64,000 nucleotides of DNA from the IMG/VR virus record IMGVR_UViG_3300030390_001550, positions 26,232 through 90,231 of that record; one strand, written 5' to 3'. Under the pieces are notes generated by a model that saw only the letters and a program-made list of their open reading frames with translations, was not told the origin of the DNA and searched no databases. This stretch comes from a virus. The first letter of the stretch is position 1, and the number at the start of each line of letters is the position of its first letter. The translations under genes and the position numbers were made by a program. Positions 1 to 64,000 of the stretch are shown one piece after another.

Positions 1-2
1 GG

Positions 3-356
3 GATGCTATAAAATATGTTAAAAAATTACATGAAGAACATGGTTACGTTTTTCATATGATAACGTCATTATCTAAAAATCCTTGGGCTGGAAAGTTAAG
101 AGTTGAAAATACTGAAAGACTCTTTGGTAAAAGTGCTTTTGAAAAATACATCTTTCTTGATGTTGGTGATGATAAGGGTGAGGAACTTTGTAAATATAAT
201 GATAGTGGACTTCTTTGGATTGAAGATAAAAGCGAAAATGCTATTGATGGTGCCGCCGCTGGTTTAGACTCTGTTCTTATCGCGCATGATCATAATAAAG
301 AATCTTTTATTCCCAGATACCATACTTGGAGAGAATTATATGAGGTCATTACATGA
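3..356 (+). CDS. HAD-type 5'-nucleotidase-like protein (5' end outside window)
   Basis: The reading frame is open from the left edge, so the N-terminus lies upstream and the internal ATG at 57 is not the real start. The visible part resembles the C-terminal half of the NT5C-like (deoxyribonucleotidase) HAD family found in phages: a T-S-L-S-K loop after a hydrophobic strand, F-L-D-V-G-D-D-K, then W-I-E-D-K-S-E-N-A, where the paired acidic residues match HAD motif IV, and an N-A-x-D-G-A-A-A-G-L-D segment. It would dephosphorylate nucleotides in the cytoplasm. It overlaps the next gene by 4 bp. The family assignment is inference from the C-terminal motifs only. Confidence 0.6.
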   Translation, partial: DAIKYVKKLHEEHGYVFHMITSLSKNPWAGKLRVENTERLFGKSAFEKYIFLDVGDDKGEELCKYNDSGLLWIEDKSENAIDGAAAGLDSVLIAHDHNKESFIPRYHTWRELYEVIT

Positions 357-565
357 AATCTATTGCTGAGTTACTTAGTTTAAGATATCAATACGAAAAT
401 TATATAGAAAATCTAGAAATTCCAAAAGATAAAAAAATTGGACATATAAATAACCTTGTATGGTTTAAAGATAATGGGCATGTTAAAAACCGATTTAGAA
501 AAGGTTATGATGAATCAATTCTTATTTGTAAGACCATATTAGATAATTACTATAAGAGAGAATAG
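353..565 (+). CDS. Small conserved-type phage protein, unknown function
   Basis: A 70-aa protein whose ATG overlaps the stop of the preceding HAD gene (ATGA), so the two are probably translationally coupled. It is rich in charged residues, has no Cys and no membrane segment, and looks soluble. I recognise no family. The coupling is the main support for it being real. Confidence 0.55.
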   Translation: MKSIAELLSLRYQYENYIENLEIPKDKKIGHINNLVWFKDNGHVKNRFRKGYDESILICKTILDNYYKRE

Positions 566-573
566 ATTGTAAA

Positions 574-1905
574 ATGGCAAAAGCAAATTTTCCAGCAAGT
601 CCGACTAACGGTCAAACTGTTGTTATAGGTGGAATCACCTATATTTACAATAGCAGTAAAGGCATTTGGCGAGATCAGATTTCTAATATAGGTAATACTT
701 CAGATACTGCCCCAGCAAATGCTGTTGATGGTCAATTATGGTACAATTCTTCTAATGGTGCATTATATGTGTACTACGATGATGGTACATCAACTCAGTG
801 GGTTGGAGTTTCTGGTCCAGCAGGTGCAGCAGGTGCAGCAGGTGCCGCTGGTGCATCTTCTTCTCCAACCTCATATGCAAATCTTGCAGCATTCCCTAGT
901 TCTGGTAATACTGCTGGAAATTTCGGTTTTGCAACTGATACTAAAGCAGTTTATGTTTGGGATGGTACTGAATGGGACAGAATATACACTGATACAAATG
1001 CCGTACCAGAATGGACAACCGCACCGCCAACAACTGCAAATTTAGCTATAGATGGAACTGCAACAAATCAAACGGTTGTAGCAAGCGACCCAGAAGGATT
1101 TCCTATTGAATATTCATATGATACTAATCCATCAAATCAAGCGCAAGCAACTATTTCTCAATCTAGTAACGCTTTTACTATTACTCCATCTACAACAGAT
1201 TCAGATGCTGGAAGTTTCATTTTAAGATATAAAGCGAATGACGGTTTACATAGTACTTCTAAGTCTACAACATATACTTTAGAATTTACGACTCCTATGA
1301 ATGTTTCCACCTCTGGGTCTGGGTCAATGGATATCAATGCAAATTCAACAACAGGTGCGTTAGACATAACTTCTGGAGGTTCAACTGAAACTTCTGGAGT
1401 TGCTTATGTGCCGACAACAGGTTTGAAACTAGGAAAATATTATATAGAGATAGACATAACTTCTTCTTTGGGATCACCCAATAATGTTCTAATGTTCGGT
1501 ATAGGAGATTTAGCAATGGCACAGGCTGGGACTTTGGGTTACAATACTAGCGGTAATGTTCAGATTACGTTTTACGCAAATACTCCTAGATTTTACCCAC
1601 ACAGCGGAACCAATTCAAGTCTTAGTGCTATAGACGATGGCAGTCTACATACTCTAATGTGGGCATATGACACTACCGCTGAAAGGGTATGGTTTGGGGT
1701 TGATGGTACTTGGGACACTTCCACAAACACAGGCGGCGCGCCAGGCACTGGAGCGGGCATAGATATATCTGGAGTCAATTTTACTACTGGACTTGCCTTC
1801 ACTTTTGGTTCTGCTAATTCTAATGGTGTTGCCACTGCACAATTCGTATCTGGGTCAGGACAAACTTTAAGTTACACTGTTCCAACTGGCTTTCAGGCGT
1901 ATTAA
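574..1905 (+). CDS. Adhesin/tail-fibre-like protein with cadherin-like and SPRY-like domains
   Basis: A 443-aa protein of virion-adhesin type. In order: an N-terminal F-P-x-S-P-T-x-G-Q module (about 1-70), a short collagen-like GAAGAAGAAGA run near residue 85, a Y-A-N-L-A-A-F-P-S-S-G-N-T-A-G segment shared with the next gene, an Ig/cadherin-like domain (about 145-240, with ASDPEGFP and NDGL-type turns), and a C-terminal SPRY/B30.2-like domain (about 265-443, with GKYYIEI and WFGVDGTW). SPRY and cadherin-like folds bind ligands, so host-surface recognition or decoration of the virion is a reasonable inference. The next gene is a paralog with the same architecture. Confidence 0.7.
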   Translation: MAKANFPASPTNGQTVVIGGITYIYNSSKGIWRDQISNIGNTSDTAPANAVDGQLWYNSSNGALYVYYDDGTSTQWVGVSGPAGAAGAAGAAGASSSPTSYANLAAFPSSGNTAGNFGFATDTKAVYVWDGTEWDRIYTDTNAVPEWTTAPPTTANLAIDGTATNQTVVASDPEGFPIEYSYDTNPSNQAQATISQSSNAFTITPSTTDSDAGSFILRYKANDGLHSTSKSTTYTLEFTTPMNVSTSGSGSMDINANSTTGALDITSGGSTETSGVAYVPTTGLKLGKYYIEIDITSSLGSPNNVLMFGIGDLAMAQAGTLGYNTSGNVQITFYANTPRFYPHSGTNSSLSAIDDGSLHTLMWAYDTTAERVWFGVDGTWDTSTNTGGAPGTGAGIDISGVNFTTGLAFTFGSANSNGVATAQFVSGSGQTLSYTVPTGFQAY

Positions 1906-1919
1906 AGGATAAATAAAAC

Positions 1920-3179
1920 ATGGCAATAAACTTTCCAGATAGTCCAACACATAATCAAAGTGCAACACTAGCAGGAAAATCATTCACCTATGATTCAGAT
2001 GTATCTGGATGGAATGTCAGTTCTTCTGCTAATTCTACTCTTGATAGCGCAGATGTTACTAATATAGTTGATAGTGATTATGTATCACTAAGGTCAAGTA
2101 GTGGGGGTGGAGTCACTGTGTATGCCAATCTTGCTGCATTTCCTTCAAGTGGAAATACTGCTGGTGATCTTGGTTTCGCGACTAATACCAAAGCATCATA
2201 TATGTGGGATGGTGTTGCATGGCAGAGAATGTCCATAGGAACTCAAATTGGCCCTAGATTTACCACAACACCAGCAGCATCTCTTTCTTTGAATGCTGAT
2301 GGTACAACATCAACTATTACTGCTGTTGCAACTGATGAATCTGGATTCCCAGTGACTTATGATTGGGATGCGTATAGTGGATCAACCCTATATAATGCTG
2401 ATAGTTTACCATCACAAGTCACTGCATTGTCTCAATCTAACGGCGTTTTTACTCTTACACCATCTACAGCAGAGGCAAACGCTGGAGATTTTTCTTTTAG
2501 AGTAAAGGCTTCCGATGGAGTTTTAGCAACTCCTATAACATCGTTAATATCCTTGGCATTTAGTCTGACCATTACTATTGCAGCACGACAAACTAGAGGT
2601 TCCAATTATGTTGAACCAACATCTACTGGTGTTACTCAATTTAATTATGCCTCCGCTGCTTCTGGTTCTAATTATAATTATTTTCCAGAAGGTGCTACTG
2701 AAGCCGCAGCAAGTTGGCCTACTGGTAAGAGATATATTGAAGCAAAATGGACATCAACAGATGGTTCTTTTGGATCATTTATGCTTGGAGTAGGAGAACG
2801 AACTGCTTCTCACAACAATGCTTCTACTGGTGGATACACTACTTCAGGTACAACTTCAGCGTATGCATATACAGACACTGGTGGCAATTATATCGCTGCT
2901 GGAAACAACCAAACCAGCGGTCTTGGCGCATATGTATTGAATGATGTATTTACAATTGCATACGATACTGATGCAGAAAAGATATGGATTGGTAAAAATG
3001 GCACTTGGGGGTCGGGTTGTGGAGATCCAGGTGCTGGCGGTGCTGGATTTCCTTTATCATATGCTAATGAAGGATATGCTTTTGTCGTGGCCTCGGTGTC
3101 AAATAATGGCGGCAACGATTTTACACTTACTTGGGGTGGGTCTGATTATACCATACCAACTGGATTTACTAAATTTTAA
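1920..3179 (+). CDS. Second adhesin/tail-fibre-like protein with SPRY-like domain (paralog)
   Basis: A 419-aa paralog of the protein encoded just upstream. It keeps the N-terminal F-P-D-S-P-T-H-N-Q module, the YANLAAFPSSGNTAG segment, a cadherin-like domain (about 110-220, ATDESGFPVTYDWD and KASDGV turns) and a C-terminal SPRY-like domain (about 240-419, GKRYIEAKW and KIWIGKNGTW). It lacks the collagen-like run. The start follows AAAGGA after a 14-nt gap. The tandem arrangement indicates a gene duplication, followed by divergence mostly in the SPRY part. Confidence 0.7.
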   Translation: MAINFPDSPTHNQSATLAGKSFTYDSDVSGWNVSSSANSTLDSADVTNIVDSDYVSLRSSSGGGVTVYANLAAFPSSGNTAGDLGFATNTKASYMWDGVAWQRMSIGTQIGPRFTTTPAASLSLNADGTTSTITAVATDESGFPVTYDWDAYSGSTLYNADSLPSQVTALSQSNGVFTLTPSTAEANAGDFSFRVKASDGVLATPITSLISLAFSLTITIAARQTRGSNYVEPTSTGVTQFNYASAASGSNYNYFPEGATEAAASWPTGKRYIEAKWTSTDGSFGSFMLGVGERTASHNNASTGGYTTSGTTSAYAYTDTGGNYIAAGNNQTSGLGAYVLNDVFTIAYDTDAEKIWIGKNGTWGSGCGDPGAGGAGFPLSYANEGYAFVVASVSNNGGNDFTLTWGGSDYTIPTGFTKF

Positions 3180-3237
3180 TTGTCACACTTAATTTTGTAC
3201 TATATACTAAGTAAATAAAATTCTTATGGAGAAAAAA

Positions 3238-3474
3238 ATGACTACTGAAAATGAACAAACGAATGAAATGCCAAAAGTTGACATTACACCAAACGATCTT
3301 ATGGTTATCAGACAAGTATTTGATGCATCAAGCCAAGCAGGAATTTTTAAAGCACAAGATTTAACCACTGTTGGTTTCGTGTATGATAAAGTACATGCTA
3401 TTGTTGAAGGTATCATTGCTGCCGCCAAAGCAGATGAAGAGAGCAACAGTTCTGAAGAATCAAAAGAAGAATAA
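3238..3474 (+). CDS. Small acidic conserved phage protein
   Basis: A 78-aa protein. I place the start at the ATG at 3238 because GGAG lies 6 nt upstream (3228-3231), while the in-frame ATG at 3226 overlaps that ribosome site. The middle (D-I-T-P-N-D-L to A-A-K-A) looks helical and the C-terminus is a Glu/Ser-rich tail. Similar proteins are common in T4-like cyanophages but have no assigned role that I know of. Confidence 0.65.
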   Translation: MTTENEQTNEMPKVDITPNDLMVIRQVFDASSQAGIFKAQDLTTVGFVYDKVHAIVEGIIAAAKADEESNSSEESKEE

Positions 3475-3510
3475 TTGAATTTTTTGTTATGATCAATCTA
3501 AGGAAAGAAC

Positions 3511-3864
3511 ATGGCAAATAAAAAACCAAAGCAACTTGAACATGAATCAAAGTATGAATACCTAGATAGGGACGGGGATGGAATCATCTCTGATGATGAA
3601 ATGGCAAATGAAAAAAGAATGATTGAACTAGAAGATTTACGTTCTGATATGGAAAATGAGGACAAGAAGCAAGATGCTCAAAGAGCAATGGCATGGTTCG
3701 CGCTTGCTGGAATGTTACTATATCCATTTGCTGTTGTCCTCGCTGCATGGGTAGGTCTTGAAAAAGCACCTAATATTCTTGGTGATATGGCCCCTACATA
3801 CTTTGTTTCTGTTGCTGCTATTGTTGCAGCATTTTATGCTAAAGAAGTTCTACACAAGAAATGA
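3511..3864 (+). CDS. EF-hand protein with two predicted membrane segments
   Basis: A 117-aa protein with one textbook 12-residue EF-hand loop at residues 19-30 (D19, D21, D23, S27, E30 as ligands), a charged helical linker (30-55), and two hydrophobic segments (about 57-80 and 92-111). This suggests a calcium-binding head attached to the inner membrane. Size and topology would also allow a holin-like or membrane-sensor role, but nothing shows that directly. RBS AAGGAAAG. Its stop overlaps the start of a 41-aa Cys-rich gene. Confidence 0.7.
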   Translation: MANKKPKQLEHESKYEYLDRDGDGIISDDEMANEKRMIELEDLRSDMENEDKKQDAQRAMAWFALAGMLLYPFAVVLAAWVGLEKAPNILGDMAPTYFVSVAAIVAAFYAKEVLHKK

Positions 3865-3986
3865 AAAATATTAACACGATCAGAGATGTGTGTTATAATT
3901 GTAAGTGTAAATCTCACTGCGAGAAAGAATGTAAGTCTTGCAGAAATGATGTTTGTATAAAATGCGAGTGTCCTCGCTGTAAATAA
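3861..3986 (+). CDS. 41-aa protein with ten cysteines
   Basis: A very short gene whose ATG overlaps the previous stop (ATGA). The product has 10 Cys in 41 residues in C-x2-C, C-x-C and C-x3-C spacings (residues 11, 14, 16, 20, 24, 27, 32, 35, 37, 40). Such density is typical of metal-binding (zinc or metallothionein-like) or disulfide-rich micro-proteins. There is no signal peptide, so cytoplasmic metal binding is more likely. No family recognised. Confidence 0.55.
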   Translation: MKNINTIRDVCYNCKCKSHCEKECKSCRNDVCIKCECPRCK

Positions 3987-4000
3987 AATTGGAATGTATT

Positions 4001-4783
4001 ATGAAAAGACTTATATATCAAGTTTACGTTGGAAAGCGTTCAAAACTTTATGACCATTGTACACAGTCTGTGAAAGATTATTGTAAACGTCACAGCATAG
4101 ATTATGAAGTTCAAAGATCACCTATTCTTATGATTAAGCCTGATGTATTTTCTACAAACCGTAGTAAAGAATCGTATGAAAAGCATGGTGGCTATCTTCC
4201 AATATATGAAAAAGAAAATGCATTCACTTATCTTAGATCATACGATCAAGTAGCAATTATTGATGCTGATGTGTGGATTCGTCCAGACGCTCCAAATATC
4301 TTTGATGAACTACCTGAAGGTTATGATTTTGGTGCTGTTTGTGAAAGAGAAATGCCTATCAATAATCAGTATATGGCAAAAATTGCCAATTATTCTAGAA
4401 TGCAATACAGCACGATTAAATCTGTTGATTGGAAATGGAATAATAAAACAGGTGGTCAGTTTTTCAATATGGGCATCATGGTTATGAACAAATCAATTGA
4501 AAAGTACTTGAAAGGTGAAACTCCAGCACAATTTATTCGTAGACCAGAGTTCAAACCTTTTGTTGATGGTATGGGTGCTTGGAAATGGTCAACAGACCAA
4601 ACACTTCTCAATACTTGGATTAGAGAGGAAAAAATGGCAATCAAGCATTTAGATTGGAAATGGAATGGTTTGTTCACTGCTAACACTAAAATTAAAGAAT
4701 GTCACTTTGTGCATTTCTTCTTAAAAGATAAACTACCAAATCGTGGTGAGAATGTAGAAGAATTGAGAAAGGTTGTAGAATGA
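4001..4783 (+). CDS. GT-A-type glycosyltransferase-like protein
   Basis: A 260-aa protein. The ATG at 4001 is preferred over an upstream TTG at 3989. A strand-plus-DxD motif (A-I-I-D-A-D-V-W, about residues 86-93) fits a metal-dependent GT-A glycosyltransferase, and the FFNMGIMVMN segment resembles GT8-like enzymes. Acceptor and sugar are unknown. It overlaps the sulfotransferase gene by 4 bp, so the two probably act on the same glycan. Confidence 0.65.
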   Translation: MKRLIYQVYVGKRSKLYDHCTQSVKDYCKRHSIDYEVQRSPILMIKPDVFSTNRSKESYEKHGGYLPIYEKENAFTYLRSYDQVAIIDADVWIRPDAPNIFDELPEGYDFGAVCEREMPINNQYMAKIANYSRMQYSTIKSVDWKWNNKTGGQFFNMGIMVMNKSIEKYLKGETPAQFIRRPEFKPFVDGMGAWKWSTDQTLLNTWIREEKMAIKHLDWKWNGLFTANTKIKECHFVHFFLKDKLPNRGENVEELRKVVE

Positions 4784-5475
4784 TACAAAAGTTTTTTATC
4801 CATATTCCGAAAAACGGTGGAATGAGTATTAGACGTAGCAATATTGCTAGACCTAAAGTAATGATTGCAGCACCACAAACTCACAAAACTGGCGAATACA
4901 CCCAAGCGGTTAGAAATAAAATGCAATCGCTTGGTGAGCATGATGGTTTTGAACACGCTAGATGGAAAGATATTAGCAAGGGTTTACAAGACAAAATGCA
5001 GTTTTTTGCGATTGTAAGAAATCCTTGGGACAGAGTTGTTTCTCGTTACTTTTTTGCTAAAAAGGTTATTTACCTTGAAGAAAATTCAGATCATTATGGT
5101 GAGACTGAATATTCAGATTGCTCATCATTTGAGGCTTTTCTTGAGGAAAGGCATAAATGGGGTGGACATGAATACATGTGGCACAGAGCCATTCGTGGTT
5201 GGTATCCAGCAAAAGATTATGTAACTTGTGATAAAGGTATTATGCGTTGTGATATTTTACGACTTGAGCATTTAGATGAAGAGATATGTAAATATTTAAA
5301 TTTGCCATTTATGACAGGACCAAGAAATGTAACTGCTGTTAATGATAAGCGTTATCAAGACATATATACACCAGAGACGATTCAAATTGTTGCGGATTGG
5401 TATAAAAATGATATTGAGCAGTGGGGTTTTGATTTTGATACACCTGCACAAAAAAACTATTGGTGTGAAGATTAA
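4780..5475 (+). CDS. PAPS-dependent carbohydrate sulfotransferase-like protein
   Basis: A 231-aa protein with both PAPS-binding signatures of the sulfotransferase superfamily: the 5'-phosphosulfate loop H-I-P-K-N-G-G-M-S (residues 8-16, family consensus HIPKTGGTS) and the 3'-phosphate motif V-R-N-P-W-D-R-V-V-S-R (about 79-89). It would transfer sulfate to a hydroxyl of a sugar. ATGA overlap with the upstream glycosyltransferase supports a shared glycan substrate. Phage-encoded sulfation would need PAPS from the host. Family assignment is solid; substrate is unknown. Confidence 0.8.
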   Translation: MIQKFFIHIPKNGGMSIRRSNIARPKVMIAAPQTHKTGEYTQAVRNKMQSLGEHDGFEHARWKDISKGLQDKMQFFAIVRNPWDRVVSRYFFAKKVIYLEENSDHYGETEYSDCSSFEAFLEERHKWGGHEYMWHRAIRGWYPAKDYVTCDKGIMRCDILRLEHLDEEICKYLNLPFMTGPRNVTAVNDKRYQDIYTPETIQIVADWYKNDIEQWGFDFDTPAQKNYWCED

Positions 5476-5488
5476 TATTGAGAATTGA

Positions 5489-6184
5489 ATGAAAACTAAT
5501 ATAATATATAATTCTATATCAGAAAAATCATCTGAAAATGCTCTACTTTGTAGACAATCTTTTAATAATTTTAAAGGTTGGGATGTTGAAATATTTGATG
5601 GTTGTAATCCATTAAACTTACATAAATATCACAATAAATATAATTTGAAAACCACTGAGAGAACACTACATCAAGATAGACCATTAGTGAAAATACATTC
5701 AAAGAAATGTTGTTTTTATTCCCATTACGAGTTATGGAATAGATGTGCTGAATCTGGAAAAAATATGGTTATAGTTGAGCATGATACTGAGTGTGTATTA
5801 GACAACAATATACCAGAGTTTGACCCAAAAGAAAAACTTGCAATGCAATTAAGTACTGATACCATTTTATGGAATTGGCCTTGGTACAATACCGAAAAAA
5901 ATAAAGAAAAATATGAAAAAAATGGTAGTGGTGTGCATGAAATATTTTATTCACAACCCAATGGTGTAAAATGTATGTCTGGTAATACTGCATATTTAAT
6001 AACACCAGCGGCATGTGAGCATTTAATACAAGATTGTATTAAAAATGGATGGACGCAAAACGATTTGTTAATAAATACAAGCCAATTTCCATTATATTAC
6101 TATGCGCCTTCACCAATCGCATATATAAAGTCAAGAGAATTGAGATCATCTAGTGTGGGCGTAATAAAGGATTTTATTAAATGA
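5489..6184 (+). CDS. GT25-like glycosyltransferase
   Basis: A 231-aa protein resembling glycosyltransferase family 25 (LPS-biosynthesis type): a helix C-C-F-Y-S-H-Y-E-L-W followed by M-V-I-V-E-H-D-T-E, which matches the GT25 pattern of a SH-x-x-x-W helix followed by an ILE(D/H)D strand. Two other proteins in this window (8409 and 14174) share the pattern. It overlaps the downstream methyltransferase-like gene by 4 bp. Confidence 0.65.
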   Translation: MKTNIIYNSISEKSSENALLCRQSFNNFKGWDVEIFDGCNPLNLHKYHNKYNLKTTERTLHQDRPLVKIHSKKCCFYSHYELWNRCAESGKNMVIVEHDTECVLDNNIPEFDPKEKLAMQLSTDTILWNWPWYNTEKNKEKYEKNGSGVHEIFYSQPNGVKCMSGNTAYLITPAACEHLIQDCIKNGWTQNDLLINTSQFPLYYYAPSPIAYIKSRELRSSSVGVIKDFIK

Positions 6185-6753
6185 TTAAAGCAGATTTGTT
6201 AGGAATAGATACTTTAGAAGAATGGTATAAATCTATTGTTAATCAACAAGAACAAGCGCATGGAGAACATTATTGTGCAATGCATAACGCTATTCAAGAG
6301 TGTTTGAGCGAAAGTAAGACATACAAAGAACTTGGTACAATGCAAGGTGGGACCGCCGCCGCTGCGTTGTTTTCTACACCTCATCCAATAAGAGTTGATT
6401 TGGTTGATATTAATATGAGTAGATTTAATCCCCACAAACATCTTTTTGATGATTGGTGTAGTAAAAATAATATTGAATTGAATGTTATGGAATGTGATTC
6501 AAGGCATCCTGATTGTGTTAGCGAAGTTGACGTTCTACTTATAGACTCAGTGCATTTAAGACCACATATGGAAAGTGAATTAAAGGCACACGCTAATACT
6601 GTGCAAAAATACATAGTATTTCATGATACAACAGCAAGACGCGATCTGGCACAAGGAATCGAAAAATTTTGTAGTAAGATTAACCCTTGGGTTTTACATG
6701 AAAAGTTTTTACCTAATGTTGGATACACCGTATTAAAAAGAGTTGGTGCGTAA
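6181..6753 (+). CDS. Class I SAM methyltransferase-like protein
   Basis: A 190-aa protein with a Rossmann methyltransferase outline: motif I-like E-L-G-T-M-Q-G-G-T-A (about 51-60), an acidic strand end V-D-L-V-D-I-N (73-79), and V-L-L-I-D-S-V-H (about 117-124) followed by F-H-D-T-T. This is the layout of Methyltransf_24 / CmcI-type O-methyltransferases. Located inside the glycan island, it may O-methylate a sugar; that is inference. Confidence 0.6.
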   Translation: MIKADLLGIDTLEEWYKSIVNQQEQAHGEHYCAMHNAIQECLSESKTYKELGTMQGGTAAAALFSTPHPIRVDLVDINMSRFNPHKHLFDDWCSKNNIELNVMECDSRHPDCVSEVDVLLIDSVHLRPHMESELKAHANTVQKYIVFHDTTARRDLAQGIEKFCSKINPWVLHEKFLPNVGYTVLKRVGA

Positions 6754-6775
6754 TGATAATTGCAGAAAAATGTAA

Positions 6776-7741
6776 ATGAGTAAAATTTTTATTACAGGTA
6801 TAGCTGGATTTATCGGTTACCATCTTGCAAGAAAGCTATTCTCCCAAGGACATGACGTTTCGGGATTAGACAGCTTTAATGATTATTATGATCCATCACT
6901 AAAGAGGATCAGAGCATCTAAATTGTCTGATTTGGGAATAGAAGTATTTGAATGCAATCTAACCTCTGATGCGTTCAAATTTTATAAAAATGCACATAGG
7001 CTTACTATACCTCAACCGTCTTTAGACGGTGTTGAAACCGTCATACATCTTGCGGCATATGCTGGTGTTAGACACTCAATGTTAGACCCGCATCTTTATA
7101 TCCAGAATAACATTATCGCATCACAAAACTTAATTGACAGGTGTGAGAAAGACGGCGTAAATAGAATTTTATATGCGTCAACATCGTGCGTCATGGCGGG
7201 TAATCCACTGCCTTGGAAAGAGGATGTGAACTTAGGTCACCAATTAAATCCTTACGGCTTTACAAAAGCGACTACAGAATCTCAGTTCAAAACCAGCAAA
7301 ATTAAAAATACTACTGGACTTAGATTTTTTACTGTATATGGTCCTTGGGGTCGCCCCGACATGGCACTATTTGACTTTACTAAAAACATTATTGCGGGCA
7401 ATCCTATAAAGCTATTCAACAATGGAGATATGACTAGAGATTTTACTTATATTGATGATATTGTAAACGGAATCTTACTTCTTTTGACCGCTGATGGCAA
7501 AGAAATATATAACATTGGTCGCGGCGAAAAAGTTAAATTGCTAGATTTTGTTCATGAAATTGAAAATAACTTAAATATAAAAGCGATCAAAGAAATGGTG
7601 CCTATGCATCCAGCAGATACTCAAACTACATGGTCTGATACAACTAAAATAAAAAAACTAGGATATAATCCAAAAGTATCAATTGGTGAAGGAATAGAAA
7701 ATTTCGTAAATTGGTACAAATTTTATTATAAAGTGAATTAA
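6776..7741 (+). CDS. NAD-dependent sugar epimerase (UDP-glucuronate 4-epimerase-like)
   Basis: A 321-aa short-chain dehydrogenase of the extended type. It has the N-terminal NAD motif G-I-A-G-F-I-G (residues 8-14), the D-S-F-N-D-Y-Y-D-P-S-L-K stretch typical of UDP-glucuronate 4-epimerases, an A-S-T-S-C-V substrate strand, the Y-x-x-x-K catalytic pair in N-P-Y-G-F-T-K, and R-D-F-T-Y-I-D-D near residue 220. It would supply an epimerised nucleotide sugar to the nearby glycosyltransferases. Length and motifs are complete. Confidence 0.85.
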   Translation: MSKIFITGIAGFIGYHLARKLFSQGHDVSGLDSFNDYYDPSLKRIRASKLSDLGIEVFECNLTSDAFKFYKNAHRLTIPQPSLDGVETVIHLAAYAGVRHSMLDPHLYIQNNIIASQNLIDRCEKDGVNRILYASTSCVMAGNPLPWKEDVNLGHQLNPYGFTKATTESQFKTSKIKNTTGLRFFTVYGPWGRPDMALFDFTKNIIAGNPIKLFNNGDMTRDFTYIDDIVNGILLLLTADGKEIYNIGRGEKVKLLDFVHEIENNLNIKAIKEMVPMHPADTQTTWSDTTKIKKLGYNPKVSIGEGIENFVNWYKFYYKVN

Positions 7742-7743
7742 AT

Positions 7744-8412
7744 ATGTCAAAAAATATAATACTCCAACATTGGGTTGGTAAATTAAGCGAATTAGAAAAA
7801 TCATCTATTGAAGATATGAAGTCTTATGCCGAATATTGTGGGGCTGAACATAGATTAATAGAGGGATATTTTTTAGATGGGCTGTGTCCACAAGGGCAAA
7901 AACTTCATATGTTAAATGAAGTTTTTGATGATTACGATATCGTAGTAATGTTAGACCCTGATATGTTTACAAACAAACTTAAAAAAACAAAAAATATATT
8001 CACAGAAGAAACTGGTATTGGTAGGTATTTTGGATTACAACCAAAAATTCATAAAAAAGTAGTAATGAAACATCCTATGTTGTCTAATATTAATAATGCA
8101 TTTTGGGGTGGTGCAATATATAGATTAGAAAGAGAAATGAGAAAAAAATTGCGACAGCATATAGTTATTGGTGAACTTTCTCAATTTAATAATGAGTTTT
8201 TTGATGAAGGAATGATGCACAGACTTGCTGTTAAAACGGATATTAAAAATGAATCCAAATATCATATTGATAGAGGTCAATGGGATTCTAGTAGTTATGA
8301 AAATAATAATAATTCTGAAATAATACATATTCGGCCTAGAAGATCATTAGGTGGCCCATGGACTCCAAAAATTCAAATATATAGAGAATTGAAGGAAAGG
8401 GGATTAATATGA
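7744..8412 (+). CDS. GT-A-type glycosyltransferase-like protein
   Basis: A 222-aa protein with a hydrophobic strand leading into D-P-D-M (V-V-M-L-D-P-D-M-F, about 68-76), a DxD metal site of GT-A enzymes, and a F-W-G-G-A-I-Y segment as in enzymes where a Gly-rich strand follows the acceptor pocket. The start lies 2 nt after the epimerase stop, and the stop overlaps the next gene. Sugar and acceptor unknown. Confidence 0.6.
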   Translation: MSKNIILQHWVGKLSELEKSSIEDMKSYAEYCGAEHRLIEGYFLDGLCPQGQKLHMLNEVFDDYDIVVMLDPDMFTNKLKKTKNIFTEETGIGRYFGLQPKIHKKVVMKHPMLSNINNAFWGGAIYRLEREMRKKLRQHIVIGELSQFNNEFFDEGMMHRLAVKTDIKNESKYHIDRGQWDSSSYENNNNSEIIHIRPRRSLGGPWTPKIQIYRELKERGLI

Positions 8413-9104
8413 AGGCATATTGTATAACCCTAAAAGATGATGAACTAAGTGAAAATGGTTTTAACAAAGTATGGCAAAGTGCTAAAGAACTAAATTGTGA
8501 TTTCTATGTAGAGAGATTTGATGCTACAAATGAAAAAAATGCTAATAGACAGTTGCTTGATTGGGATTTATTTTGGAATTATCCATGGGAAGGTAAGGTT
8601 ACCGATATTGCAACAGGTCTTACTAAATCTGCATATCCTACAGCGATCAAAGAAAGAAGAATTGCTTGTGCTATAAGTCATTTTAGATTATGGACGAAAT
8701 GTTTTGAAATAAAAGAACCAATTCTTATATTGGAGCATGATGCCAAATTTGTTAAAAAATTAGATTATCAATATATTTTAGATTCAAAATATAAAGTAGT
8801 GGGGATAAATAATCCTATTGGTGCAACAAGACGCGCTAGGCAATATCATGATATTATTCAGCGAAACCATAATCCAATTCAAGGGATACCTCATATTGAC
8901 GAATGGAATATTCCTCAAGGTTTGGCGGGAAATTCTGCATATATTATTAAACCAGAGGGGGCCGAAAAACTCATATCAAATGTATTTAATTATGGGCTTT
9001 GGCCTAATGACGCTATTATGTGTAAACAATTAGTTGATGATATGGGGGTTACTAAAATTTTCTATACCGAAATTCAAGGTTTAAAATCAACAACAACTCA
9101 ATAG
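8409..9104 (+). CDS. GT25-like glycosyltransferase
   Basis: A 231-aa protein with the GT25 outline: an N-terminal A-Y-C-I-T-L-K strand, the R-R-I-A-C-A-I-S-H-F-R-L-W helix (about 93-105), the I-L-I-L-E-H-D-A strand (about 114-121), and G-N-S-A-Y-I-I near residue 177. It is ATGA-coupled to the gene before it. Same family as the genes at 5489 and 14174. Confidence 0.7.
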   Translation: MKAYCITLKDDELSENGFNKVWQSAKELNCDFYVERFDATNEKNANRQLLDWDLFWNYPWEGKVTDIATGLTKSAYPTAIKERRIACAISHFRLWTKCFEIKEPILILEHDAKFVKKLDYQYILDSKYKVVGINNPIGATRRARQYHDIIQRNHNPIQGIPHIDEWNIPQGLAGNSAYIIKPEGAEKLISNVFNYGLWPNDAIMCKQLVDDMGVTKIFYTEIQGLKSTTTQ

Positions 9105-9114
9105 GTAAATTATA

Positions 9115-9777
9115 TTGAAAAAGATTGATATCTTTTATGCTGCTCTAAACGCAAAAAAATTTGAAAGATTAAATGATTTCTATTATTACTGTATAGATTA
9201 TGCTAATAATGGTCTTGCTTTAGATATAGGGTCTGATAATTTTTTAGGTCTAACAAAAAAGTTATTAGACAAACAGTGGGTTGGAGATATATGTGCATTT
9301 GATCTTCAAGATTTAAAAGAATATGATAATAAGATTGAGTTTTATAGTGGCGATGTTTTGGATACAATAACATCAGTTTTAGAAGATAAGAATAAAAAAA
9401 TCTCTATTTTGGAGATAGATTTAAGAGAACCTACAATTTCTTTAAATGAGGATTTAGATTTGAAAAGAAATAGGGTGAATGAAGTATTGACTTTATGTGA
9501 TGATTATTTGAATGATAATGTAGTGATTATAATAAATGAATTTATGAACGATGTGTGGGGCAGTATAAATCCAGATGGGTATTTTCTAGCAGATTTTTTT
9601 GAAAAAAATAATAAGTCTTATGAATGTCTGGGATATCTACCGTATTATCTAAGTTATAATGGTGAATTATTAGGTAACGAAGGTGCAACTGCTTGGGTTG
9701 TATCTGATAGTAAAAGTTTACAAGGAAACGATCTTAAAAATCTTATAAATCAATTATGGACACATAGTCCATTTTAA
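9115..9777 (+). CDS. Methyltransferase-like protein, TTG start
   Basis: A 220-aa protein. The only reasonable start is TTG at 9115, with AGGTAA about 7 nt upstream; the next in-frame Met is far into the protein. A L-D-I-G-S-D-N-F-L-G segment (about 36-45) resembles SAM motif I, and I-L-E-I-D-L-R resembles the post-II acidic strand, so it may be a diverged methyltransferase ending the glycan operon. This is a weak fold-level call. Confidence 0.45.
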   Translation: MKKIDIFYAALNAKKFERLNDFYYYCIDYANNGLALDIGSDNFLGLTKKLLDKQWVGDICAFDLQDLKEYDNKIEFYSGDVLDTITSVLEDKNKKISILEIDLREPTISLNEDLDLKRNRVNEVLTLCDDYLNDNVVIIINEFMNDVWGSINPDGYFLADFFEKNNKSYECLGYLPYYLSYNGELLGNEGATAWVVSDSKSLQGNDLKNLINQLWTHSPF

Positions 9778-9801
9778 ACAACCAAGAAAGGTTAAAAACA
9801 A

Positions 9802-10860
9802 ATGAAAAAACTTTTAGCAATCGTAGCAGCGGGAATGATGTTAGCAACAAGCGCATTCGCTGGGGATAAAGTAAAAGTAGGGTTTGTCTACGTTGGACCA
9901 ACTGGTGATCATGGGTGGACATATCGTCATGATATTGGTCGCCAAGGAGTGCAAGACCATTTCGGTGACAAAGTTGAAACTGTATATGTAGAAAGTGTTA
10001 AAGAAGGTCCAGACGCTGCAAGAGTTATTCGTGGTATGGTAATGGACGGTGCTGATATTATTTTTACAACATCTTTTGGATATATGGAACAAACGCTAAA
10101 AATGGCGAAAATGTTTCCTAATGTAAAATTTGAACACGCAACTGGATATAAGCAAGCAAAGAATATGTCTAGTTATGGGCTTAGATTATATCAAGCACGA
10201 CACGTACAAGGTATTATTGCTGGACTTATGACAAAAACAAATAAGATTTGTTATGTTGCAGCATATCCAATTCCAGAAGTTATTCGTGAAATTAATACCT
10301 ATTTTATGGGCGCACGTAGAATGAATCCAGACGTTGAAATGGATATTGTATGGGTAAATACTTGGTATGATCCCGGAAAAGAGTCGGATGCTGCTAAAGC
10401 CCTCATGTCCCAAGGTTGTGATATGATTGCACAACACACAGACTCTCCTGCGCCAATGCAAGCAGCAGAGGCACAAGGTAGACATGGCTTTGGTCAGGCA
10501 TCAGATCAAATTGTGTTCGCGCCAGATGCACAATTGACTGCAACTATTGATAACTGGACTCCTTATTATATTCGTAAAGTTGGAGCAGTTATTGATGGAA
10601 CTTGGGAGAGTGAGAACTATTTTGGTGGTATGAAAGAGGGTGGTGTGCAAATGGCCCCATTTACCAATATGCCAGATGCAGTTCGCGCCAAAGCACAAGA
10701 GGTAAAAGACCAAATTGAAAATGGCGAATACTTTGCTTTCACTGGGCCATTATATGATAATGAAGGAAATCTTCAACTCGCTGAAGGTGAGGTCGCAACT
10801 GATTTTCAGTTAAATTCAATGAATTATTATGTTGAAGGAATTAACGCGAAAGTACCTTAA
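9802..10860 (+). CDS. Periplasmic BMP/PnrA-family substrate-binding protein
   Basis: A 352-aa secreted solute-binding protein. It has a classical Sec signal peptide (residues 1-20, cleavage after S-A-F-A) and no lipobox Cys, followed by K-V-G-F-V-Y-V-G-P-T-G-D-H-G-W-T, the signature start of the Bmp/Med (PnrA-like) family, with a complete two-lobe length. Known family members bind purine nucleosides for ABC import. No permease or ATPase gene is nearby, so the phage protein would have to feed a host transporter; that is inference. Strong RBS (AAGAAAGG) and an inverted repeat downstream suggest a single-gene unit. A host origin by transfer is likely. Confidence 0.9.
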   Translation: MKKLLAIVAAGMMLATSAFAGDKVKVGFVYVGPTGDHGWTYRHDIGRQGVQDHFGDKVETVYVESVKEGPDAARVIRGMVMDGADIIFTTSFGYMEQTLKMAKMFPNVKFEHATGYKQAKNMSSYGLRLYQARHVQGIIAGLMTKTNKICYVAAYPIPEVIREINTYFMGARRMNPDVEMDIVWVNTWYDPGKESDAAKALMSQGCDMIAQHTDSPAPMQAAEAQGRHGFGQASDQIVFAPDAQLTATIDNWTPYYIRKVGAVIDGTWESENYFGGMKEGGVQMAPFTNMPDAVRAKAQEVKDQIENGEYFAFTGPLYDNEGNLQLAEGEVATDFQLNSMNYYVEGINAKVP

Positions 10861-10872
10861 ATAATTATTAAT

Positions 10873-10893
10873 GGAGACTCCAATGGAGTCTCC
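10873..10893 (+). terminator. Inverted repeat after BMP gene, possible terminator
   Basis: GGAGACTCC, loop AAT, GGAGTCTCC: a perfect 9-bp hairpin 12 nt after the BMP stop. Only a weak T stretch follows (AACTTTAGG), so it may be a terminator or an mRNA-stabilising stem. Confidence 0.5.
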
Positions 10894-10913
10894 AACTTTA
10901 GGATTGATTTAAT

Positions 10914-11495
10914 ATGAATAATACAACAAATGGCGGTTCACAACCAGCAATGATTCCACCAAAAATGCAATTAATTTCAAATGGAATGTATGTGTTTATG
11001 GGTGATGTGTCTATGGATACGATGAGTCCAATTATTGATTGGATATTATCAGAAAATATGAAAAGAAGTGATAGACAAAAAGAATTGACTTTAGGTATTT
11101 GCTCAAGAGGTGGTGATCTTAATGCTTGCTTTGCATTAGTTGATGTTTTGAGAGCATCAACAATTCCTGTTAAGACTGTAGGATTAGGTATGATTGCATC
11201 TTGTGGTTTGCTTTTATTTATATCTGGACAAAAAGGTAAAAGAATTTTAACACCAAATACTGCAATTTTATCTCATCAATATTCTTGGGGTAGTGTAGGT
11301 AAAGAACATGAATTGTTTGCCAGAGTGAAAGAGATGGAACTCACAACCGAGCGTATGATTAATCATTACAAAAAATGCACTGGGATGAATGAAAAAAAAG
11401 TAAGAGAGTTTCTTCTTCCACCAGAAGATGTTTGGTTAAGCGCAGAGGAAGCAAAAAGTTTAAAACTTTGTGATAAAATAGAAGATATACAATAA
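10914..11495 (+). CDS. ClpP-like serine protease
   Basis: A 193-aa ClpP-fold protein with a complete catalytic triad: Ser96 in G-M-I-A-S-C-G, His121 in A-I-L-S-H-Q, and Asp172 in P-P-E-D-V-W-L-S-A-E-E-A. The oxyanion loop S-R-G-G-D (64-68) is present. ClpP-family peptidases form tetradecamers and need an unfoldase; the phage copy could use host ClpX/ClpA or act in capsid maturation. It is followed by a strong terminator, then the AsnRS-like gene and an aberrant tRNA. Confidence 0.88.
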   Translation: MNNTTNGGSQPAMIPPKMQLISNGMYVFMGDVSMDTMSPIIDWILSENMKRSDRQKELTLGICSRGGDLNACFALVDVLRASTIPVKTVGLGMIASCGLLLFISGQKGKRILTPNTAILSHQYSWGSVGKEHELFARVKEMELTTERMINHYKKCTGMNEKKVREFLLPPEDVWLSAEEAKSLKLCDKIEDIQ

Positions 11496-11523
11496 AAATA
11501 TTACTAAATACATCTAATGAGTT

Positions 11524-11550
11524 GAGGAAGCCTTGGCTTCCTCTTTTTTT
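11524..11550 (+). terminator. Rho-independent terminator
   Basis: GAGGAAGCC, loop TT, GGCTTCCTC, followed by seven T. It sits 28 nt downstream of the ClpP-like gene and just before the AsnRS-like gene, so the latter needs read-through or its own start. Confidence 0.88.
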
Positions 11551-11566
11551 AAAAGAAAGAGAGAAA

Positions 11567-12394
11567 ATGACACAACTGATAAATCCAAAGAAATTTACTA
11601 ACACTGTGGGGCTTTTACGCTCCTTTTTTTTGACCAGAGGGTTTCAAGAAGTACATACGCAAAATAGATTAAGCATTTTAGCAGCATGTGAAGACCCAGA
11701 AAATGTAGCAAGTTATAATTATGAAGGTGAGGTTTGGCCTTTACCGCAAACAGGTCAAATGTGGCTAGAACATGAATTATTATCTGATCCCTCTGCGAAG
11801 GGATTTTTTTGTGTCTCCACTTCATATAGACAAGAACCAAACGCAATTCCAGGTAGACACGATACGATTTTTCCTATGTTTGAATTTGAAATGGCAGGTG
11901 ATATTAATGATCTTAAAGTTATGGAAAGACAATTAGTAAGTCACTTAGGTTTTGACGATTGCACAGAGAAAACGTATGGAGAATGGCAGCAACATTATGG
12001 TGTTAGTGCAAATACCGAATTGGATGCCCAACATGAGTTGGCAATGCAAGCATCATTCGGTTCTTGTATGATTACAGATTTTCCAGAGATAACAAGTCCG
12101 TTTTGGAATATGTCTAGAAACGAGGATGGTACAAGTAGAAAAATTGATGTTATCCTTGGTGGTATGGAAACTATTGGTAGTGCAGAACGCAGTACCGACA
12201 AAGAACAAATGAGAAACACATTTAATACAATTTCTAATGGTGAATATGCTGGACTCATCAAGAGTTTATTTGGAGATGAAAGGGTTGAGGCAGAACTTGA
12301 AAAGTTTCTTGAGTTTGATTTCTTCCCAAGAGTTGGTGGTGGTATAGGGTTGACACGAATGATATCCGCTCTAGAAACTCAAAAGAGTAACTAA
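11567..12394 (+). CDS. Minimal AsnRS/AsxRS-like class II synthetase core
   Basis: A 275-aa protein that is only the catalytic core of a class II aspartyl/asparaginyl-type synthetase. Seen: G-F-x-E-V near 25 (motif 1 region), T-G-Q-M-W-L-E (62-68), motif 2 Y-R-Q-E (87-90) with R-H-D (97-99) and F-E-F-E-M (105-109), G-G-M-E-T-I-G-S-A-E-R, and motif 3 G-G-G-I-G-L-T-R-M (257-265). ATP-binding residues are kept, so an adenylation reaction is plausible. The N-terminal OB-fold anticodon-binding domain is absent. Stand-alone cores of this kind include asparagine-synthetase-like AsnRS paralogs and EpmA. The ATG at 11567 has a GA-rich RBS; an upstream TTG inside the terminator is rejected. A tRNA with Asn-like identity bases lies 9 nt downstream. 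Confidence 0.85.
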   Translation: MTQLINPKKFTNTVGLLRSFFLTRGFQEVHTQNRLSILAACEDPENVASYNYEGEVWPLPQTGQMWLEHELLSDPSAKGFFCVSTSYRQEPNAIPGRHDTIFPMFEFEMAGDINDLKVMERQLVSHLGFDDCTEKTYGEWQQHYGVSANTELDAQHELAMQASFGSCMITDFPEITSPFWNMSRNEDGTSRKIDVILGGMETIGSAERSTDKEQMRNTFNTISNGEYAGLIKSLFGDERVEAELEKFLEFDFFPRVGGGIGLTRMISALETQKSN

Positions 12395-12403
12395 AGCGCA
12401 TAT

Positions 12404-12514
12404 TCTGGGGTGGTGGAATAGGTAGACACGCGATACTGTTTATATCGTGGATATATAGTTAAGTGTAAAAGACTATTTATATTCGTGAAGGTTCGAGTCC
12501 TTCCCCCAGAGCCA
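12404..12514 (+). tRNA. Aberrant tRNA with GUU anticodon and giant variable arm
   Basis: 111 nt with encoded CCA. Acceptor TCTGGGG/CCCCAGA with discriminator G; D-arm GTG/CAC whose 19-nt region (12411-12429) is identical to that of the phage tRNA-Leu at 19497; anticodon stem CGATA/TATCG with loop CTGTTTA, anticodon GTT at 12438-12440; T-arm GAAGG/CCTTC with loop TTCGAGT. The variable region is 39 nt (12448-12486) and can form an 11-bp arm with a 2-nt bulge. Anticodon GUU, G73 and U1-A72 are Asn-type features, but the body is class II (Leu-like), and position 37 is U where a purine is nearly universal. It may not be a decoding tRNA. Confidence 0.8.
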
Positions 12515-12528
12515 AAGGAAATAAAAAA

Positions 12529-13392
12529 ATGATACCAGTGATTGATTTAAATTCTTCATATGCAAATCAGCATATTGAGGATGCCTACACATCTGTGGGT
12601 TTTGCAGTTTTTACTAATAGTTTAACTCAAATTGAAAAGTCTGACATAATTAGTTGGTTTAGCGAAATGAAAGCATTTTTCAATTTACCTGATGAAATAA
12701 AGAAAAAATATCCATATGAAGGCGATACCAATCTAGGATATAGCATGGTGGGTGATGAAAATGTTGATCCAACAGCACCTAAAGACATTAAAGAATCTTT
12801 CAATTACAATAATACAAGAATGAGCGAATATCTTTGGCCCAAAGAACTTCCAGGATTTAAAGCAACAGCATTACAAAGTATTGATGTTGCAGACAAACTT
12901 ACGATTAGAATACTTAGTAGGTTTGATGAAATTCTAAAATGTGGCACTACTCTTGTGGACGCTCATATGAAACCATTTAACACTACAAGAGTTATTCATT
13001 ACCCAGCCCATGATGGTCCAGTAGAAGATAAGCAAATGAGAATAGGTGAACATAGTGACTATGGTACTATCACATTACTGTGGCAAATTAATGATGTTCC
13101 AGGATTGCAAGTTCAAGACTTAAAAGGAGAGTGGCATCCAGTGCCATATGATGTTGACGGTGTGGTTGTGAATATTGGCGATCTACTCCAGAGATGGACA
13201 AACGATTACTTTAAAAGCACTAAGCATAGAGTAGTTAATTCGCATATACATAAGACTAGATACAGTATGCCACATTTTGTTGATCCTACTCCAGGAACAA
13301 TGGTGAAAAATTTGAGAACCCATGAGGTTGACAAGTACTTACCTATTGAGAGTAAAGAATATTTGATGTGGAGACTAGCACAAAGTTATTGA
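12529..13392 (+). CDS. 2OG-Fe(II) oxygenase, isopenicillin-N-synthase-like
   Basis: A 287-aa member of the IPNS/flavanone-hydroxylase-like dioxygenases. It has the N-terminal I-P-V-I-D-L strand, the HxD iron site in G-E-H-S-D-Y-G (about 172-178), V-P-G-L-Q-V, the distal His in S-T-K-H-R-V (about 231), and the 2-oxoglutarate-binding R-Y-S-M (about 244). It would use Fe(II), O2 and 2-oxoglutarate to oxidise a small molecule or modified base. The RBS is AAAGGA just after the tRNA. Substrate unknown. Confidence 0.85.
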   Translation: MIPVIDLNSSYANQHIEDAYTSVGFAVFTNSLTQIEKSDIISWFSEMKAFFNLPDEIKKKYPYEGDTNLGYSMVGDENVDPTAPKDIKESFNYNNTRMSEYLWPKELPGFKATALQSIDVADKLTIRILSRFDEILKCGTTLVDAHMKPFNTTRVIHYPAHDGPVEDKQMRIGEHSDYGTITLLWQINDVPGLQVQDLKGEWHPVPYDVDGVVVNIGDLLQRWTNDYFKSTKHRVVNSHIHKTRYSMPHFVDPTPGTMVKNLRTHEVDKYLPIESKEYLMWRLAQSY

Positions 13393-13400
13393 GGTATATT

Positions 13401-14177
13401 ATGCATTCTTTAGTACTATTAGGATATGGGTTTGTTGGTAAGGCAGTACATGACGTACTGAAAGATCATCACAATATTATTATTGTAGACCCACAATATT
13501 CAAACGACACAGTAGAAGATCAAGTTGGAAAGGATGGTTACATAGTTTGCTTGCCCACCCCTCAAGGACAGTATGGTGAGTGTGATGTAAGTATTATTTT
13601 TGAAATGTTAAATAAAATTCCTGCTGTAGATGGTCAAGTTACAGAGGTTCTTATAAAATCTACTATATCAATAGAAGGTTGGAGAGAAATTGAAAAAGAT
13701 AATACGCATTTAAATATATGTTTTTCTCCAGAGTTTTTAACTGCTGCAAAAGCATCTGAAGATTTTAAAAATCAAGATAAAATGCTTTTCGGTGGTGGGA
13801 ATGAAGATTTCTGGATTAATGTTTTTGAACCTTGCAAAAAGTTTGATGCAGTCCGATCATCAATTCCTGAACTCATCATAACTAAATATGTTAGAAATTC
13901 TTTCCTAGCAACAAAAGTCGCGTTTTTTAATGAAGTTTATGATCTTTGTGCTTCTTTGAATATCCAATACGATGAAGTATCATATCTCGTAGGTATGGAT
14001 GAAAGGATTGGATATTCACATATAAGTGTTCCAGGTCCAGATGGTGATAGAGGTTTTGGCGGTGCTTGTTTTCCAAAAGACACACTTGCTTTGCAGCATT
14101 CAGCGGAAAGTAGGGATCAGCATCTTAATATTTTAAATGCTGCAATTGCATCAAATAGAAATAAGAGAAAACTATGA
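13401..14177 (+). CDS. Short UDP-glucose/GDP-mannose dehydrogenase
   Basis: A 258-aa protein; the ATG at 13401 follows GAGG. The N-terminal L-G-Y-G-F-V-G-K NAD motif (6-13), I-V-C-L-P-T-P, the S-P-E-F-L segment and the catalytic-Cys motif F-G-G-A-C-F-P-K-D (about 221-229) are present. Usual family members are about 390-450 aa; here the chain stops soon after the catalytic Cys, so the C-terminal nucleotide-sugar-binding Rossmann domain is missing. It may be a working short form or have changed substrate. ATGA overlap to the next glycosyltransferase. Confidence 0.8.
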   Translation: MHSLVLLGYGFVGKAVHDVLKDHHNIIIVDPQYSNDTVEDQVGKDGYIVCLPTPQGQYGECDVSIIFEMLNKIPAVDGQVTEVLIKSTISIEGWREIEKDNTHLNICFSPEFLTAAKASEDFKNQDKMLFGGGNEDFWINVFEPCKKFDAVRSSIPELIITKYVRNSFLATKVAFFNEVYDLCASLNIQYDEVSYLVGMDERIGYSHISVPGPDGDRGFGGACFPKDTLALQHSAESRDQHLNILNAAIASNRNKRKL

Positions 14178-14857
14178 AATCATATGTAATAACAATTATG
14201 GATATGGAAAAATCTGTCAAGGCAGCGGAAAAGTGTATTCAATCTGCTGCTGAATATGGTGTGACGGTAGAGATGTTTCCTGCGATAACGCCAAAAGATG
14301 ATCCTTCAAGAATGATGGACGAGCGCAATATACCAACTTTTAGATTTAATGAAAAATGGTCTAGAACCGAAAGATGTATGGCAGCATTTTTATCTCATCA
14401 TAGTCTTTGGAAAAAATGTGAAGAAGAAAAAGATCAATCTTATTTAATTTTGGAGCATGATGCAGTTTTTGAAGGAAATATCCCAAATATAAGTATGCTT
14501 GAGATCAACACAGAGCCACTATTAGTATCTTTGGGGGAACCATCTTATGGTTCATATGAAACTCCAAATACTATTGGTTTAAATAAATTACAATCAAAAT
14601 CTTACCTTCCAGGCGCACATGCTTACATGATTAACTATAAGGCAGCACACCAACTTGTCGTTAGAGCAAAAAATGACCCTTGCCCAACTGATGTTTTTAT
14701 TGATAATAGAAGATTTTATTTTTTACATGAATGGAGTCCATTTCCTATTACTGTAAAGGATACTTTCACAACTATACAAAGAGAAATCGGATGTGCAAGT
14801 AAACACTCTTATAAAAAGACGATTGAAACAGGAAAGGGTAAATATGATATTATTTGA
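14174..14857 (+). CDS. GT25-like glycosyltransferase
   Basis: A 227-aa GT25-pattern protein: S-Y-V-I-T-I strand, R-C-M-A-A-F-L-S-H-H-S-L-W (about 72-84), Y-L-I-L-E-H-D-A (about 94-101), and P-G-A-H-A-Y-M-I. Third copy of this family in the window. It overlaps genes at both ends, placing it in one unit with the dehydrogenase. Confidence 0.7.
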   Translation: MKSYVITIMDMEKSVKAAEKCIQSAAEYGVTVEMFPAITPKDDPSRMMDERNIPTFRFNEKWSRTERCMAAFLSHHSLWKKCEEEKDQSYLILEHDAVFEGNIPNISMLEINTEPLLVSLGEPSYGSYETPNTIGLNKLQSKSYLPGAHAYMINYKAAHQLVVRAKNDPCPTDVFIDNRRFYFLHEWSPFPITVKDTFTTIQREIGCASKHSYKKTIETGKGKYDII

Positions 14858-15563
14858 TAAATGTTTCATCACTGGTTGTGATGAAAATACTGAATGGATG
14901 CTTCCTTGGTTTGTTGAAAATTATAAAACCCATAATGATATTCCTTTAGTTTTTGCAGACTTTGGTGTTAGTTTAGAATTAAAAAATATGTTATCACACT
15001 TAGGTTTTGATCATGTTATAGACATGCGAAACACAATTGCAGATTCTACGATTGGTAATCCAAAAAAATTAGTTAATTGGTTTAAAAAACCAAAAGCGAT
15101 GATAAATTGTTCTAAAATTTCAAATTATAGTTGCTGGATAGATAGTGACATAGAAGTTTTAGCAGATATATCAGATATTTTTAGTTATGTTGTTCCTAAC
15201 AAATTAGGAATGGTTCAAGACCACCCATGGTCAACAAGAATGAAGCAAACTTGGCATAATTCTGGAATTGTTGCATTCAAAGATTGTCCAGAAATTTTAA
15301 AGAAATGGTCGCAATATATTGAAAAAGGTGGTCATGGTCAGAGAGGCGATCAGGAAGTACTCCATGCATTGTTAACAGCCCCACTTAATAGAATGATACA
15401 TATTACTGATATTCCAAATGAATATAATTGGTTAAGATTACAATTTGAGAATGATAATCAAAAAAGTGACAATGCAAAGGCGATTCATTGGACAGGTAGA
15501 AAAGGAAAAGCGCGAATTATGAGTAAAATGGGAATGGAAATTATGGAAGATTCTAATGCCTAG
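14844..15563 (+). CDS. GT-A-type glycosyltransferase-like protein
   Basis: A 239-aa protein; the ATG at 14844 is preceded by GGAAAGG and lies 14 nt inside the previous gene. It has a DxD site in S-C-W-I-D-S-D-I-E (about 92-100), and W-H-N-S-G-I-V-A-F plus R-G-D-Q-E, which match GT8-like or mannosyltransferase-like enzymes where the Gly-rich strand and a D-Q pair bind donor and metal. Acceptor unknown. Confidence 0.65.
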   Translation: MILFDKCFITGCDENTEWMLPWFVENYKTHNDIPLVFADFGVSLELKNMLSHLGFDHVIDMRNTIADSTIGNPKKLVNWFKKPKAMINCSKISNYSCWIDSDIEVLADISDIFSYVVPNKLGMVQDHPWSTRMKQTWHNSGIVAFKDCPEILKKWSQYIEKGGHGQRGDQEVLHALLTAPLNRMIHITDIPNEYNWLRLQFENDNQKSDNAKAIHWTGRKGKARIMSKMGMEIMEDSNA

Positions 15564-16158
15564 TGTAGCACATATTATTGGTAACGGAAAAAGTGCTGGC
15601 TTATATAATCCATCAAAGGGTTTAAAGATCGTATGTAATCTTCCACCTATGGAAGTTAACAATGTATATACAACAGTGATGGTTGATTTTAAAATGATGA
15701 AAGCCATATCAACAGGAAGTGTTCAAGTTCTTGGGGATTGGGTATTAGGTGCTAGACCAAAGCATTGGATGGAAATGAGAAATGATTTCTATATCCATTA
15801 TTCAAAACAAATTAAAGAGTTTTATACAGTTCTACCTAAATATGCTTCAAACTATACAGATTTTAATTGTGGGCATATGGCAACACATTACACTGCAAAT
15901 AAATTAAAAAGAGAAGAGATTCATATGTATGGGTTTGATTCAATGTTTGGTTTTGATATTACAAGTCACTCAGATGTATATTTACCCTCTCCAAGAGATA
16001 ATTTAAACACTCAAAGATTGACAGAAAATTGGAGACCTATTTGGCATGGACTATTTAGAGAGTTTCCAAAAACTCAATTCGTTATTCATCAAGTGAAGGG
16101 TAAATCTTTAGTAAAATTACCTGATAATGTTGAAGTGGTTTATCCAAAGCGCAAATAG
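15556..16158 (+). CDS. Putative glycan-related protein, DUF115/GT42-like start
   Basis: A 200-aa protein overlapping the preceding glycosyltransferase by 8 nt. It begins with H-I-I-G-N-G-K-S and later I-V-C-N-L-P-P and M-Y-G-F-D-S-M. This G-N-G-x-S ... C-N ... Y-G-x-D layout is seen in MptE-like (DUF115) and sialyltransferase GT42-like proteins. The match is outline only; position at the end of the glycan operon supports a glycan role. Confidence 0.45.
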   Translation: MPSVAHIIGNGKSAGLYNPSKGLKIVCNLPPMEVNNVYTTVMVDFKMMKAISTGSVQVLGDWVLGARPKHWMEMRNDFYIHYSKQIKEFYTVLPKYASNYTDFNCGHMATHYTANKLKREEIHMYGFDSMFGFDITSHSDVYLPSPRDNLNTQRLTENWRPIWHGLFREFPKTQFVIHQVKGKSLVKLPDNVEVVYPKRK

Positions 16159-16232
16159 TATACTACCCTCATCATAAAGGAGTCTCCTTATTATACATAC
16201 GATTGGATGATTCGTCAACCCTAAAAATATAC

Positions 16233-16261
16233 TTGACAGTAATTTAATTATATGATACTTT
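16233..16261 (+). promoter_or_regulatory. Host-type promoter
   Basis: TTGACA (16233-16238), 17-nt spacer, TACTTT (16256-16261), followed by a leader ending AGAGAATCATATG. It drives the metalloprotease gene at 16293. It belongs to the repeated promoter-leader set of this window. Confidence 0.7.
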
Positions 16262-16292
16262 AAGGTGTAATAAGAAAGCGTGAGAGAATCAT

Positions 16293-16700
16293 ATGATATT
16301 AGAAATCTTAAATAGACCTTCAAAAATCTCAGATGAGATGCTTGATTCTATTGTGAATCATGCAGATAGAGTTCTAGAATTAGAAGAATTAGAAGAACTT
16401 CAAATAGTATTCAAAGCAGAAAATAATGATACTTGTGGTTATTTTGATGGTATTGGTGATGAGGAAGAAGGTGTTGCTGTTATTGAAATCAATAGTAAGA
16501 AACCTATAGATGAAATCGTCAAAACAATATTCCACGAAATTGTTCATGTCCAGCAAGTGTTACATGGATTTTTCTGTGTTGATGAAAAAACTTGGCATGG
16601 TGATTATTTTGGTGATCTTGACTATGATGAAAAGCCTTGGGAGATAGATGCTTTCTCAAAAGAGCGTATGCTTTATAGTAGTTGGAAAACTTGTACCTAA
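16293..16700 (+). CDS. HExxH zinc-metalloprotease-like protein
   Basis: A 135-aa protein with a zinc-binding F-H-E-I-V-H helix (about 80-85) and a downstream W-E-I-D-A (112-116) that can provide the third ligand or the Glu typical of small phage metallopeptidase-like proteins. No signal peptide, so it acts in the cytoplasm. Target unknown. The ATG at 16293 follows GAGAGAAT. Confidence 0.65.
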   Translation: MILEILNRPSKISDEMLDSIVNHADRVLELEELEELQIVFKAENNDTCGYFDGIGDEEEGVAVIEINSKKPIDEIVKTIFHEIVHVQQVLHGFFCVDEKTWHGDYFGDLDYDEKPWEIDAFSKERMLYSSWKTCT

Positions 16701-16753
16701 AGCCGTAAAAAACACTAAATATAGTATGAGATTAACTACAAGTGCGGTAATAC

Positions 16754-16843
16754 ATGCATCACGAAAAACCTGCCCCAGTTGATGATCCTTGTGACGATTG
16801 GAGCAAAGAGATTGATAGGTTGAGAAAATACTTGACAATCTAA
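16754..16843 (+). CDS. Possible 29-aa peptide
   Basis: A short frame with acidic D-D-P-C-D-D-W-S-K-E-I-D composition that ends inside the next promoter. The ribosome site is weak. Listed because it fills an otherwise empty gap and its amino-acid use looks protein-like. Confidence 0.3.
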   Translation: MHHEKPAPVDDPCDDWSKEIDRLRKYLTI

Positions 16844-16860
16844 AAAAAATATGCGATAAT
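16832..16860 (+). promoter_or_regulatory. Host-type promoter
   Basis: TTGACA (16832-16837), 17-nt spacer, GATAAT (16855-16860). It precedes the 62-aa gene at 16895. Confidence 0.75.
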
Positions 16861-16894
16861 AGAAAATCACTAAATAATGGCAAGGGAAATCGCT

Positions 16895-17083
16895 ATGAGT
16901 GAAAATGCATATTGGACTGTAAAGGCGTATAATTGGGATTCTCAAAACAAAAATTTTGTACTTTCTGAGTGGGGGTCTGGATTTACTCATAATAACGCAG
17001 ATAGTTACTATAAGAAAATGAGAGTGACTAACAAGTTTGCAAAGTTAACTATGGAAAAAATGCTTGTTGACACACCCTATTAA
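16895..17083 (+). CDS. Small phage protein, unknown
   Basis: A 62-aa protein. The ATG at 16895 is chosen because AAGGGA lies about 9 nt upstream; the in-frame ATG at 16877 lacks this. Aromatic- and Asn-rich, no Cys, soluble. The -35 box of the next promoter lies in its last codons. Own promoter directly upstream. No family recognised. Confidence 0.6.
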   Translation: MSENAYWTVKAYNWDSQNKNFVLSEWGSGFTHNNADSYYKKMRVTNKFAKLTMEKMLVDTPY

Positions 17084-17095
17084 GTATGCTATAAA
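17067..17095 (+). promoter_or_regulatory. Host-type promoter
   Basis: TTGACA (17067-17072), inside the end of the previous gene, 17-nt spacer, TATAAA (17090-17095). The leader ends AGAGAGAATCATG at the next start. Confidence 0.78.
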
Positions 17096-17123
17096 ATATA
17101 TGTAATCAAAAAAAGAGAGAATC

Positions 17124-17420
17124 ATGATTGATATGAATACCCCACAACCTGCTACTAATGACTCTAACTGGCATTATTTTCGGTGTGAAGAAGATGCTAG
17201 GATCAATCCTATGACTGCCCAAGGTGAGCAATCTAATATGATGCAAGCCGACTTTGGAAAATGGGCCAAGGGTAACGGAACTTGGACAACAGTATCTTCT
17301 TATTACGAAAATGTACAGATGTGGTATGAAGATACTTCAAATGTAATGTGGATAGGTAATTATCGGTACGGTGAACCAGTATATCAAACTGAATATGATG
17401 GGATGGAAATCTATGGATGA
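17124..17420 (+). CDS. Small phage protein, unknown
   Basis: A 98-aa Trp/Tyr/Met-rich soluble protein with an AGAGAGA ribosome site. It is the first gene of a tight cluster (17124-18453) in which each gene overlaps the next by a few nt, ending with an IscA-like protein and a 38-aa peptide. No family recognised. Confidence 0.6.
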   Translation: MIDMNTPQPATNDSNWHYFRCEEDARINPMTAQGEQSNMMQADFGKWAKGNGTWTTVSSYYENVQMWYEDTSNVMWIGNYRYGEPVYQTEYDGMEIYG

Positions 17421-17589
17421 TAATGATTTTGCGACTAAGGAAGATATGTTAGAACTAGTTGGAGATACAGTTGCAAATCTCAATCATAGGATTGATGTAT
17501 TGAGTTCTGCTGTTGAAAGCATGATGAGGAATATGAAAGTAATACTTGATATTCACATCTCAAACCAAGATGATGGCGATTTAGAATGA
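17413..17589 (+). CDS. Small helical phage protein
   Basis: A 58-aa protein. The ATG at 17413 overlaps the end of the gene before (ATGGATGA) and has GGAAAT upstream. Residues about 8-48 form a likely amphipathic helix or short coiled coil. Unknown role. Confidence 0.6.
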   Translation: MDDNDFATKEDMLELVGDTVANLNHRIDVLSSAVESMMRNMKVILDIHISNQDDGDLE

Positions 17590-17840
17590 TACGCGCAAAA
17601 ACACCACAATCAGATATTATAATTGATCTTGATGGGCCAGATGGTAATGCTTTTCAACTACTTGCATATGCAAAAAAATTAGCGCACCATAAGGGTATGA
17701 GAGCATCACCTATTATGTCGGAAATGTGTTCTGGTACAGATTATTGGAAATTAGTTAAGATTTTTGATAAACATTTCGGTGATATGGTCGTTCTAGAAAG
17801 TAGTGATAGAAAACTTATGGAGTTTGTAAATGCGGATTAA
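17586..17840 (+). CDS. Conserved-type small phage protein
   Basis: An 84-aa protein that begins with I-I-I-D-L-D-G-P-D-G-N-A, a pattern seen in small T4-like phage proteins of unknown role, followed by a helix with A-Y-A-K-K-L-A. ATGA overlap with the gene before and 11-nt overlap with the gene after. Confidence 0.6.
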   Translation: MIRAKTPQSDIIIDLDGPDGNAFQLLAYAKKLAHHKGMRASPIMSEMCSGTDYWKLVKIFDKHFGDMVVLESSDRKLMEFVNAD

Positions 17841-18039
17841 TTCATATGGACGTACAGCCACGGTAATGTCAACAATGCAAAATTTGGCTATTAGAAAAAC
17901 GGCAAAGAGCAATTTTCGTAGTGTAATGGAATTGGAGCAAATGCCTATGGCAAAAGATAGTGCAAGTCATTCTAAAAATCATGAAATTGATTATCAAAAA
18001 CTTGTTGATGCCATTATCAAAAGTGGTGATTTAAAATAA
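17830..18039 (+). CDS. Small basic phage protein
   Basis: A 69-aa protein overlapping the genes on both sides (11 nt upstream, 1 nt downstream). The N-terminal half is basic; the end is an acidic helix (Y-Q-K-L-V-D-A-I-I-K). No family recognised; coupling to the IscA-like gene suggests co-expression. Confidence 0.5.
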   Translation: MRINSYGRTATVMSTMQNLAIRKTAKSNFRSVMELEQMPMAKDSASHSKNHEIDYQKLVDAIIKSGDLK

Positions 18040-18347
18040 TGATATTAAACGTCACAGACAAGGCAAAAGAATATATGACCCATCAGTTAGTTTTGGCTGA
18101 GAAAAATTATGTACTTCTTGAGGTAAAGGGTGGCGGTTGTAGTGGTTTTAAATATGAATGGTCGTATGTTGAGGATAATTCAAAAGGCACTCTGATTGAT
18201 AATATATTGGTTCTTGATGCTATGGCAGAAATGTTTGTCTTTGGATGTACTGTTGATTACATAACAGAACTTGGTGGTAATTATTTAATAGTACAAAATC
18301 CAAATGCAAAAGCACAATGTGGTTGTGGAGAAAGTTTTGCAGTCTAA
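18039..18347 (+). CDS. A-type Fe-S cluster carrier (IscA/HesB family)
   Basis: A 102-aa protein with all three conserved cysteines: Cys34 in G-G-G-C-S-G and Cys94/Cys96 in C-G-C-G-E-S-F. Family members carry or transfer iron-sulfur clusters in the cytoplasm. HesB/IscA-like genes are common in marine T4-like phages. Here it could support Fe-S enzymes such as the radical-SAM proteins at the right end; that link is inference. Confidence 0.9.
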   Translation: MILNVTDKAKEYMTHQLVLAEKNYVLLEVKGGGCSGFKYEWSYVEDNSKGTLIDNILVLDAMAEMFVFGCTVDYITELGGNYLIVQNPNAKAQCGCGESFAV

Positions 18348-18453
18348 AGATTGGTATTGGTTAAATGACGATGGTAAGTATGTTGTTGATTGGGACTTAC
18401 TAATGGATGCGATGATAAATGAATTAAAGAAAGAAATATCAAAAAAGAGTTGA
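18337..18453 (+). CDS. 38-aa peptide with TTG start
   Basis: A TTG at 18337 with a well-placed GGAG 6 nt upstream opens a 38-residue frame overlapping the IscA-like stop. The product has W-Y-W-L-N-D-D-G-K-Y and a Lys-rich C-terminal helix. Its stop lies in the next -35 box. Spacing and composition support a real small gene. Confidence 0.5.
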   Translation: MQSKDWYWLNDDGKYVVDWDLLMDAMINELKKEISKKS

Positions 18454-18478
18454 CAAGCCTTCTTAACTATGCTAAATT
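18450..18478 (+). promoter_or_regulatory. Promoter of the repeated leader family
   Basis: TTGACA (18450-18455), 17-nt spacer, TAAATT (18473-18478), then ATAAGAGTAGAAAGAATTATGAAAG as a leader (given in parts: ATAAGAGTAG, AAAGAATTA, TGAAAG). Drives the 88-aa gene and possibly tRNA-Arg. Confidence 0.75.
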
Positions 18479-18510
18479 ATAAGAGTAGAAAGAATTATGA
18501 AAGTGTTACC

Positions 18511-18777
18511 ATGATTTATAAACAGACCATAAAAGATTCTCGCGATAAAAATAATACCTTGTATGGTATTGGTCGTAAAGATTCTATGCATGGTAAACAA
18601 CCAGATGAAGGTGGTTATGCTGTTTGGGTTCGTAGAGGTAATTATTCTGGTAGTGCAAAAGGCGGCATCGCATATACATGGCGAAAGGTTAAAGGTGATC
18701 TAGGTTATGTTGAGGCTGTAAAGTTGATGAATAAAAGACTTAAAAGAAAAGAGTTTGTTGAAGAATTACCAAAATAA
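18511..18777 (+). CDS. Small phage protein, unknown
   Basis: An 88-aa protein. The ATG at 18511 follows GAAAG in the leader; an upstream frame from 18469 lies in the promoter and is rejected. Gly/Tyr-rich middle (G-G-Y-A-V-W-V-R-R-G-N-Y) and a basic helical end. It precedes tRNA-Arg by 7 nt. Confidence 0.6.
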   Translation: MIYKQTIKDSRDKNNTLYGIGRKDSMHGKQPDEGGYAVWVRRGNYSGSAKGGIAYTWRKVKGDLGYVEAVKLMNKRLKRKEFVEELPK

Positions 18778-18784
18778 AAGTTTT

Positions 18785-18860
18785 GGTCTCTTGGCTCAAT
18801 GGATAGAGCAACGGCCTTCTAAGCCGTAGGTTGCAAGTTCGAGTCTTGCAGAGACCGCCA
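18785..18860 (+). tRNA. tRNA-Arg (UCU)
   Basis: Full cloverleaf with encoded CCA: acceptor GGTCTCT/AGAGACC, D-arm GCTC/GAGC, anticodon stem ACGGC/GCCGT with loop CTTCTAA (anticodon TCT at 18818-18820), T-arm TGCAAG with loop TTCGAGT. AGA is a common codon in this AT-rich genome, so the tRNA can relieve codon limits. Confidence 0.93.
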
Positions 18861-18880
18861 AGAAACTGAGTGAAAAGTTA

Positions 18881-19061
18881 AATTGGAACACGAAGTGTTG
18901 GAGTTTAAAAAATCATTCAGTGAAATCCTAGTTGTTTTGAAGCCTTGCAAGGTCATTCTAGGTCGGTGAATACTCTGTACCGACGAAAACCAGAGCGGAA
19001 TTGTCAACGAGAAAGACAAATAGGGGGTGGAGATTGTGCATAGTCTCCACCCTTGACCCTA
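18881..19061 (+). ncRNA. Structured RNA candidate with H-type pseudoknot
   Basis: About 180 nt without a convincing gene, full of exact pairings in order: AACAC/GTGTT with GAA loop (18887-18899); CCTAG (18927-18931) with CTAGG (18958-18962) enclosing CCTTGCAAGG; GTCGGT (18962-18967) with ACCGAC (18979-18984) interleaved with CTCTG (18973-18977) and CAGAG (18991-18995), an H-type pseudoknot; TTGTC/GACAA (19001-19019); GGGTGGAGA/TCTCCACCC (19025-19052), which may end the RNA. It could be an independent RNA trailing tRNA-Arg or the 5' leader of the 62-aa gene, i.e. a riboswitch-like element. I recognise no known family. Confidence 0.55.
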
Positions 19062-19078
19062 ATATAAGGAATAACGAG

Positions 19079-19267
19079 TTGTATAAATTAGAACGAAATG
19101 GTAAAATTGTAGAACGTATCGTAATGTCTGGTGATCTGGGATATAAAGTTTATCAGATTCCAGAAATAATTGATTTAGTGTTTGATACAAAAGAACAAGC
19201 CAAACAAGTGGCAAATATATTGGACGCTAAAGTTGTAGTCCATCAAGAATATGCAAGAGTAGCATAA
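19079..19267 (+). CDS. Small phage protein, TTG start
   Basis: A 62-aa protein. TTG at 19079 with AAGGA 8 nt upstream fits; an extended frame from 19001 would run through the structured RNA and is rejected. The sequence (Y-K-L-E-R-N-G-K-I-V ... A-K-Q-V-A-N-I-L) looks like a small alpha-beta protein. Unknown role. It is the first gene after the pseudoknotted leader. Confidence 0.6.
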   Translation: MYKLERNGKIVERIVMSGDLGYKVYQIPEIIDLVFDTKEQAKQVANILDAKVVVHQEYARVA

Positions 19268-19289
19268 GGAATAAAATAAGGAGATTGCA

Positions 19290-19514
19290 ATGCTTACATG
19301 CTTAATAGTTGCAGGATCATTATGGATAGGTGATGACACTAGGATGTTTCCAACACAAGGAGCGTTTTATTTTATTAAACAAAGAGATGTGATTGTAATT
19401 TATGATAATTCAAAACGAACAAGAATCGCTAGTTTTGTAATACCAAAGAATGTTAAAGGCGATACTATAAAAGAAGTATTTGAAAATTGTAATAACGCTC
19501 CCATGGTGGAATAG
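19290..19514 (+). CDS. Small phage protein overlapping tRNA-Leu
   Basis: A 74-aa protein with AAGGAG upstream of the ATG. Its N-terminus is mildly hydrophobic (M-L-T-C-L-I-V-A-G-S-L). The last six codons, including the stop, lie inside the acceptor and D-arm of tRNA-Leu, so tRNA processing would destroy the mRNA end. Unknown role. Confidence 0.55.
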   Translation: MLTCLIVAGSLWIGDDTRMFPTQGAFYFIKQRDVIVIYDNSKRTRIASFVIPKNVKGDTIKEVFENCNNAPMVE

Positions 19515-19583
19515 GTAGACACACCAGACTTAAAATCTGTTGCCCATAGTGGCGTCCCAGTTCAAGTCTGGGTGGGAGTACCA
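19497..19583 (+). tRNA. tRNA-Leu (UAA)
   Basis: Class II tRNA with CCA: acceptor GCTCCCA/TGGGAGT (one G-U pair), D-arm GTG/CAC, anticodon loop CTTAAAA (TAA), 15-nt variable arm, T-arm CCCAG/CTGGG with loop TTCAAGT. TTA is a major codon here. Its D-arm is identical over 19 nt to that of the aberrant tRNA at 12404. Confidence 0.93.
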
Positions 19584-19589
19584 AATAAC

Positions 19590-19665
19590 GCGAGAGTAGC
19601 ATAGTGGTTAATGCGCACCGCTCATAACGGTTTGATCGTAGGTTCAAATCCTACCTCTCGCACCA
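19590..19665 (+). tRNA. tRNA with CAU anticodon (Met or Ile2)
   Basis: Cloverleaf with CCA: acceptor GCGAGAG/CTCTCGC, D-arm GCAT/ATGC, anticodon loop CTCATAA (CAT at 19623-19625), T-arm GTAGG/CCTAC with loop TTCAAAT. Elongator Met and lysidine-type Ile cannot be told apart by eye; Ile2 is common in phages. Confidence 0.88.
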
Positions 19666-19667
19666 AT

Positions 19668-19675
19668 TATAAATA
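19668..19675 (+). promoter_or_regulatory. T4-type late promoter
   Basis: TATAAATA, the T4 late-promoter -10 consensus read by gp55-type sigma with gp33, placed 31 nt upstream of the gene at 19707. Confidence 0.7.
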
Positions 19676-19706
19676 GCACTATATAAACTAACAAAGGATA
19701 TTTCAA

Positions 19707-20024
19707 ATGGCAATTAAACCCCCCGCATGGGCAAAAGGCTCACATCCAACAATTAGTGGTTGGATGAAAGGTAGAGAGTTACTTGTGGCAAAAACAATAT
19801 CTCAATCGGATATTGATGAATGGAATGGTACTTTAGGTCAACCAGTACCACCTGCTCCAAAACCAGAGCCAGAGCCAGTAGTAGTAGTAGAAGAAGATTT
19901 TTCTGAGATTGAAAATATGTCTAAAAGAGAATTAGAAGAATTTGCAAGAACTAAAGGTGTAGAATTAGACAGACGCCAAAGTAAAAGATCATTGCTTACC
20001 ATTGTAAAGGATGTTATGAAATAA
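19707..20024 (+). CDS. Late protein with Pro/Glu linker and SAP-like end
   Basis: A 105-aa protein behind a late promoter and AAGGA. N-terminal A-W-A-K-G-S-H-P-T-I-S-G-W region, a Pro/Glu/Val linker (50-65), and a C-terminal M-S-K-R-E-L-E-E-F-A-R-T-K-G-V-E-L segment resembling SAP-type helix-turn motifs or HeH-like modules found in phage structural proteins. Probably virion-related, from its late promoter. It overlaps the next gene by 1 nt. Confidence 0.6.
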   Translation: MAIKPPAWAKGSHPTISGWMKGRELLVAKTISQSDIDEWNGTLGQPVPPAPKPEPEPVVVVEEDFSEIENMSKRELEEFARTKGVELDRRQSKRSLLTIVKDVMK

Positions 20025-20287
20025 TGGATATTAAAGGGCCAGCATATTCACATAATTATGCGAGTCAACCACTGGAACTAATTGTAAAGACTCAAGCAGC
20101 GAAAGAACTTCAAATGAATATAGTTGAACAAACTCGCCGTAGAACTGAGTTAACAGTGAGACAACCACAAAAAGCATTAGGTAACTCATATGAAGGTCAT
20201 GCTGGTACATATGGTGCAGATGGTAAAAAAATGCATATACCACAAGTTGAGGGGGTTAAACCAAAAAGCATAGATATTCAAGTATAG
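20024..20287 (+). CDS. Small phage protein, probably late
   Basis: An 87-aa protein coupled to the gene before (TAATG). A helix with Q-A-A-K-E-L-Q-M-N-I is followed by a Gly-rich C-terminal half. No family recognised; shares the late promoter at 19668. Confidence 0.55.
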   Translation: MDIKGPAYSHNYASQPLELIVKTQAAKELQMNIVEQTRRRTELTVRQPQKALGNSYEGHAGTYGADGKKMHIPQVEGVKPKSIDIQV

Positions 20288-20305
20288 TATAAGGAACTGA
20301 TTATT

Positions 20306-20563
20306 ATGAAGGTTATAAAAGCACAAGATATTATAAGTGAACCTCGCTCAGTGGGTTGGAATGATCCTATCGCTAATAAAACTTTTCCAGAAGATGGTCC
20401 ACTTAAATTTGCTACAGAAAATGGAACTAACAATGTTTCTAGGCAAGAACTGGTAACATACAAAAGACGTAATGGTAAAATGGTAAGAGAGACTGTAGTG
20501 AGAGTATTTTCAACAAATGATTACATAGATCATACTAATACCGTAATCTTATCCGAATTATAA
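20306..20563 (+). CDS. Small phage protein, unknown
   Basis: An 85-aa protein with AAGGA about 10 nt upstream. Beta-rich composition with R-R-N-G-K-M-V-R-E-T-V-V-R-V strands. Follows two late-type genes in the same direction. Unknown role. Confidence 0.55.
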   Translation: MKVIKAQDIISEPRSVGWNDPIANKTFPEDGPLKFATENGTNNVSRQELVTYKRRNGKMVRETVVRVFSTNDYIDHTNTVILSEL

Positions 20564-20578
20564 AATAAGGAGAGAGCG

Positions 20579-20788
20579 ATGCGTGAATTATTAATAAGAG
20601 CATTTAAAAGCCATTCTCAAGGCCATATTGATAAACACCTAGCCAATTTTGAAGTGTATCTTCATAATGCTGCTGGAGTTGGAGAACATCCAGATATTAT
20701 TGAAGCAATGGAAATGGAAATGGAACAAGTTGCAAAATACCACGATTTACTTGAAATGGTGGAAAAATATGTTGAGAGTGATATTTGA
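20579..20788 (+). CDS. Small helical phage protein
   Basis: A 69-aa protein with a strong AAGGAGAGA ribosome site. Mostly helical, with H-I-D-K-H-L-A-N-F-E-V-Y-L and an M-E-M-E-M-E run. Similar small proteins occur widely in T4-like marine phages without known role. Its stop overlaps the TTG start of the next gene. Confidence 0.65.
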   Translation: MRELLIRAFKSHSQGHIDKHLANFEVYLHNAAGVGEHPDIIEAMEMEMEQVAKYHDLLEMVEKYVESDI

Positions 20789-21435
20789 CTCTAAATATTA
20801 AAAATGGGGTCAACAATTGTTGGGTATCACCTATATTAAAAACATCAATCACTAAGACTGAGTGTGATAGATTGTTTACTGATATAATGATTGCTCATAG
20901 TGTTGACTCCAAAACAGGAAATAAAAAAAGAAAAAACTTTAAAGGTTTAGGTGATAAATCTGATAAGGGTATGCATATTGGGCAAATTGATATAGAGGAA
21001 GATTTGCTGCTTAGAACTTGTGCAGATAGATTTTTTGGTGAATATTTTGATAAGGTTTTGGGTATCAATTTAAAAGATTTTGATTACAGATATTCATCTG
21101 CGTTTAATATTAATCGTGGTAGGGGGTCAATGCCAATTCATCAACATCAAGAGGTTGATTTTATTTCAGTTGTCTACTTATATGCAGATGCAGAAGATGG
21201 ACAAATAGTTCTGCATGATCCAAGATGGGCGATAGCATCTAAAGGTTATAAAACTGAATTTTTAGACCATTATGGTTCTATAGAATTTACACCAAAAACT
21301 GGAGATGTTCTTGTAATGCCAGCCTACATATATCATTCAGTAAAACAAAGTTTAGCACCTCTAAGAGTGTCTATGCCTATTGACTTAATTATTAATTCAA
21401 ATGATGAGGAAATAAAAAATGAAATATGTTATTGA
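20785..21435 (+). CDS. 2OG-Fe(II) oxygenase-like protein (PF13759-type)
   Basis: A 216-aa protein starting with TTG in a TTGA overlap. The core P-I-H-Q-H-Q-E-V-D-F-I-S-V-V-Y-L-Y (about 112-128), L-H-D-P-R-W (147-152) and D-V-L-V-M-P-A-Y-I-Y-H-S-V (173-185) match the phage-common 2OG-FeII_Oxy_5 layout: first His region, D-P-R, and distal His. It would hydroxylate a protein or small molecule. Function in phages is not known. Confidence 0.7.
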   Translation: MTLNIKNGVNNCWVSPILKTSITKTECDRLFTDIMIAHSVDSKTGNKKRKNFKGLGDKSDKGMHIGQIDIEEDLLLRTCADRFFGEYFDKVLGINLKDFDYRYSSAFNINRGRGSMPIHQHQEVDFISVVYLYADAEDGQIVLHDPRWAIASKGYKTEFLDHYGSIEFTPKTGDVLVMPAYIYHSVKQSLAPLRVSMPIDLIINSNDEEIKNEICY

Positions 21436-21751
21436 TATTGATGGAACGATTTGTAATGAGGTTTTAAAACCTGATGGTAAAAAAGACTATGAATTGCATG
21501 AACCCATGATGAATAGGATTGAAAAGGTAAATAAATTATATGATGCTGGTCATACTATAAAATATATGACTGCAAGAGGTTGTGTGAGTGGTGTTGATTA
21601 TGAACCTCTTACTAGGAGACAACTTATGGCTTGGGGTGCAAAATATCACGAATTGAGTGTTGGTAAAAAAGAACATTATGATATTTGGATTGATGACAAA
21701 GCATTTTGGTCTGAGAACTTTTTCCGAGAAACTGGGGAAACTTATGAGTAG
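21419..21751 (+). CDS. HAD-superfamily phosphatase-like protein
   Basis: A 110-aa HAD protein with D-I-D-G-T-I (motif I, 6-11), K-Y-M-T-A-R-G (motif II, Thr51) and D-I-W-I-D-D-K-A (motif IV, 89-96). A conserved K-K-E-H-Y-D segment precedes motif IV. The size fits a cap-less phosphatase such as those acting on sugar phosphates or polynucleotide ends. Overlaps the oxygenase by 17 nt. Confidence 0.78.
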   Translation: MKYVIDIDGTICNEVLKPDGKKDYELHEPMMNRIEKVNKLYDAGHTIKYMTARGCVSGVDYEPLTRRQLMAWGAKYHELSVGKKEHYDIWIDDKAFWSENFFRETGETYE

Positions 21752-21896
21752 GATTCCTATGAAGGGCGGTGATGAGTACGATGGTCTTACTAAGGCTCGT
21801 AAATATTACAACTGGAGTAAGGGACAACTTAAAAAAATCAAACGTGGTTATAATAAGAGATTTCGTAAAGTAGGAAAAAAAATAACATATGAGTGA
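21744..21896 (+). CDS. Small very basic protein
   Basis: A 50-aa protein; the ATG at 21744 overlaps the HAD gene end and GGGGAAA lies upstream. The C-terminal half is Lys/Arg-rich (K-K-I-K-R-G-Y-N-K-R-F-R-K), suggesting nucleic-acid binding. It overlaps the next gene by a GTGA. Unknown function. Confidence 0.5.
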   Translation: MSRIPMKGGDEYDGLTKARKYYNWSKGQLKKIKRGYNKRFRKVGKKITYE

Positions 21897-22615
21897 TTAT
21901 GATAATATATTTTAGAAATTATTTTAGAAATAAAACTTTAAATTTAACAGTAAAGAGTGTTAGGTATTTTATGCCTAACGCAGAAATAAATTGTGTATGT
22001 TTTTATGACAAAGATGTATCTGAATATGATAATTTTGAAAAAATATGTGGAGTAGATAATATAATCTATAAGAAAACATCCTATCCAAATGATACAAATA
22101 TTTCTCCAGAAATTTCAAATAATCAAAAAACTTCTGGATCATTGGGTAGTAGAAATTTAAAAATTTTTACTGAGGGATATAATACTATTTTTAGTGAGGT
22201 AAAAAATAGAGATGAAAAAGTTTTATTACTCACAGAAGATCATTTTTTTACAAATGGAAAAACATTAAAAGAATTGCTTAATTCTGACTTTAGCCTAGCA
22301 TATGCAAGATTTGGTAAAGGCGTTCACACAATAAAACAAAACGATAGATTTTTACCTAACGCTAGTATAATTTGTTTTTTACCTAAAAAAATAAAACATC
22401 TATTTCCCTTAAATCTTGTAACTACAAAAAATAGTAAAGACCCTTGGTCTAATGCGATTGAGTACCATCTGAAAAAAATATTAATAGATCGTGTAAAATT
22501 AAACGAATTACATATAATTTCAACTAGAAATCATGCTAACTATATGGGAGATGGATTGCTTACCAATGATTATTTAGATATTGAAAATAGATTAAAGAAT
22601 TGTGATATTATATGA
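21893..22615 (+). CDS. Putative glycosyltransferase-like protein
   Basis: A 240-aa protein. The start is GTG at 21893 (GTGA overlap) or the ATG at 21899. The outline (I-I-Y-F-R-N-Y strand, V-L-L-L-T-E-D-H-F-F where E-D-H sits like a DxD site, and a late R-N-H-A-N-Y) is that of a GT-A-like fold, but the motif is not canonical. Neighbouring nucleotidyltransferase supports a sugar-related role. Confidence 0.45.
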   Translation: MIMIIYFRNYFRNKTLNLTVKSVRYFMPNAEINCVCFYDKDVSEYDNFEKICGVDNIIYKKTSYPNDTNISPEISNNQKTSGSLGSRNLKIFTEGYNTIFSEVKNRDEKVLLLTEDHFFTNGKTLKELLNSDFSLAYARFGKGVHTIKQNDRFLPNASIICFLPKKIKHLFPLNLVTTKNSKDPWSNAIEYHLKKILIDRVKLNELHIISTRNHANYMGDGLLTNDYLDIENRLKNCDII

Positions 22616-23280
22616 TAACAGGAATTGTACCTATAGGTGGTTTTGGGACAAGATTAGGAATGACATTTTCAAAAGAAATGTTACCTCAAAGAAATTACAA
22701 ATACTATAATCCAGTATCAAATCATTTGGTTTCAAAGATGATAGATGCAGGTGCTAAAAAAATAATATTTATTCATGGTGATGAATTAAAAAGTGATGTT
22801 ACTTCTTTTTTTACTAATGATAATTTTATTCATATTTGTCAGAAAAAATCTGGTTTCGCAAACGTGTTAGTTGAGTTTTTAGATTATAATCATACGACTA
22901 AAAATGATATATTATTTTTTGGTATGCCTGATACTATTTTTGAGAATAACCCCTTTATTGAAATGGCCTCAATTAAAGGCGTAGTTGCTGGAACATTTAT
23001 TACTGATGACGAATCTAAAGTTGATAGATTGGAAAAAAATATGAAAAATTTTAAAGTTAAATCTAAAATGGAAAGAATGTTATCAAATAGGTTTTGGGGT
23101 GTGCTAAAATTTGATGGAAAAAACCTAATTGATGCTTATGAACAAAACCTATTTAAAAAATACACTGAGGTCGGAGATATAGTTAATTCATTAGGTTTTA
23201 AGATTGTTGATGGTAGAAAGTATATAGATTTAGGTACTTGGAATAATTATAATAGGTACTTATCTCATGGTTACTATTGA
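22612..23280 (+). CDS. Sugar-1-phosphate nucleotidyltransferase-like protein
   Basis: A 222-aa NTP-transferase with the signature P-I-G-G-F-G-T-R-L-G (7-16) followed by S-K-E-M-L-P (20-25), F-G-M-P-D at the metal-binding strand, and a late Y-I-D-L-G-T-W-N-N-Y, as in glucose-1-phosphate thymidylyl/uridylyl-transferases. It would activate a sugar phosphate for the glycosyltransferases. ATGA overlap on both sides. A bit shorter than usual (about 240-290 aa). Confidence 0.78.
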   Translation: MITGIVPIGGFGTRLGMTFSKEMLPQRNYKYYNPVSNHLVSKMIDAGAKKIIFIHGDELKSDVTSFFTNDNFIHICQKKSGFANVLVEFLDYNHTTKNDILFFGMPDTIFENNPFIEMASIKGVVAGTFITDDESKVDRLEKNMKNFKVKSKMERMLSNRFWGVLKFDGKNLIDAYEQNLFKKYTEVGDIVNSLGFKIVDGRKYIDLGTWNNYNRYLSHGYY

Positions 23281-23626
23281 AGTTGATGAATCTTATGCGT
23301 TTGATTTTTTAAGCATCGCTTGGGTAAAAAAAATTAAAAAATTAAAAAATGCAGATGAACAATTCTTTTTTTATTTTGAAAATATCAAATATCAAATAGG
23401 TAGCGATCTATTTTATGAAATAATTGAGTCCTCAGAGTATAATTCTTTGATCCACTATAATGAAAGAATATACGAAAAGTTAGAAGAAATTAGATGTAAT
23501 AATTGCATAGTTTCAGCAAAAATAATTGACGATTTGAATACTTGTAGATATCATTCAAAAGTAAAACTTCAAAAAAGTTTTTTTGGGAAAGATATAAAAG
23601 AAATTAAAAGTGATATGATGACGTAA
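23267..23626 (+). CDS. Small phage protein, unknown
   Basis: A 119-aa protein overlapping the nucleotidyltransferase by 14 nt. Alpha-beta composition with a C-N-N-C pair near residue 77. The coupling suggests it belongs to the same sugar unit, but no family is recognised. Confidence 0.5.
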   Translation: MVTIEVDESYAFDFLSIAWVKKIKKLKNADEQFFFYFENIKYQIGSDLFYEIIESSEYNSLIHYNERIYEKLEEIRCNNCIVSAKIIDDLNTCRYHSKVKLQKSFFGKDIKEIKSDMMT

Positions 23627-23654
23627 CATCACGAAATAATTTCTGTATAATTTG

Positions 23655-23662
23655 TATAAATA
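23655..23662 (+). promoter_or_regulatory. T4-type late promoter
   Basis: TATAAATA, 24 nt upstream of the 51-aa gene. A TATAAT lies just before it (23646-23651) with a poor -35, so early use is uncertain. Confidence 0.6.
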
Positions 23663-23686
23663 TTACTGAATAACGGAGTTTTTTTT

Positions 23687-23842
23687 ATGATAAAGTTAAC
23701 TGAAAACGACGAGATAGCCCAATGTCGCAAAATTATATCAGAACAATATAATCAAATTGAACTATTGAAAAAACACTTGGCAGACGAAACAAGAGAGAAA
23801 TATGGTTATATAAAACGTATAAAGGAATTGTTAAATGGTTAA
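23687..23842 (+). CDS. 51-aa helical protein
   Basis: The ATG at 23687 follows CGGAG. The product is a single long predicted helix (E-Q-Y-N-Q-I-E-L-L-K-K-H-L), probably a coiled coil. Its end overlaps the next ATG by 8 nt. Confidence 0.55.
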   Translation: MIKLTENDEIAQCRKIISEQYNQIELLKKHLADETREKYGYIKRIKELLNG

Positions 23843-24233
23843 ATTATATTATGCCTTGATTTTATCTTTTGTTTTAATTTCAAGTGCATTCGCTCAAAGT
23901 AAAGATAAAGTCCCGAAAGAATCTCCACAAGAGATGCCTCAAATGGACCCTAGTACTTCTACACCCGTTGCTATGAGAAGTATATGTGATGAACCAAAAA
24001 AAATAAAAGAAATAATTGATCAATATGGAGAAAAGAAATTATTTGATGCTTTTGGAATAACCTTTGTAATACCACCTAATTATCCACCAGAATATGCTAA
24101 ACAGTTGAACGGAATTACTTCAATGTTTGTTAATCCAGATACTGGAACTTTTTCTATTATATTTAAAGGTGAGGGGTTTTCATGTCTAATTTTAAATGGA
24201 AATAAATTTACTCCAGGTGGAATAGACCAATGA
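23835..24233 (+). CDS. Secreted phage protein with signal peptide
   Basis: A 132-aa protein with a Sec signal peptide (about 1-20, ending S-S-A-F-A-Q), a Pro-rich linker (26-45), and a C-terminal domain with F-V-I-P-P-N-Y-P-P-E-Y and G-T-F-S-I-I-F-K. It is exported to the periplasm and could take part in lysis or superinfection control; neither is shown. One Cys in each part of the mature domain. Confidence 0.65.
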   Translation: MVKLYYALILSFVLISSAFAQSKDKVPKESPQEMPQMDPSTSTPVAMRSICDEPKKIKEIIDQYGEKKLFDAFGITFVIPPNYPPEYAKQLNGITSMFVNPDTGTFSIIFKGEGFSCLILNGNKFTPGGIDQ

Positions 24234-24541
24234 ATTATGCTGCATGGATATTGTACTCTTTGTTTAGTTTAAACGATGGGCAAGCGTATGTTATTCAAGG
24301 CCAAAATTTTAAGACTTCTCAAGAATGTGTTGTATTCGCAAAAGCAAATATAAGAGGTCTTGGTACAACAATGTATAATGAATTATCTAGACAATATGGA
24401 GAAGGAAATTTTGTGCCATTGGAAATAGGATGTGTTCCTAAAAAACCAAACGGTTCAGATGATCCTGCAAAACGTATTCCAATTGTTGCTATGCCAAGAG
24501 AACTTTATCCAAAGGTAGAAGATCAAGGGATTGCTTTATGA
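24230..24541 (+). CDS. Small phage protein coupled to secreted protein
   Basis: A 103-aa protein, ATGA-coupled to the secreted protein before it. Its N-terminus is moderately hydrophobic (A-A-W-I-L-Y-S-L-F). Contains F-K-T-S-Q-E-C-V and E-I-G-C-V-P, a Cys pair that could form a disulfide if exported. A periplasmic role is a guess. Confidence 0.55.
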   Translation: MNYAAWILYSLFSLNDGQAYVIQGQNFKTSQECVVFAKANIRGLGTTMYNELSRQYGEGNFVPLEIGCVPKKPNGSDDPAKRIPIVAMPRELYPKVEDQGIAL

Positions 24542-24780
24542 TACATGATATGGCTATTTCTTGGTTAAATTTTATAAAAAGAAAAACTCAGCGTAAAACT
24601 GATCCAAAATTTTTAAGAGAATTATCTGATATGTATCATAAAGAGAGAACTGAAAATTTTAGAGAGAATATAAGAAATATGCAAAATAGAAGCAGACAAA
24701 TTAAAGAAATGCAAACTGAAAAGCAAGAATCTTATCACGATTATATTGCAAGAAGATTGAGGGAAACAAAAGATGAGTGA
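24538..24780 (+). CDS. Small highly charged helical protein
   Basis: An 80-aa protein in ATGA overlap. Arg/Lys/Glu-rich throughout, with long helices (R-E-N-I-R-N-M-Q-N-R). Likely coiled coil or nucleic-acid-binding. Unknown role. Confidence 0.55.
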   Translation: MIHDMAISWLNFIKRKTQRKTDPKFLRELSDMYHKERTENFRENIRNMQNRSRQIKEMQTEKQESYHDYIARRLRETKDE

Positions 24781-25036
24781 TGATATTTTTGACTTTGGAT
24801 TTACAGCAGTTACTGAAGATGAATTAGAGACCGTACAAGAACTCACTCAAAAATCCACATCTAGTGCTGAAAATCTAGATGCTGTTCAAGATAAAATTGA
24901 TAAACTTTATAATGCAATAATCCCCTTGCTCAATAACCTTAAAAAGAATCCACAAAAAGATTATATTCATTGGCCCAACAGACTCACGAAAGTTGAGCAG
25001 TTTGAAGAAATGTTAACTAAGATTTATAAATTATAG
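24773..25036 (+). CDS. Conserved-type T4-like phage protein
   Basis: An 87-aa acidic protein overlapping the previous gene by 8 nt. Begins D-D-I-F-D-F-G-F-T-A-V and ends with K-D-Y-I-H-W-P-N-R ... K-I-Y-K. This start and the tryptophan segment are typical of a small protein seen in many T4-like cyanophages; function unknown. Confidence 0.65.
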   Translation: MSDDIFDFGFTAVTEDELETVQELTQKSTSSAENLDAVQDKIDKLYNAIIPLLNNLKKNPQKDYIHWPNRLTKVEQFEEMLTKIYKL

Positions 25037-25038
25037 AG

Positions 25039-25067
25039 TTGACAATCTAATTTAAATATCGTAAGTT
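25039..25067 (+). promoter_or_regulatory. Promoter of the repeated leader family
   Basis: TTGACA (25039-25044), 17-nt spacer, TAAGTT (25062-25067), then ATAAGAGTAA, AGAGAATCAC, TTGAAAGG as the shared leader before the metalloprotease gene. Confidence 0.72.
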
Positions 25068-25101
25068 ATAAGAGTAAAGAGAATCACTTGAAAGGGTTCC
25101 T

Positions 25102-25743
25102 ATGCTCATTTATCAAACACACCAAAAGCCCATTGCACAAAATCTACAATCTCTTAACTGGGATAATTCAGATATTATGTCATACTTGGCGTATCTCAAT
25201 AAGAAGCAGACTCTTATTGAAACTGGTCGCAAACATGGCAAGTATAGTCGTGACTCAGATCGTTCAAAAGTTTATAATGCTGAGTTTAAGTATGAACGTA
25301 CTTATGGTATGGGCAAGAAATTCAAAAACCTCGCAGAAGCACAAAAGTATTGTGACCACGTTCTCGCCTCAAAGACTTGGCAGAAAATGTCAAACACTAC
25401 TCATATTGCTTTGTCTACCATGCATGGCAATAGAACTGCTGGTCGCGCTTGGAGAAATAATATTGATCTGAATGTCAAAGGTGGAATGAACCAGTATGTT
25501 CTCATTCATGAGATGGCTCATTGTGCTGGTAATATGCACCACGACACTCAGTTTCGGATTGATCTATTGAAGTTGGTATCTCGTTTCATTGGTAAAGAGC
25601 AAGCAGAATATCTCAAGGCTTGTTTCAAGGAAAAGAAACTCAAACTCAAAATCAATACTAATGTCATGAAGCCTGATGCTTGGATGAAAATGAACAAGCG
25701 TATGGAAATGGCAAGAGATAAAAGGGTTGACATTGCAGCATAA
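25102..25743 (+). CDS. SprT-like HExxH metalloprotease
   Basis: A 213-aa protein with H-E-M-A-H-C-A-G-N-M-H-H-D-T-Q-F (about 136-151), a zinc HExxH helix followed by H-H-x-x-x-F as in WLM/SprT-type phage metallohydrolases. The rest is basic, consistent with DNA or RNA contact. Base composition is less AT-rich than nearby genes (many CTC, GGC, CGC codons), hinting at a different history. It is flanked on both sides by the repeated promoter-leader module. Confidence 0.75.
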   Translation: MLIYQTHQKPIAQNLQSLNWDNSDIMSYLAYLNKKQTLIETGRKHGKYSRDSDRSKVYNAEFKYERTYGMGKKFKNLAEAQKYCDHVLASKTWQKMSNTTHIALSTMHGNRTAGRAWRNNIDLNVKGGMNQYVLIHEMAHCAGNMHHDTQFRIDLLKLVSRFIGKEQAEYLKACFKEKKLKLKINTNVMKPDAWMKMNKRMEMARDKRVDIAA

Positions 25744-25755
25744 TTATCGTAGTTT
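25727..25755 (+). promoter_or_regulatory. Promoter of the repeated leader family
   Basis: TTGACA (25727-25732) lies within the last codons of the metalloprotease gene, 17-nt spacer, TAGTTT (25750-25755), then the shared leader to the ATG at 25793. Confidence 0.72.
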
Positions 25756-25792
25756 ATAAGAGTAAAGAGAATCACTTGAAAGGATTTAGACC

Positions 25793-26164
25793 ATGACTAA
25801 GTTTAACAAAGCAGATTTTAGCTACCACGGTGGATACTTAACGTACACAGGCGATTATGAAGGTCGCCCAGTATGGCAGACAACAACAGCAGCGGGAGGC
25901 TCAGTCCACCCATCACTTGTTGGAAAAGGCAAAGATTTGTTCATTGCACGGTTCAAGCATCGTGGACCTTTCACCAAAGCAAAGTTTCTTGCTGAACTAG
26001 TAAAGTCTTTTACAGTTGAAGAGTATGTTGAAGAGCGGGCAAAAGATGGACTTGATAGTTCTCCCTTGCAAATCCTTCGGAATAAAAATGAAGATTGGTA
26101 CTATAAAGTAATGTTTGCTTGGAAGAATAAAAATACACCAATCTGTGCTTACGATCACGCATAA
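25793..26164 (+). CDS. Small phage protein, unknown
   Basis: A 123-aa protein with its own leader-type promoter. Y-H-G-G-Y-L-T-Y-T-G-D-Y start, then basic and aromatic segments. Composition is also less AT-rich than neighbours, as in the preceding protease gene. No family recognised. Confidence 0.6.
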   Translation: MTKFNKADFSYHGGYLTYTGDYEGRPVWQTTTAAGGSVHPSLVGKGKDLFIARFKHRGPFTKAKFLAELVKSFTVEEYVEERAKDGLDSSPLQILRNKNEDWYYKVMFAWKNKNTPICAYDHA

Positions 26165-26183
26165 AGTTTTCTTCTTAATGGTA

Positions 26184-26212
26184 TTGACACTCTTACTCTT
26201 ATATCGTAGTTT
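26184..26212 (+). promoter_or_regulatory. Promoter of the repeated leader family
   Basis: TTGACA (26184-26189), 17-nt spacer, TAGTTT (26207-26212), then the shared leader, with one A missing (GAGTAAGAG instead of GAGTAAAGAG). Confidence 0.73.
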
Positions 26213-26246
26213 ATAAGAGTAAGAGAATCACTTGAAAGGTTTCATC

Positions 26247-26423
26247 ATGACTGAATATAGGGAAGTCGCCCAAATGCTTCGGCAGTTGATCAAAAACACA
26301 AACTCACCAGAGAGTCCAATTCCTGCTGGACATATTATGGTATTATCAGAGATGCTTGATGAAAAGGCAGATAGTGTTGAGTTAGAGATGATAATTGAAA
26401 TGCAAAGAAAGGCAGTCGCATGA
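26247..26423 (+). CDS. Small helical phage protein
   Basis: A 58-aa protein; the ATG at 26247 follows GAAAGG of the leader. Helical, with R-E-V-A-Q-M-L-R-Q-L-I-K. Overlaps the next gene by 4 nt. First gene of a run of small genes to 28.6 kb. Confidence 0.6.
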   Translation: MTEYREVAQMLRQLIKNTNSPESPIPAGHIMVLSEMLDEKADSVELEMIIEMQRKAVA

Positions 26424-26668
26424 AAATGAAAGTTGTAAGTTCAAATGGATACACTATTGGTGATTTCCAAGAGGCATTTGATAAGTTGACCCAAAATATG
26501 GAAAACTGGAAAATGCCAATCAAATCCACAATTCGGATTGCTGAGTTGACATTGATGAGTGAAGCGTGTACTTGGTTTACTGGATCAGAATTGACTCAAA
26601 CAAACCACAATGGTGATGGAACTATGGAAGTTAGTGCTGATGGTTATTACATGGCAATAGGAGCATAA
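26420..26668 (+). CDS. Small phage protein, unknown
   Basis: An 82-aa protein in ATGA overlap with the gene before. Contains K-S-T-I-R-I-A-E-L-T-L-M-S and ends with D-G-Y-Y-M-A-I-G-A. Unknown role. Confidence 0.55.
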   Translation: MKMKVVSSNGYTIGDFQEAFDKLTQNMENWKMPIKSTIRIAELTLMSEACTWFTGSELTQTNHNGDGTMEVSADGYYMAIGA

Positions 26669-26669
26669 A

Positions 26670-26882
26670 ATGACTAAATATGATAAAAGACATGGTGGCC
26701 CATACGATAGGGGTAGTGCAGATTCTTGGTATCGGCGTGGAGTTGAACCTCACTATTGGTCGCAAGGTACTGGTAGTGGTATAAAAACAGAAGAAAAAGA
26801 TATGACGCCCGATGAAATAAAAGCGTATCTTGCTGGCTATGATGAAAATGAAAGTTCTGGCTGTCACAAGGATTGGTTTTAA
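26670..26882 (+). CDS. H-G-G-P-Y-D-R-G small phage protein
   Basis: A 70-aa protein that begins K-Y-D-K-R-H-G-G-P-Y-D-R-G-S-A-D-S, a start found in a widespread family of short proteins in T4-like and other marine phages, followed by T-P-D-E-I-K-A-Y. Function not known. The start is 2 nt after the previous stop. Confidence 0.7.
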   Translation: MTKYDKRHGGPYDRGSADSWYRRGVEPHYWSQGTGSGIKTEEKDMTPDEIKAYLAGYDENESSGCHKDWF

Positions 26883-26893
26883 GGAGCAATAAG

Positions 26894-27100
26894 ATGGCAA
26901 TATATCGTCACGATAACCTAATACTAGATTTGTCTGGTCCTAGTAATGCCAAAGCAAAAGTGTATCGTGATGGTATGTTACTTTTTCAAGGACAAAGCGG
27001 ATATGCGGTTCCTTTATTTGTAAAAGAATGTAACGACAAAGATGTAACCTTTAAATTTTATTCACAAACCACTAGACAAAATTTGACAAATGGGTTATAA
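26894..27100 (+). CDS. Small beta-rich phage protein
   Basis: A 68-aa protein; ATG at 26894 with AAGGAG 9 nt upstream. Alternating strands (Y-R-D-G-M-L-L-F-Q-G). The upstream in-frame start at 26873 lacks a ribosome site. Unknown role. Confidence 0.6.
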   Translation: MAIYRHDNLILDLSGPSNAKAKVYRDGMLLFQGQSGYAVPLFVKECNDKDVTFKFYSQTTRQNLTNGL

Positions 27101-27110
27101 TGGTAAAAAT
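27083..27110 (+). promoter_or_regulatory. Possible weak promoter
   Basis: TTGACA (27083-27088) inside the end of the previous gene; the -10 is poor (AAAAAT at 27105-27110, 16-nt spacing). The gene at 27129 follows. Confidence 0.3.
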
Positions 27111-27128
27111 AATGATTCGGAGAAAAGT

Positions 27129-27398
27129 ATGAAAACAGCGACTACTCAAGCAGATCGTATGGCACTTATTGCAGAGGTTCACCAACGACATAAAAAGTTA
27201 AAAAGGTTAAAATTAAACAGTAAAAAGCGTCCAATGATCAAACGAGATTTCGCTAAAATCGTGGTAGATGATACTGATGAAAATATCAACCATTATACTG
27301 ATGCAAGTAAATATGCAAAAGAATATTATGCGGATATTTTATACCAAACAATTAAGTATGATAATCCAGGTGTTGGTGAAGATTGGGGTGATTATTGA
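27129..27398 (+). CDS. Small phage protein, basic N-terminus
   Basis: An 89-aa protein; ATG at 27129 with CGGAG upstream. Basic segment K-K-L-K-R-L-K-L-N-S-K-K-R (about 21-33), then an acidic C-terminal half ending G-V-G-E-D-W-G-D-Y. May bind nucleic acid. Stop and next start share one base. Confidence 0.58.
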   Translation: MKTATTQADRMALIAEVHQRHKKLKRLKLNSKKRPMIKRDFAKIVVDDTDENINHYTDASKYAKEYYADILYQTIKYDNPGVGEDWGDY

Positions 27399-27763
27399 TG
27401 GAAGTCAATACTCATGGGATTGAAGAAGAAGAAAATGAACATGCCATAGAACGGCGTGTTTATATGGATATTACGCCCAGACCAAAACAATCTGAAATCG
27501 TTACTTCTCTTAAAAATCAAGCGGGTAAAGAATGGCAGTCTAGATGTACGGAACATTTTGCGTGGAAAGCGGCAGATCATATAATTGAACTTGAAAATAA
27601 TGCAATCTTAGAAAATGAAATCCAAATTATTATGTGGAAATCTTTAGAGAGAGTTAAAATCCAACAAAATGAACTGGAAGAAGAAAATAAATTCCTAAAA
27701 GGACTTATTAACAAGTATCATTTGGAGCATGATGCCTTTACTGGAAAGGGAAATATAACATGA
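27398..27763 (+). CDS. Coiled-coil phage protein
   Basis: A 121-aa protein starting at the ATG 27398 (TGATG coupling; a TTG one codon earlier is less likely). Residues about 58-105 form a coiled coil (I-I-E-L-E-N-N-A-I-L-E-N-E-I-Q). Unknown role. Confidence 0.55.
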   Translation: MEVNTHGIEEEENEHAIERRVYMDITPRPKQSEIVTSLKNQAGKEWQSRCTEHFAWKAADHIIELENNAILENEIQIIMWKSLERVKIQQNELEEENKFLKGLINKYHLEHDAFTGKGNIT

Positions 27764-28104
27764 CTATGCATCTTATGCGAGGTATGTCCTCAAACAGTAC
27801 AAAGAAACGTAAATTGAAAAGAAGTCCGGGCTGGAAAAAACGCCAAGAGGAACATAACGCATTTCTTAAAAAAATGGGAGTGAGCGATAGACCTAGCACC
27901 TATCGCTCAGATATGCCTGATTTAAGTGTCCGAAAAATGCCACAAACTTCAGACAGTATTTGTTCAAATGGTTTGAAAAAAGAAACACCGACTTACACTG
28001 GAAATGAAATTGCTGGTATTGTGACAACACACAAGAGTAATCTTATGCCAATTCGTAAAGATAATAAAAATGCGGCAATTGATGCTGCTAATATGCGGAG
28101 ATAA
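27760..28104 (+). CDS. Conserved-type T4-like phage protein
   Basis: A 114-aa basic protein with K-K-R-K-L-K-R-S-P-G-W-K-K-R-Q-E-E (about 15-31) and K-K-M-G-V-S-D-R-P-S. Similar short proteins with this K-x-W-x-x-x-x-E start are frequent in T4-like marine phages, role unknown. A 10-bp perfect inverted repeat sits within the coding part (27881-27909). Confidence 0.62.
   Translation: MTMHLMRGMSSNSTKKRKLKRSPGWKKRQEEHNAFLKKMGVSDRPSTYRSDMPDLSVRKMPQTSDSICSNGLKKETPTYTGNEIAGIVTTHKSNLMPIRKDNKNAAIDAANMRR
27881..27909 (+). repeat. Inverted repeat inside a gene
   Basis: TGAGCGATAG, 9-nt loop, CTATCGCTCA: perfect 10-bp arms within the coding sequence. It could form a stem in the mRNA or be a protein-binding site. 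Confidence 0.7.
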
Positions 28105-28105
28105 T

Positions 28106-28336
28106 ATGTTTACAGTAGAACATGAATTTGATTACTCTACAGTGGTTGTTATGGATAATCATAATAAAGCAGACGATGTTGAAATTATATTTGATGAAGA
28201 ATATGTATATGTAAGACAGTATGATAAAGAAGATGATTTTAATATCGTTGTAATAACTCCACAAATGTTTAAAGAAATAATTGCTGCCTATAATATGTCA
28301 GAGGGTTCATATGTAACTGGAAAATTTAAAAAATGA
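28106..28336 (+). CDS. Small acidic beta-rich phage protein
   Basis: A 76-aa protein; ATG at 28106 with CGGAG upstream; an earlier in-frame start overlaps the gene before and is rejected. Acidic, V/Y/D-rich strands. ATGA overlap with the next gene. Unknown. Confidence 0.58.
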   Translation: MFTVEHEFDYSTVVVMDNHNKADDVEIIFDEEYVYVRQYDKEDDFNIVVITPQMFKEIIAAYNMSEGSYVTGKFKK

Positions 28337-28626
28337 ACTTGGCGAGACACGCGAACAAAATTATTAAGATTAACCCTAATATGATGATACCGTATTATCT
28401 TATGGCATCATATGCTTATTATGAAGAATCTGATCCAATTTTTTCTGATAGTTACTTTGATAATTTGGCTAAAAATATTTTAAAAGAATGGGATAACTTA
28501 GATCATTACCATAAACATCTACTAGATAGAGATGTTCTTGAAGCAGGAAGTTATATTGGAAAATATCCAACAATCGTAATTGACTCTTTAGATGAATTGA
28601 AAAAAGGAAAAAATAATGCTAATTAA
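28333..28626 (+). CDS. LigA-related small phage protein
   Basis: A 97-aa protein with [16 protein letters not shown] (about 18-33) and D-S-Y-F-D-N-L, like the N-terminal Ia region of NAD-dependent DNA ligases (Y-Y-x-x-D-x-P-x-x-S-D-x-x-Y-D). Phages often encode this piece alone; no adenylation domain follows here. Its role is not established. It overlaps the GMP reductase gene by 11 nt. Confidence 0.6.
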
Positions 28627-29629
28627 TGATGATGTTAAACTTGATTATTCTGACGTTTTGATCAGACCAAAACGATCAACACTAACTTCGCGGTATGATG
28701 TTGACTTAGAGAGAAAATACAAATTTAAACATAGTAAAAAAACTTGGATGGGAACTCCAATTATGGCATCAAACATGGATACTGTGGGAACATTTTCCAT
28801 GGCAGATGTGTTGACTAATTATAATATGATAACTTGCCTCGCCAAACATTATAATGCAGAAGGTGTATGGCCCACTAAAATTCTAGAGCCAAATCATTTA
28901 TGCGTTATGGGTGGAATATCTGATACTGACATTCAAAACACTCAAAAAATATACCAATCAAGTGAAGCATTTTTCATTGGTTTAGATGTAGCCAATGGCT
29001 ACACAATTAGTTTTGTAGATGCTGTAAAGAAAATGCGTGATTTAGAACCAGACGCTACAATTATTGCGGGTAATGTTGTCACTGCTGATATGACGCAAGA
29101 ACTAATCCTTGCTGGTGCAGACATTGTAAAAGTTGGTGTTGGTCCTGGTTCAGTTTGTACAACAAGAATTAAAACTGGTATTGGTATGCCTCAACTGAGT
29201 GCGGTTATTGAATGTGCTGATGCAGCGCATGGTATGGATGCTCATATCATTGCGGATGGTGGATGTACTACTTCTGGTGATATGGTGAAAGCATTTGCCG
29301 CAGGTGCAGATTTTGTAATGATTGGTGGTATGCTTGCTGGGCATGATGAATGTGATGGTATTATAGACAATGGTAAAATGAAATTTTATGGTATGGCGTC
29401 AGGCTCTGCGATGGATAGACACAAAGTTGGTCATAGAGAATATAGAGGCGTTGAAGGTAAAACCGTCACAGTAGATCATAAAGGGCCAGTGGAGTTAACA
29501 CTAATTGATATTTTATCTGGCATCAGATCAGCGTGTACTTATGTTGGTGCAAGCAGATTAAAAGATTTATCAAAATGCGCGACATTTGTAAGAGTAAATA
29601 ATACGCATAATACAGTTTATGGCTCTTGA
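28616..29629 (+). CDS. guaC: GMP reductase
   Basis: A 337-aa TIM-barrel enzyme of the IMPDH/GMPR family. The catalytic loop G-P-G-S-V-C-T-T-R (176-184) with Cys181, then [13 protein letters not shown], and [10 protein letters not shown] ... E-G-K-T-V-T-V fit GMP reductase rather than IMP dehydrogenase; there are no CBS domains. It converts GMP to IMP with NADPH, shifting guanine toward adenine nucleotides, which suits an AT-rich phage. Strong RBS AAAGGA. Full length. Confidence 0.9.
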
Positions 29630-29654
29630 CAGTGGTTAATTCTTCTGCTAATTT
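29626..29654 (+). promoter_or_regulatory. Promoter of the repeated leader family
   Basis: TTGACA (29626-29631) overlaps the GMP reductase stop codon, 17-nt spacer, TAATTT (29649-29654), then ATAAGAGTAA, AGAGAATCAT, CTAGTCTTGA, AAGGA. Confidence 0.75.
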
Positions 29655-29695
29655 ATAAGAGTAAAGAGAATCATCTAGTCTTGAAAGGACGCATC

Positions 29696-29899
29696 ATGAA
29701 CTTACATATCGGTTTAGACATTATCGGAAATTTCGGTGCTACGGTTTCGGAAATGTACGGTCGAATCTCTAGGATAGACGGTAATCTAATTGATGTGAAG
29801 TGGTCAAACGGTTCTCTCCACTATATCACCGCAGAGGATATTCGGGACGATTACTGCGATAGCAATCTGATTGGTTTTTATATCAATCCTTTTAAATAG
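29696..29899 (+). CDS. Small phage protein, unknown
   Basis: A 67-aa protein; ATG at 29696 after TTGAAAGGA. Beta-strand and turn pattern (G-R-I-S-R-I-D-G-N-L-I-D-V-K-W) resembles a small SH3-like barrel. Its own promoter and a second promoter right after it make it a single-gene unit. Less AT-rich in places (TCGG, CGG codons). Confidence 0.58.
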   Translation: MNLHIGLDIIGNFGATVSEMYGRISRIDGNLIDVKWSNGSLHYITAEDIRDDYCDSNLIGFYINPFK

Positions 29900-29901
29900 G
29901 G

Positions 29902-29930
29902 TTGACAATCAAGTAAAAATTGTCTATATT
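29902..29930 (+). promoter_or_regulatory. Promoter of the repeated leader family
   Basis: TTGACA (29902-29907), 17-nt spacer, TATATT (29925-29930), then ATAAAAGTAA, AGAGAATCAC, ATAGTCTTGA, AAGGA. Confidence 0.78.
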
Positions 29931-29971
29931 ATAAAAGTAAAGAGAATCACATAGTCTTGAAAGGACACAAC

Positions 29972-30319
29972 ATGACTGATATCACTTCTAATGTAAATGC
30001 TCTGATTTCAGATATTATTTCAGACTATGGAAAACGATCAAAATCTTCTGATCCATCTCTTGCTGACCATATAGCAAAAATGGACAAAGAATTTGCAGAA
30101 AAAATCACATTCACTGTGGGTAAGAAATATATCCGAATTGTAAATGGCTCTGGTGGAGTGTGGGGTTTTATTGTCAATACTGCTGACGATAAGAAATTCA
30201 ATCTTGGCGATATTCTTATGGCTGCTGGTTGGAAAACTCCAGCGCGGAATTCATCTCGCGGAAATGTTGTTGATGGTGATTATAGCATCTCTTGGACAGG
30301 TCCGGGATACCTTCGCTGA
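29972..30319 (+). CDS. Small phage protein, unknown
   Basis: A 115-aa protein; ATG at 29972 after the leader's AAGGA. N-terminal helix (V-N-A-L-I-S-D-I-I-S-D-Y-G-K), then a beta-rich C-terminal half with V-N-G-S-G-G-V-W-G-F-I and K-F-N-L-G-D-I-L. Stop shares bases with the next start (TGATG). No family recognised. Confidence 0.6.
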   Translation: MTDITSNVNALISDIISDYGKRSKSSDPSLADHIAKMDKEFAEKITFTVGKKYIRIVNGSGGVWGFIVNTADDKKFNLGDILMAAGWKTPARNSSRGNVVDGDYSISWTGPGYLR

Positions 30320-30474
30320 TGAAAACTGAAGTATATGAAATTTCAGTGGATGGTAAGTTCGTAACTACCATCCGCGAAATAAGTGAATTTTGTGCGATAA
30401 ACAAATTCAAAGATATGTGGGATTATCCAAAGAATGGAAAAATCATTGCAAAAATATGGGAGCCTAAGTTATGA
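30319..30474 (+). CDS. 51-aa phage protein
   Basis: Coupled to the gene before by TGATG and to the next by ATGA. Begins K-T-E-V-Y-E-I-S-V-D-G-K. Unknown role. Confidence 0.5.
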   Translation: MKTEVYEISVDGKFVTTIREISEFCAINKFKDMWDYPKNGKIIAKIWEPKL

Positions 30475-30731
30475 AATTTTCTGAGTTAGAATTTGAACCT
30501 ATGAGTAACGGTGGCAATCGTGCAGTTGTGCGGTTTGGTGACTATGGATTATCTATCATAGATAATGGGTATGGCAGAGAACGTGATTTATATGAAGTAG
30601 GTACATTTTATAAGAATAAACTTGCAAACCTCTTACCTTCCCATACTGGTGATGATACTGTTGTAGGTAATTGTACTGAAAGTCATGTTGAGTTTGTTAT
30701 AGAAGCAATGAAAACAAGAAGTTTATGGTAA
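30471..30731 (+). CDS. Small phage protein, unknown
   Basis: An 86-aa protein in ATGA overlap. G-G-N-R-A-V-V-R-F-G-D-Y-G-L-S and Y-G-R-E-R-D-L-Y-E-V suggest a small alpha-beta protein. Unknown role. Confidence 0.55.
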   Translation: MKFSELEFEPMSNGGNRAVVRFGDYGLSIIDNGYGRERDLYEVGTFYKNKLANLLPSHTGDDTVVGNCTESHVEFVIEAMKTRSLW

Positions 30732-30740
30732 GGGGATTAC

Positions 30741-30932
30741 GTGGTTAATACTTATGAAGATGATGACGATGTTGTTCTGACAGCCTTCAATAATTACCAA
30801 ATAGCAATTTTAAAAGAAGAAATTGATCGTATTTCCGCGCTAGATGATTGCGATTATCATAATAACATTTTAATATATTTGAATACAAGAGTAACTACAC
30901 TTCGCGCTCTAAAATTCAAAATTGCGTTCTAA
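30741..30932 (+). CDS. Small helical protein, first of a paralog pair
   Basis: A 63-aa protein with a GTG start and AAGGGGA upstream. Q-I-A-I-L-K-E-E-I-D-R-I and a Asp/His-containing turn, then I-L-I-Y-L-N-T-R-V-T-T-L. The next gene has the same pattern, so the pair arose by duplication. Its end lies in a 20-bp tandem repeat. Confidence 0.55.
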   Translation: MVNTYEDDDDVVLTAFNNYQIAILKEEIDRISALDDCDYHNNILIYLNTRVTTLRALKFKIAF

Positions 30933-30942
30933 AATTCAAAAT
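30904..30942 (+). repeat. Tandem 20-bp repeat, two copies
   Basis: Two consecutive near-identical units sharing TCTAAAATTCAAAAT (30908-30922 and 30928-30942). The stop of the 63-aa gene is in the second copy, so the duplication changed its C-terminus. Confidence 0.75.
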
Positions 30943-30959
30943 CTATAGGGAGATAATTA

Positions 30960-31160
30960 ATGGGAATGGAGAATGAAAACTATGTTTGGGAACCAATTAA
31001 ACACATTGATAATGTGCGAATACAAATTCTACAAGAAGAAATAGAGTATTATAGGACTCTAATTCAACCACATGATTGTGGTCATATCTATACTACCATA
31101 AGTTTTTTAGAACAAAGAATAAAAAATCTTGCTGGTGGTAAAAAGGAATTCCCTTTCTAA
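30960..31160 (+). CDS. Small helical protein, second of a paralog pair
   Basis: A 66-aa protein; AGGGAGA upstream of the ATG. R-I-Q-I-L-Q-E-E-I-E-Y-Y, a H-D-C-G-H turn, then I-S-F-L-E-Q-R-I-K-N-L, matching the gene before. Two-helix hairpin likely; unknown role. Confidence 0.58.
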   Translation: MGMENENYVWEPIKHIDNVRIQILQEEIEYYRTLIQPHDCGHIYTTISFLEQRIKNLAGGKKEFPF

Positions 31161-31191
31161 TATTAGGCCATTTTTCAACTTTGTGGTTAAG

Positions 31192-31199
31192 TATAAATA
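31192..31199 (+). promoter_or_regulatory. T4-type late promoter
   Basis: TATAAATA in the gap before the DUF2693-like gene. A host-type promoter follows 13 nt later, so the gene may be expressed both early and late. Confidence 0.6.
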
Positions 31200-31212
31200 A
31201 TTAAAATATAAG

Positions 31213-31241
31213 TTGACAACTTAAACAAACTATGATACAAT
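31213..31241 (+). promoter_or_regulatory. Host-type promoter
   Basis: TTGACA (31213-31218), 17-nt spacer, TACAAT (31236-31241), 25 nt upstream of the ATG at 31267. Confidence 0.78.
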
Positions 31242-31266
31242 TCAGTATATCATGAAAGGAAACTAT

Positions 31267-31521
31267 ATGCTAACGAAATCAGAACTAATTGAACAACTCC
31301 AAACTGGAGTTTATGAAGTAACATTTACAAAAGTAAATGGTGATAATCGTATTATGCCTTGTACTTTGATGGGAGATTATCTACCAGAGTTTGATACTAA
31401 ATTAAAAGAACCTAATCCTGTTGACACTGATCTAGATCGTATTTCAGTTTGGTGTACGGATGCTAACGCTTGGAGAGCATTTAAACCATCAAAACTCATT
31501 TCCTTTGAGCGGATGGTATGA
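31267..31521 (+). CDS. DUF2693-like SH3-barrel phage protein
   Basis: An 84-aa protein beginning L-T-K-S-E-L-I-E-Q-L-Q-T-G-V, then E-V-T-F-T-K-V-N-G-D-N-R and M-P-C-T-L, and late S-V-W-C-T-D-A-N-A-W-R-A-F. This is the pattern of the DUF2693/WYL_2-like SH3-fold protein found in T4 and its relatives. The ATG at 31267 has AAAGGA 8 nt upstream. Biochemical role unknown. Confidence 0.75.
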   Translation: MLTKSELIEQLQTGVYEVTFTKVNGDNRIMPCTLMGDYLPEFDTKLKEPNPVDTDLDRISVWCTDANAWRAFKPSKLISFERMV

Positions 31522-31772
31522 TTGTAATTGACCAATATATATTAAGCGCAATCGTCACGTTTGCGCTTTTTATTGCCTATCGTCTAGGACTTAAATCAGC
31601 AGTTGAAAAAAACGATACTCTTAGAGTAGAAAGAATTGTTGATCATACCGTTGATAAACTTTGTGACGAAGGTTACGTTGTCTATAAGAAACATGATGAT
31701 GGTGAGGTAGAATTAATTCAATTGCCAGAATGGATTTTAGAAAAAGAAGACTTGACTTTCATTGAAAAATAG
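31518..31772 (+). CDS. Small membrane-anchored protein
   Basis: An 84-aa protein with one N-terminal transmembrane segment (about 4-23) and a soluble C-terminal part (R-I-V-D-H-T-V-D-K-L). ATGA overlap with the gene before. Single-span phage membrane proteins of this size are often of unknown function. Confidence 0.6.
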   Translation: MIVIDQYILSAIVTFALFIAYRLGLKSAVEKNDTLRVERIVDHTVDKLCDEGYVVYKKHDDGEVELIQLPEWILEKEDLTFIEK

Positions 31773-31809
31773 TTTAGGGTTATGGAAATAATCACTAGGA
31801 GTGAACCAC

Positions 31810-32916
31810 ATGGCACAATCAAAAAAAAGAAAAACTTTCTCTAGAAAAACTAAAACTGGCTTTGCTGCTGCGCCGACTGATAACTTTCAACACTTCAATG
31901 ACTATATAAGGATAGAAGTGGATAGGAAAGATATCGCTATAAAAATAAAAAACCATGTGAAAAAGTCTCTATCTAAGGAAGATGCTAAAATTGCATTACA
32001 AGCACCAGAATGGGCAATCAGTCAATCTCCTGGTTTAGCAGCAACCATTGCATGGGCAGAACTACAATTAGAATTTCCTACTTGGTGGAACGCTGAAAAG
32101 GTTCTCACAAAACAAGTTAATGAAATTCTGCGTCTTGGCAAGCGTAAACTTTTAAATAAAACTGATAATATTGGAGTTGTTACGACTCCGAGAAAATCAC
32201 CAGCAGAAATTATTAAAGAGCGTACTAGTGATTTTATTGGTGGTATTGAAATTATTATTGATAATTGGAAAGATGAAAAAGATTTCTCCATTTATAGTGA
32301 AATGAAAAAACACGATGTGCCTTACATTACAGCCAAAACAACTTATGATCATTACGTCCCATTAAAAGATGAATTGGACGAATTAATAAACAAAAAAACT
32401 CCCGATCTTGTTGAGGGTTATTCATCTATGAAAGTGAGTGATCAGAAAAAATATCAAAAGTTTGTAAATAACATTCTTACTGACATTGAAAAATATATGA
32501 TAGCAAAGAAAGCAACTCGTAAGACACGTAAGCCTATAGTAAAATCTGCTGAAAAACAAGTAGCGAAAATTCAACACTTAAAGGACTCTGTAGAATTTAA
32601 ACTAGCGTCTATTAATCCATCATCCTTGATTGGAGCCATGCGAGTTTATTTATTCAATGTAAAGACTAGGGCATTAACCGAATTGGTTTGCGAAAAGAGT
32701 TGTGGTTTTGAGGTAAAAGGGACAACCCTTCAAGGTGTTGATCTTGCGGCATCAAGAGTTACAAAATTGCGTAAACCAGAGGTCTTTATTCCAATGGTAC
32801 TTAAAAAGACTTCAAACCAGATAAACAAAGAGTGGTCTAGTCTTACCACAAAAACAACTATCGCAAATGGTAGGATTAATAAAGATACCATAATTTTAAG
32901 GGCAATGAATAAATGA
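31810..32916 (+). CDS. 368-aa conserved T4-like phage protein
   Basis: The ATG at 31810 has AGGAG 8 nt upstream; a GTG at 31801 overlaps that site. A Lys-rich N-terminus (Q-S-K-K-R-K-T-F-S-R-K-T-K) precedes a mostly helical protein with E-F-P-T-W-W-N near residue 85. Marine T4-like phages carry a protein of this size and position beside the gp33-gp32 genes; its function is not known to me. DNA binding is possible from the basic start. It overlaps gp33 by 4 nt. Confidence 0.6.
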   Translation: MAQSKKRKTFSRKTKTGFAAAPTDNFQHFNDYIRIEVDRKDIAIKIKNHVKKSLSKEDAKIALQAPEWAISQSPGLAATIAWAELQLEFPTWWNAEKVLTKQVNEILRLGKRKLLNKTDNIGVVTTPRKSPAEIIKERTSDFIGGIEIIIDNWKDEKDFSIYSEMKKHDVPYITAKTTYDHYVPLKDELDELINKKTPDLVEGYSSMKVSDQKKYQKFVNNILTDIEKYMIAKKATRKTRKPIVKSAEKQVAKIQHLKDSVEFKLASINPSSLIGAMRVYLFNVKTRALTELVCEKSCGFEVKGTTLQGVDLAASRVTKLRKPEVFIPMVLKKTSNQINKEWSSLTTKTTIANGRINKDTIILRAMNK

Positions 32917-33143
32917 TAGACAAAAGTTTTATGAACAGAGCAAAATTTAGCAAACTGATTGAGGAACAAGTAATTGATAAAAAACTAGGTTATATTGATG
33001 CAGTTGTTGAGGTGTGTGATATAACCAAACTTGAACCAGAAGATGTGAGCAAATTTATCTCACCAGTAATAAAGGAAAAGATTGAGGCTGAAGCAATGAG
33101 TCTTAATTTTTTACCTAAACAGAATGAATTGATTTTTGAATGA
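32913..33143 (+). CDS. 33: gp33-like late transcription accessory protein
   Basis: A 76-aa protein with F-S-K-L-I-E-E-Q-V-I, Y-I-D-A-V-V-E-V-C, E-P-E-D-V-S-K-F-I and I-K-E-K-I-E-A-E-A-M-S-L-N-F-L-P-K, the pattern of T4-like gp33. In T4, gp33 binds the RNA polymerase beta flap and couples gp55-directed late transcription to the sliding clamp. Its presence next to gp32 and the TATAAATA promoters in this window agree. Confidence 0.82.
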   Translation: MIDKSFMNRAKFSKLIEEQVIDKKLGYIDAVVEVCDITKLEPEDVSKFISPVIKEKIEAEAMSLNFLPKQNELIFE

Positions 33144-33313
33144 TACGGTGGTATGATTATTTTGTTATTGCAATAACGTCAGTTCTTATATTTCCGTTTG
33201 CAATGATAATACTACCACCAATTATAAATCTAAATGCAGTTTTCCCTTTATATGCCTTTTGGTGGTTTTGGGAAATGTATTGTGATAAAAGACAGAGTAT
33301 AGAAAATGTCTGA
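33140..33313 (+). CDS. 57-aa membrane protein
   Basis: ATGA overlap with gp33. The product has two closely spaced hydrophobic stretches (F-V-I-A-I-T-S-V-L-I-F-P-F-A and P-L-Y-A-F-W-W-F-W) with the charged tail C-D-K-R-Q. A small inner-membrane protein; the Trp-rich second segment is unusual. Function unknown. Confidence 0.55.
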   Translation: MIRWYDYFVIAITSVLIFPFAMIILPPIINLNAVFPLYAFWWFWEMYCDKRQSIENV

Positions 33314-33428
33314 TAAAGAGATAAAAGAATTTATAACAATGTTTAAAGGAGTACTACCAGACCCAGACAATTATCCAACATCTTTTGAATACTATTACCA
33401 ACTATACAAACATATAAAAGGAAAATAA
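33306..33428 (+). CDS. 40-aa phage protein
   Basis: Overlaps the membrane protein gene by 8 nt. Residues E-F-I-T-M-F-K-G-V-L-P-D-P-D-N-Y-P followed by S-F-E-Y-Y-Y-Q-L-Y resemble a very short protein class common near gp33/gp32 in marine T4-like phages. Function unknown. Confidence 0.58.
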   Translation: MSDKEIKEFITMFKGVLPDPDNYPTSFEYYYQLYKHIKGK

Positions 33429-33429
33429 A

Positions 33430-33624
33430 ATGTTTGAACTGATTTTTATCGCGTCACTCTTTCTAAATGATAACGAAGATTTTTTTGCTGCAAGTGAAGC
33501 AAATCAAAAAGCGGGTACTACATGGCAATATGTGGGAACAAAGCCTGTACCAGATGGTCATGTTGCAATTCCATCAGTGAATCCAGACACTGGTAAAGAG
33601 ACTATTATTTTTCAGAGAAAGTAA
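33430..33624 (+). CDS. Small phage protein, unknown
   Basis: A 64-aa protein with AAAGGA upstream. Hydrophobic start (F-E-L-I-F-I-A-S-L-F-L), then a soluble part with P-D-G-H-V-A-I-P-S-V-N-P-D. Unknown role. The gp32 promoter follows. Confidence 0.52.
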   Translation: MFELIFIASLFLNDNEDFFAASEANQKAGTTWQYVGTKPVPDGHVAIPSVNPDTGKETIIFQRK

Positions 33625-33638
33625 TCTGATAAATATGG

Positions 33639-33667
33639 TTGACACACACACAAAAATATGATATAAT
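33639..33667 (+). promoter_or_regulatory. Strong promoter of gp32
   Basis: Perfect TTGACA (33639-33644) and TATAAT (33662-33667) with 17-nt spacing. It fits the need for abundant gp32. Confidence 0.9.
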
Positions 33668-33723
33668 ACAGATATACTAAAAAATATTACAGCAATAATT
33701 CAGCATATATGGAGAAATAAAAT

Positions 33724-34620
33724 ATGTCTTTTGCAAATCTAAAACGTAATCGTGGTCAGATTGACCGATTAAGTGCTGCCGCAACAGCAACACAAACCAC
33801 TACAAAATCTTATGTGGATGAACGCATGTGGAAACCCACTGTTGATAAACAGAATAATGGCTATGCTGTTATTCGTTTCTTGCCAGATGGGAAAGAAGGT
33901 TCTGAAGTACATTTTGTACGTTATTGGGATCATGCCTTTAAAGGTCCAACTGGTAAATGGTACATTGAGAAGTCTTTGACTTCAATTGAACAACAAGACC
34001 CAGTTGGTGAATACAATTCCAAACTTTGGAATAGTGGTATTGAATCTGATAAAGAAACAGCGCGGCGTCAAAAGCGGCGTCTGCATCATGTTTCAAATAT
34101 TCTGGTAGTTTCTGATCCAGGAAATCCAGAAAATGAAGGCAAAGTTTTCATGTACCAATATGGTAAGAAAATCTTTGATAAACTTATGGATGCTTGGTCG
34201 CCAGAATTTGCAGATGAAACACCTATGAATCCATTTTGTATGTGGGAAGGTGCAGATTTCAAACTTAAAATTCGTGATGTTGAAGGTTATCGTAATTACG
34301 ATAAATCTGAATTTTCCTCAACTCGCGTATTATCAGAAAGTGATGAACGCTTGGAAGAAGTATATGACAAGTGTTACGATCTTTCAGAGTTTACTGATCC
34401 AGCAAACTATAAGTCTTATGCAGAACTAGAAACTAAGATGCGTAATGTTTTAGGTCAAACTGAACCTCAACCAACAATGGCACAAACTGCTTCATTGGGT
34501 GTGGAAAAGGCTCCAGCATTGGATGATAATATTCCAGATTATGCTGCGCCTAAAAAGACAGAAGTAGAAGGCGAAGATAATACTATGGATTACTTTGCAA
34601 GTCTAGTTAACGAAGACTAA
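33724..34620 (+). CDS. 32: gp32-like single-stranded DNA-binding protein
   Basis: A 298-aa protein with the T4-like gp32 outline: an N-terminal basic self-association region (S-F-A-N-L-K-R-N-R), an OB-fold core with Y-A-V-I-R-F-L-P and W-D-H-A-F-K-G-P-T-G-K-W-Y, N-P-F-C-M-W-E-G-A-D-F-K-L, and an acidic C-terminal tail (E-V-E-G-E-D-N-T-M-D-Y) that in T4 contacts partner proteins. Unlike T4 gp32 there is no His-Cys3 zinc site; only one or two Cys remain, as in the known marine relatives. It coats ssDNA in replication and recombination. Confidence 0.92.
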   Translation: MSFANLKRNRGQIDRLSAAATATQTTTKSYVDERMWKPTVDKQNNGYAVIRFLPDGKEGSEVHFVRYWDHAFKGPTGKWYIEKSLTSIEQQDPVGEYNSKLWNSGIESDKETARRQKRRLHHVSNILVVSDPGNPENEGKVFMYQYGKKIFDKLMDAWSPEFADETPMNPFCMWEGADFKLKIRDVEGYRNYDKSEFSSTRVLSESDERLEEVYDKCYDLSEFTDPANYKSYAELETKMRNVLGQTEPQPTMAQTASLGVEKAPALDDNIPDYAAPKKTEVEGEDNTMDYFASLVNED

Positions 34621-36518
34621 TTTCCATAATGAGGAAATGCCCAGCGTAGCGAATTATCTGCTACGCTGGTCAACACCCCACCATTTAGATTGGTGGTATT
34701 CTGTTGAACATTTGATAATGTAGAATTATCCATTATAACGGTTGGTTGTTTTTTTCCAATACCAGTAGCAGCAACTGCCATATTTTCAGCAGCACGAACT
34801 TCACTTTCTAATCTTGATGCTAAAAGTGCTCTGTTATTTTCACTTTCTACAAAAAGTCGGCGGTTTTCTGGTAAATTTGACATATCAGGGCCATTCATCT
34901 CTTCAATTTTTTCCTTTGTGTCTAATGACCACTTTAAAAAAGTATCTCTCATATCAGTGACACCACCTGCTAAGTCGGTATTAAACCCAAATACTCCAGT
35001 TGCCATATCTGCTAATCCAGCAAAACTTTTTGTAATTCCAGCAGCAGCACCAACCATACCCACTTCAATACTATCTGTAAGAGTTTGCGGTTTAAATGTT
35101 TTTAAAGCATCCCCAGCACCTGTGACACCATCAAATACTGCCATACCAGCAGCAAGAACTTGTCCAGCAATTGGAATACCTCTGGCAAGGCCACCGAATT
35201 TTCCACCGAATTTTGCAAGTTTCCCAAGTTTACTTTTGGATTTTCTATCAGCAGCATCCATTGCAGCATCTGACATAAAGTCTCCACCAACCGCTTTGCC
35301 ATTGATTTTTGTTCCTGCTGGATATTGACGCCTTACTCTTCCTTTTTTATCATCACCATCAATATCAACAATATCATCCATTCCAAAGCCAAACATATTT
35401 TTAAATCTTTGAAATTTGCTTCTTTTCCCTCTTGGTTTTTTACCATCACCATCAATACCAAGACCACCTAATCCCCTAGCCCGTATTGCGGCGGTCAGTG
35501 CGACCATTGCAGCAGTGTTCGCGAGTGTATTAATCGCTTGAATCCCAGAAATAACAGCCCTTACTCCCGATATCGCCACCCCCAACAATCTCATAGGCCC
35601 ACCTAATGCAATTATTGCTGCTGTTAATCCAAGCATTTCTGCGATGCCAAACTCTTTACCCATAAACTCAGTTATTTTATCTCTCAATGGTCCAAGACCT
35701 AAAGTCTGTACTACATCTTCAAAAAATATTTTTGTATTTTCCCACATAGTTGTCATACCATCAAGTGCAGTCTGGAGAGATGGAAATGCAGTGAGCATTT
35801 GATTCACACTTTCTTTCAAGGCATCAAAAGCACCACCTTCAGCAAAAGCACCACCGATTGATTTCAAAGCACTAGTCATTGTCTCACCAAAGAGAGGCAT
35901 ACCAAAAAGTTCATCTGCTTTGTTATTTATTGCATCAAGTATACTAAAGCCTGGATCAATACCTAACTGATCCCTAAATCTCGCCACTAGAAATGCAACA
36001 GCACCACCAGCAAGAACTGTCGCTAAAATTGCTCCAGTAAAACCACCAAACCCTTGCATAATTTCAGACATATTTGCTAGGTTTCCAAGCATTCCACCTT
36101 GTCTATTTCCAGAACGCATAACTCCCTTTTTTTGCAGTGCGCCATCAACCTTTTTTCTATCACGTTTTTCTTCAATCGCATCAAGTCTTGACATTTGTTG
36201 GTTTGCAAGAAATTTAGAAAACATAGTAACCAATCTAAACATATTTTTACCTATGTCTTTAACTTCATTAGTTAATTTTAAATCGGTACTCAATGTTTTA
36301 GGCATTATTGATAAGGATTTTACCATATCAGTAAGGTTTTTCATACCAGGAACTTTTACTCCAACATCTATTTTTTGAACAGATTTTTCCAAATTATTGA
36401 AACCTTTTTTGATTTCATCAAGTGTTGATTTATTCAACTGCATATTTTTGAAGTTAATATCAGCAATTCCATCGCTGTTTATTTCTCTAACTTCATTTAC
36501 TGTTGCTCCAAATGCCAT
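34617..36518 (-). CDS. Tape-measure / hub-type tail protein
   Basis: A 633-aa protein, alpha-helical at the N-terminus (1-130), with two hydrophobic stretches (about 158-180, G-G-F-T-G-A-I-L-A-T-V-L-A-G-G; and 295-345) and a Gly/Ala-rich region near 450-480. Such Gly-Ala-hydrophobic segments are typical of tail tape-measure proteins (T4 gp29 is 590 aa). It lies directly after gp26 and its -1 extension, the standard place of a tape measure after the tail chaperone. Its stop overlaps the gp32 stop from the other strand by 4 nt. Confidence 0.68.
   Translation of the reverse strand: MAFGATVNEVREINSDGIADINFKNMQLNKSTLDEIKKGFNNLEKSVQKIDVGVKVPGMKNLTDMVKSLSIMPKTLSTDLKLTNEVKDIGKNMFRLVTMFSKFLANQQMSRLDAIEEKRDRKKVDGALQKKGVMRSGNRQGGMLGNLANMSEIMQGFGGFTGAILATVLAGGAVAFLVARFRDQLGIDPGFSILDAINNKADELFGMPLFGETMTSALKSIGGAFAEGGAFDALKESVNQMLTAFPSLQTALDGMTTMWENTKIFFEDVVQTLGLGPLRDKITEFMGKEFGIAEMLGLTAAIIALGGPMRLLGVAISGVRAVISGIQAINTLANTAAMVALTAAIRARGLGGLGIDGDGKKPRGKRSKFQRFKNMFGFGMDDIVDIDGDDKKGRVRRQYPAGTKINGKAVGGDFMSDAAMDAADRKSKSKLGKLAKFGGKFGGLARGIPIAGQVLAAGMAVFDGVTGAGDALKTFKPQTLTDSIEVGMVGAAAGITKSFAGLADMATGVFGFNTDLAGGVTDMRDTFLKWSLDTKEKIEEMNGPDMSNLPENRRLFVESENNRALLASRLESEVRAAENMAVAATGIGKKQPTVIMDNSTLSNVQQNTTNLNGGVLTSVADNSLRWAFPHYGN
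34641..34669. terminator. Strong inverted repeat at convergent gene ends
   Basis: CCAGCGTAGC, 9-nt loop, GCTACGCTGG, perfect 10-bp arms, 20 nt past the gp32 stop and inside the 3' end of the minus-strand tape-measure-like gene. No T run follows on either strand. It may stop or protect gp32 mRNA. Confidence 0.6.
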
Positions 36519-36527
36519 CTTTTATTC

Positions 36528-36713
36528 CTAGTTTTGTTGTTGTGCTTTTATTCTATCGTTTTCTTCCTCAACGTGTTGTATCAATAATGTAATGTATATC
36601 TCTCTTTCCCACGGCATCATATTATCAAGTTCTGTTAATGAATATTTGTGATCTTGCATTAATTGAAAATTGGTCTTATAATGACTTAACAGGTTATCAT
36701 GAGAAAGAGCAAT
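36528..36713 (-). CDS. -1-frame C-terminal extension of gp26 (tail-chaperone T-like)
   Basis: An open frame without its own early start runs on from the last codons of gp26 in the -1 frame for 61 codons: ...F-L-I-A-L-S-H-D-N-L-L-S-H-Y-K-T-N-F-Q-L, then L-T-E-L-D-N-M-M-P-W-E-R-E-I-Y-I. The M-P-W-E-R-E-I-Y type segment is typical of the T-like part of tail assembly chaperones. Eight T on the coding strand (36715-36722) with codons GAT TTT TTT TAA form a slippery site right at the gp26 stop. A short independent start also exists (ATG at 36659, 43 codons). Either way it is likely expressed. Confidence 0.7.
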   Translation of the reverse strand: MALSHDNLLSHYKTNFQLMQDHKYSLTELDNMMPWEREIYITLLIQHVEEENDRIKAQQQN

Positions 36714-37420
36714 TAAAAAAAATCATCTAATCCTTCTAATGTAAATTCGTTTGAGTGATTGCATTTTACGCAATTAAAATTTACAGTTTCAGACAATTTT
36801 GGCATAGTCTGAATCCACTCTTTTACTTTATCAAATTGAGTTGATGATAGTGATCCAATAAAATCTTGAATTTCATCTTGGCTCTCATCCGCAAGATCAT
36901 ATCTTTCTTCTGCTGTTTCCAAAACTTTCATACATTTACTAATCATTTGAAAAGTCTTTACTGTGTCGCTCAGTGTATCATCTCCATCAGCATCCATGAT
37001 AGATTTAAAATTTGGATAGCCCATGTGTAAAACCATATCTTCTGTAATCTTTATTTTACTACTAACAGATTGTTCGGTAACCTCAATTGTAGATAGGTCA
37101 ATTGGTACTGGATTGTCGGCCTCACATTCTTCACATTTTATTGTGACATTGGCGTTCTCTCCTACAGATTTTGACCTAAGTTTGAGAAACATATATTCAA
37201 CATCAAAAGAGGTTAATTTATTTTGGTCAACATCACCTTCAAGACACGCCATAATAGTATCAACAATAGCATTTACTGTCGCCCTTTTATCTTCAGACTC
37301 CATTGCTAACATTAACACTTTTTCTTCTTTAACCAAATAAGGTCTAAACTTTACATTTGTCTTGGTTGAGGGGATTGTTAATTCATATTTTGGTTTATCA
37401 TTTAGTTTTGGTAGTGCCAT
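36713..37420 (-). CDS. 26: gp26-like baseplate hub / tail chaperone protein
   Basis: A 235-aa protein of the T4_baseplate (gp26) family. It has F-R-P-Y-L-V-K-E-E-K-V-L-M near 26-38 and two CxxC pairs (C96/C99 and C217/C220), which could bind one zinc. The chain ends D-D-F-F-stop in a T8 run that permits a -1 frameshift into a 61-codon extension. Gene order tube-like, gp26, extension, tape measure equals the tail-tube, chaperone, tape-measure order of many tailed phages. Confidence 0.85.
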   Translation of the reverse strand: MALPKLNDKPKYELTIPSTKTNVKFRPYLVKEEKVLMLAMESEDKRATVNAIVDTIMACLEGDVDQNKLTSFDVEYMFLKLRSKSVGENANVTIKCEECEADNPVPIDLSTIEVTEQSVSSKIKITEDMVLHMGYPNFKSIMDADGDDTLSDTVKTFQMISKCMKVLETAEERYDLADESQDEIQDFIGSLSSTQFDKVKEWIQTMPKLSETVNFNCVKCNHSNEFTLEGLDDFF

Positions 37421-38004
37421 TATTTACTTCTCCAATTTGTATACGTCAATGATAGACTTACTTCAACAAGCCCATCTAATTCATTAGTTAATTCAATTGA
37501 ACCCAAAGTAGTTGGAAACGCTCTTTCAAGTACACATGTATATACTTTTTTTGATAAATGCATACTAACTCCACCTGGAACAACAAGTGGGTTGTCCGTA
37601 TAATGTGTTTCTCTATTATCGTGTGCGAGTTGATGTATTACGACTTCTTTGCCATATCCATTTGGCCCATACTTATAGCCCAACTCATAAGTATCATTAT
37701 CTACTGCTAGATTCATCCAACTTTCAATATACTTTTTTATGTTATAATCATTAGTTACATAAAACGATAGATTAATATCGTCTGTTACAAATGTATTTGC
37801 AACTTTTTCAGTCACAATTCCAATAACCCTATCTACTGATGAAATCTGTCTTGAGGGTAGCGTAACATTTTTACAGAGTATATTTAAATCATTTGTGGTT
37901 ATTTGTACGTCAGAAATTGACGGTAATTCTACATGAAAAAGATTTGATCTTCCAATTCCTTTTTTGATACTACTTTTGAAATTCTCTATAGTTTGTGCTT
38001 GCAT
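37420..38004 (-). CDS. Tail-tube-family protein (gp19/gp54-like)
   Basis: A 194-aa protein with L-F-H-V-E-L-P near the start, C-K-N-V-T-L-P-S-R-Q (about 44-53), F-Y-V-T-N-D-Y-N-I-K-K-Y-I-E-S-W, and a late Y-T-C-V-L-E-R-A-F-P-T-T-L-G. This is the T4 gp19-like tube fold (P-S-R-Q strand, W-M helix, A-F-P turn). It is either the tail tube or the short tube-initiator gp54-like paralog; its place next to hub genes favours the latter. Start and stop overlap both neighbours by 1 nt. Confidence 0.75.
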   Translation of the reverse strand: MQAQTIENFKSSIKKGIGRSNLFHVELPSISDVQITTNDLNILCKNVTLPSRQISSVDRVIGIVTEKVANTFVTDDINLSFYVTNDYNIKKYIESWMNLAVDNDTYELGYKYGPNGYGKEVVIHQLAHDNRETHYTDNPLVVPGGVSMHLSKKVYTCVLERAFPTTLGSIELTNELDGLVEVSLSLTYTNWRSK

Positions 38005-38588
38005 TAGACCATACCTCTTGATATTTTATGTACTTTTGCTTGAGACATTTTCTGAAAATCAGCAGTTGGTAAAAATGCAGCAATTTCCCATTCTGGGGCT
38101 GGGACCAAAGCAAAACGACTTCTTACATGATTTGCCAAATAGTGCTTATAACAAGGTCTGAAGTATTTAAACTTTGCTGCACCTTGAAGTAAATCATACG
38201 ACATTTTGAACTTGGTTGTATCGTTATATTTCTTATTATTAGTAATCTCTAATAAACTATCAAGAAATTTTGCTCTTAATGTCATAGGCAAATAGTGTAG
38301 ATTTAGTCCAGCGAAGCCACCTTTCGCTTTGCCGACAATTATAGTAAGAGGAAAACTATCATAGTATGGTAGTGTGGACTTACCTTTTGGATCATAGAAA
38401 TACATAAACATCTTGCCGACTGCTTGCCGATTTTGAAGTCTGAGTGTATCATCTTTCATGAGTTCGTTTCTATTTATTTTACCCATTTTGGATGCTTTAT
38501 CCTTGAACCAAGAAATTGATTCCTTAGTTCTAGGGGTAATTCCCGCTCTAAACGCTTGTACTTCTAAATTTTGAAACAGATTAGACAT
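38004..38588 (-). CDS. Conserved T4-like virion-type protein
   Basis: A 194-aa protein with K-M-F-M-Y-F-Y-D-P-K-G-K-S-T-L-P-Y-Y-D, F-A-G-L-N-L-H-Y-L-P, and Y-F-R-P-C-Y-K-H-Y-L. I know this pattern (Y-D-P-K, P-Y-Y-D-x-F-P, G-L-N-x-H-Y-L) from conserved virion proteins of marine T4-like phages but cannot give it a T4 gene number. A minus-strand late promoter lies 26 nt upstream. Confidence 0.6.
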   Translation of the reverse strand: MSNLFQNLEVQAFRAGITPRTKESISWFKDKASKMGKINRNELMKDDTLRLQNRQAVGKMFMYFYDPKGKSTLPYYDSFPLTIIVGKAKGGFAGLNLHYLPMTLRAKFLDSLLEITNNKKYNDTTKFKMSYDLLQGAAKFKYFRPCYKHYLANHVRSRFALVPAPEWEIAAFLPTADFQKMSQAKVHKISRGMV

Positions 38589-38613
38589 TTATATTCCCAA
38601 AGTTATTCATTGT

Positions 38614-38621
38614 TATTTATA
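38614..38621 (-). promoter_or_regulatory. T4-type late promoter, minus strand
   Basis: TATAAATA on the minus strand, 26 nt before the ATG at 38588; it can drive the unit 38588 to 34617. Confidence 0.7.
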
Positions 38622-38626
38622 TCAAT

Positions 38627-39118
38627 TTATAGACGTTTTAATTTTTTCAACTTGGGTAATGGTTTCAATTGCTTGGGCATAATACCCATTTTAATCAATG
38701 TTTTTTCAGTCCAAATTTCAAAGGTCCAACCCCTATCTTTGGCATAAGATTCTGCTGCTTTCCACTTATTCATATTTTTTACATAAGCCATACCTTCATT
38801 AATATAACGCTTAGTTTTGCGAGATGGTACTTTTGGCGGTCTAGTTTGTGAATCTGGTTTTATTTCTATGAGGTAAACTTTATCATTTAATTTTATTTTT
38901 AGGTCCATAAAATATCTATGATACTTCCTATCAACATCATAAAAATAAGGAATTACAACTTCCTCACTTGACCATTCAGTGATTTGTGTTTGACTGTCGC
39001 ACCATTGAAAAGCATACCTTTCCCAACCAGAGCGATATACGACATTATCTGGATCACCCTTGTACTTTTTACGATTTTTTATTTTATATTTGCCTTTGTG
39101 TGTTCTCATTTTTCTCAT
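38627..39118 (-). CDS. 4: gp4-like head completion protein
   Basis: A 163-aa basic protein; start at the ATG 39118 (M-R-K-M-R-T), not the longer AT-rich upstream frame. S-G-W-E-R-Y-A-F-Q-W-C-D, W-S-S-E-E-V-V-I-P-Y, H-R-Y-F-M-D-L-K-I and Y-L-I-E-I-K-P match the gp4/gp50 head completion family, which has a TnsA-like nuclease outline (E, D, E-I-K). In T4 it finishes filled heads before tail joining. A CATAAATA variant of the late box lies about 23 nt upstream on the minus strand. Confidence 0.8.
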   Translation of the reverse strand: MRKMRTHKGKYKIKNRKKYKGDPDNVVYRSGWERYAFQWCDSQTQITEWSSEEVVIPYFYDVDRKYHRYFMDLKIKLNDKVYLIEIKPDSQTRPPKVPSRKTKRYINEGMAYVKNMNKWKAAESYAKDRGWTFEIWTEKTLIKMGIMPKQLKPLPKLKKLKRL

Positions 39119-39125
39119 ATAAATA
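39118..39125 (+). promoter_or_regulatory. T4-type late promoter
   Basis: TATAAATA on the plus strand, 33 nt upstream of the gp48 ATG; likely start of the plus-strand baseplate unit. Confidence 0.75.
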
Positions 39126-39158
39126 ATGGTAGTATTAATGTATTTATGGAAAAAAAAC

Positions 39159-40148
39159 ATGCCAGGAAATAGACTAGAATTCCCAATCCATGAGAGAGAT
39201 CGTTATAAAGCGAGAATACGGTTTGAAACATTAGTGATTGATCCTATTGAGGTGGGAAGTGTCATAAATGCTCACGCTGCAAATTCTACAGATAAGAGAA
39301 TGGGTATTGGTCCTAGTGGACTTCTATCTGCTGATGCGTTGAGTAGGGCATTTCAGGAAAAAGGTCAATTATTTAATACTAAAGAAATATTGAAAAAACA
39401 AGTAAAAAGAAGAAGTGGTGAAACTTGTCATTTATATATGCCACCATCAATTCAAATACAAGACGGTGTTATGTATGAAAATATGGAGTTCGGAACATTT
39501 GCTACTGGTTTAAATGATATTTTAAATAGCGGTTCTGGTGGTGTTACGGCAGTTGCTAAAGCACTTAAAGAATCTAGTATTTTTACAGATGCTGCAAAAA
39601 TTATGAGAAGTGAATTTGAAAGCCAAGACTTGGCAAGAGTAGGAATTTCAAAACTCGTAAATAAATTTGGTTCAGCGGGTGGTGCAGTAAGATCATCTTT
39701 GCAAACAACACCAAATCCTAATATGAGAGCAATATTTAAATCTGTTAATTTAAGAGAATTTTCTTGGTCATTTAAACTTATCCCAAACTCAAAAATTGAG
39801 GCAGAAGAAATTAAGGATATTATTAATTGGTTTAGAAGAAATTTATATCCAGAAGGAATAGTTAGAGGTGGTATTGTTGTTGGTTACAGGTTCCCACCTA
39901 TGTTTAGAATCCATTTACTTTATGATTCAAAAGAAATGAATCGCACCAATGAAGCATTTATATTTAAAGATATGCATATGAAATCATTTAACGCCACCTA
40001 TAATTCTGGAACCGCAGGTTTTCATGCTGGTGGTGATTATTCTGAAGTTGATATTAGTATATCGTTTGTTGAAAGTGAAACATTCACCAGACAAGATTTT
40101 GATAAAACAAATGCTAGGACGATGCTTGATGGAATGGGGGTAGGATAA
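39159..40148 (+). CDS. 48: gp48-like baseplate tail-tube cap
   Basis: A 329-aa protein; ATG at 39159 with ATGGAAAA upstream. An N-terminal R-L-E-F-P-I-H-E-R-D-R-Y-K-A-R-I segment and a C-terminal tube-like half (V-N-L-R-E-F-S-W-S-F-K-L-I-P, F-R-R-N-L-Y-P-E, G-Y-R-F-P-P-M-F-R) match gp48, which caps the baseplate hub under the tail tube. TAATG coupling to gp53. Confidence 0.82.
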   Translation: MPGNRLEFPIHERDRYKARIRFETLVIDPIEVGSVINAHAANSTDKRMGIGPSGLLSADALSRAFQEKGQLFNTKEILKKQVKRRSGETCHLYMPPSIQIQDGVMYENMEFGTFATGLNDILNSGSGGVTAVAKALKESSIFTDAAKIMRSEFESQDLARVGISKLVNKFGSAGGAVRSSLQTTPNPNMRAIFKSVNLREFSWSFKLIPNSKIEAEEIKDIINWFRRNLYPEGIVRGGIVVGYRFPPMFRIHLLYDSKEMNRTNEAFIFKDMHMKSFNATYNSGTAGFHAGGDYSEVDISISFVESETFTRQDFDKTNARTMLDGMGVG

Positions 40149-40867
40149 TGACATTTTTTAACAGATTTCCAGTAGAGTTATATAACTTTGGGGATGAAAC
40201 TGATCCTTCCATAATTCAAAATATATCAGCATATGTAGATATTATAGATGAATTAAAAGATAATGTTTCTATATATGAAAAATATGAAATTATTGAAGGC
40301 GAAAGGCCAGATACTCTTTCACAAAAATTATATGGATCAACCAAGTATTACTGGACATTTTATCTTATGAATGATAAAATTCGTAGAAATGGATTTCCAC
40401 TACGGTCAAATGATGTGGTTACTTGGTCAAAGAAAAAACATCCAAATACAACTTTGGTTACAAGAGATTATTTTTTTACCAAAATGCAAATAGGTGATAG
40501 CATTACAGGAGTTACTTCTAATACAGTTGCTGAGATTATTGATAGAGATGTGAACTTAGGTCATATTGTTGTAAAAGGTACTAAATCGTTTACTAACGGC
40601 GAAACTATTCAAAAAACTGGAGATTCTACTCAATCAATAATTCTACAATCACATTCAAGTGAACATCTTGCAGCCAGATATTTTACTAATGCCTCTGGTG
40701 ATCAAGTTGATATTGATCCAACAGTCGGCGGCGGCTCAAACACTGAGGTTACACATCTTGATTATTATCAAAAATTAAATAATGAAACTAGAATAATCAG
40801 AGTTATAAAAGCAGATAGTATTTTAGAGATATATGATAATTACAAATTATCATTATTGGTGGACTAG
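40148..40867 (+). CDS. 53: gp53-like baseplate wedge protein
   Basis: A 239-aa protein with a LysM-like part: G-E-R-P-D-T-L-S-Q-K-L-Y-G-S-T-K-Y-Y-W (about 51-69), typical of gp53. N-terminal Y-N-F-G-D-E ... I-S-A-Y-V-D-I-I also fits. gp53 joins neighbouring wedges in the baseplate. Full length. Confidence 0.85.
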   Translation: MTFFNRFPVELYNFGDETDPSIIQNISAYVDIIDELKDNVSIYEKYEIIEGERPDTLSQKLYGSTKYYWTFYLMNDKIRRNGFPLRSNDVVTWSKKKHPNTTLVTRDYFFTKMQIGDSITGVTSNTVAEIIDRDVNLGHIVVKGTKSFTNGETIQKTGDSTQSIILQSHSSEHLAARYFTNASGDQVDIDPTVGGGSNTEVTHLDYYQKLNNETRIIRVIKADSILEIYDNYKLSLLVD

Positions 40868-40870
40868 ATT

Positions 40871-42205
40871 ATGATAACTCGTAGTATTGAACCAGAAAAT
40901 AGATCACCGTTCAATTATAATTTAAAAAAATGTGAAATCAGTGGAGAAAGAATGTCTGGTTCAATTGACTTGAGCGCGGTTTCTATTGAAATTAAATTGT
41001 TTGAAAATATTAATAATCCATTTATTAGTGGAGAAATCGCTATATTAGATAATGATGATTTGATGAACAGAATAGGTTTTTCTGGTACAGAAAAATTATC
41101 AGTAGAGATTGAAACTGAATTTGCAAATATAAGAAAGAAATTTATTGTTACTGAAGTTATTAACACATTAAGTACGAATGGTAAAGATAAAGTAATTTTA
41201 TTACAAATTTTAGAAGATATTTCATTTTTATCTAAATTAATAAGAGTTTCTAAATCATACAGCGGCTCTCCAGATATCATAATAAAAAATATTTTAAAGG
41301 AACATCTTAATAGAGATATGTTTAATATATCATCTCAAGAACATAATGATGGGCCGATGAAAGTAATCGTTCCAAATTTGACGCCATTAGGTGCATGTGA
41401 ATGGATACAAAGACGCGCAGTAACAAAAAGTGGTATGCCATTTTATCTTTTTTCAACTTTGTCCGATGATAAGATAAGGTATAATGATCTAGAATCTATA
41501 TTAACATCTAAACCATTGAATGAAAATAATACGCCATATTTTTATAATCAAGGAATTGCGAACAATAATTTGGATGAAAATGGACAATCATTTATAATTA
41601 GTGATACTACACAGTCTCACGCTGAAAATACGATAATGTTATGTCAGTTAGGTTTTATGTCTAGTACCTATACAAATATTGATACTGTAAAAGGTTCTAA
41701 ATTAGAGAATATGCATATTATGGCAGATGTTCTTAAAGACTTGAAAAGTAGTGTTTTTAGATCAGGTCAAAAAGAAGCAATTATTGATACAACAAATACA
41801 TTTAATAATAAAAAAATTCAAGAATATGATACAAGACAGATTACCAGAATTACTCCAACAAATTCATATGAAAATGAATATAAAAATTATAGTGAAGCGA
41901 ATGATGTTTCTGCACATATGTTAAAAGCAAAGGCTATATCTTTAAGAGGAATATTAAGTAAATCTCCTATAGATATATCGGTGCCGGGAAGAAATTTCTG
42001 CCAAACAAATAAAAATGTTAGTATCGGTAATACAATAAATTTAGACTTTTCAAGGATGTTGGAGTTTGAAAAAAAAATTCAGCATGACCCAAAGAAATCT
42101 GGAACCTATATGATTCACGCAGTGCGACACGTATTTTCTGGGCCAAAATATATGGCAACGGTTGGATGCAGTCGCTTGTCTCAAAAAACTCCAGAAAGAG
42201 GATAA
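40871..42205 (+). CDS. 27: gp27-like baseplate hub protein
   Basis: A 444-aa hub protein. The N-terminal beta-rich domain with I-E-I-K-L-F-E-N-I-N-N-P-F-I-S-G, the I-L-K-E-H-L region, and R-R-A-V-T-K-S-G-M-P-F-Y-L-F-S match gp27/VgrG-N type hubs. As a trimer it forms the central hub with gp5. Start 3 nt after gp53. Confidence 0.82.
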   Translation: MITRSIEPENRSPFNYNLKKCEISGERMSGSIDLSAVSIEIKLFENINNPFISGEIAILDNDDLMNRIGFSGTEKLSVEIETEFANIRKKFIVTEVINTLSTNGKDKVILLQILEDISFLSKLIRVSKSYSGSPDIIIKNILKEHLNRDMFNISSQEHNDGPMKVIVPNLTPLGACEWIQRRAVTKSGMPFYLFSTLSDDKIRYNDLESILTSKPLNENNTPYFYNQGIANNNLDENGQSFIISDTTQSHAENTIMLCQLGFMSSTYTNIDTVKGSKLENMHIMADVLKDLKSSVFRSGQKEAIIDTTNTFNNKKIQEYDTRQITRITPTNSYENEYKNYSEANDVSAHMLKAKAISLRGILSKSPIDISVPGRNFCQTNKNVSIGNTINLDFSRMLEFEKKIQHDPKKSGTYMIHAVRHVFSGPKYMATVGCSRLSQKTPERG

Positions 42206-42210
42206 TTATT

Positions 42211-43089
42211 ATGCAACCACAAGATTTTTATGGTGATACAATGCGTTGGTTTGTGGGTGTTGTTGAAGATAATTTAGACCCTTTAAAACTTGGAAGAGTT
42301 AGGGTAAGGATACAAGGTATTCATAGTGAAAGATTAACAGACATTCCTTTAAATGATCTTCCTTGGGCGCAAGTAATGCTTCCAACAACAGAGGGTGGTA
42401 TTTCTGGTATAGGAAAAATGCCTAGACTTCAGCCGGGTGCTATGGTAGTCGGTTTTTTTACTGATGGTATTAATTCTCAAAATCCACTTGTTATAGGATC
42501 AATTCCTACTATGGAATCTGAATGGAATAGTCCACCGATACACGGTTATGATGAAGGTTACCTTGAAAATTATCAACCGAAAGACTATTATGATGGGAAA
42601 GTTAAAAAGTTGAACTTACCTGGCGGTAGTAATCCAGAACAGTCATATCATTATTTTTTAAGCCAAGGATTTTCTCCAGAACAATCAGCAGGAATAGTTG
42701 GAAATTTTATGGTTGAATCTACTCCAAAAATGAGTACTAAAGCGAGAAATCAAGGTGATGGTAGAGATGGTAGTGATAGCATAGGTATTGCCCAATGGAA
42801 CTCTGGCAGAGCAAAATCACTGCATTCCTTTGCAGATACAAATGGATTAACTTGGGATGATTTAGACACACAACTTCAATTTGTTATGGTAGAATTAAGG
42901 GGTACTCACAAGCATGTTTATACTGCAATGAAAAATGCTAAGACTATAAAAGATTCTGCATGGATATGGGAAAGAAAATATGAAATACCAAAGTTGGGTT
43001 CTCATCCAGAAAGGTTTAAGTTTGCAAGAGAAGTTTTTGCTACTTATCTAACAACAGTTACTGAATATGAACCGCAAGCAGGAGAATAA
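42211..43089 (+). CDS. 5: gp5-like OB-fold hub with lysozyme-like domain
   Basis: A 292-aa protein; the ATG at 42211 is chosen, as the longer frame overlaps gp27. Residues about 8-100 are the gp5 OB-fold (R-W-F-V-G-V-V-E-D-N-L-D-P-L-K-L-G-R-V-R-V-R). Residues about 145-285 look like the Phage_lysozyme2 domain (A-G-I-V-G-N-F-M-V-E-S, S-I-G-I-A-Q-W-N-S-G-R). T4 has lysozyme and spike in one gp5; here they are split over three genes. It cuts peptidoglycan at entry. Confidence 0.82.
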   Translation: MQPQDFYGDTMRWFVGVVEDNLDPLKLGRVRVRIQGIHSERLTDIPLNDLPWAQVMLPTTEGGISGIGKMPRLQPGAMVVGFFTDGINSQNPLVIGSIPTMESEWNSPPIHGYDEGYLENYQPKDYYDGKVKKLNLPGGSNPEQSYHYFLSQGFSPEQSAGIVGNFMVESTPKMSTKARNQGDGRDGSDSIGIAQWNSGRAKSLHSFADTNGLTWDDLDTQLQFVMVELRGTHKHVYTAMKNAKTIKDSAWIWERKYEIPKLGSHPERFKFAREVFATYLTTVTEYEPQAGE

Positions 43090-43092
43090 TAG

Positions 43093-45006
43093 ATGCCATT
43101 AACAAATAGTATAGATTTTTCTCAAGTAAATCAAGCGTTAGGCGATTTGAAAAATGTTTCCGATCTTTCAGCAACAGCAGATAAGATGTTAAATTCCGCG
43201 CAGAATTTAGTAAATGTTAAGTCTACGCCACTTGGGAGTGAGGTTGGTGAGGTTGTAGGTGGAATTCAATCTTTAGTTCAAGAAGTAGATTACTTAGACC
43301 CAAACTCTTTAATTGAGAATTTAGGTGTCGCTAAAATAACTTCAGAACTTGAGGGATTTTCAGATTTACAAAAAATTCCTACTGGTCCTGTTATACTTGA
43401 GGCTCTTACTGGGTTGAGTTCAGAGTTATCTTCTATCCCAATACAATTGAACCAAATAATAACTTCACCTGCCCCAGCATCAATTGCTGCTAACTTAGAG
43501 TCTGTAATGGGAAAACTACCTAATGCTAGTGCTTTAAGTAAACTAAGTGGAAATTCTATAGACGCGCTTTCATCAGTAACTGATATGTTAGGTAGTTTAA
43601 CCACCCTCTCACAAGGCATTGGTGGAATTGAAGACAAATTTAAAAATGCAGCAGCAACTTTTGAATCCCAAATAAATAATAATTTAGCAGATGTGAAGGG
43701 TGGTATCATAAATAGATTGTTAGAAAACACCAATCCTGTTATTGGTAATGAGATAACTTCATTGTCCAAAGGTTTATTAAATGCATCAGAACAATTAGAA
43801 ACATTACAAAATATTTTAAATGGAAGAAATGATATAGTATCAGACCTAATATCAGAAAAGATTTCAAAAGCGTTCCCTCTTGATGATATATCAGTTTTAC
43901 AAGGTATGATTGGTTTGCTAGACCCATCTATTACAAATATGGTTAATTCTGGTAGCTTATCAGTACAAAAGAAAACTTTGGGTAATAGGGTATCAACTAA
44001 GACTGAACAAGCATGGAAAAATCCAGATGAGAAATATGTTTTTACAAGGATTCATTCTTATGAAGAAGTAATATCAGAATTTAGAGGTGCTACAAGAGAA
44101 ATAAGTGAGGTGGTTGTTCATTGGAGTGCCACATATATTAATCAAAATATTGGTGCGGAAGAAATTGATCAGTGGCACAAAGCCAGAGATTTTTCGGGAA
44201 TAGGATATCATTATGTTATTCGTAGAGATGGGTCACTACAAAGAGGTAGACCGTTGAATGAGATTGGCGCACATGCTAAAACTGGTGGTCATAATAATTT
44301 TAGTGTTGGAATATGTCTTGTTGGTGGATATAATTGCGCTAGTGGAACTAAAAATCCAGATCAGTTCGCTAATAGCACATCAATAAATAACGCACAGTGG
44401 GCTTCACTTAAAAACTTTTTAAGGGCGTTTTATTCAGTTCATCCGGGAGGTCAAGTTTGGGGTCATAATGATACTGATCCAAATAGTAAAATTGATCCGG
44501 GGGTATCTATGGAAAATTTCGTATTTAAACATTTTAAAAAAAGAAATCTAAGTATTGAAGGACGAAAAAGTTCTATAAGTCCATCAGTAATTGCAACTGG
44601 TATAAGAGATGTTTCAGTATCAAATGCAGTCGCTCCACAGACTCAAGAAGTTATTGAACCTAAAGCGAATACGCGAGATGGTCCTTTTGTGGGTTCACAA
44701 TATCTTGCAGAATCAAAAGGATTTTCTCAACACGCATCCTATCCAGAAATGTATGATTTTCAATATGTAACTGAAGATTGGAAAGATGCAAGCAGATATC
44801 CAATTGGAACAAAATTCACCGAATATACTGGACACCAGTTCTACGAAAAGGGATTTGACACAAATGTTTGGCAAATATGGGAACATTTGGTTGGTGACCG
44901 ACCTGGCTCTAGAATTTTAGTGGATACTAGTGATAGTGAGGAAGTAAATAGATGGGCGCGATTAGAAAAACGTCAAGCACCCATGGGAAGAATTAATAGA
45001 GGTTAG
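43093..45006 (+). CDS. Hub protein with amidase domain
   Basis: A 637-aa protein. The first 300 residues are helical and Ser/Leu-rich. Residues about 335-475 are an Amidase_2 (N-acetylmuramoyl-L-alanine amidase) domain: V-V-V-H-W-S, W-H-K-A-R-D-F-S-G-I-G-Y-H-Y-V-I, I-G-A-H-A-K-T-G-G-H-N, V-W-G-H-N-D-T-D-P, with His residues suited for Zn. The C-terminal part (560-637) is Trp/Tyr-rich. A second tail-borne murein hydrolase beside the lysozyme-like gene. RBS AGGAG. Confidence 0.82.
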   Translation: MPLTNSIDFSQVNQALGDLKNVSDLSATADKMLNSAQNLVNVKSTPLGSEVGEVVGGIQSLVQEVDYLDPNSLIENLGVAKITSELEGFSDLQKIPTGPVILEALTGLSSELSSIPIQLNQIITSPAPASIAANLESVMGKLPNASALSKLSGNSIDALSSVTDMLGSLTTLSQGIGGIEDKFKNAAATFESQINNNLADVKGGIINRLLENTNPVIGNEITSLSKGLLNASEQLETLQNILNGRNDIVSDLISEKISKAFPLDDISVLQGMIGLLDPSITNMVNSGSLSVQKKTLGNRVSTKTEQAWKNPDEKYVFTRIHSYEEVISEFRGATREISEVVVHWSATYINQNIGAEEIDQWHKARDFSGIGYHYVIRRDGSLQRGRPLNEIGAHAKTGGHNNFSVGICLVGGYNCASGTKNPDQFANSTSINNAQWASLKNFLRAFYSVHPGGQVWGHNDTDPNSKIDPGVSMENFVFKHFKKRNLSIEGRKSSISPSVIATGIRDVSVSNAVAPQTQEVIEPKANTRDGPFVGSQYLAESKGFSQHASYPEMYDFQYVTEDWKDASRYPIGTKFTEYTGHQFYEKGFDTNVWQIWEHLVGDRPGSRILVDTSDSEEVNRWARLEKRQAPMGRINRG

Positions 45007-45009
45007 AAT

Positions 45010-47127
45010 ATGACAACAGAAATAGACGATATTATAACCAGAGAAAAGAATTTTCCATTTGCCAATGAAAACCAAGGCATTGGGAAAGGTTTTTCTGATC
45101 CCTCAAATCAGTTTCCCAAAGCAGAATATACTGGAAAAAGTTCTATAAACGAATCTGCTAGAGGTGAGAATACAAATAATTTAAATATTAAAAATGGTAT
45201 TCCTGGAAAAGGTATGGGTTACCAACCAGTTCACGATTATGATTACTCCAAAGTTCAAGTTGATGAGTCTCTATGCGGTCACGTAATTGAAGTAAACGAC
45301 ACTCCGGGTGGAGAGAGAATACTTTTGAAACATGCTTGCGGTGCTGGAGTTGACATACAACCAGATGGTACTATAATTATTAATAGTACTGGCAATAGAG
45401 TTGATATTTGTAATGGCGAACATACAATGACGATTGAGGGTGATGGTACAGTTTTATACACTGGAAATTTGAATATGACAGTTACTGGTGATTACAATTT
45501 AAATGTAAAAGGTGACTACAATATCAATGTTGGTGGCAGAAAAGTTTTAGATATAGTTGGCTCTTTCACCAAAACTGTTGGTGGAGTAATGAGAGAATAT
45601 ATTAAAAAATCTAAATCAGTGACAGTTCTTAAACAATCCACTAATACTTTGCTAGGTAATGTTACAAATGCAATTAAAGGTAGTTTAACAAATATTATAG
45701 ACGGTTCTAGTGATTATTCACATAAAGGTTCTTTGACGTTTACCTCAGAAACAGATTTAGCGATAAGTTCTCCAAATATTAATATGGTTGCCGAAAATAT
45801 GACTTGTATTGGTACTGCTGGAACTATTGGCGGTAAAGATATGATAACTTACTCTAAAAATATTTTTGTTAATGAGACCGTTCAAACTAAAAATTTATAT
45901 ATAACCAATAACGCCAAAGCAGACGGAAAATTTGTAGGTTATTTGGCTGGGAATGCTTCTGGTGCAGAATTTGCAAATAAGGCAGGAGTTGCAAAATCTG
46001 GTGTAGGTAAGATACCATCTGATCAAAAATTTGAAACGCAAACAAATTTTGAAGCGAATTTAGACGAAACTGCACAGCCAGTAGACTCTGAAATAAAAAG
46101 AATATTATCAGAAACTCGCTTTGGAATTAGACAATGTAGCGTTGATGGTGATGGTGGTATTACTAATTCAATAGATTTATCTGTTCCAACTGGTGGGATT
46201 ACTGAGAAAGACCTAACAACAAGAGGCGTAAGGTCAAAACTTAAAAACTCTAATAACTTACAAAACAATAAGTTTGTTTTAAGGCAAGTGAGTAAAGGAG
46301 TCCTATCTCCCACATATAGTGATCCAGCACCAACTGAATTGGGGAGAATGGTTAATAAAAAAGAAAATACGGTGGCAGGTTCTAAAGATATTGGGCCGCA
46401 TGGAAGAGAGTCTAGAATTACTAGAACATTACATTCAGAGGCCGCAGAAACAGATAAGCATCATCAGTTGATACCAAATCCACTATTCAATCCATCAACA
46501 TTAACTGTAATTAACTCAAACACAAAATTATCAAATAATACCTCAATATCAAAATTTTCTGCATCTGAAGGTGATTCAACGACTATTTCACATATAGTTG
46601 CTTTAGAGGATAGGAGAGCAATCGCAAGGAATCTTATTCCTCACGCCAGAATTATTGATCTATACCAAACTCTTGATCAGTTTGATGGATATTCTTTAAA
46701 TGTCGCAGAAGGTATTTACAAACTAGGCCCAGAAGAAGTTGTAGAAAGTGAAAGTATTAATGAATTAAAGCAAACTGGTAGAGCAATAGTTTATGAATTA
46801 ATTTCTGTTACAACTGGAAAAGTAGCATTAAGTAAAACCTATGATTTGGCTGTATATCTTAAAGATAATATTCAGTACGATAAAATGTCATTATACTATG
46901 ATATATTAGACCCGAATGATACATCACACCATGCTCAGATTGCAATAAGTACTCCAAAAATACCATCTAACTATAAATCATTTTTTAAAATGGATTTGGA
47001 GACACTATGGAATAATAATATTTTAAGTTCAACAGATTTGGTAGAAATTCCAGAACAAAATGTTGGTAAAATATCAGATTCAATGAATATTGTTGACGCA
47101 TATGGTGAGGATTATAGTTCAAGTTAG
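45010..47127 (+). CDS. Baseplate spike-type protein (gp5 C-terminal-like)
   Basis: A 705-aa protein. Around 95-190 lies the OB/beta-helix type stretch of VgrG/gp5 spikes: G-G-E-R-I-L-L-K-H-A-C-G-A-G-V-D-I, then D-G-T-I-I-I-N-S, and repeats such as Y-N-L-N-V-K-G-D-Y-N-I-N-V. The rest (about 340-705) is unlike T4 and ends in a Ser-rich tail. It probably forms the membrane-piercing spike and extra hub parts. It completes a three-gene split of the T4 gp5 function. Confidence 0.75.
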   Translation: MTTEIDDIITREKNFPFANENQGIGKGFSDPSNQFPKAEYTGKSSINESARGENTNNLNIKNGIPGKGMGYQPVHDYDYSKVQVDESLCGHVIEVNDTPGGERILLKHACGAGVDIQPDGTIIINSTGNRVDICNGEHTMTIEGDGTVLYTGNLNMTVTGDYNLNVKGDYNINVGGRKVLDIVGSFTKTVGGVMREYIKKSKSVTVLKQSTNTLLGNVTNAIKGSLTNIIDGSSDYSHKGSLTFTSETDLAISSPNINMVAENMTCIGTAGTIGGKDMITYSKNIFVNETVQTKNLYITNNAKADGKFVGYLAGNASGAEFANKAGVAKSGVGKIPSDQKFETQTNFEANLDETAQPVDSEIKRILSETRFGIRQCSVDGDGGITNSIDLSVPTGGITEKDLTTRGVRSKLKNSNNLQNNKFVLRQVSKGVLSPTYSDPAPTELGRMVNKKENTVAGSKDIGPHGRESRITRTLHSEAAETDKHHQLIPNPLFNPSTLTVINSNTKLSNNTSISKFSASEGDSTTISHIVALEDRRAIARNLIPHARIIDLYQTLDQFDGYSLNVAEGIYKLGPEEVVESESINELKQTGRAIVYELISVTTGKVALSKTYDLAVYLKDNIQYDKMSLYYDILDPNDTSHHAQIAISTPKIPSNYKSFFKMDLETLWNNNILSSTDLVEIPEQNVGKISDSMNIVDAYGEDYSSS

Positions 47128-47137
47128 ATTAAAACTT

Positions 47138-47145
47138 TATAAATA
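47138..47145 (+). promoter_or_regulatory. T4-type late promoter
   Basis: TATAAATA, 27 nt upstream of gp25. Confidence 0.75.
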
Positions 47146-47172
47146 CTATAAACGAAAGTAAAGAGAAATTAA

Positions 47173-47613
47173 ATGGCAAGAAATTTATCACTTGAAGATA
47201 AAAATTTAGGAGTACTATCTCAAATAACTTTGAGAACTTCTTCCTATAGTGATATTGATTTATCCTTTACTAAAAGAAAAAACGGTGATATTTTCAAAAA
47301 AAATGATGCGGCGGCTGTAAAACAAGCAGTAAAAAACTTGATTTTGACCAATCATTATGAGAAGCCATTTAATATGTTTTACGGTGGTAATATTGTAAGG
47401 CTGCTGTTTGATTTAGCGGATGACGTTAATTCAAATGAGATTGAAAATCAAATAAGAGATGTGATTGAAAATTATGAACCAAGAGTAAGGGTGTTAGATA
47501 TATCTGCTAATATAAAAGGTCAGTATAATTCTTGTTCAGTAATTATTACATTTCAAGTTATCAATAGTAATGAAATATTAACATTAGAAACAGATATTGC
47601 AAGGTTAAGATAA
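47173..47613 (+). CDS. 25: gp25-like baseplate wedge protein
   Basis: A 146-aa protein of the gp25/IraD lysozyme-like family: S-Y-S-D-I-D-L-S-F, A-A-A-V-K-Q-A-V-K-N-L-I-L-T, E-K-P-F-N and Y-E-P-R-V. The gp25 EPR motif is present (E-P-R, about 111-113). It links the wedge gp6 to the sheath. Late promoter directly upstream. Confidence 0.92.
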   Translation: MARNLSLEDKNLGVLSQITLRTSSYSDIDLSFTKRKNGDIFKKNDAAAVKQAVKNLILTNHYEKPFNMFYGGNIVRLLFDLADDVNSNEIENQIRDVIENYEPRVRVLDISANIKGQYNSCSVIITFQVINSNEILTLETDIARLR

Positions 47614-49431
47614 ATGACAACAAATATTACATCAACTCAATTAGATTTTGATCAAATAAAATCATCCTTAAAAACTTATCTTGCGAATAGTACTGAGTTT
47701 AGCGACTTTGATTTTGAAACATCAGGCTTATCAAATATTTTAGACGTTTTGGCATATAATACACATTTTAATGGATTGATAGCAAACTTTGCTACTAATG
47801 AGTCTTTTCTAAATACTGCACAATTAAGATCATCTGTAGTATCTCATGCTGAAGGGCTTGGTTATAGACCAAAATCAAGAAATGCGTCAAAATCAACAAT
47901 AACAGCATCTGTTGATTTATCTGGAGTTGGGGGTAGGCCATCTTCAATAACTTTACCTATAGGAACAACATTCACGGCCTCAAATGACTCAGCATCATAT
48001 CAATTTTCTAGTCGGGCGGCTGTGACCGCAAATGATGTAAGTGGACTTTATACATTTGAAGATGTATTAGTTTACGAAGGTACAATAAAAACAAAAACTT
48101 TTTTGGTTGATTCTTTATCAACAAATCAAACATATGTTATTCCAGATGAAAATATAGATACAAGTACTCTTGACGTTAGGGTATATAATACTCCAACAAC
48201 AAGCACTTATAGCACATATACTTTTTTAGAGGATGCTATTGAAGTATCTGCGACAACTGAGTATTATGACATAAAAGAATCCCCTAATGGATACTATGAG
48301 ATTAATTTCGGTGATGGTGTGTCTTTTGGAAAGGCACCGCCTGTAGGTGGAAAAATATTAGTGACATATAATGTAGTTTCTGGACCAGATGCAAATGGTT
48401 CTTCTACGTTTTCTGCGGTTAACTCTTTACAGGTAAATAGTGTTAATTATAACATTAGTGTTGGAACTCAAATCGCATCACATTCTGGAACAACCAAAGA
48501 ATCTATTGATGCAATTAAAAAACTTGCACCTATACAATTTTCTTCGCAGCAAAGATTGGTTACACCTTTAGATTATAAAGGTATGATATTATCTAAGTTT
48601 CCTACCGTTGTAGATGCAGCGGTTTGGGGTGGAGAACAGAATGTTCCAAAAGATCATGGAAAGGTTTATATGTCATTGAAGTTCCCAGATGGAACAAGCG
48701 ATGCTATAAAAACATCTACACAAAATCAAATAAAAACATCGTTTACTGATAATTTATCTATTATGTCTATAGACAATGTATTCGTAGAGCCACAAATCAC
48801 ATATGTTGAAACAACTACAGAATTTTATTATAATAATGGTTTAACATCGTCAACATTATCAACACTAGAGACTTTAGTTAATAGTTATATTTCAACATAT
48901 TTTGTAAACAATTTAGGTAAATTTGAAAATAAATTTAGAAGGTCGCCATTGCTAACAGGCATTGATAGTGTTGATCGTTCTATATTATCTTCTAAAATGG
49001 ACATAAAAGTTCAACAGAGATTTTCACCAATTTTAGGAAGTAGCAATTCATATTCTTTGAATTTTCCAATTCCATTAGCATCATTTAACGATACTACACA
49101 TACTATACAATCTTCACAATTTGTTTATAGAGACAGTGTTTGCATTTTTAGAAATAAGTTATCTTCAAATAAAATAGAAATTTTTGTTCCCGCTACTGGA
49201 ACTATTCTTGAAACTGGCATAGGTTCATATAATAATATGAATGGTACGCTAACAATTAACACTTTCGCACCAACTTCTATTGTTGGTGGGCTATCAGAAA
49301 TAAAAGTATCGGCAGTTCCGCAAGATCAAGCAGTCATCTCTCCTTTAAGAAATTACATACTTACGTTGGATATCGGTGCTTCGCGATCTTATGGAAATGT
49401 AGAAAATACAGATCAAAAGATAGTATTATAA
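47614..49431 (+). CDS. 6: gp6-like baseplate wedge protein (gpJ family)
   Basis: A 605-aa protein starting right after gp25. N-terminal L-A-Y-N-T-H-F-N-G-L-I-A-N-F-A-T-N-E-S-F, A-E-G-L-G-Y-R-P-K-S, and middle I-N-F-G-D-G and R-L-V-T-P-L-D-Y-K motifs are standard for gp6/baseplate_J proteins. It forms the inner ring of the wedge. Confidence 0.92.
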   Translation: MTTNITSTQLDFDQIKSSLKTYLANSTEFSDFDFETSGLSNILDVLAYNTHFNGLIANFATNESFLNTAQLRSSVVSHAEGLGYRPKSRNASKSTITASVDLSGVGGRPSSITLPIGTTFTASNDSASYQFSSRAAVTANDVSGLYTFEDVLVYEGTIKTKTFLVDSLSTNQTYVIPDENIDTSTLDVRVYNTPTTSTYSTYTFLEDAIEVSATTEYYDIKESPNGYYEINFGDGVSFGKAPPVGGKILVTYNVVSGPDANGSSTFSAVNSLQVNSVNYNISVGTQIASHSGTTKESIDAIKKLAPIQFSSQQRLVTPLDYKGMILSKFPTVVDAAVWGGEQNVPKDHGKVYMSLKFPDGTSDAIKTSTQNQIKTSFTDNLSIMSIDNVFVEPQITYVETTTEFYYNNGLTSSTLSTLETLVNSYISTYFVNNLGKFENKFRRSPLLTGIDSVDRSILSSKMDIKVQQRFSPILGSSNSYSLNFPIPLASFNDTTHTIQSSQFVYRDSVCIFRNKLSSNKIEIFVPATGTILETGIGSYNNMNGTLTINTFAPTSIVGGLSEIKVSAVPQDQAVISPLRNYILTLDIGASRSYGNVENTDQKIVL

Positions 49432-49432
49432 A

Positions 49433-50638
49433 ATGAAAGAAAATAGAATTGATCATATTATAAAATCTAGTTTGGTAAAAGAAGTTTTACCAGAATATTT
49501 TGCCAGTTCTTACCCAAATCTTATAGCATTTATAGAGACCTATTACGATTATATGGATTCTGATGGTCAATTTAATGATGTTATTAAAGACTTATATGAT
49601 ATCAGAGATATAGGAACTACTAAACTTTCATATATTGATAATATGTTTGAAGAATTTGCTTTAGGTATGGGTCAAGAATTTTTTAATGAGCCAAGAGAAG
49701 TTCTAAGAAACTTTGCGAAATTTTTTAGAGTTAAAGGTTCGCTATACTCAGCGAAAGGCTTTTTCAGATCATTTTATAACGATACTACTAGTGAGATCAT
49801 ATACCCCAAAAAAGACTTATTCATGGTTGGGGATAGTGCTTCTGAAATTGGCGCACATTCCACAAAAGTAATTCAAGATGGTGGGGTTTATCAAGTTCTT
49901 TCGGTACTCATCAGATCAAAAACATCACTTGGAGAATATGAAGATTTTTACAGAAAATTCGTACATCCAGCAGGATTTCATCTTGCAGCAGAAATGGAGA
50001 TTAATACTGATACTTCAGTAACTATAAAGTCAGAAACTCCAACACCCACAGTTGATCCTGATCTAGCAATAGAGGATTCAAGTCATAAATTTTCTATGGA
50101 ACATATTGCTTTAGGTTGCACCGCGATTGTGCCTTCTGGAAACTGTGTTATAATAGAGGCAAATAGTGGTTCATATGATCAAGATAAAATTCTTTACATA
50201 GATGACTCGTCTGGAATGCTGGAGTGGGGATTATCATATGATGCTTCTATTGGTAATATGTATGGCCCAACTGGATTTAGTCCAAGTCTTATTACTCATG
50301 AAAGAGTGAATAGTAAACCTTTAACACAAATACAATCTTCTATAGATTCTAATTACTATGCGTCTGGTAATCATTTTAGAGATCATAGTTTGGATAGTAT
50401 TGATATTGGCGCACTTACCGTTCAAAACTTTTGTTTTCAATCGGCGGCGGCTAATGCGCCTTATGACAGTGTAGGAAATTCCCTTAATTTTCCAGCACCA
50501 AGATATAGAACAATTAAAGAGTTTTGTGACTGTAAAGGTGATTCTAACTATATAAATACAAAGTATAGCATAGGTTCAACTCTTATAAGTGATATTAAGG
50601 GAAAAACAATACAAGAAACTAAGGACGCTTTAATCTAA
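49433..50638 (+). CDS. Baseplate/tail protein, gp7-region type
   Basis: A 401-aa protein. The N-terminus (F-I-E-T-Y-Y-D-Y-M-D, D-I-R-D-I-G-T-T-K, R-V-K-G-S-L-Y-S-A-K-G-F-F-R-S-F) matches a conserved virion protein that follows gp6 in T4-like marine phages and takes the place of part of T4 gp7. The C-terminal part has no recognised pattern. Place between gp6 and gp8 supports a wedge role. Confidence 0.65.
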   Translation: MKENRIDHIIKSSLVKEVLPEYFASSYPNLIAFIETYYDYMDSDGQFNDVIKDLYDIRDIGTTKLSYIDNMFEEFALGMGQEFFNEPREVLRNFAKFFRVKGSLYSAKGFFRSFYNDTTSEIIYPKKDLFMVGDSASEIGAHSTKVIQDGGVYQVLSVLIRSKTSLGEYEDFYRKFVHPAGFHLAAEMEINTDTSVTIKSETPTPTVDPDLAIEDSSHKFSMEHIALGCTAIVPSGNCVIIEANSGSYDQDKILYIDDSSGMLEWGLSYDASIGNMYGPTGFSPSLITHERVNSKPLTQIQSSIDSNYYASGNHFRDHSLDSIDIGALTVQNFCFQSAAANAPYDSVGNSLNFPAPRYRTIKEFCDCKGDSNYINTKYSIGSTLISDIKGKTIQETKDALI

Positions 50639-50651
50639 AGTAGGAAATAAT

Positions 50652-52028
50652 ATGGCATCAATTGTAACGGAAACACTCAAGCAAGAACTAATTCAACCAG
50701 TGTTGAAAAATATTACTACTGGTGTTAGTCCATCTTTTTATCTAGGATTATCAAAATCTCAATCTTGGGGAAATGGTTCTGATGCAGCACCAACACCAAG
50801 AAATGATGTTGATGAGGAAAATGATTTCAGAAAAGGATTACAGAGTATAATAAAGATTAATTCTGCATCACTTGTTGTTAAAAGACAAAATTGGACAACT
50901 GGTGTGACTTATGCTCAATACGATGATGAGAGAACTATGAGCCAATATGATTCTGATGGTATACCATATTATATTATGACTGACGCTCAAGATGTTTATA
51001 TTTGTTTTGTAACTGGTAGAGATGCGAATGGTGCAACCGTTCCATCAACTGTAAAACCAACTGGACAAAATAATCATGTATTTGGAACTACTGATGGTTA
51101 TAGATGGAAATTTGTATATAGCGTTTCTCCTTTAGAAGCAAACTATTATATGACGCAAGATTGGATGCCTGTTAGACACATAGAGAGTGTGGATTCAAAC
51201 TCAACTGGCGCAGAAAACAAACAATATGCAGTTCAACAAACTTCTAGACGTAGTGAAATCACTTCATTTATTGTAGATAGTGGCGGGTTAAATTACACAG
51301 ATTCTTGTAGAATACAAGTTAATGGTGTGATTGATGCTAATATATTAGTGAAAACTAGTGGAGGTGTAATAAAAAATATTCTGTTCGCCGCAGATTCTAG
51401 TACTTTTCACACTAAAGAAGATTTAGATGGTGCGATATTAACAACTGTGCATGGTACTGGTACAACAGCATCAATCAGACCAGTATTTTCAAATGCAAAC
51501 GGTATAGGTGCTAATGCTTCTGTTGATTTACGTGCTAAATCTATGATGGTAAATTCAAAAATTACTGGAAACCAAACAGACTTCATAAATGGGCAAGATT
51601 TTAGACAAATTGGAATCATGAAAAATGTAAAAGACTCTCATGGATCAACTGGTAAATTTTTTGCTGATAATTCTGGAAATGCTCTATATCAAATGAAGGT
51701 AACACCAAGCGTAGGATTTACAAAAGATAGATATGTTGTAGGTGCCACAAGTGGCGCGAGAGCATTTCTTGACAATGTAGTTGATAGCAATCTATTTTAT
51801 CATCAATTTGACTCAACAGGTTATATTTCGTTTGTTGACGGTGAAACTGTTAATGAGGATGGTGGGTCTGGAAGCGGTGTCATATCTTCTAACTCTTCCA
51901 AAATTAAACCAGAGGTACACCCAAGGTCTGGTGATGTTTTATACATAGATAATAGAGCAGCAGTACAAAGAGTTGCAAACCAAACTGAAGATATTAAAAT
52001 AGTTATTAAACTAGACAAATGTACTTGA
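50652..52028 (+). CDS. 8: gp8-like baseplate wedge protein
   Basis: A 458-aa protein. S-F-Y-L-G-L-S-K-S-Q-S-W, Y-Y-I-M-T-D-A-Q-D-V-Y-I-C, S-T-V-K-P-T-G and T-T-D-G-Y-R-W-K-F-V-Y are the marks of the gp8 family in marine T4-like phages. It forms part of the wedge dimer with gp7. Longer than T4 gp8 (334 aa); extra residues lie at the C-terminus. Confidence 0.85.
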   Translation: MASIVTETLKQELIQPVLKNITTGVSPSFYLGLSKSQSWGNGSDAAPTPRNDVDEENDFRKGLQSIIKINSASLVVKRQNWTTGVTYAQYDDERTMSQYDSDGIPYYIMTDAQDVYICFVTGRDANGATVPSTVKPTGQNNHVFGTTDGYRWKFVYSVSPLEANYYMTQDWMPVRHIESVDSNSTGAENKQYAVQQTSRRSEITSFIVDSGGLNYTDSCRIQVNGVIDANILVKTSGGVIKNILFAADSSTFHTKEDLDGAILTTVHGTGTTASIRPVFSNANGIGANASVDLRAKSMMVNSKITGNQTDFINGQDFRQIGIMKNVKDSHGSTGKFFADNSGNALYQMKVTPSVGFTKDRYVVGATSGARAFLDNVVDSNLFYHQFDSTGYISFVDGETVNEDGGSGSGVISSNSSKIKPEVHPRSGDVLYIDNRAAVQRVANQTEDIKIVIKLDKCT

Positions 52029-52043
52029 TAGAAAGAAACTATA

Positions 52044-52997
52044 ATGGTTAAGACATTCACCACAAATACTTTTGCAAATGTTTATAGTGATGACTACGAT
52101 GAAGATAAAAGTTTTCAACGTATCCTCTTTAACAATAAAAAAGCATTACAAGCAAGAGAACTTACTCAACTTCAAACTATTATTCAAGAGGGTATAAACC
52201 GCTTCGGAAAAAATATATTTAAAGAAGGTGCGGCGGTTTCTGCTGGTGGTGTTGCAATTAATAATAGATATAGATTTATTAAATTGGATACATCTATAAA
52301 TGCACTACCAGCCAACCCAAGTTCTTTAGTTGGTAAATCTTTTGTTGGGCAAACTTCTGGAGTGACTGTAAAAATATTAGAAGTTGTGTTAGCAGCATCC
52401 CCAGACCCTGCGACAATATATGTTCAATACACAAATACTCTTAGTGGGGCATCTTCAACTGAAACGATTAACGTCACACCATCAGAAGAATTAGTTGAAA
52501 ATAATGGATCAACTCGTTTTATAGTTCAAACAACTAATACGACAGTTAATCCAGCATTTGGTTTTGGAACTAGATTTTCAAGTGCAAGTCAAGACTTTTT
52601 TACACAAGGTTTTTTTGTTCATGCCTCTCAGCAAGAAATAATAATTTCAAAATATACCAATGATATCTCAAAGGTGGTTGGTTTTAGAGTAGAGCAAGAT
52701 ATTGTCACAGTAGATGACGATGTTACTTTATACGATAATCAAGGTAGTGTTCCAAACCAAACCGCACCTGGCGCAGATAGATTTAGAATTAAATTAGTAC
52801 TTACGACTCAAGACCTTATAACATCAGGACAAACATTCGTGTATATCGCCAATGTTGTAAATTCAAAAATAACAGAAAGAGTTACTGGATTAAATCAATA
52901 TAATTTGATTAACGATTTAATGGCAGTTAGAACAAATGATGAGTCTGGAGATTACACAGTTACACCGTTTTTCATAAGATTCGAGGATAGCGCATAA
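52044..52997 (+). CDS. DUF4815-type tail protein, N-terminal piece
   Basis: A 317-aa protein with S-F-Q-R-I-L-F-N-N-K-K-A-L-Q-A-R-E-L-T-Q-L-Q-T-I (about 24-47), the start of the DUF4815 tail-fibre-like family. The usual family protein continues directly into what is here the next gene; the stop TAA shares an A with the next ATG (TAATG). So one long ancestral gene is now two, or an indel is present. Confidence 0.78.
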   Translation: MVKTFTTNTFANVYSDDYDEDKSFQRILFNNKKALQARELTQLQTIIQEGINRFGKNIFKEGAAVSAGGVAINNRYRFIKLDTSINALPANPSSLVGKSFVGQTSGVTVKILEVVLAASPDPATIYVQYTNTLSGASSTETINVTPSEELVENNGSTRFIVQTTNTTVNPAFGFGTRFSSASQDFFTQGFFVHASQQEIIISKYTNDISKVVGFRVEQDIVTVDDDVTLYDNQGSVPNQTAPGADRFRIKLVLTTQDLITSGQTFVYIANVVNSKITERVTGLNQYNLINDLMAVRTNDESGDYTVTPFFIRFEDSA

Positions 52998-55900
52998 TGG
53001 CGAAGATTAAACTAAGGGTTTCTCCCGGTAAAGCATATGTTAATGGTTACAAAATACAGAAAAATATTCCTACATTTTTATCTGTAAGTAAAGCAACTGC
53101 AACCGAAACTATTATAAATGATAGTGTTGGTGCAGCATACGGACATTATGTTATTATTTCGGTTTCTGGTCTAAAAGGTATTCCAAATATATCGGAACTT
53201 GGTGTTGTTCACGTTAAGGATAGTGTTGATTGGGGTGGTAATACTGTTGGTAGTTGTAGAGTTAGAGCAATTGAAAAATATGATGAAATAGTAGATTCTT
53301 CTGGTGTAGCGGTGGTCGCATATAAACTTTATATCTTTGATCTCCAAATGAACTCTACAAAATTCTTTTCTACTGATGCAAAGAGTGTTGGTTTAACCAC
53401 TAGTGATTATGCTAACATATATCAAGAAAACTCTAGGTCTATTATTCATGGCACAAACAATAAAGGACTTCTTTTCTCAACATCAAATATCAGAGCAAAA
53501 GCGGTAACAAATCTATCAATTTATCAACAGAAGAAATTTGCGGCAACTCTCTCAGCAGGTTCTACAACATTAACTTTCACTTGTGCATCTGGTGAAGTCT
53601 TTTCTGATATATCCGATTGGATTGTATCAAATGGTTCTGGTACTATTCAATCGCACAGCGTGACTAGTGGAAGCCTTAACTCTTCATCAGCAACTATTAA
53701 TAGTTTAGTCGCTACAGATACGAGTATAGATGAAACATTCACGATTATTGCTTATGTGTATAAAGCATCTGCCACTCTCGCATCAAAAACAAAACAAACT
53801 GGAACAAGAAATTATACGGTTGCTTGGACTGCTGGTGCTACTAATGTCTCAGTGGATTTAAATGAAGTTGATATTATATCTGTTCCAGAAATTAGATATG
53901 GTGATGAAACTGGCGATATTATTACTGATAAATTTATATTGGATAATGGGCAGAGGGATGCCTTTTATGAAACTGGAAAATTAAGATTAAAAAATGGTCA
54001 CTCTTTAGATAACACTACCATTTGGGTTTCATTTACATATTTTGAACATGGTCAAGGAGATTACTTTGCACCTAATTCCTATGTTGGTGCTGGGTTTACT
54101 TATGATAATATTCAAACATATACTATGGAAAATGGCTCAGAAGTTGATTTAAAAGACGTTATTGATATGAGACCATCCAAAGGCCAAAGTGGTAATAATT
54201 TCACTCATTCATCTGCAAGAGTTCCAGCAATTCCGAAACCAACATCTCTTATGACAGGAGATATTGAGTATTATTTGCCAAGATATGATAAATTAATAGT
54301 TCAACAATCTGGAGAATTTAAGTATATTGAAGGAACACCATCGTTTAGTCCAAAATTTCCAGATGTTCCATCAAACTCTATGGAAATTTATCGTGTGAGG
54401 GTCAATCCATTTACATTGAATAGTAAAGATTTAACTTTCAGCATGATTGAAAATAAACGATATACTATGCGTGATATTGGTAAAATTGATAAGAGAGTGG
54501 ATGACTTAGAAGAACAAGTAACACTTTCTTTGCTTGAAGTTGATACTAAAAACATTCAAGTGTTGGATGAAAATGGAAATCCTAGAACCAAAACTGGTTT
54601 CGTTGCGGATAATTTTTCTGATCAAAGTCATATAGATGTAAAAAATCAAGAATATAAAGGGTCAATTGATCCCCAAGAACAATTCGCAAGACCAAAATTT
54701 AGCGCAAATAATATTGGCTTAGTTTATGATGATGCGCTTTCTACTAGAACTACTATAGTTGGTGATAATATTTATTTAGATTACACACATGCTGATTATT
54801 TAGAACAGAGTTTGGCATCTGGAACTGAAAATGTTAATCCATTTATGGTTATAGGATTTAGAGGGCATGTTAAAATGTCTCCATCTAGTGATGATTGGAA
54901 AGAGGTTGAATATCTCGCTGATAATATGATTGATGGTGGTACAAGACTTAATACTGATGCAGCAGTTCTTTGGAATGAATGGGAATGGAACTGGGGCGGT
55001 TCTGATTTAAATGGCCTTGATGTTGGTTCGGAAACAACTCAAACAGGTGTCACAGGTGAGCAAGCATTTACTGATGTAAGTCAATTTACTACTCGCAGTG
55101 GAGCATTTGGTACAAGTCGTAGACATTGGAGAAGAACTACTACAGGAGTTGAAAGAACAAACACTACAGTTGTAAATAGAATTATCGGAAGCAGTACTGT
55201 TAATGAAGTTGTTGGTGATAGACTCGTTCAATGGGCATTTATTCCATTCATGCGTTCTAAAATGATTTTCTTTAGGGCGGCTGGGCTTCAACCAAATACC
55301 GAAATGTTTGCATTTTTTGATCAGATTTCTGTTGCTGATTGGGTTAAACAAGAATCATTTAACGCATATAATTCTCATAAACAAACTGAATATGGTAACA
55401 GTCAAGTAAACGCAACATCTCATCCTAGTGGTTCATCTAAATTATATAGTGATGGTAATGGTCAAGTTGAAGGATCATTTTTTATCCCAAGCACAGATGC
55501 TATTAGATTTAAAACTGGTAGTATAGAATTTAAACTAACTGATATAACAAGTGTAGATGATAGTAAAGCAATAACTACTGCCTCTGGAATCTTTATTTCT
55601 ACAGGAGTATTAGATACTAGACAAGAGGATGTTGAATCAACTAGAGTATTAGAAGTTGTCGGAACAACTACTGAAAGGGTTGATAGAGAAGTCACTGGAT
55701 CAAATACCGTAAGAATTGATCCTCTTGCACAATCATTTACAGTTAATGAAGAAACTGGAGTATTCATTACTAAAGCCACATTGTATTTTAAACAAAAAAG
55801 TTCCAATATGCCTGTTTGGATTCAAATGAGGCCAATGGTAAACGGTTTTCCATCTTCTGATGTAATTCTTCCTGGTTCTCAAAAACTACTAACATCTTCT

Positions 55901-57331
55901 CAAGTTTCTATAAGTGCAGATGCTACTGTTGGAACAACATTTGAATTTGATGAACCAATTTATTTAAAAGGTAATACTGATTATGCTATAGTTTGTTTAA
56001 CAGATAATACTGATTATTTACTTTATACTTCAAAGGTTGGTGAGTTTGTTTTAGGTACTACAGAAGAAAAAATAAACAGACAACCATTTTTAGGATCACT
56101 ATTTAAATCGCAAAATAGCGTAACTTGGGAAGCAGCACAATGGGAAGATATGAAATTCAAATTGGAAAGAGCGTCTTTTGATACAACTGGCGGTATTGCT
56201 ACTCTCAAAAACGCTAATGTACCTGTAAGAGTTCTAAGTAATAATCCTATTACGTTGTTCGCAAAGGGCGCACCCACAACTGTTGTTGGTAAAACAACTA
56301 TTAAGGTAAATGCTCCACATCACGGATTAATTATTGGTGATAGTGTTGTAATATCAGGGGTGGTAGATGCAACATATGGTGTTGCTGTTAACAATGGTGG
56401 TACAGCACATACTGTAACAGAAATTGATGCTAGTAGTTTTGCGTTTGTCTCTGCTGCCTCTGCAATAACTACACCTGCTGGAACTGCGGCAAGCGGAACA
56501 CCGTTATCTCCAATTTTAACTGGTGGAGTTGCTGTAACTATAACACCACAATATTCTTACAATTTGGCTTGGCCTAATATTGAAACTTTATCGCCTATAA
56601 ATTCATCTATTAATTTTACAGAAAAAGGTATTAGTGGAAAATCTTATGCTGGTAGTGAATCTCCATATGTTCAATACTCAACAGCAACAGCACTTATACC
56701 AAAATATAATAACTATTATGCTTTCCCAAGATCAATAGCACATTCTACAAGAGAAGGTAGTATGGGCCACTCTTCACTTCTCGTTTATGGAACCATGACA
56801 ACTACTTCAAACTTTGTTTCGCCAGTAATTGATATGCAAAGAGCATCTGTTAATCTAATTGAAAATATTATTGATAGTCCAGTTTCACAAGCGACTAGTG
56901 GCGGTAGTAAGGTTGTTCTTGATGTTGCAACATCTGGATATGAAACATATATACCAGAAACTGATGCCCTAAACGGATCAGCATCTGCAAAACATATCAC
57001 GAAATCTGTAAGATTATTATCTCCTGCAAATGGATTGAAAGTTTTTGCTGGTATTAATAAACCATCTGTTTGTGAAGTTGAGTTGTATTATAAAGCACAA
57101 ATGGGTGACGTTGAGTTTGACAGTGTTCCTTGGAATTTAGCAACAGTAGATACTGCTATGCCAAGCGATGATGATAATATTACATTTAGGGAATATATTT
57201 ACACTATTGGTGGGGATACAGGCACAATGCCTGATTTTACTAAATTTAAATTAAAAATAGTAATGAAATCAACAAATTCTTCCAGAGTTCCAGCCATCCG
57301 CGATTTAAGAGCAATAAGTTTAGGTGATTGA
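52997..57331 (+). CDS. DUF4815-type large tail protein, main piece
   Basis: A 1444-aa protein, largest in the window. It begins I-K-L-R-V-S-P-G-K-A-Y-V-N-G-Y, a strand pattern that in relatives is internal to DUF4815 proteins. M-R-D-I-G-K-I-D-K-R-V-D-D-L-E-E-Q (about 492-508) and F-A-R-P-K-F follow. Later parts carry beta-rich adhesin-like domains with a D-P-L-A-Q-S-F-T-V motif near 911. Part of the baseplate periphery or fibres. It restarts in the TAATG overlap. Confidence 0.78.
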   Translation: MAKIKLRVSPGKAYVNGYKIQKNIPTFLSVSKATATETIINDSVGAAYGHYVIISVSGLKGIPNISELGVVHVKDSVDWGGNTVGSCRVRAIEKYDEIVDSSGVAVVAYKLYIFDLQMNSTKFFSTDAKSVGLTTSDYANIYQENSRSIIHGTNNKGLLFSTSNIRAKAVTNLSIYQQKKFAATLSAGSTTLTFTCASGEVFSDISDWIVSNGSGTIQSHSVTSGSLNSSSATINSLVATDTSIDETFTIIAYVYKASATLASKTKQTGTRNYTVAWTAGATNVSVDLNEVDIISVPEIRYGDETGDIITDKFILDNGQRDAFYETGKLRLKNGHSLDNTTIWVSFTYFEHGQGDYFAPNSYVGAGFTYDNIQTYTMENGSEVDLKDVIDMRPSKGQSGNNFTHSSARVPAIPKPTSLMTGDIEYYLPRYDKLIVQQSGEFKYIEGTPSFSPKFPDVPSNSMEIYRVRVNPFTLNSKDLTFSMIENKRYTMRDIGKIDKRVDDLEEQVTLSLLEVDTKNIQVLDENGNPRTKTGFVADNFSDQSHIDVKNQEYKGSIDPQEQFARPKFSANNIGLVYDDALSTRTTIVGDNIYLDYTHADYLEQSLASGTENVNPFMVIGFRGHVKMSPSSDDWKEVEYLADNMIDGGTRLNTDAAVLWNEWEWNWGGSDLNGLDVGSETTQTGVTGEQAFTDVSQFTTRSGAFGTSRRHWRRTTTGVERTNTTVVNRIIGSSTVNEVVGDRLVQWAFIPFMRSKMIFFRAAGLQPNTEMFAFFDQISVADWVKQESFNAYNSHKQTEYGNSQVNATSHPSGSSKLYSDGNGQVEGSFFIPSTDAIRFKTGSIEFKLTDITSVDDSKAITTASGIFISTGVLDTRQEDVESTRVLEVVGTTTERVDREVTGSNTVRIDPLAQSFTVNEETGVFITKATLYFKQKSSNMPVWIQMRPMVNGFPSSDVILPGSQKLLTSSQVSISADATVGTTFEFDEPIYLKGNTDYAIVCLTDNTDYLLYTSKVGEFVLGTTEEKINRQPFLGSLFKSQNSVTWEAAQWEDMKFKLERASFDTTGGIATLKNANVPVRVLSNNPITLFAKGAPTTVVGKTTIKVNAPHHGLIIGDSVVISGVVDATYGVAVNNGGTAHTVTEIDASSFAFVSAASAITTPAGTAASGTPLSPILTGGVAVTITPQYSYNLAWPNIETLSPINSSINFTEKGISGKSYAGSESPYVQYSTATALIPKYNNYYAFPRSIAHSTREGSMGHSSLLVYGTMTTTSNFVSPVIDMQRASVNLIENIIDSPVSQATSGGSKVVLDVATSGYETYIPETDALNGSASAKHITKSVRLLSPANGLKVFAGINKPSVCEVELYYKAQMGDVEFDSVPWNLATVDTAMPSDDDNITFREYIYTIGGDTGTMPDFTKFKLKIVMKSTNSSRVPAIRDLRAISLGD

Positions 57332-57332
57332 T

Positions 57333-57542
57333 ATGTTATTTTCTAAAATTCAAGGCGAAAAAAATTACGTTAAAGATTTAGAATCTGGTGCTATAATTAA
57401 TAGTGATTGCGTAGAAATTGAAAAAGCGAAGGTAAGAAAGAAAAAGATGCGAGAAGAAAAAGAAGAATTTCAAGTATTAAAATCAGAAGTGGCAGATATG
57501 AAAAATCTGCTTGTAGAAATTTCCAGAAAGTTAGGTGACTAA
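57333..57542 (+). CDS. Small coiled-coil tail-module protein
   Basis: A 69-aa protein; ATG at 57333 with AGGTGA upstream. It starts F-S-K-I-Q-G-E-K-N-Y-V-K-D-L-E-S-G-A-I, common after DUF4815 genes in marine T4-like phages, then Lys/Glu coiled coil. Stop and next start share one A. Confidence 0.68.
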   Translation: MLFSKIQGEKNYVKDLESGAIINSDCVEIEKAKVRKKKMREEKEEFQVLKSEVADMKNLLVEISRKLGD

Positions 57543-58744
57543 TGGCTAGATTAGAAAATGTTGATCTCAGTAATTCAGTAAATGCTTGGAGAATGAAAAC
57601 AAATCTTACCGCATCTTATGTTGGTGATTTGGATGATTTAAATACCACTGACAGTGGAAGTATTGTAGGTGCAGTAAATTCAATTCAAACTAAATTTGCT
57701 GTTAATGGTGAGGTGCAAGGATTAGCAAGAACTGCATTAGCATTATCAACTGGTGGGTCTGGTACATATTCAAGTTTATCTTATGTAGATTCAGCAGGAA
57801 TTGGTGGAGGGGTTTTCACGTTTACTTGTAATCCACTCACGGCAAGCGATATTCCTAATTTAGATGCTGGAAAACTAACAACTGGAACTATTAATCCATC
57901 ATTAATACCAGCAATAGATGCTGGGGTTATAACAACTGGAACATTAGCAACTGCGAGATTACCATATCTATCTGCAAATCAAACCACTGCTGGGCAATTT
58001 GATAGTGATCGTATCCCATCTTTACACGCTAATAAAATTAATAGGGGAACTTTTTTAATCGGAAGAATACCTGATATTCCTTCTAGTAAAGTAGTGAGTG
58101 ATGGTACTACAATACCATTAGAAGCAATGGACCCATCACTTGTAAGAAATAATCTTTCCACATCATACACTGGTACAAGAGTATATAATGGAACTAGCAC
58201 TTTTTACAATACGGTTACTGTTGGGACTTCTGCTCTTCCTGTTACATCAACATTTAATGGTCAAATAAATCACGCTGGGCATATTATTCCAGACACAGAT
58301 AACTCTTACAGTGTGGGTAGTTCATCATTTAAATACGCAAATATGTATGCGACAACATTTAATGGTAATGCTACGTCTGCTAATTTCGCTGACCTTGCGG
58401 AGAAATATACCACAGATGAAGATTATCCAATAGGAACTGTTATGATGGTTAATTTTGATACTAATGGTGAAACTACAAAATGCGGCAATTCTGGTATTCC
58501 AGTTGGGGTTATCTCAGCAGAACCAGCGTTTTTAATGAACGCTGAAGCAGAAGGACAAGCACTTGCTCTTAAAGGTAGGGTTCCTGTTAGAGTATGTGGT
58601 CAAATTAGAAAAGGTGAGGCTGTTTATACTTGGAAAAATGGGTGTGGTAGTACAGAATTTAATGGCGCACATATGATTGGAATATCACTTGAGACCAGTG
58701 ATATTGAAGATGAAAAAATGATTGAGTGTGTTCTTAAACTTTAA
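57542..58744 (+). CDS. Tail-fibre-like protein
   Basis: A 400-aa protein. The middle (about 100-185) has imperfect repeats of the type I-P-x-L-x-A-x-x-I-T-T-G-T, as in trimeric fibre shafts. Near 255-275 comes G-S-S-S-F-K-Y-A-N-M-Y, and the C-terminal domain D-L-A-E-K-Y-T-T-D ... G-V-I-S-A-E-P-A-F-L-M-N ... L-K-G-R-V-P-V-R-V is common in marine phage fibres. Likely host recognition. Confidence 0.78.
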   Translation: MARLENVDLSNSVNAWRMKTNLTASYVGDLDDLNTTDSGSIVGAVNSIQTKFAVNGEVQGLARTALALSTGGSGTYSSLSYVDSAGIGGGVFTFTCNPLTASDIPNLDAGKLTTGTINPSLIPAIDAGVITTGTLATARLPYLSANQTTAGQFDSDRIPSLHANKINRGTFLIGRIPDIPSSKVVSDGTTIPLEAMDPSLVRNNLSTSYTGTRVYNGTSTFYNTVTVGTSALPVTSTFNGQINHAGHIIPDTDNSYSVGSSSFKYANMYATTFNGNATSANFADLAEKYTTDEDYPIGTVMMVNFDTNGETTKCGNSGIPVGVISAEPAFLMNAEAEGQALALKGRVPVRVCGQIRKGEAVYTWKNGCGSTEFNGAHMIGISLETSDIEDEKMIECVLKL

Positions 58745-58752
58745 ATTGTCTA

Positions 58753-58781
58753 TTGACATTCTAAATTATAAGGTTTATAAT
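58753..58781 (+). promoter_or_regulatory. Strong host-type promoter of the radical-SAM cluster
   Basis: Perfect TTGACA (58753-58758) and TATAAT (58776-58781) with 17-nt spacing, 26 nt before the cupin gene. Unlike the late baseplate genes upstream, this unit is set for early or middle expression. Confidence 0.88.
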
Positions 58782-58807
58782 AACTTTAGTCATTAAAGGA
58801 TTTTGTT

Positions 58808-59326
58808 ATGATCACCAAAAGTCAATTCTTGAGTATAATCTCAAGTGATATTGCTTATGAGCAAAATATGGTCTATGCCATAGACGAAAATGGTAGAGAA
58901 CATCTCATGAAAAATTTTGCAGATACACTTGCAAATAAAGATACAAATTCAATAAAAATTGAAAGAATGGAAGCATACAACTCGGAAATTTTTTCCTATT
59001 GTTTAGAACTAGAAGATATGTATGAGCATAATGGCCCAATAACATGTCATTTATTTTATGCTGAAAAAAATGCTCATTCATTCAAAAAACATACTGATCC
59101 AGATAATGTTGTTATATATTGTTGTGAAGGTATGAAAACTATAGCAATGGAAGGTCATACTATGGGTGGTGAGCCAGTATTTACTTTGAAGGCAGGTGCA
59201 ATACTACATATTCCTGCGAATACTCTTCACCAAGCATTTAATGAACATGAGGCACTTACTTTGAGTTTTGGCTTAGAAAAATTTATAGAGGATAAAATGA
59301 ATAGTGTTTTGGTCAGTATACCTTAA
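58808..59326 (+). CDS. Cupin-fold protein
   Basis: A 172-aa protein with cupin motifs: F-K-K-H-T-D-P-D-N-V-V-I-Y (about 95-107, possible HxD) and I-P-A-N-T-L-H-Q-A (about 139-147, distal His). It could be a metal-dependent oxygenase or a scaffold. AAAGGA upstream. The last 23 nt overlap the radical-SAM gene, so the two are co-expressed. Confidence 0.7.
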   Translation: MITKSQFLSIISSDIAYEQNMVYAIDENGREHLMKNFADTLANKDTNSIKIERMEAYNSEIFSYCLELEDMYEHNGPITCHLFYAEKNAHSFKKHTDPDNVVIYCCEGMKTIAMEGHTMGGEPVFTLKAGAILHIPANTLHQAFNEHEALTLSFGLEKFIEDKMNSVLVSIP

Positions 59327-60323
59327 AACCACAGAAACTTGTCAATTAAACTGTAAGCACTGTTTTACTTCTGGTAGCAATGGTGCTAAAATTTATTGGA
59401 ATACTGATAAGATAGTTGATTGGATACATAGATTTCGTGAAGAAAAACCTGCAAAGGGTGATGGTATTCATTTAGAGTTTCATGGAGGCGAACCATTTCT
59501 TGTACCTGTAGGGCAAATGAGAAAGGTGTATGATGCTTGTGATGGTCTTTGGGATAATATGAGTTGGGGAGCCACAACCAATTTAGTGTATAAATTAAAA
59601 GATCAGCATAGAGAATTTATAAAAGGTCCACTTAGAAATAGGTTAGGAACTTCATGGGACCGTAAGATAAGATTTGATAATCAAAAACAATATAACTTGT
59701 GGCATAAAAACGTCAAGTCTCTTTTAGCAGATGGTGTAACTATACGTTTGTTTATTAGTCTTACTAAAGATACTTTAGAAAAAGACCCTATTGTATTATT
59801 AAGATGGTGTAGAAGATTGGGAGTTCAAGAGGTATCTTTAGAGAGATTGACCAATAATGGTTCAGCGCGTGAAGCATCAGAAATATTTCCATCAAATAAA
59901 GAGTTAGATGCTTATTTTTTGAAAATGCACCAGCAAAGTGAAGAATATGGAGCGCGAGATTGGTTTGAAAATGATTTTTTTGAAAATATATATGCTAAAT
60001 TTGAAAAAACTCTTACGACATGTGGTACTTTTTGTAGAGATTGCGAAACAAAACTATTCACGATAAATGGTGATGGTACAATAAGTGGTTGTCCAAATTC
60101 AGCACCAGAATTTCAGTTTGGAACTTTAGATGATCCCATTAAAACTCTTATAAATAGTCCTAGAAGAATAAGAACTATCATTGAAGAAAAAATGAGAAAC
60201 CCCAATTGTCTTTCTTGTCCTGTTGCGAAATATTGTGGTGGCGATTGTCATCAATTAGGATGGGAAGGTGATGTGTGTGGCGCACCTAAAAGTTTAATGA
60301 TGGAATTGGCAAAGAATGTCTAG
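59304..60323 (+). CDS. Radical-SAM/SPASM maturase-like enzyme
   Basis: A 339-aa protein, GTG start at 59304 with GAGGAT upstream. C13-x3-C17-x2-C20 (C-Q-L-N-C-K-H-C) binds the 4Fe-4S/SAM cluster; H-L-E-F-H-G-G-E-P-F carries the GGE motif. The C-terminal half has a SPASM-like set of cysteines (C-G-T-F-C-R-D-C, G-C-P-N, C-L-S-C-P-V-A-K-Y-C-G-G-D-C) for auxiliary clusters. The layout is that of anSME/RiPP maturases acting on peptide side chains. The CHSN-repeat protein follows 10 nt later and is the obvious candidate substrate. Confidence 0.9.
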   Translation: MFWSVYLKTTETCQLNCKHCFTSGSNGAKIYWNTDKIVDWIHRFREEKPAKGDGIHLEFHGGEPFLVPVGQMRKVYDACDGLWDNMSWGATTNLVYKLKDQHREFIKGPLRNRLGTSWDRKIRFDNQKQYNLWHKNVKSLLADGVTIRLFISLTKDTLEKDPIVLLRWCRRLGVQEVSLERLTNNGSAREASEIFPSNKELDAYFLKMHQQSEEYGARDWFENDFFENIYAKFEKTLTTCGTFCRDCETKLFTINGDGTISGCPNSAPEFQFGTLDDPIKTLINSPRRIRTIIEEKMRNPNCLSCPVAKYCGGDCHQLGWEGDVCGAPKSLMMELAKNV

Positions 60324-60333
60324 GAGATAAAGA

Positions 60334-61173
60334 ATGGCGATATCAGACCCTATTACAGAAAATCCTGTAATTACAAAATACAGACAGTTTGTGACTGATA
60401 AAATTAATAGTGCTATCGTGTTTGGTGATGATAATGTACCAGACGCATCTGTTGCCAGTTATTTTCATGGCACTAGAAGTGGTGTGACCACTAGTCCTGA
60501 TTTAATAGATGGGCCTATAACAGCATCAAATATTTTTGCTGTTCTATTGAAGGATGTTAACAAATATACTAGAATTAGAAAATTTAATGCTACAAGAACG
60601 GTAACAGGTATTCCAGGTGGCAACACACCAATCCCAACACGCAATAGTTCTTCTACTGCAAATGCAGATGCTGAAAAAAACTTTGCGTGTGAATGGCAAT
60701 CTGCTTTAGATGATGAAATTGCCTCGCGAAGTTTTAGGGGAAATACGCCCACATTTGGTGACCATATTTCAGCGTTCTTCACAAAATATAATACCTATGG
60801 AATTGGTGGAAAGCCTACTACAAAGCAAGAAGCAAGAGACCTACAACCTGCTGCTCAAAGTGCATGTGTTGCAGCAACTCAAAAATATGGCGTAAGTCTG
60901 AGAACTGGTGCTAAAATCAATACACCTTTAAATGTTAGTGGAGTCGGTATTCTAACAGCAAAACATAGTTTTTTTATTGATTCTAGTGATGTTGATCATT
61001 CAATGATTGTAGCAGGAGATTTAATTGATGATGCTGATATGGAGTCATTATTCAATAACCTATATCAAGCATGGAAAAGTGTTGCATTAGACGGTACGGT
61101 AACAGGATATAGCGAGTCTGTGTGTCATTCCAATTGCCACTCTAATTGTCACTCATCAAGGAATAGGAGATAA
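60334..61173 (+). CDS. CHSN-repeat protein, candidate radical-SAM substrate
   Basis: A 279-aa protein, start with AGGAGAT upstream. The bulk (1-260) is soluble with no known fold; near the end S-D-V-D-H-S-M-I-V-A-G-D-L-I-D-D-A-D and L-F-N-N-L-Y-Q-A-W resemble ends of marine phage structural proteins. The chain ends V-C-H-S-N-C-H-S-N-C-H-S-S-R-N-R-R: three period-4 C-H-S-(N/S) units and a basic tail. The units use different codons, so the repeat is kept at protein level. Cys and Ser are typical radical-SAM modification targets. Flanked by two radical-SAM genes. Confidence 0.75.
   Translation: MAISDPITENPVITKYRQFVTDKINSAIVFGDDNVPDASVASYFHGTRSGVTTSPDLIDGPITASNIFAVLLKDVNKYTRIRKFNATRTVTGIPGGNTPIPTRNSSSTANADAEKNFACEWQSALDDEIASRSFRGNTPTFGDHISAFFTKYNTYGIGGKPTTKQEARDLQPAAQSACVAATQKYGVSLRTGAKINTPLNVSGVGILTAKHSFFIDSSDVDHSMIVAGDLIDDADMESLFNNLYQAWKSVALDGTVTGYSESVCHSNCHSNCHSSRNRR
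61123..61158 (+). repeat. Coding repeat C-H-S-N x3
   Basis: Codons TGT CAT TCC AAT, TGC CAC TCT AAT, TGT CAC TCA TCA. The same four-residue unit is written each time with different third bases. Confidence 0.9.
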
Positions 61174-61180
61174 ATTTATT

Positions 61181-61834
61181 ATGGATAATTATGTTACAGT
61201 GACTGCCCCTCTAGGTATTGATGACTTGCAGAAATATTTTTCTGATGACAGCATTAATTTTATTATTGATTATGAAAATAGTGAGTTACAAGGTGAGAAA
61301 TTGCTTGTCTATTTAAGCAACTTAGAATTACCTTGTGATATTAAAGTTGAAAGAAATGATTTAGAAACCCTTGCAAAAATTTATCTCCAGTTTCCGCAAA
61401 TATTAAATATTAAAGTTTTAGAAGAATTTATTATTAAGGTTCTTTTGGTAAGAAAAAAACTATCTTTAGAATCTTTAGATTACTATCAAGATTTCATTGA
61501 TGATAATGAAGAAGTGATTGATACTTGGATTAAAAAGTTGGACTCATTGACACTTTATAATATGTATATTATCCAAGATGATGAAATGAAAGATTGGGTA
61601 CTATCCCATAAAGAAGATGATACTGATGATATAAAAGGTATAAATTTTGTATCTGTATTAAAACATGAAGATTTTTATTACTACTACAATGGTTTAGATG
61701 AAAAAAACTTGACCTATTATTCAAAATATTTTAATGAATATATGTTTAATGGGAAAGGTTTATTCGATTATTGGTCCTATGAAAAAAATCCAATTTTCCT
61801 ATTAACTTGGGGAGTTGGTGCAGGAGAAGTTTAA
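61181..61834 (+). CDS. Unknown protein of the radical-SAM cluster
   Basis: A 217-aa acidic, Leu/Tyr/Asp-rich protein, mostly helical. N-terminal V-T-A-P-L-G-I-D-D-L-Q-K-Y and C-terminal F-L-L-T-W-G-V-G-A-G-E-V. It sits between the CHSN-repeat gene and the second radical-SAM gene, directly adjacent to both. It could be a peptide-recognition or partner protein; I recognise no RRE-type wHTH by eye. Confidence 0.6.
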   Translation: MDNYVTVTAPLGIDDLQKYFSDDSINFIIDYENSELQGEKLLVYLSNLELPCDIKVERNDLETLAKIYLQFPQILNIKVLEEFIIKVLLVRKKLSLESLDYYQDFIDDNEEVIDTWIKKLDSLTLYNMYIIQDDEMKDWVLSHKEDDTDDIKGINFVSVLKHEDFYYYYNGLDEKNLTYYSKYFNEYMFNGKGLFDYWSYEKNPIFLLTWGVGAGEV

Positions 61835-62875
61835 TTGGATTTAGTAGATTTTATTTTAAGAGATAAAAGAGATAAGCAGCAAGAATACACAATTCATTTA
61901 TTTGAATTTTGTAATCTGTCTTGTCCATTTTGCTGGCAAGACCATGACAACATTGTGGGTATTGATACTGTATTGGACAAGTTGGAATCAATAGAAAAGT
62001 TTTTTCAAAAAGAGATGAGGAAACATGTAGTTTTAAACATCATGGGTGGTGAGATATTCGCTGATGAAATTTTTGATGAAAAATTGAAGAACGACTATAT
62101 TGCTCTTGCCCAAGGAATAGTAGACTTAGGAAAAAAATATAAGTTTGAGAGTATAGGAATTAATTGGGTCACTAACCTAGTAATTAGTAAAAGAGACTAT
62201 GTGCGAGATATATTGAAGGCGTGTAGAGATATGGGCTGTAACTCAAAACTCGTAACTTCATATGATCCTAGAGGTAGATTCAATAAACCAAACTTAGAAA
62301 TTTTCAAAGAAAATGTATATGATTTCTGGGATGATCTTGAAGGAATTGGTGTTCTTTTAACCAAGTCTAATATTAAATATTGGTTGACTGATCCTAAAGA
62401 TTTTATGCACGAATTATATCATAAGGGCGTAAAGGTTTATGCTGATTATTACATGCCTGATTGTCAAGCAGAACGAAGTATGCCAACAGACAAAGAACAT
62501 TATGATATTTTCACGCATTTTATAGATAAGTATCCTAAAATTGAGCCTATTCGTTCTTGGATAGAAAATGAGCGTAATGTTGTTTCATGCAGATCATCTA
62601 AATTAGTTCTTGAGGATGGAACCATGTGTTTGTGTGGAAATCTTGTTCAAGAGCCAAGAGATAAAGCGATGTACAAAACAGACATACAGAAGGCTAATAA
62701 CAAACCTATTGAAAAGGCTTTCCTTGAAAAGTATAATTGCTCTACTTGTGAATATTTTCATAGATGTACTCTTGGGTGTTTCATGGCACATGATTATAAA
62801 TATGCAGAAGAGGTTTTTGATGAATGTGTCTATAAAATGACACATAGATACATTGAAAATAAAGGATTAAGATGA
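61835..62875 (+). CDS. Second radical-SAM enzyme
   Basis: A 346-aa protein with TTG start at 61835 and AGGAG 8 nt upstream, directly after the previous stop. C26-x3-C30-x2-C33 (C-N-L-S-C-P-F-C) and V-L-N-I-M-G-G-E (about 69-76) mark a radical-SAM core. The C-terminus has Cys pairs (C-L-C-G-N, C-S-T-C-E-Y-F-H-R-C-T-L-G-C) like a SPASM/twitch auxiliary site. Different from the first enzyme, so a second kind of modification is likely. Confidence 0.88.
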   Translation: MDLVDFILRDKRDKQQEYTIHLFEFCNLSCPFCWQDHDNIVGIDTVLDKLESIEKFFQKEMRKHVVLNIMGGEIFADEIFDEKLKNDYIALAQGIVDLGKKYKFESIGINWVTNLVISKRDYVRDILKACRDMGCNSKLVTSYDPRGRFNKPNLEIFKENVYDFWDDLEGIGVLLTKSNIKYWLTDPKDFMHELYHKGVKVYADYYMPDCQAERSMPTDKEHYDIFTHFIDKYPKIEPIRSWIENERNVVSCRSSKLVLEDGTMCLCGNLVQEPRDKAMYKTDIQKANNKPIEKAFLEKYNCSTCEYFHRCTLGCFMAHDYKYAEEVFDECVYKMTHRYIENKGLR

Positions 62876-62876
62876 G

Positions 62877-63512
62877 ATGTTTTTTTATAAAAATGGCGAT
62901 AAATCTCCAATTAGCCAATCCTTTATAAATAGATTTCCAACAAGAAAAAGATTAACTAATCCAATTAAAGAAATTGATATAGAGTATAATGTATGCCATA
63001 CAGTATTTGATTATTTAGTTGATACTAAATTACCACCATGCATTCATTTTTTAGATAATTTTTTGAAAAGTGAAGTGTATGTGTTTAGTGTTCCACTATC
63101 AAGTAATTTATTATCTAAAGTTAATAGTAAATCTATGATGGAAGATTATACTACTCAATTTACTGGATCACCCAAAACAGTAGTAAATAATGATTATGAG
63201 TTAGGATGGATTGGCATAGAGAAAACTAAAAATTATACAATAATGTCAAATATTCAAATAAATGGAATTTATAGAGATTGCTTAACCAGAAGGCAAGAAA
63301 TAGATTTTTATAAAACTATGATCAAGTTTTGTAAAGGTGAAATATTGAATATGCCAATTTATGTGCCTACAGCCGAAACACTATACACACAAATGAAAAA
63401 AAATCCTGCACATCCTGATAGTGCTATAATGGAAACACCTTACACATCTAAGGTTTTAAAGGGGTTCACAAAGATACAATTTATGAACATGGAGTTTTAT
63501 AAAAATGATTAA
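62877..63512 (+). CDS. Unknown protein of the radical-SAM cluster
   Basis: A 211-aa protein 1 nt after the second radical-SAM gene (AAGGA upstream). Near the end comes Y-T-Q-M-K-K-N-P-A-H-P-D-S and T-P-Y-T-S-K-V. Alpha-beta composition, basic ends, no metal motif. It overlaps the third enzyme gene by 8 nt. Unknown role. Confidence 0.6.
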   Translation: MFFYKNGDKSPISQSFINRFPTRKRLTNPIKEIDIEYNVCHTVFDYLVDTKLPPCIHFLDNFLKSEVYVFSVPLSSNLLSKVNSKSMMEDYTTQFTGSPKTVVNNDYELGWIGIEKTKNYTIMSNIQINGIYRDCLTRRQEIDFYKTMIKFCKGEILNMPIYVPTAETLYTQMKKNPAHPDSAIMETPYTSKVLKGFTKIQFMNMEFYKND

Positions 63513-64000
63513 CGTAGGTTATGTGAATCCAACAGGAATACCCTCAAGAGCAGAATTTAACTATCATTGGATGCTTTTTAAATGTTTTTATGAAGATTAT
63601 GGAAAATATCCAGAAAAAGTTACTTGGGTGGAGCCAATATTCAAATGGAATGAAGTTACAATACAAGATTGTTTGGATAATGTTAAAGGGTGTTCCATTG
63701 TATTTTTTACCAACTATGTTTGGAATTATAAAATTAACCAAAGGATACGAAATGGTCTTGATCCAGATACCATAGTAGTTATGGGTGGTCCTCAACAAGA
63801 CCCTGATATAATAAAAGATTATGACTATGTTGCAGACCCTCTTGCTCCAGGAGAAATATTTGTACAATACTTTCTTGATATGTATCTAGAGGATTCTGTT
63901 GATAAGAAAAAGATTCCATTTTATTTGGGTAGTTCTTTAAAAATTCCTCTTCCATTTGGACATACGAATGTATATAAGAGATGTGAAGATTATTTTACCA
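63505..64000 (+). CDS. B12-binding radical-SAM-like protein (3' end outside window)
   Basis: Open from the ATG at 63505 to the right edge, 165 codons seen. It starts I-N-V-G-Y-V-N-P-T-G-I-P, has C-S-I-V-F-F-T-N-Y-V-W-N, and V-V-M-G-G-P-Q-Q-D-P-D with Y-D-Y-V-A-D-P, the outline of the N-terminal cobalamin-binding domain of B12-radical-SAM proteins (G-G-P-H-x-x-x-x-P). The CxxxCxxC motif would lie beyond the window. This would be a third radical-SAM enzyme of the cluster. Confidence 0.65.
   Translation, partial: MINVGYVNPTGIPSRAEFNYHWMLFKCFYEDYGKYPEKVTWVEPIFKWNEVTIQDCLDNVKGCSIVFFTNYVWNYKINQRIRNGLDPDTIVVMGGPQQDPDIIKDYDYVADPLAPGEIFVQYFLDMYLEDSVDKKKIPFYLGSSLKIPLPFGHTNVYKRCEDYFT

Follow-up and report, generated by a model that had tools for sequence, protein, structure and literature searches.

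Why should a phage genome carry, one directly after another, a gene for a ClpP-like protease, a gene for an aminoacyl-tRNA synthetase core and an aberrant tRNA gene? The stretch of DNA analysed here, hereafter the window, comprises 64,000 nucleotides of a 90,231-base virus record that has T4-like baseplate and gp32 genes and T4-like relatives. The initial annotation proposed a possible tagging system, in which the small synthetase charges only the neighbouring RNA and the amino acid is used outside translation, for example to mark proteins for ClpP. All three elements were present and consecutive in the window (Table 1), with 9 nt between the synthetase and the RNA and with a 2OG-Fe(II) oxygenase gene (12529-13392) following them.

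Table 1. Positions of the three consecutive elements and of parts of the RNA, numbered along the window
Feature	Position	Strand	Details
ClpP-like ORF	10914-11495		Pfam CLP_protease 1.1e-26
Mini-synthetase, class IIb catalytic core, asparaginyl type, 275 aa, without anticodon-binding domain	11567..12394	+	
Class II tRNA-Asn, anticodon GUU	12404..12514	+	G73 at 12511, encoded CCA 12512-12514
Anticodon arm	12431..12447	+	loop CTGTTTA 12436-12442, anticodon GTT 12438-12440, U37 at 12441
Variable region, 39 nt	12448..12486	+	base pairs covary across relatives

The RNA was missed by ARAGORN and by Rfam at its gathering threshold. It has a 7-bp acceptor stem starting from U1-A72, a Leu-like D-arm, a standard T-arm and an anticodon loop that reads CUGUUUA in the RNA. 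Across 24 relatives, 98.4% of the cells of the cloverleaf and variable stem were paired and 20 of 24 pairs had changed on both sides, compared with 39-60% of cells and 4-9 such pairs in slid-partner controls, which rules out a chance fold. In the variable stem, all four pairs had changed on both sides and 91.7% of cells were paired, as expected of a class II cloverleaf. Because the fold covaries and the synthetase-RNA pair recurs across phages, the RNA is more than a product of chance.

Class II tRNAs are those for Leu, Ser or Tyr, and to our knowledge tRNAs with a long variable arm serve only a few amino acids, asparagine not being one of them. One source likewise names Leu, Ser and Tyr as class II tRNAs (PMC9976931). 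The phage RNA has GUU in place of a Leu, Ser or Tyr anticodon, and this anticodon was present in all 80 RNAs listed, out of at least 120, by a pattern scan that was blind to the anticodon. GUU and G73, which are among the elements named for bacterial Asn identity in the same source (PMC9976931), were present in 78 of 78 RNAs. CCA was encoded in 75 of these 78; the three without it are from Prochlorococcus phages. Locus counts are not independent, since many contigs are near-identical, and 56 distinct RNAs were used for conservation. U8, A14, G18G19, U33, GUU, T54T55C56 (TTCGA), A58, U1-A72 and G73 were invariant in all 56. From the invariance of U8, A14, G18G19, U33, GUU, TTCGA and G73, we concluded that the elbow and fold are those of a working tRNA.

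The synthetase matched tRNA-synt_2 (1.7e-15) and PHROG 29758 (phrog_29758, "unknown function", 6.4e-129). Its AF2 model (pLDDT 91.7, pTM 0.90) fitted best to the catalytic domain of AsnRS (8tc8_C, Z 27.3, 246 residues, rmsd 2.2), followed by AspRS (Z 26.1), GenX (Z 23.9) and archaeal asparagine synthetase A (3reu_B, Z 23.7); it thus shares the fold of the last enzyme, which does not imply the same function. Model residues 6-273 of 275 align to residues 245-531 of 8tc8_C and nothing precedes them, so the N-terminal OB-fold anticodon-binding domain is missing, as had been proposed. The adenylation motifs proved to be intact as well: the model, the fold match and residues R88, E90 and R264 identify a class II catalytic core in which motifs 2 and 3 are present, and these residues, together with E68, were invariant in 64 of 64 alignment rows. 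In phage rows as in cellular ones, the motif residues and the segment QTGQMWLE varied little or not at all. The synthetase is under purifying selection, with a pN/pS of 0.05-0.18 in 15 of 17 pairs, the remaining two pairs having very few changes.

The enzyme scored 24.1 bits against the AsnRS model TIGR00457 (curated cut-off 342.6) and 16.9 bits against the archaeal asparagine synthetase A model NF005055 (curated cut-off 389). The E-values were 1.4e-5 and 1.3e-6 for AsnRS/AspRS versus 0.0026 for NF005055. In HMMER alignments, QTGQMWLE aligned with QSSQLYLE of AsnRS and not with QSPQLYKQ of AspRS; therefore, asparagine is favoured as the substrate. The synthetase segment GSAER also resembles SGAQR of AspRS in an alignment with 6od8, a likeness that presumably holds for AspRS more widely, and given this likeness the sequence does not make Asn rather than Asp certain. 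Overall, the pair resembles bacterial AsnRS and tRNA-Asn in its catalytic fold, motif residues, GUU and G73, but differs from them in the absent anticodon-binding domain, the low TIGR00457 score and the class II form of the tRNA.

One model in the initial annotation was that the small synthetase is dedicated to this RNA. A synthetase-anchored set comprised 84 phage loci (the window, L001-L003 and L006-L085), in 78 of which the whole RNA adjoins the synthetase, with a median gap of 6 nt. L026 is cut by the contig end, and in the other five (L011, L018, L035, L038 and L076) the RNA was absent, also across their whole contigs. Two pattern scans anchored on the RNA, which yielded overlapping sets and each listed 80 of at least 120 stretches, gave the reciprocal result: the synthetase was directly upstream in 77 of the 80 loci listed by the first scan and upstream in 78 of the 80 listed by the second, anticodon-blind scan, and the remaining three and two loci, respectively, have the RNA at the locus end. 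This near-complete, reciprocal co-occurrence supports dedication in part; the enzyme is predicted to charge the RNA beside it.

ClpP does not belong to this association. Neighbours were surveyed in the window, L001-L085, L087-L095 and L163, counting ORFs of at least 60 aa, three on each side. Adjacency of ClpP to the pair was confined to the window and three closely related loci (L006, L007 and L010); at the other loci examined, that of phage P-SSM7 included, ClpP did not appear among the nearest neighbours. The same survey revealed no transferase or pathway gene that travels with the pair. Hence, of the three consecutive genes, the synthetase-RNA pair recurs but ClpP is not conserved. The two genes appear self-sufficient because their neighbours differ between loci, and the best reading is that they form a mobile, self-contained two-gene cassette of marine phages.

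Some other genes recur nearby. A PnrA/BMP-like binding protein gene (9802-10860 in the window) was found near the pair in 16 loci and the 2OG-Fe(II) oxygenase gene in 18, both in varied order and strand. Elsewhere, the window encodes an IscA-like iron-sulphur protein (18039-18347; Fe-S_biosyn 1.1e-8) and an IMP dehydrogenase/GMP reductase-like gene (28616-29629; 2e-67). Near its tail genes are two radical SAM genes (59304-63512; phrog_1802, 4.5e-61 and 2.8e-41), with ORFs without assigned function between and after them.

After analysing these data, we favour, on balance, an explanation in which an anticodon-blind asparaginyl-tRNA synthetase core charges a dedicated class II tRNA-Asn, and the charged tRNA serves phage translation. 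Because the enzyme has no anticodon domain, it would most likely pick its RNA by the acceptor end (U1-A72 and G73) and the class II body. This combination would be absent both from ordinary tRNA-Asn, which has a short variable loop, and from ordinary tRNA-Leu, which has A73. Phage tRNA-Leu has A73 too. Given the A73 of class II tRNA-Leu, a class II body that combines U1-A72 and G73 is expected to be uncommon in a host. The charged tRNA would then be read on the ribosome at AAU and AAC codons of phage messages. The enzyme cannot read GUU, and the strict conservation of GUU therefore suggests another reader, most simply the ribosome, although a host AsnRS could also be that reader. The unusual anticodon loop, with U, A or C at position 37, and the body of the tRNA may let it go on functioning while host tRNA-Asn is cleaved or in short supply, and escape from such attack on host tRNA may be the reason for its retention. 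Anticodon-loop changes that defeat VapC have been proposed for mycobacteriophage tRNAs (PMC10264068). These are likewise phage-borne tRNAs with an altered anticodon loop, but the proposal includes no private synthetase, and the main text of the paper never uses the word synthetase.

Position 37 is a difficulty for this explanation, as are the five loci that have the synthetase without the RNA and the cellular and huge-phage relatives that lack it. A37 is near-universal in tRNA-Asn and is the site of t6A. Among the 56 distinct RNAs, 44 have T at position 37, 10 have A, 2 have C and not one has G; with a pyrimidine in 46, the A37 of tRNA-Asn is not maintained. The ordinary tRNAs of these loci, by comparison, carry a purine at 37; four "ordinary" calls of 99-102 nt with a pyrimidine at 37 were set aside here as presumed misreadings of the class II RNA, and some long purine-37 calls are possibly misread too. 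A pyrimidine at 37 should weaken the decoding of AAY codons and speaks against an ordinary decoding role; possibly it is the cost of escaping host anticodon nucleases or the sign of a role outside translation. The "non-decoding features" described in the initial annotation were therefore borne out in part, namely in the class II shape and the pyrimidine at 37, whereas the elbow elements, U33, GUU and the 3′ end are intact.

Several other readings give position 37 or the enzyme a different meaning. We entertain, tentatively, that the two genes are a natural virus-borne orthogonal pair with anticodon-blind charging in which the RNA is a dedicated amino-acid donor or an altered decoder, position 37 having been freed since AAY decoding would not be its task. 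It is unlikely, in our view, that the enzyme charges the class II RNA for use of Asn outside translation, where it would be the donor in the modification of a protein, a lipid or a small molecule. The pyrimidine at 37, which sets these RNAs apart from ordinary phage tRNAs, would fit such a donor, and tRNA-Other of Bacillus cereus offers a precedent for a role outside translation (PMC3399842). However, no transferase or pathway gene accompanies the pair, and GUU and U33 are invariant despite an enzyme without an anticodon domain, as are the elbow elements in 56 of 56 RNAs. The use of the amino acid outside translation that was initially suggested is thus not favoured.

The enzyme could instead make asparagine, as archaeal asparagine synthetase A does, and the RNA could be an additional tRNA-Asn that host enzymes recognise by its anticodon and G73 and charge, the two together raising the Asn supply of the phage. 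We judge this improbable. The fold match to archaeal asparagine synthetase A, the existence of cellular relatives without the RNA, and GUU and G73 as the elements that bacterial AsnRS reads (PMC9976931) are consistent with it, but it leaves the class II body unexplained, the sequence is nearer to AsnRS/AspRS than to NF005055 by the E-values above, and AsnB-like genes, which were matched in 9 of 13 cellular genomes with the enzyme, show no clear complementarity with it.

We consider it very unlikely that the RNA serves to divert host anticodon nucleases, as a decoy or sacrificial target that the enzyme only marks or protects. The anticodon loop is altered next to an intact GUU, and tRNA-targeting defences exist (PMC10264068), yet a decoy needs no dedicated synthetase, and this enzyme is under strong purifying selection and stands beside every listed RNA except those at locus ends. 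The downstream position of the RNA and its complete tRNA 3′ end speak against regulation of the synthetase by the RNA, for example as an attenuator. ClpP was rejected as a partner: marking of proteins for ClpP by the charged RNA, suggested by adjacency in the window, is extremely improbable when the pair elsewhere stands among unrelated genes.

Homologues of the synthetase with 50-60% identity occur in diverse bacteria and some archaeal bins, and one is held by the 735-kb huge-phage record LR756501. In 18 stretches from cellular genomes and huge phages, the best matches to the RNA model were tRNA-Leu, except on a Methylophilaceae bin contig, where the match was a class II tRNA-Asn; the huge-phage loci (L004, L005, L087 and L088) have no adjacent class II tRNA-Asn. 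Five MAG contigs (L089, L090, L091, L095 and L163) carry the RNA and are presumably phage contigs. The active site is unchanged in cellular and huge-phage relatives, which do not have the class II RNA, so the enzyme family has a chemistry independent of this RNA. A search with the Pasteurella atlantica relative as query gave no match in plasmids, and no relatives of L005 were confirmed in IMG/VR.

A quick tree was built from 113 rows, and in it all 65 RNA-bearing rows fell on a single branch (SH-aLRT 95) together with 8 rows without the RNA; identical proteins, L003, L086, L147, L171 and rows after L168 were omitted from this tree, and every second cellular row was taken (36 kept). The simplest history is a single gain of the RNA in phages followed by several losses. 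In L094, around position 4858, the synthetase stop codon is followed by no more of the tRNA than its two acceptor halves, joined by one base, which looks like a loss of the tRNA interior, by a real deletion or by assembly collapse.

Among 13 cellular genomes with the enzyme, AsnRS was above the cut-off in 6, GatB was present in 10 and AsnB-like domains were present in 9. There was no clear complementarity, and the enzyme was rejected as a stand-in for a missing AsnRS in cells. No member of the archaeal asparagine synthetase family was above the cut-off in the four genomes searched for it. In Pasteurella atlantica (L112), the synthetase relative is flanked by pyrD-like and pyrF-like genes and by a phosphoribosyltransferase-like gene, as named from ORF reading, and PyrF-like ORFs seem to follow the relative in Midichloriaceae loci.

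A phage tRNA accompanied by its synthetase is a known kind of arrangement. The synthetases of huge phages were proposed to charge the phages' own tRNAs (PMC7162821); unlike the pair described here, they have no class II tRNA-Asn beside them in the four huge-phage loci above. tRNA-Other of Bacillus cereus is a tRNA-like RNA with unusual features as well, but it is poorly aminoacylated, and the accessible text mentions no dedicated adjacent synthetase (PMC3399842). The RNA resembles class II tRNA-Leu in its D-arm and long variable arm, and differs from it in GUU, U1-A72 and G73 instead of A73. Similarly, archaeal asparagine synthetase A and EpmA/GenX are free-standing class IIb cores of similar size and fold, and we know of no case in which they travel with a tRNA gene.

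Of the pair itself, two parts were known before. The synthetase was tabulated as "tRNA ligase" T4-GC 194 in P-SSM2 and P-SSM7 (PMC3037559), its only mention in the literature searched, and GenBank lists a tRNA-Asn beside the synthetase in P-SSM7 and P-SSM5. The literature searched, with most subscription papers outside its scope, contained no description of the pair, of the class II nature of the tRNA or of the missing anticodon domain. In P-SSM7, the pair adjoins three other tRNA genes. The RNA model matches the P-SSM2 record (L002, NC_006883.2) only once, at 162083-162168, immediately behind the synthetase; the annotated tRNA-Asn of this record is at 164094-164179, inside PSSM2_205, and this annotation looks displaced by about 2 kb.

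If our explanation is true, the class II tRNA-Asn and its anticodon-blind synthetase core would form an orthogonal tRNA-synthetase pair of natural origin, would illustrate how the identity of a tRNA can shift away from the anticodon, and would be a candidate part for genetic-code engineering. Additionally, the pair would suggest that tRNA-Asn comes under pressure when abundant ocean bacteria are infected. The pair is carried by phages of Prochlorococcus that are in culture (P-SSM2, P-SSM5 and P-SSM7), and the question is therefore directly testable.

Follow-up and report, generated by a model that had tools for sequence, protein, structure and literature searches.

Why should a virus encode a tRNA that carries the anticodon of tRNA-Asn on a body resembling that of tRNA-Leu, with a synthetase-like gene directly upstream of it? 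The window in which this locus lies is a stretch of 64,000 nucleotides from the IMG/VR virus record IMGVR_UViG_3300030390_001550 and its main features are collected in Table 1. A preliminary description had taken the RNA for a chimera made to work with a special partner, an interpretation that our analysis supports as far as computation goes. The answer we favour, and consider probable, is that the two genes constitute a self-contained phage aminoacylation pair that attaches Asn to its tRNA, decodes AAU/AAC and operates independently of the host.

Table 1. Positions in the window of the synthetase gene, the tRNA and the parts of the tRNA.
Feature	Position	Strand	Basis
Minimal class IIb synthetase, 275 aa, AsnRS-type catalytic domain only; phrog_29758; 'tRNA ligase' T4-GC194 of P-SSM2/P-SSM7	11567..12394	+	profiles, model
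Class II tRNA(GUU), tRNA-Leu-type core, G73, U1-A72, U37, encoded CCA	12404..12514	+	RF00005 score, covariation, 136-member family
Anticodon loop CTGTTTA: U33, G34 U35 U36, U37, A38	12436..12442	+	sequence, family tally
Variable region, 39 nt; 12 bp + 2-nt bulge in single-sequence fold	12448..12486	+	folding

The sequence bears out the GUU anticodon, discriminator G, U1-A72, U37 and 39-nt variable region that had been assigned to this tRNA. The acceptor arm is TCTGGGG/CCCCAGA, which places the U1-A72 pair at its end, and is followed by G73 and the encoded CCA; the anticodon stem CGATA/TATCG closes the loop CTGTTTA. The D-arm had been said to match the phage tRNA-Leu over 19 nt; this identity, with the tRNA-Leu at 19497-19583, is without mismatch (TGGTGGAATAGGTAGACAC). 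Scoring with a covariance model, proposed in the preliminary description, gave 43.8 bits with RF00005 in a relaxed local Rfam search (gathering score 29, E 2.6e-8). Neither ARAGORN nor a filtered Rfam scan of the whole window called the tRNA, probably because of the 39-nt variable region, and standard annotation would therefore miss it too. All arms are present in the minimum-energy fold, where the long arm that had been predicted forms as 7+5 bp with a 2-nt bulge; the z-score of single-sequence folding (-1.69) is weak taken alone.

By these features the molecule is not a canonical class I tRNA-Asn, as the variable loop of about 5 nt and the purine at position 37 are both absent. It has the class II body of tRNA-Leu (A15-U48, a 3-bp D stem and a long variable arm) and lacks the leucine identity base A73. 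Its acceptor branch, with a 7-bp acceptor and a 5-bp T stem in the alignment, is not the 8/4 or 9/3 branch of allo-tRNAs.

The pattern is that of a family. We collected 136 distinct tRNAs by structure only, without conditioning on U33 or GUU, and this set provides the main tally. The anticodon GUU and G73 are found in 136/136, as are A14, A15 and U48, and the elements of a normal tRNA core (A14, G18, G19 and the T loop) are retained. U1-A72 occurs in 123 of 127 members in a tally that was conditioned on U33 and GUU. In a divergent viral clade (L279, L280, L282, L286) A1-U72 replaces U1-A72, with GUU and G73 retained. GUU and G73 make up the bacterial Asn identity set and A15-U48 is a core element of tRNA-Leu (PMC9976931), so the family is best described as an Asn-identity tRNA on a Leu-type frame, which upholds the idea of a chimera. 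The anticodon loop is otherwise relaxed. Base 33 is not U in 14/136. At position 37 there is U in 116 members, A in 15, C in 3 and G in 2, which gives a non-purine in 119/136; the control, drawn from the other tRNAs of the same loci that ARAGORN called, has a purine at 37 in 107/109. Counted by base combination, positions 33 and 37 are unable to pair in 117/136 members.

The variable region measures 12-39 nt across the family, with the exception of two viral members with 5-7 nt. Hairpin folding is seen in all of 78 distinct variable regions except the three that measure 5-7 nt and one that has 14 nt. In an alignment of 56 diverse homologs, standard pairing holds in 99.7% of 1287 pair cells and falls to 42-61% when partners are slid against each other as a control. 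Two-sided changes occur at 21/23 pairs, in every arm and including all three counted pairs of the variable arm, whose covariation had been named as a check. An intron or removed segment as the origin of the long region is contradicted by this covariation together with the spread of arm lengths: relatives with arms of 13-17 nt show a genuine variable arm of changing length, which is kept in the family.

Nine bases separate the end of the synthetase gene from the start of the tRNA downstream of it. Relatives of the enzyme were found in at least 600 IMG/VR viral stretches, and the association of the two genes was followed from both sides. From the tRNA side, a search of viral contigs with three DNA patterns found the AsnRS-like gene directly upstream and on the same strand at 229/229 testable tRNAs among the matches listed, in agreement with the special partner that had been suspected. 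A further 16 pattern tRNAs lie at contig or stretch ends without upstream sequence, and two pattern hits are not tRNAs. As many contigs are close relatives, the 229 are places and not independent events. From the enzyme side, a GUU tRNA is present at 183 of the 202 distinct viral loci with room downstream (179 plus four whose tRNA has a non-U33 loop), with no tRNA nearby at the other 19. The association covers enzymes near 50% identity, and the tRNA-bearing viral enzymes occupy two separated clades in a tree given a midpoint root for drawing only, which suggests either an ancient association or the transfer of both genes as a unit. Both genes, the fold and the invariant bases are shown by computation, as is the conserved pairing of the two genes, for which the evidence is strong.

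The same gene is known from cyanophages P-SSM2, P-SSM5 and P-SSM7 as the 'tRNA ligase' T4-GC194 (PMC3037559). A tRNA-Asn is annotated right after it in P-SSM7 and P-SSM5, and the P-SSM2 sequence at this place holds the same tRNA. In P-SSM7 the pair sits within a tRNA cluster. For P-SSM2 one tRNA is listed for the whole genome (PMC3037559), and this sole listed tRNA is annotated as tRNA-Asn.

Some loci are arranged differently. At one (L091:6866-6885) the synthetase is followed by an acceptor minihelix only (TCCGGGG T CCCCCGGA GCCA), which may reflect a genuine deletion or a faulty assembly, or may be a minimal substrate. Two huge-phage genomes of 735 and 484 kb (LR756501 and LR756508; L004, L005) contain the enzyme, and a pattern search of both whole genomes returned no matching tRNA. 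A 2OG oxygenase gene (12529-13392 in the window) was considered as a third component and rejected, being present at 20/209 loci in varied positions; only the window and seven close relatives have it directly downstream, and one of these relatives is without the tRNA. At L011/L120 the enzyme gene runs directly into the oxygenase gene with no tRNA between them, and close relatives differ in this respect. On the other side of the pair, the window encodes a ClpP-like protease just upstream (10914-11495), related to phage head-maturation proteases, and before it a PnrA/Bmp-type ABC transporter substrate-binding protein with an apparent signal peptide (9802-10860), here in a phage contig.

The enzyme belongs to the class II D/K/N synthetase family by its match to PF00152 (residues 12-273, 57.3 bits against a cut-off of 25, E 1.7e-15) and matches phrog_29758 with 430 bits. 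The class II motif residues R88, E90 and R264 are invariant in an alignment of diverse homologs; motif 3 (GGGIGxTR) departs from the usual form in having a Thr before the Arg. An AlphaFold2 model (pLDDT 91.6) comprises a complete class IIb catalytic domain. Its nearest structure is human AsnRS (VIA Z 27.2), ahead of AspRS (26.0), EpmA/GenX with its LysRS-like core (23.9) and the archaeal protein AS-AR (23.7). A PDB profile search likewise places AsnRS 2xgt first (E 1.3e-12) and AS-AR 3p8t far behind (E 1.6e-3), so that AS-AR is not the closest relative by either measure. The anticodon-binding domain is absent from the 275 residues, and the model aligns only from residue 119 of 1x54 and residue 233 of human AsnRS. 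The motif QTGQMWLE aligns with QSSQLYLE of AsnRS, where the AspRS compared has QSPQLYKQ, and its L67 and E68 do not vary across 35 diverse rows; judged by this motif, the amino-acid pocket is of the Asn type and not the Asp type. With 24.1 bits against a cut-off of 342.6 for the NCBI AsnRS equivalog model TIGR00457, the enzyme is not filed as a canonical AsnRS.

Relatives are not confined to viruses. The 31 enzyme loci taken from species genomes include phage-like ones; the rest are on contigs of Bacteroidota, Patescibacteria, Chlamydiota and further groups. The cellular spread is patchy, with a strong enzyme match in 1/119 genomes of one order. Canonical AsnRS exceeds the cut-off in 17 of 26 cellular genomes with the enzyme. 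Searching these 26 genomes with a class II GUU tRNA pattern that requires U33, and which a C33 form would escape, gave scattered hits only, at about the level of a reversed control, and we read them as chance. In three of these genomes the 30 matches fetched with an RNA model were ordinary tRNA-Leu, tRNA-Ser, tRNA-Tyr and others, including tRNA-Asn of 74-76 nt, and no class II GUU tRNA. The enzyme family can thus have some role without such a tRNA, its cellular relatives lacking one where tested and standing mostly beside a canonical AsnRS. A comparison of the presence of AsnRS, GatB and AsnB in cellular genomes, made for a clue to function, showed no consistent pattern. In four Bacteroidota loci (L093, L094, L103, L111) a dihydroorotate dehydrogenase gene adjoins the synthetase relative upstream, and in a Myxococcota locus (L106) another pyrimidine gene, for OMP decarboxylase, lies downstream. 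An ordinary class I tRNA-Asn(GUU) is located about 200 nt downstream of one relative of 45% identity (L116:7021-7093), in a genome with no canonical AsnRS over the cut-off.

We propose that the AsnRS-like enzyme, reduced to its catalytic domain, charges the dedicated tRNA at the 3' end, and the amino acid attached is predicted to be, most likely, Asn. As the enzyme is without the anticodon-reading domain used by other class IIb synthetases, it is expected to recognise its tRNA by the acceptor end and the class II body, probably by the acceptor end in combination with the body or the variable arm. A class II synthetase approaches its tRNA from the variable-arm side, which fits recognition of this kind. 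Since GUU is invariant and the enzyme has no anticodon domain, another reader of the anticodon is needed, the simplest being the ribosome. The charged tRNA would most likely enter the host ribosome at AAU and AAC codons. A phage Asn-tRNA shaped unlike that of the host need not depend on the host AsnRS or on AspRS/GatCAB, and we infer that the kit probably gives the virus an Asn adaptor independent of the host's usual charging route. A reason for U37 may be found in the same independence. When base 37 carries no modification, A37 pairs with U33 and the loop collapses (PMC5485724). U37 would abolish this pair, which is normally prevented by modification of purine 37, and the large share of members whose bases 33 and 37 cannot pair would fit a tRNA working without host t6A37.

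U33 and purine 37 are kept in ordinary tRNAs for efficient decoding, and their relaxation in this family is the main objection to a decoding role. The relaxed loop is compatible with non-decoding use or with another amino acid. There is accordingly a real, if minor, chance that the pair is a private tRNA/synthetase channel beyond simple Asn supply, with Asn codons partly re-assigned during infection or with the charged tRNA made for a non-ribosomal job.

The second of these options can be stated more specifically: the charged Asn-tRNA would serve mainly as an amino-acid donor, decoy or regulator, for example as a ligand of host AsnRS or of the Asp-tRNA(Asn)/GatCAB machinery, and its anticodon would be an identity element for a host protein. 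This we consider unlikely, even though it would account for the contrast between the relaxed positions 33 and 37 and the bases without any variation, which are precisely those of AsnRS identity, and for GUU being kept by something other than the enzyme, which is without a domain for reading it. The prevalent U1-A72, a GatCAB determinant (PMC9976931), points the same way. Against it, no conserved third gene is at hand to use the charged tRNA, the oxygenase being too sporadic and too variably placed; the P-SSM7 pair is located among tRNAs; and the core is that of a normal tRNA.

Programmed mis-decoding, in which a non-Asn amino acid is loaded and inserted at some Asn codons, appears improbable. 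Its precedent is ProRSx with Pro at Ala codons (cited in PMC9437257), and a change of meaning would be expected to come with its own enzyme and its own tRNA; the unusual motif 3 might also be understood in this way. The Asn-type QTGQMWLE with its two invariant residues and AsnRS as the nearest structure speak for Asn itself. Moreover, Asn codons account for 6.5% of those counted in the larger genes of the window, so mis-reading would strike the phage's own proteins.

It is more doubtful still that the enzyme modifies the anticodon loop, as GluQ-RS does, and that host AsnRS charges the tRNA through GUU and G73. Other catalytic-domain-only paralogs do act away from the 3' end (PMC9437257), GUU is invariant between variable positions 33 and 37, and the cellular relatives occur beside canonical AsnRS and, in the genomes tested, with tRNA-Asn of the ordinary kind only. 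Such a role would leave unexplained both the conserved class II body and the need for a private tRNA over the host tRNA-Asn. There is similarly little to recommend an ammonia-dependent asparagine synthetase like archaeal AS-A/AS-AR that supplies free Asn while the host charges the tRNA. The domain content is the same and AS-AR structures do resemble the model, and such an activity would suit cells that already have AsnRS, but AsnRS is nearer in both profile and structure and free Asn gives no reason for linkage to one tRNA at every testable place among the matches listed. Finally, that the tRNA is a pseudogene or its long region an intron or removed is scarcely credible: the very long variable region and the ARAGORN miss would suit it, against near-perfect pairing, covariation in every arm and arms of 12-39 nt that fold in place in all cases but one.

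If the reading of a self-contained Asn-charging pair is true, marine phages commonly carry a naturally evolved, apparently host-independent synthetase/tRNA pair of 275 aa plus about 80-110 nt. The pair opens three questions: what makes phages bring translation parts of their own, whether a class II synthetase can select the right tRNA while leaving the anticodon unread, and to what extent a tRNA may depart from U33 and purine 37. It is a possible starting point for genetic-code engineering. Members of this phage tRNA(GUU) family are missed by standard tRNA finders.

We found no description of the enzyme/tRNA pair in the literature searched, a scope short of preprints and most subscription papers, and the annotation of P-SSM2 and P-SSM7 names the enzyme only 'tRNA ligase'. 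The pair shares with canonical bacterial AsnRS/tRNA-Asn(GUU) the class IIb catalytic fold, the Asn-type motif, GUU, G73 and usually U1-A72; it differs in an enzyme without anticodon-binding domain and in a class II tRNA with a Leu core, a 12-39 nt arm and relaxed bases 33 and 37. With bacterial tRNA-Leu the phage tRNA has in common the 3-bp D stem, A14, A15-U48, G18G19 and the long variable arm, whereas G73 in place of A73, the Asn anticodon, U1-A72 and a variable region of up to 39 nt set it apart. Archaeal AS-AR (3P8T, 3REX) also has an AsnRS-like catalytic domain without an anticodon-binding domain, yet stands further from the phage enzyme than AsnRS does in sequence and structure, and we know of no tRNA partner for it. 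EpmA/PoxA/GenX and GluQ-RS are likewise minimal synthetases without this domain, but their targets are EF-P or the queuosine of a host tRNA, and they come without a private tRNA; EpmA, moreover, resembles LysRS.

Dedicated synthetases with dedicated, structurally odd tRNAs are known. ProRSx is a bacterial example with an altered tRNA (cited in PMC9437257), and PylRS/tRNA-Pyl is another such pair; these are other enzymes with other amino acids, whereas the pair described here is found in phages and is predicted to be of the Asn type. Where defence systems cut host tRNAs, phage-encoded ones can take their place, as for T5 tRNA-Tyr and for tRNA-Lys against PrrC170 (PMC11555353). The replacement of a host tRNA function would be shared with these cases, for which no dedicated synthetase gene is described. 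Huge phages encode both synthetases and tRNAs, and their synthetases have been proposed in general to charge phage tRNA variants (PMC7162821), in contrast to the one specific linked pair of distinct structure at this locus. Synthetase/tRNA pairs as such are thus already known; what is new here is a pair that joins an enzyme lacking the anticodon domain to a chimeric tRNA.

Follow-up and report, generated by a model that had tools for sequence, protein, structure and literature searches.

A gp26-gp51 tail assembly chaperone locus with a conserved candidate -1 frameshift site in a marine T4-like phage

Known chaperone systems and the gp26 locus

Gp26 and gp51 are reportedly the tail assembly chaperones of T4-like phages, as laid out by Vladimirov, Gautam and Davidson in 2022 (Virology 566:9-15); frameshifting is said in that work to be conserved in several T4-like groups, with T4 itself using the separate genes 26 and 51. 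In the passages that cite this study, the PRFect paper (PMC10885494) refers to T4-like phages in which a short gene is accompanied by a fused long one, and the phage Adele paper (PMC12846349) to poly-T slippery sites in T4-like TAC-N genes. The lambda G/GT chaperone model and the roles of its proteins are set out in a section of PMC5009743, which in 2016 still gave T4 as an exception. The frameshifted gp26/gp51 arrangement of T4-like phages was already reported by Vladimirov et al. and is no new class. The locus described here carries the same proteins as the T4-like chaperones of Vladimirov et al. and is one more member: the first-pass annotation united gp26 with the chaperone class correctly, but not for the first time.

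The window, i.e., the whole 64,000-nt stretch analyzed, comes from a 90,231-nt record of a marine T4-like phage; the features of the locus are listed in Table 1. The tube gene lies directly upstream of gp26, its stop overlapping the gp26 start by one base, and its product also matches the tail tube of HTVC008M in BLAST (E 1e-7). gp26 matches PF12322 (T4_baseplate, the gp26 family) with E 2.6e-58 and 197.7 bits against a curated cut-off of 24.5, and phrog_150 with E 1.1e-61 (hmmscan). The 633-aa protein beyond the extension had no family match in profile searches and no significant BLAST match to annotated tape measures; all 78 relatives with enough sequence have an ORF of 250 codons or more downstream on the same strand. 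The gene order read at first pass (tube, gp26, extension, tape measure) thus stands for the first three and for a long gene after them, which is a probable tape measure gene by place and size alone.

Table 1. Features of the gp26 locus, in window coordinates.
Feature	Position	Strand	Remarks
Tail tube-like protein, 194 aa	37420..38004	-	phrog_45 tail tube, E 3.9e-33
gp26, putative short tail assembly chaperone (TAC-N), 235 aa	36713..37420	-	PF12322, phrog_150
-1-frame stop TGA, immediately 5' of the heptamer	36723..36725	-	
Candidate slippery heptamer T_TTT_TTT	36716..36722	-	Within a run of eight T at 36722..36715
gp26 zero-frame stop TAA	36713..36715	-	
-1-frame extension, gp51 domain (putative TAC-C)	36528..36716	-	L + 61 codons + TAG
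633-aa protein, probable tape measure	34617..36518	-	By position and size; 9 nt past the extension

The gp26 junction and the gp51 domain

On the minus strand, gp26 ends in ...GGA TTA GAT GAT TTT TTT TAA, with GAT TTT TTT TAA set in eight T just as the first-pass annotation had described it. Read in the zero frame, T_TTT_TTT conforms to X_XXY_YYZ. Reading after a -1 slip gives TTA ATT GCT CTT..., translated L-I-A-L..., and ends at the TAG at 36530..36528; the open frame of 61 codons noted earlier is preceded by the leading L, i.e., 62 codons past the slip counting the leucine. The conceptual fusion crosses the junction as F-F-L-I-A-L-S-H... and would be 297 aa long. Since the -1 frame is closed by the TGA at 36725..36723, the shift must fall inside the T run. 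For comparison, 24 of 17,786 codon pairs carry an in-frame T_TTT_TT, and only 2 of 67 ORFs have one within their last 12 codons, in a background set of the window's ATG-initiated ORFs of at least 100 aa that includes spurious ORFs and gp26 itself. The T run at the end of gp26 is more than chance.

The extension, taken at first pass for a plausible coding continuation, is that and more than an anonymous one: it is the known gp51 domain, matching phrog_634 gp51 (‘baseplate hub assembly catalyst’) with E 1.1e-27 over profile positions 59-117 of 121 (hmmscan). Its further match to phrog_150, the profile of gp26 itself, falls at the C-terminal end (E 9.8e-6, profile positions 236-278 of 282). tblastn with the extension reached 673 of 50,697 phage records, cyanophages for the most part, and with gp26 itself 693 records; in S-WAM1 and S-CAM1 the extension interval carries no annotation. 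Modeling gave a predicted three-helix domain (pLDDT 83.2), which had no match above Z 3.4 when the extension alone was compared with known structures.

The extension is under strong purifying selection from the first codons past the slip. The median dN/dS was 0.17, with dN below dS in 99.8% of 1061 informative-range pairs from 159 usable extensions, and the close relative L008 differed by pS 0.28 and pN 0.006. Over the first 16 codons past the slip, the -1 frame gave pS 0.575 and pN 0.134; the other two frames showed no such excess (pS/pN 0.201/0.212 and 0.181/0.238).

Conservation of the site and alternative explanations

To follow the junction across relatives, 172 gp26 loci were collected, comprising the window, 80 of its gp26 relatives from IMG/VR (the best 80 of 125 confirmed), 80 relatives of the gp26 of Pseudomonas phage pf16 (the best 80 of 147) and 11 annotated phage loci. 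Five ran off their contigs and were dropped, which left 167 readable to the gp26 stop, 8 of the 11 annotated loci among them. Outside this set stand 14 further named phage regions picked by hand and 15 Kuttervirus-type loci from one scan; a scan of viral contigs with the gp26 of Vibrio phage 1.255 returned no relative.

The T run and the -1 frame, whose conservation had been proposed as a check on the first reading, are both kept. Among the 167 loci, which come mainly from two seed queries and are related by descent rather than phylogenetically independent, 163 gave a gp51-domain hit at E<1e-2, each of them in the -1 frame and none in another. Three of the remaining four (L025, L106 and L110) have fewer than 50 nt left, and the fourth, L091, gave E 0.014, also in the -1 frame. 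An in-frame T_TTT_TTN stands at most 10 codons from the gp26 stop in 166 of the 167, L091 being the exception, and is spelled TTTTTTT in 91, TTTTTTC in 62, TTTTTTA in 12 and TTTTTTG in 1. After clustering, it was retained in 64/65 representatives at 90% identity, 39/40 at 70% and 17/18 at 50%.

The spelling is kept as the residues change. In 39 of 39 representatives the codon before TTT ends in T, its residue being D, S, N, A, T or R, and the second codon of the heptamer encodes Phe or Leu, giving DFF, SFF, NFF, TFF, NFL, SFL, AFL, DFL and RFL. The probability of these spellings under each locus’s own codon usage summed to a log10 of -19.3 over the 39, with shared ancestry ignored. The heptamer is also present in GC-richer phages. 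TTTTTTC with the -1 domain was found in seven of the 14 further named phages (nt-1, XZ1, PX29, W-14, SRB7757, Astolliot and Bakedbeans), among which W-14 has 56% GC. The other seven comprise six Ackermannviridae-type phages with the -1 domain and no heptamer, and Kosakonia phage Kc304 (T4 type) with neither.

The zero-frame stop lies 8 codons past the slip in 29 of the 167 loci (L114, L129, L141, L144 and others), and about eight codons are open there in two frames (zero ...SPTT..., -1 ...LSHNNL...).

Signals that might stimulate slippage were sought on both sides of the site. Folding of the 70 nt past the slip gave the window a z of +1.0, with no stimulatory structure, and revealed no consistent stimulator among 38 representatives (mean z -1.14); strong downstream folds appeared in two non-cyanophages, pf16 (L087, z -5.1) and Marzo (L089, z -2.4). 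Upstream, a Shine-Dalgarno-like stretch reached -5.8 kcal/mol against a background of -1.5 kcal/mol, and its strength was -5.68 observed against -4.80 expected (Wilcoxon p 2.5e-4, without phylogenetic correction). As a stimulator it was set aside, being largely explained by conserved E-G residues; in the window, the sequence was not stronger than synonymous re-draws.

The likeliest alternative, itself very unlikely, makes gp51 a small gene apart from gp26, expressed through re-initiation or with a start codon of its own beyond gp26. It is annotated in this way in many records, among them P-RSM6, HTVC008M and P-SSM2, and a -1-frame start overlaps the gp26 stop in 40 of the 167 loci counting ATG, GTG and TTG, and in 9 counting ATG. 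The first-pass annotation had named separate genes as the contrary outcome, and in the window no start codon occurs from the -1 stop at 36725 to 56 nt past the gp26 stop, where the first -1-frame ATG falls inside the conserved domain. The stretch ahead of any ATG is conserved as -1 protein, and a separate gene would need neither the fixed -1 phase nor the in-frame heptamer seen in 166 of the 167 loci. Start codons (ATG, GTG or TTG) do occur in the first 16 extension codons of 75 of 161 loci (ATG in 25 of 161), so a free gp51 domain is possible in some relatives.

An ATG in the -1 frame overlaps the gp26 stop, as TGATG or TAATG, in L086, L088, L089, L091 and L092. In all of these except L091, which has no heptamer, the overlap accompanies an intact heptamer, and such sequences could make both the fusion and a free gp51 domain.

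Slightly less probable still is transcriptional slippage on the eight-T run, by which mRNAs of differing length would yield the fusion. Polymerase slippage becomes noticeable near a run length of eight T, about the length of the window’s run, and six T are too short for it to be efficient. Against this, the heptamer reads TTTTTTC, TTTTTTA or TTTTTTG, with six T, in 75 of the 167 loci, and these keep the same phase. An assembly or sequencing error that dropped one T from a continuous gp26-gp51 gene, homopolymers being prone to error, can practically be dismissed, since the 100-nt junction is identical in three other IMG/VR contigs (L005-L007), which makes a T missing from one assembly unlikely, and the phase is -1 in 163 of 163 determined loci, many with six T only, and frame 0 in none.

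The Ackermannviridae-type junctions form a side lead. YC, Limestone1, FEC14, A8-29, D494, 1.255 and Trex carry the -1 domain without T_TTT_TTN; their junctions read ATT TTC, CTT TTY or GCT TTC, all seven keeping only T_TTY at the same Phe codon, and in four of them a start overlaps the stop as TAATG. The Kuttervirus-type junction GAR ATT TTC ATT TAA TTT TTG was found in 15 of 15 IMG/VR loci, where no start codon occurs until 32 nt past the start of the stop codon; the extension gave pS 0.43 and pN 0.06 between two subgroups. Heptamer-less gp26 3' ends of the Ackermannviridae type were observed in L091, L176, L178-L181, L186 and L189-L203. Ackermannviridae and close relatives have kept the -1 gp51 domain but lost the heptamer. 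Tentatively, and with slightly less than even confidence, we suggest that their shift may involve slippage of one tRNA or some other route; gp26/gp51 would then form a natural series of two-tRNA slip, degenerate slip, stop-start overlap and, in T4, gene duplication. A literature search revealed nothing on heptamer loss in Ackermannviridae among the entries listed; Vladimirov et al. 2022 may cover it.

Predicted fold, proposed expression and relation to known systems

An AF2 model of gp26 (27 alignment rows, pLDDT 84.8) was compared with the PDB. VIA-align 2 placed 3fgx on gp26 residues 3-96 (Z 8.0, rmsd 4.5, 87 aligned), 3klu (YqbN) on residues 118-207 (Z 6.9, rmsd 3.2, 81 aligned) and 2ob9, the HK97 tail assembly chaperone, on residues 1-90 (Z 6.7, rmsd 3.9, 85 aligned); the next row had Z 3.7. 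All three are called phage tail assembly chaperones in a passage of a 2022 paper (PMC9603447). Foldseek with the same model gave nothing at E<=0.001, with 2ob9 fifth (E 0.6, probability 0.77), and a PDB sequence search with the gp26 profile found nothing, its best E of 0.04 being unrelated. The moderate Z scores are supportive of a TAC fold of the HK97 gp13 type in gp26, and this predicted fold lends independent backing to the G/GT-type chaperone class proposed at first pass.

The model suggests that gp26 may consist of two tail-chaperone folds in tandem. Its halves align in register by hhalign but weakly (E 0.0025, probability 12%), so the tandem-repeat idea draws on the fold matches. gp26 has two CxxC pairs, C96/C99 and C217/C220; across the 27 aligned rows the four positions read CCCC in 17, C--- in 5 and ---- in 5, and the zinc-ribbon chain 3vpb aligns across both halves (Z 2.9, VIA-align 2). 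The cysteines and 3vpb together suggest that the halves may be joined by one shared metal site.

Together, sequence, frame, heptamer, conservation, selection, homology and predicted fold indicate that gp26 and its -1 extension are very probably a tail assembly chaperone pair made by -1 ribosomal frameshifting. Slippage and its rate, the product ratio and the binding partners we infer as follows. Most ribosomes would end at the TAA and release gp26 (TAC-N); in a minority, with Phe-tRNAs occupying both the P and the A site at TTT TTT, the T run would allow a one-base backward slip, and these ribosomes would continue in the -1 frame to produce the 297-aa gp26-gp51 fusion (TAC-NC), the rarer long form. 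On the lambda G/GT model, the gp26 portion would coat the tape measure protein, the gp51 domain would recruit tail tube subunits, and both forms would leave before the virion is complete. In a section of PMC3004832, gp26 and gp51 figure as chaperones of hub assembly; claims that place gp26 within the hub are also reported there, and such a location would be at odds with a chaperone missing from the virion. The record of Dickeya phage Limestone1 (L179) labels gp26 a confirmed structural protein, likewise a misfit with a chaperone that leaves the virion.

In T4, genes 26 and 51 are divergent, on opposite strands. PF12322 is found in T4 gp26 (E 8.8e-64) and in residues 1-201 of T4 gp51 (E 3.9e-52), and the latter protein spans phrog_150 nearly end to end (13-280 of 282). 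By hhalign, the gp26 profile falls on T4 gp51 residues 12-185 (E 5e-8) and on T4 gp26 (E 9e-17), and the extension of the window’s family on T4 gp51 residues 207-243 (E 7e-5). T4 gp51 is therefore a gp26-like part plus the extension domain, and T4 encodes the short form and the long form in separate genes. The window’s record of 90,231 nt, possibly a fragment, contains a single PF12322 gene. Sullivan et al. 2010 (PMC3037559) state, in the passage concerned, that cyanophage gp51 has only about 20% of the length of its T4 counterpart and is without the first ~200 residues; in T4 those residues are a second gp26 copy, which explains the short cyanophage gp51. Rather than a free protein, the short ‘gp51’ annotated in cyanophages most likely forms the C-terminal end of a frameshifted gp26.

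This settles the annotation of a gene that many T4-like genomes leave unannotated or give a wrong start, and the conservation is broad enough to make a good model of slippery-site evolution.

Compared with described systems, the locus resembles lambda G/GT in layout and proposed roles: a short protein and a -1 fusion, predicted in the window, near its 3' end, encoded between the tube gene and a tape measure gene, the latter probable in the window. Unlike lambda, the window has a T_TTT_TTN site, and its gp26 is a protein of ~235 aa with two predicted TAC-like halves and a putative four-cysteine site. T4, unlike the window, needs no frameshift, gp51 being a separate full-length gene. The chaperone of Vandenendeviridae (phage Adele) uses a -1 frameshift at the poly-T motif GTTTTT, with the downstream frame open in all its sequences according to the relevant section of PMC12846349; by description, its -1 shift and poly-T site are like those proposed for the window, and it differs in belonging to another phage family.
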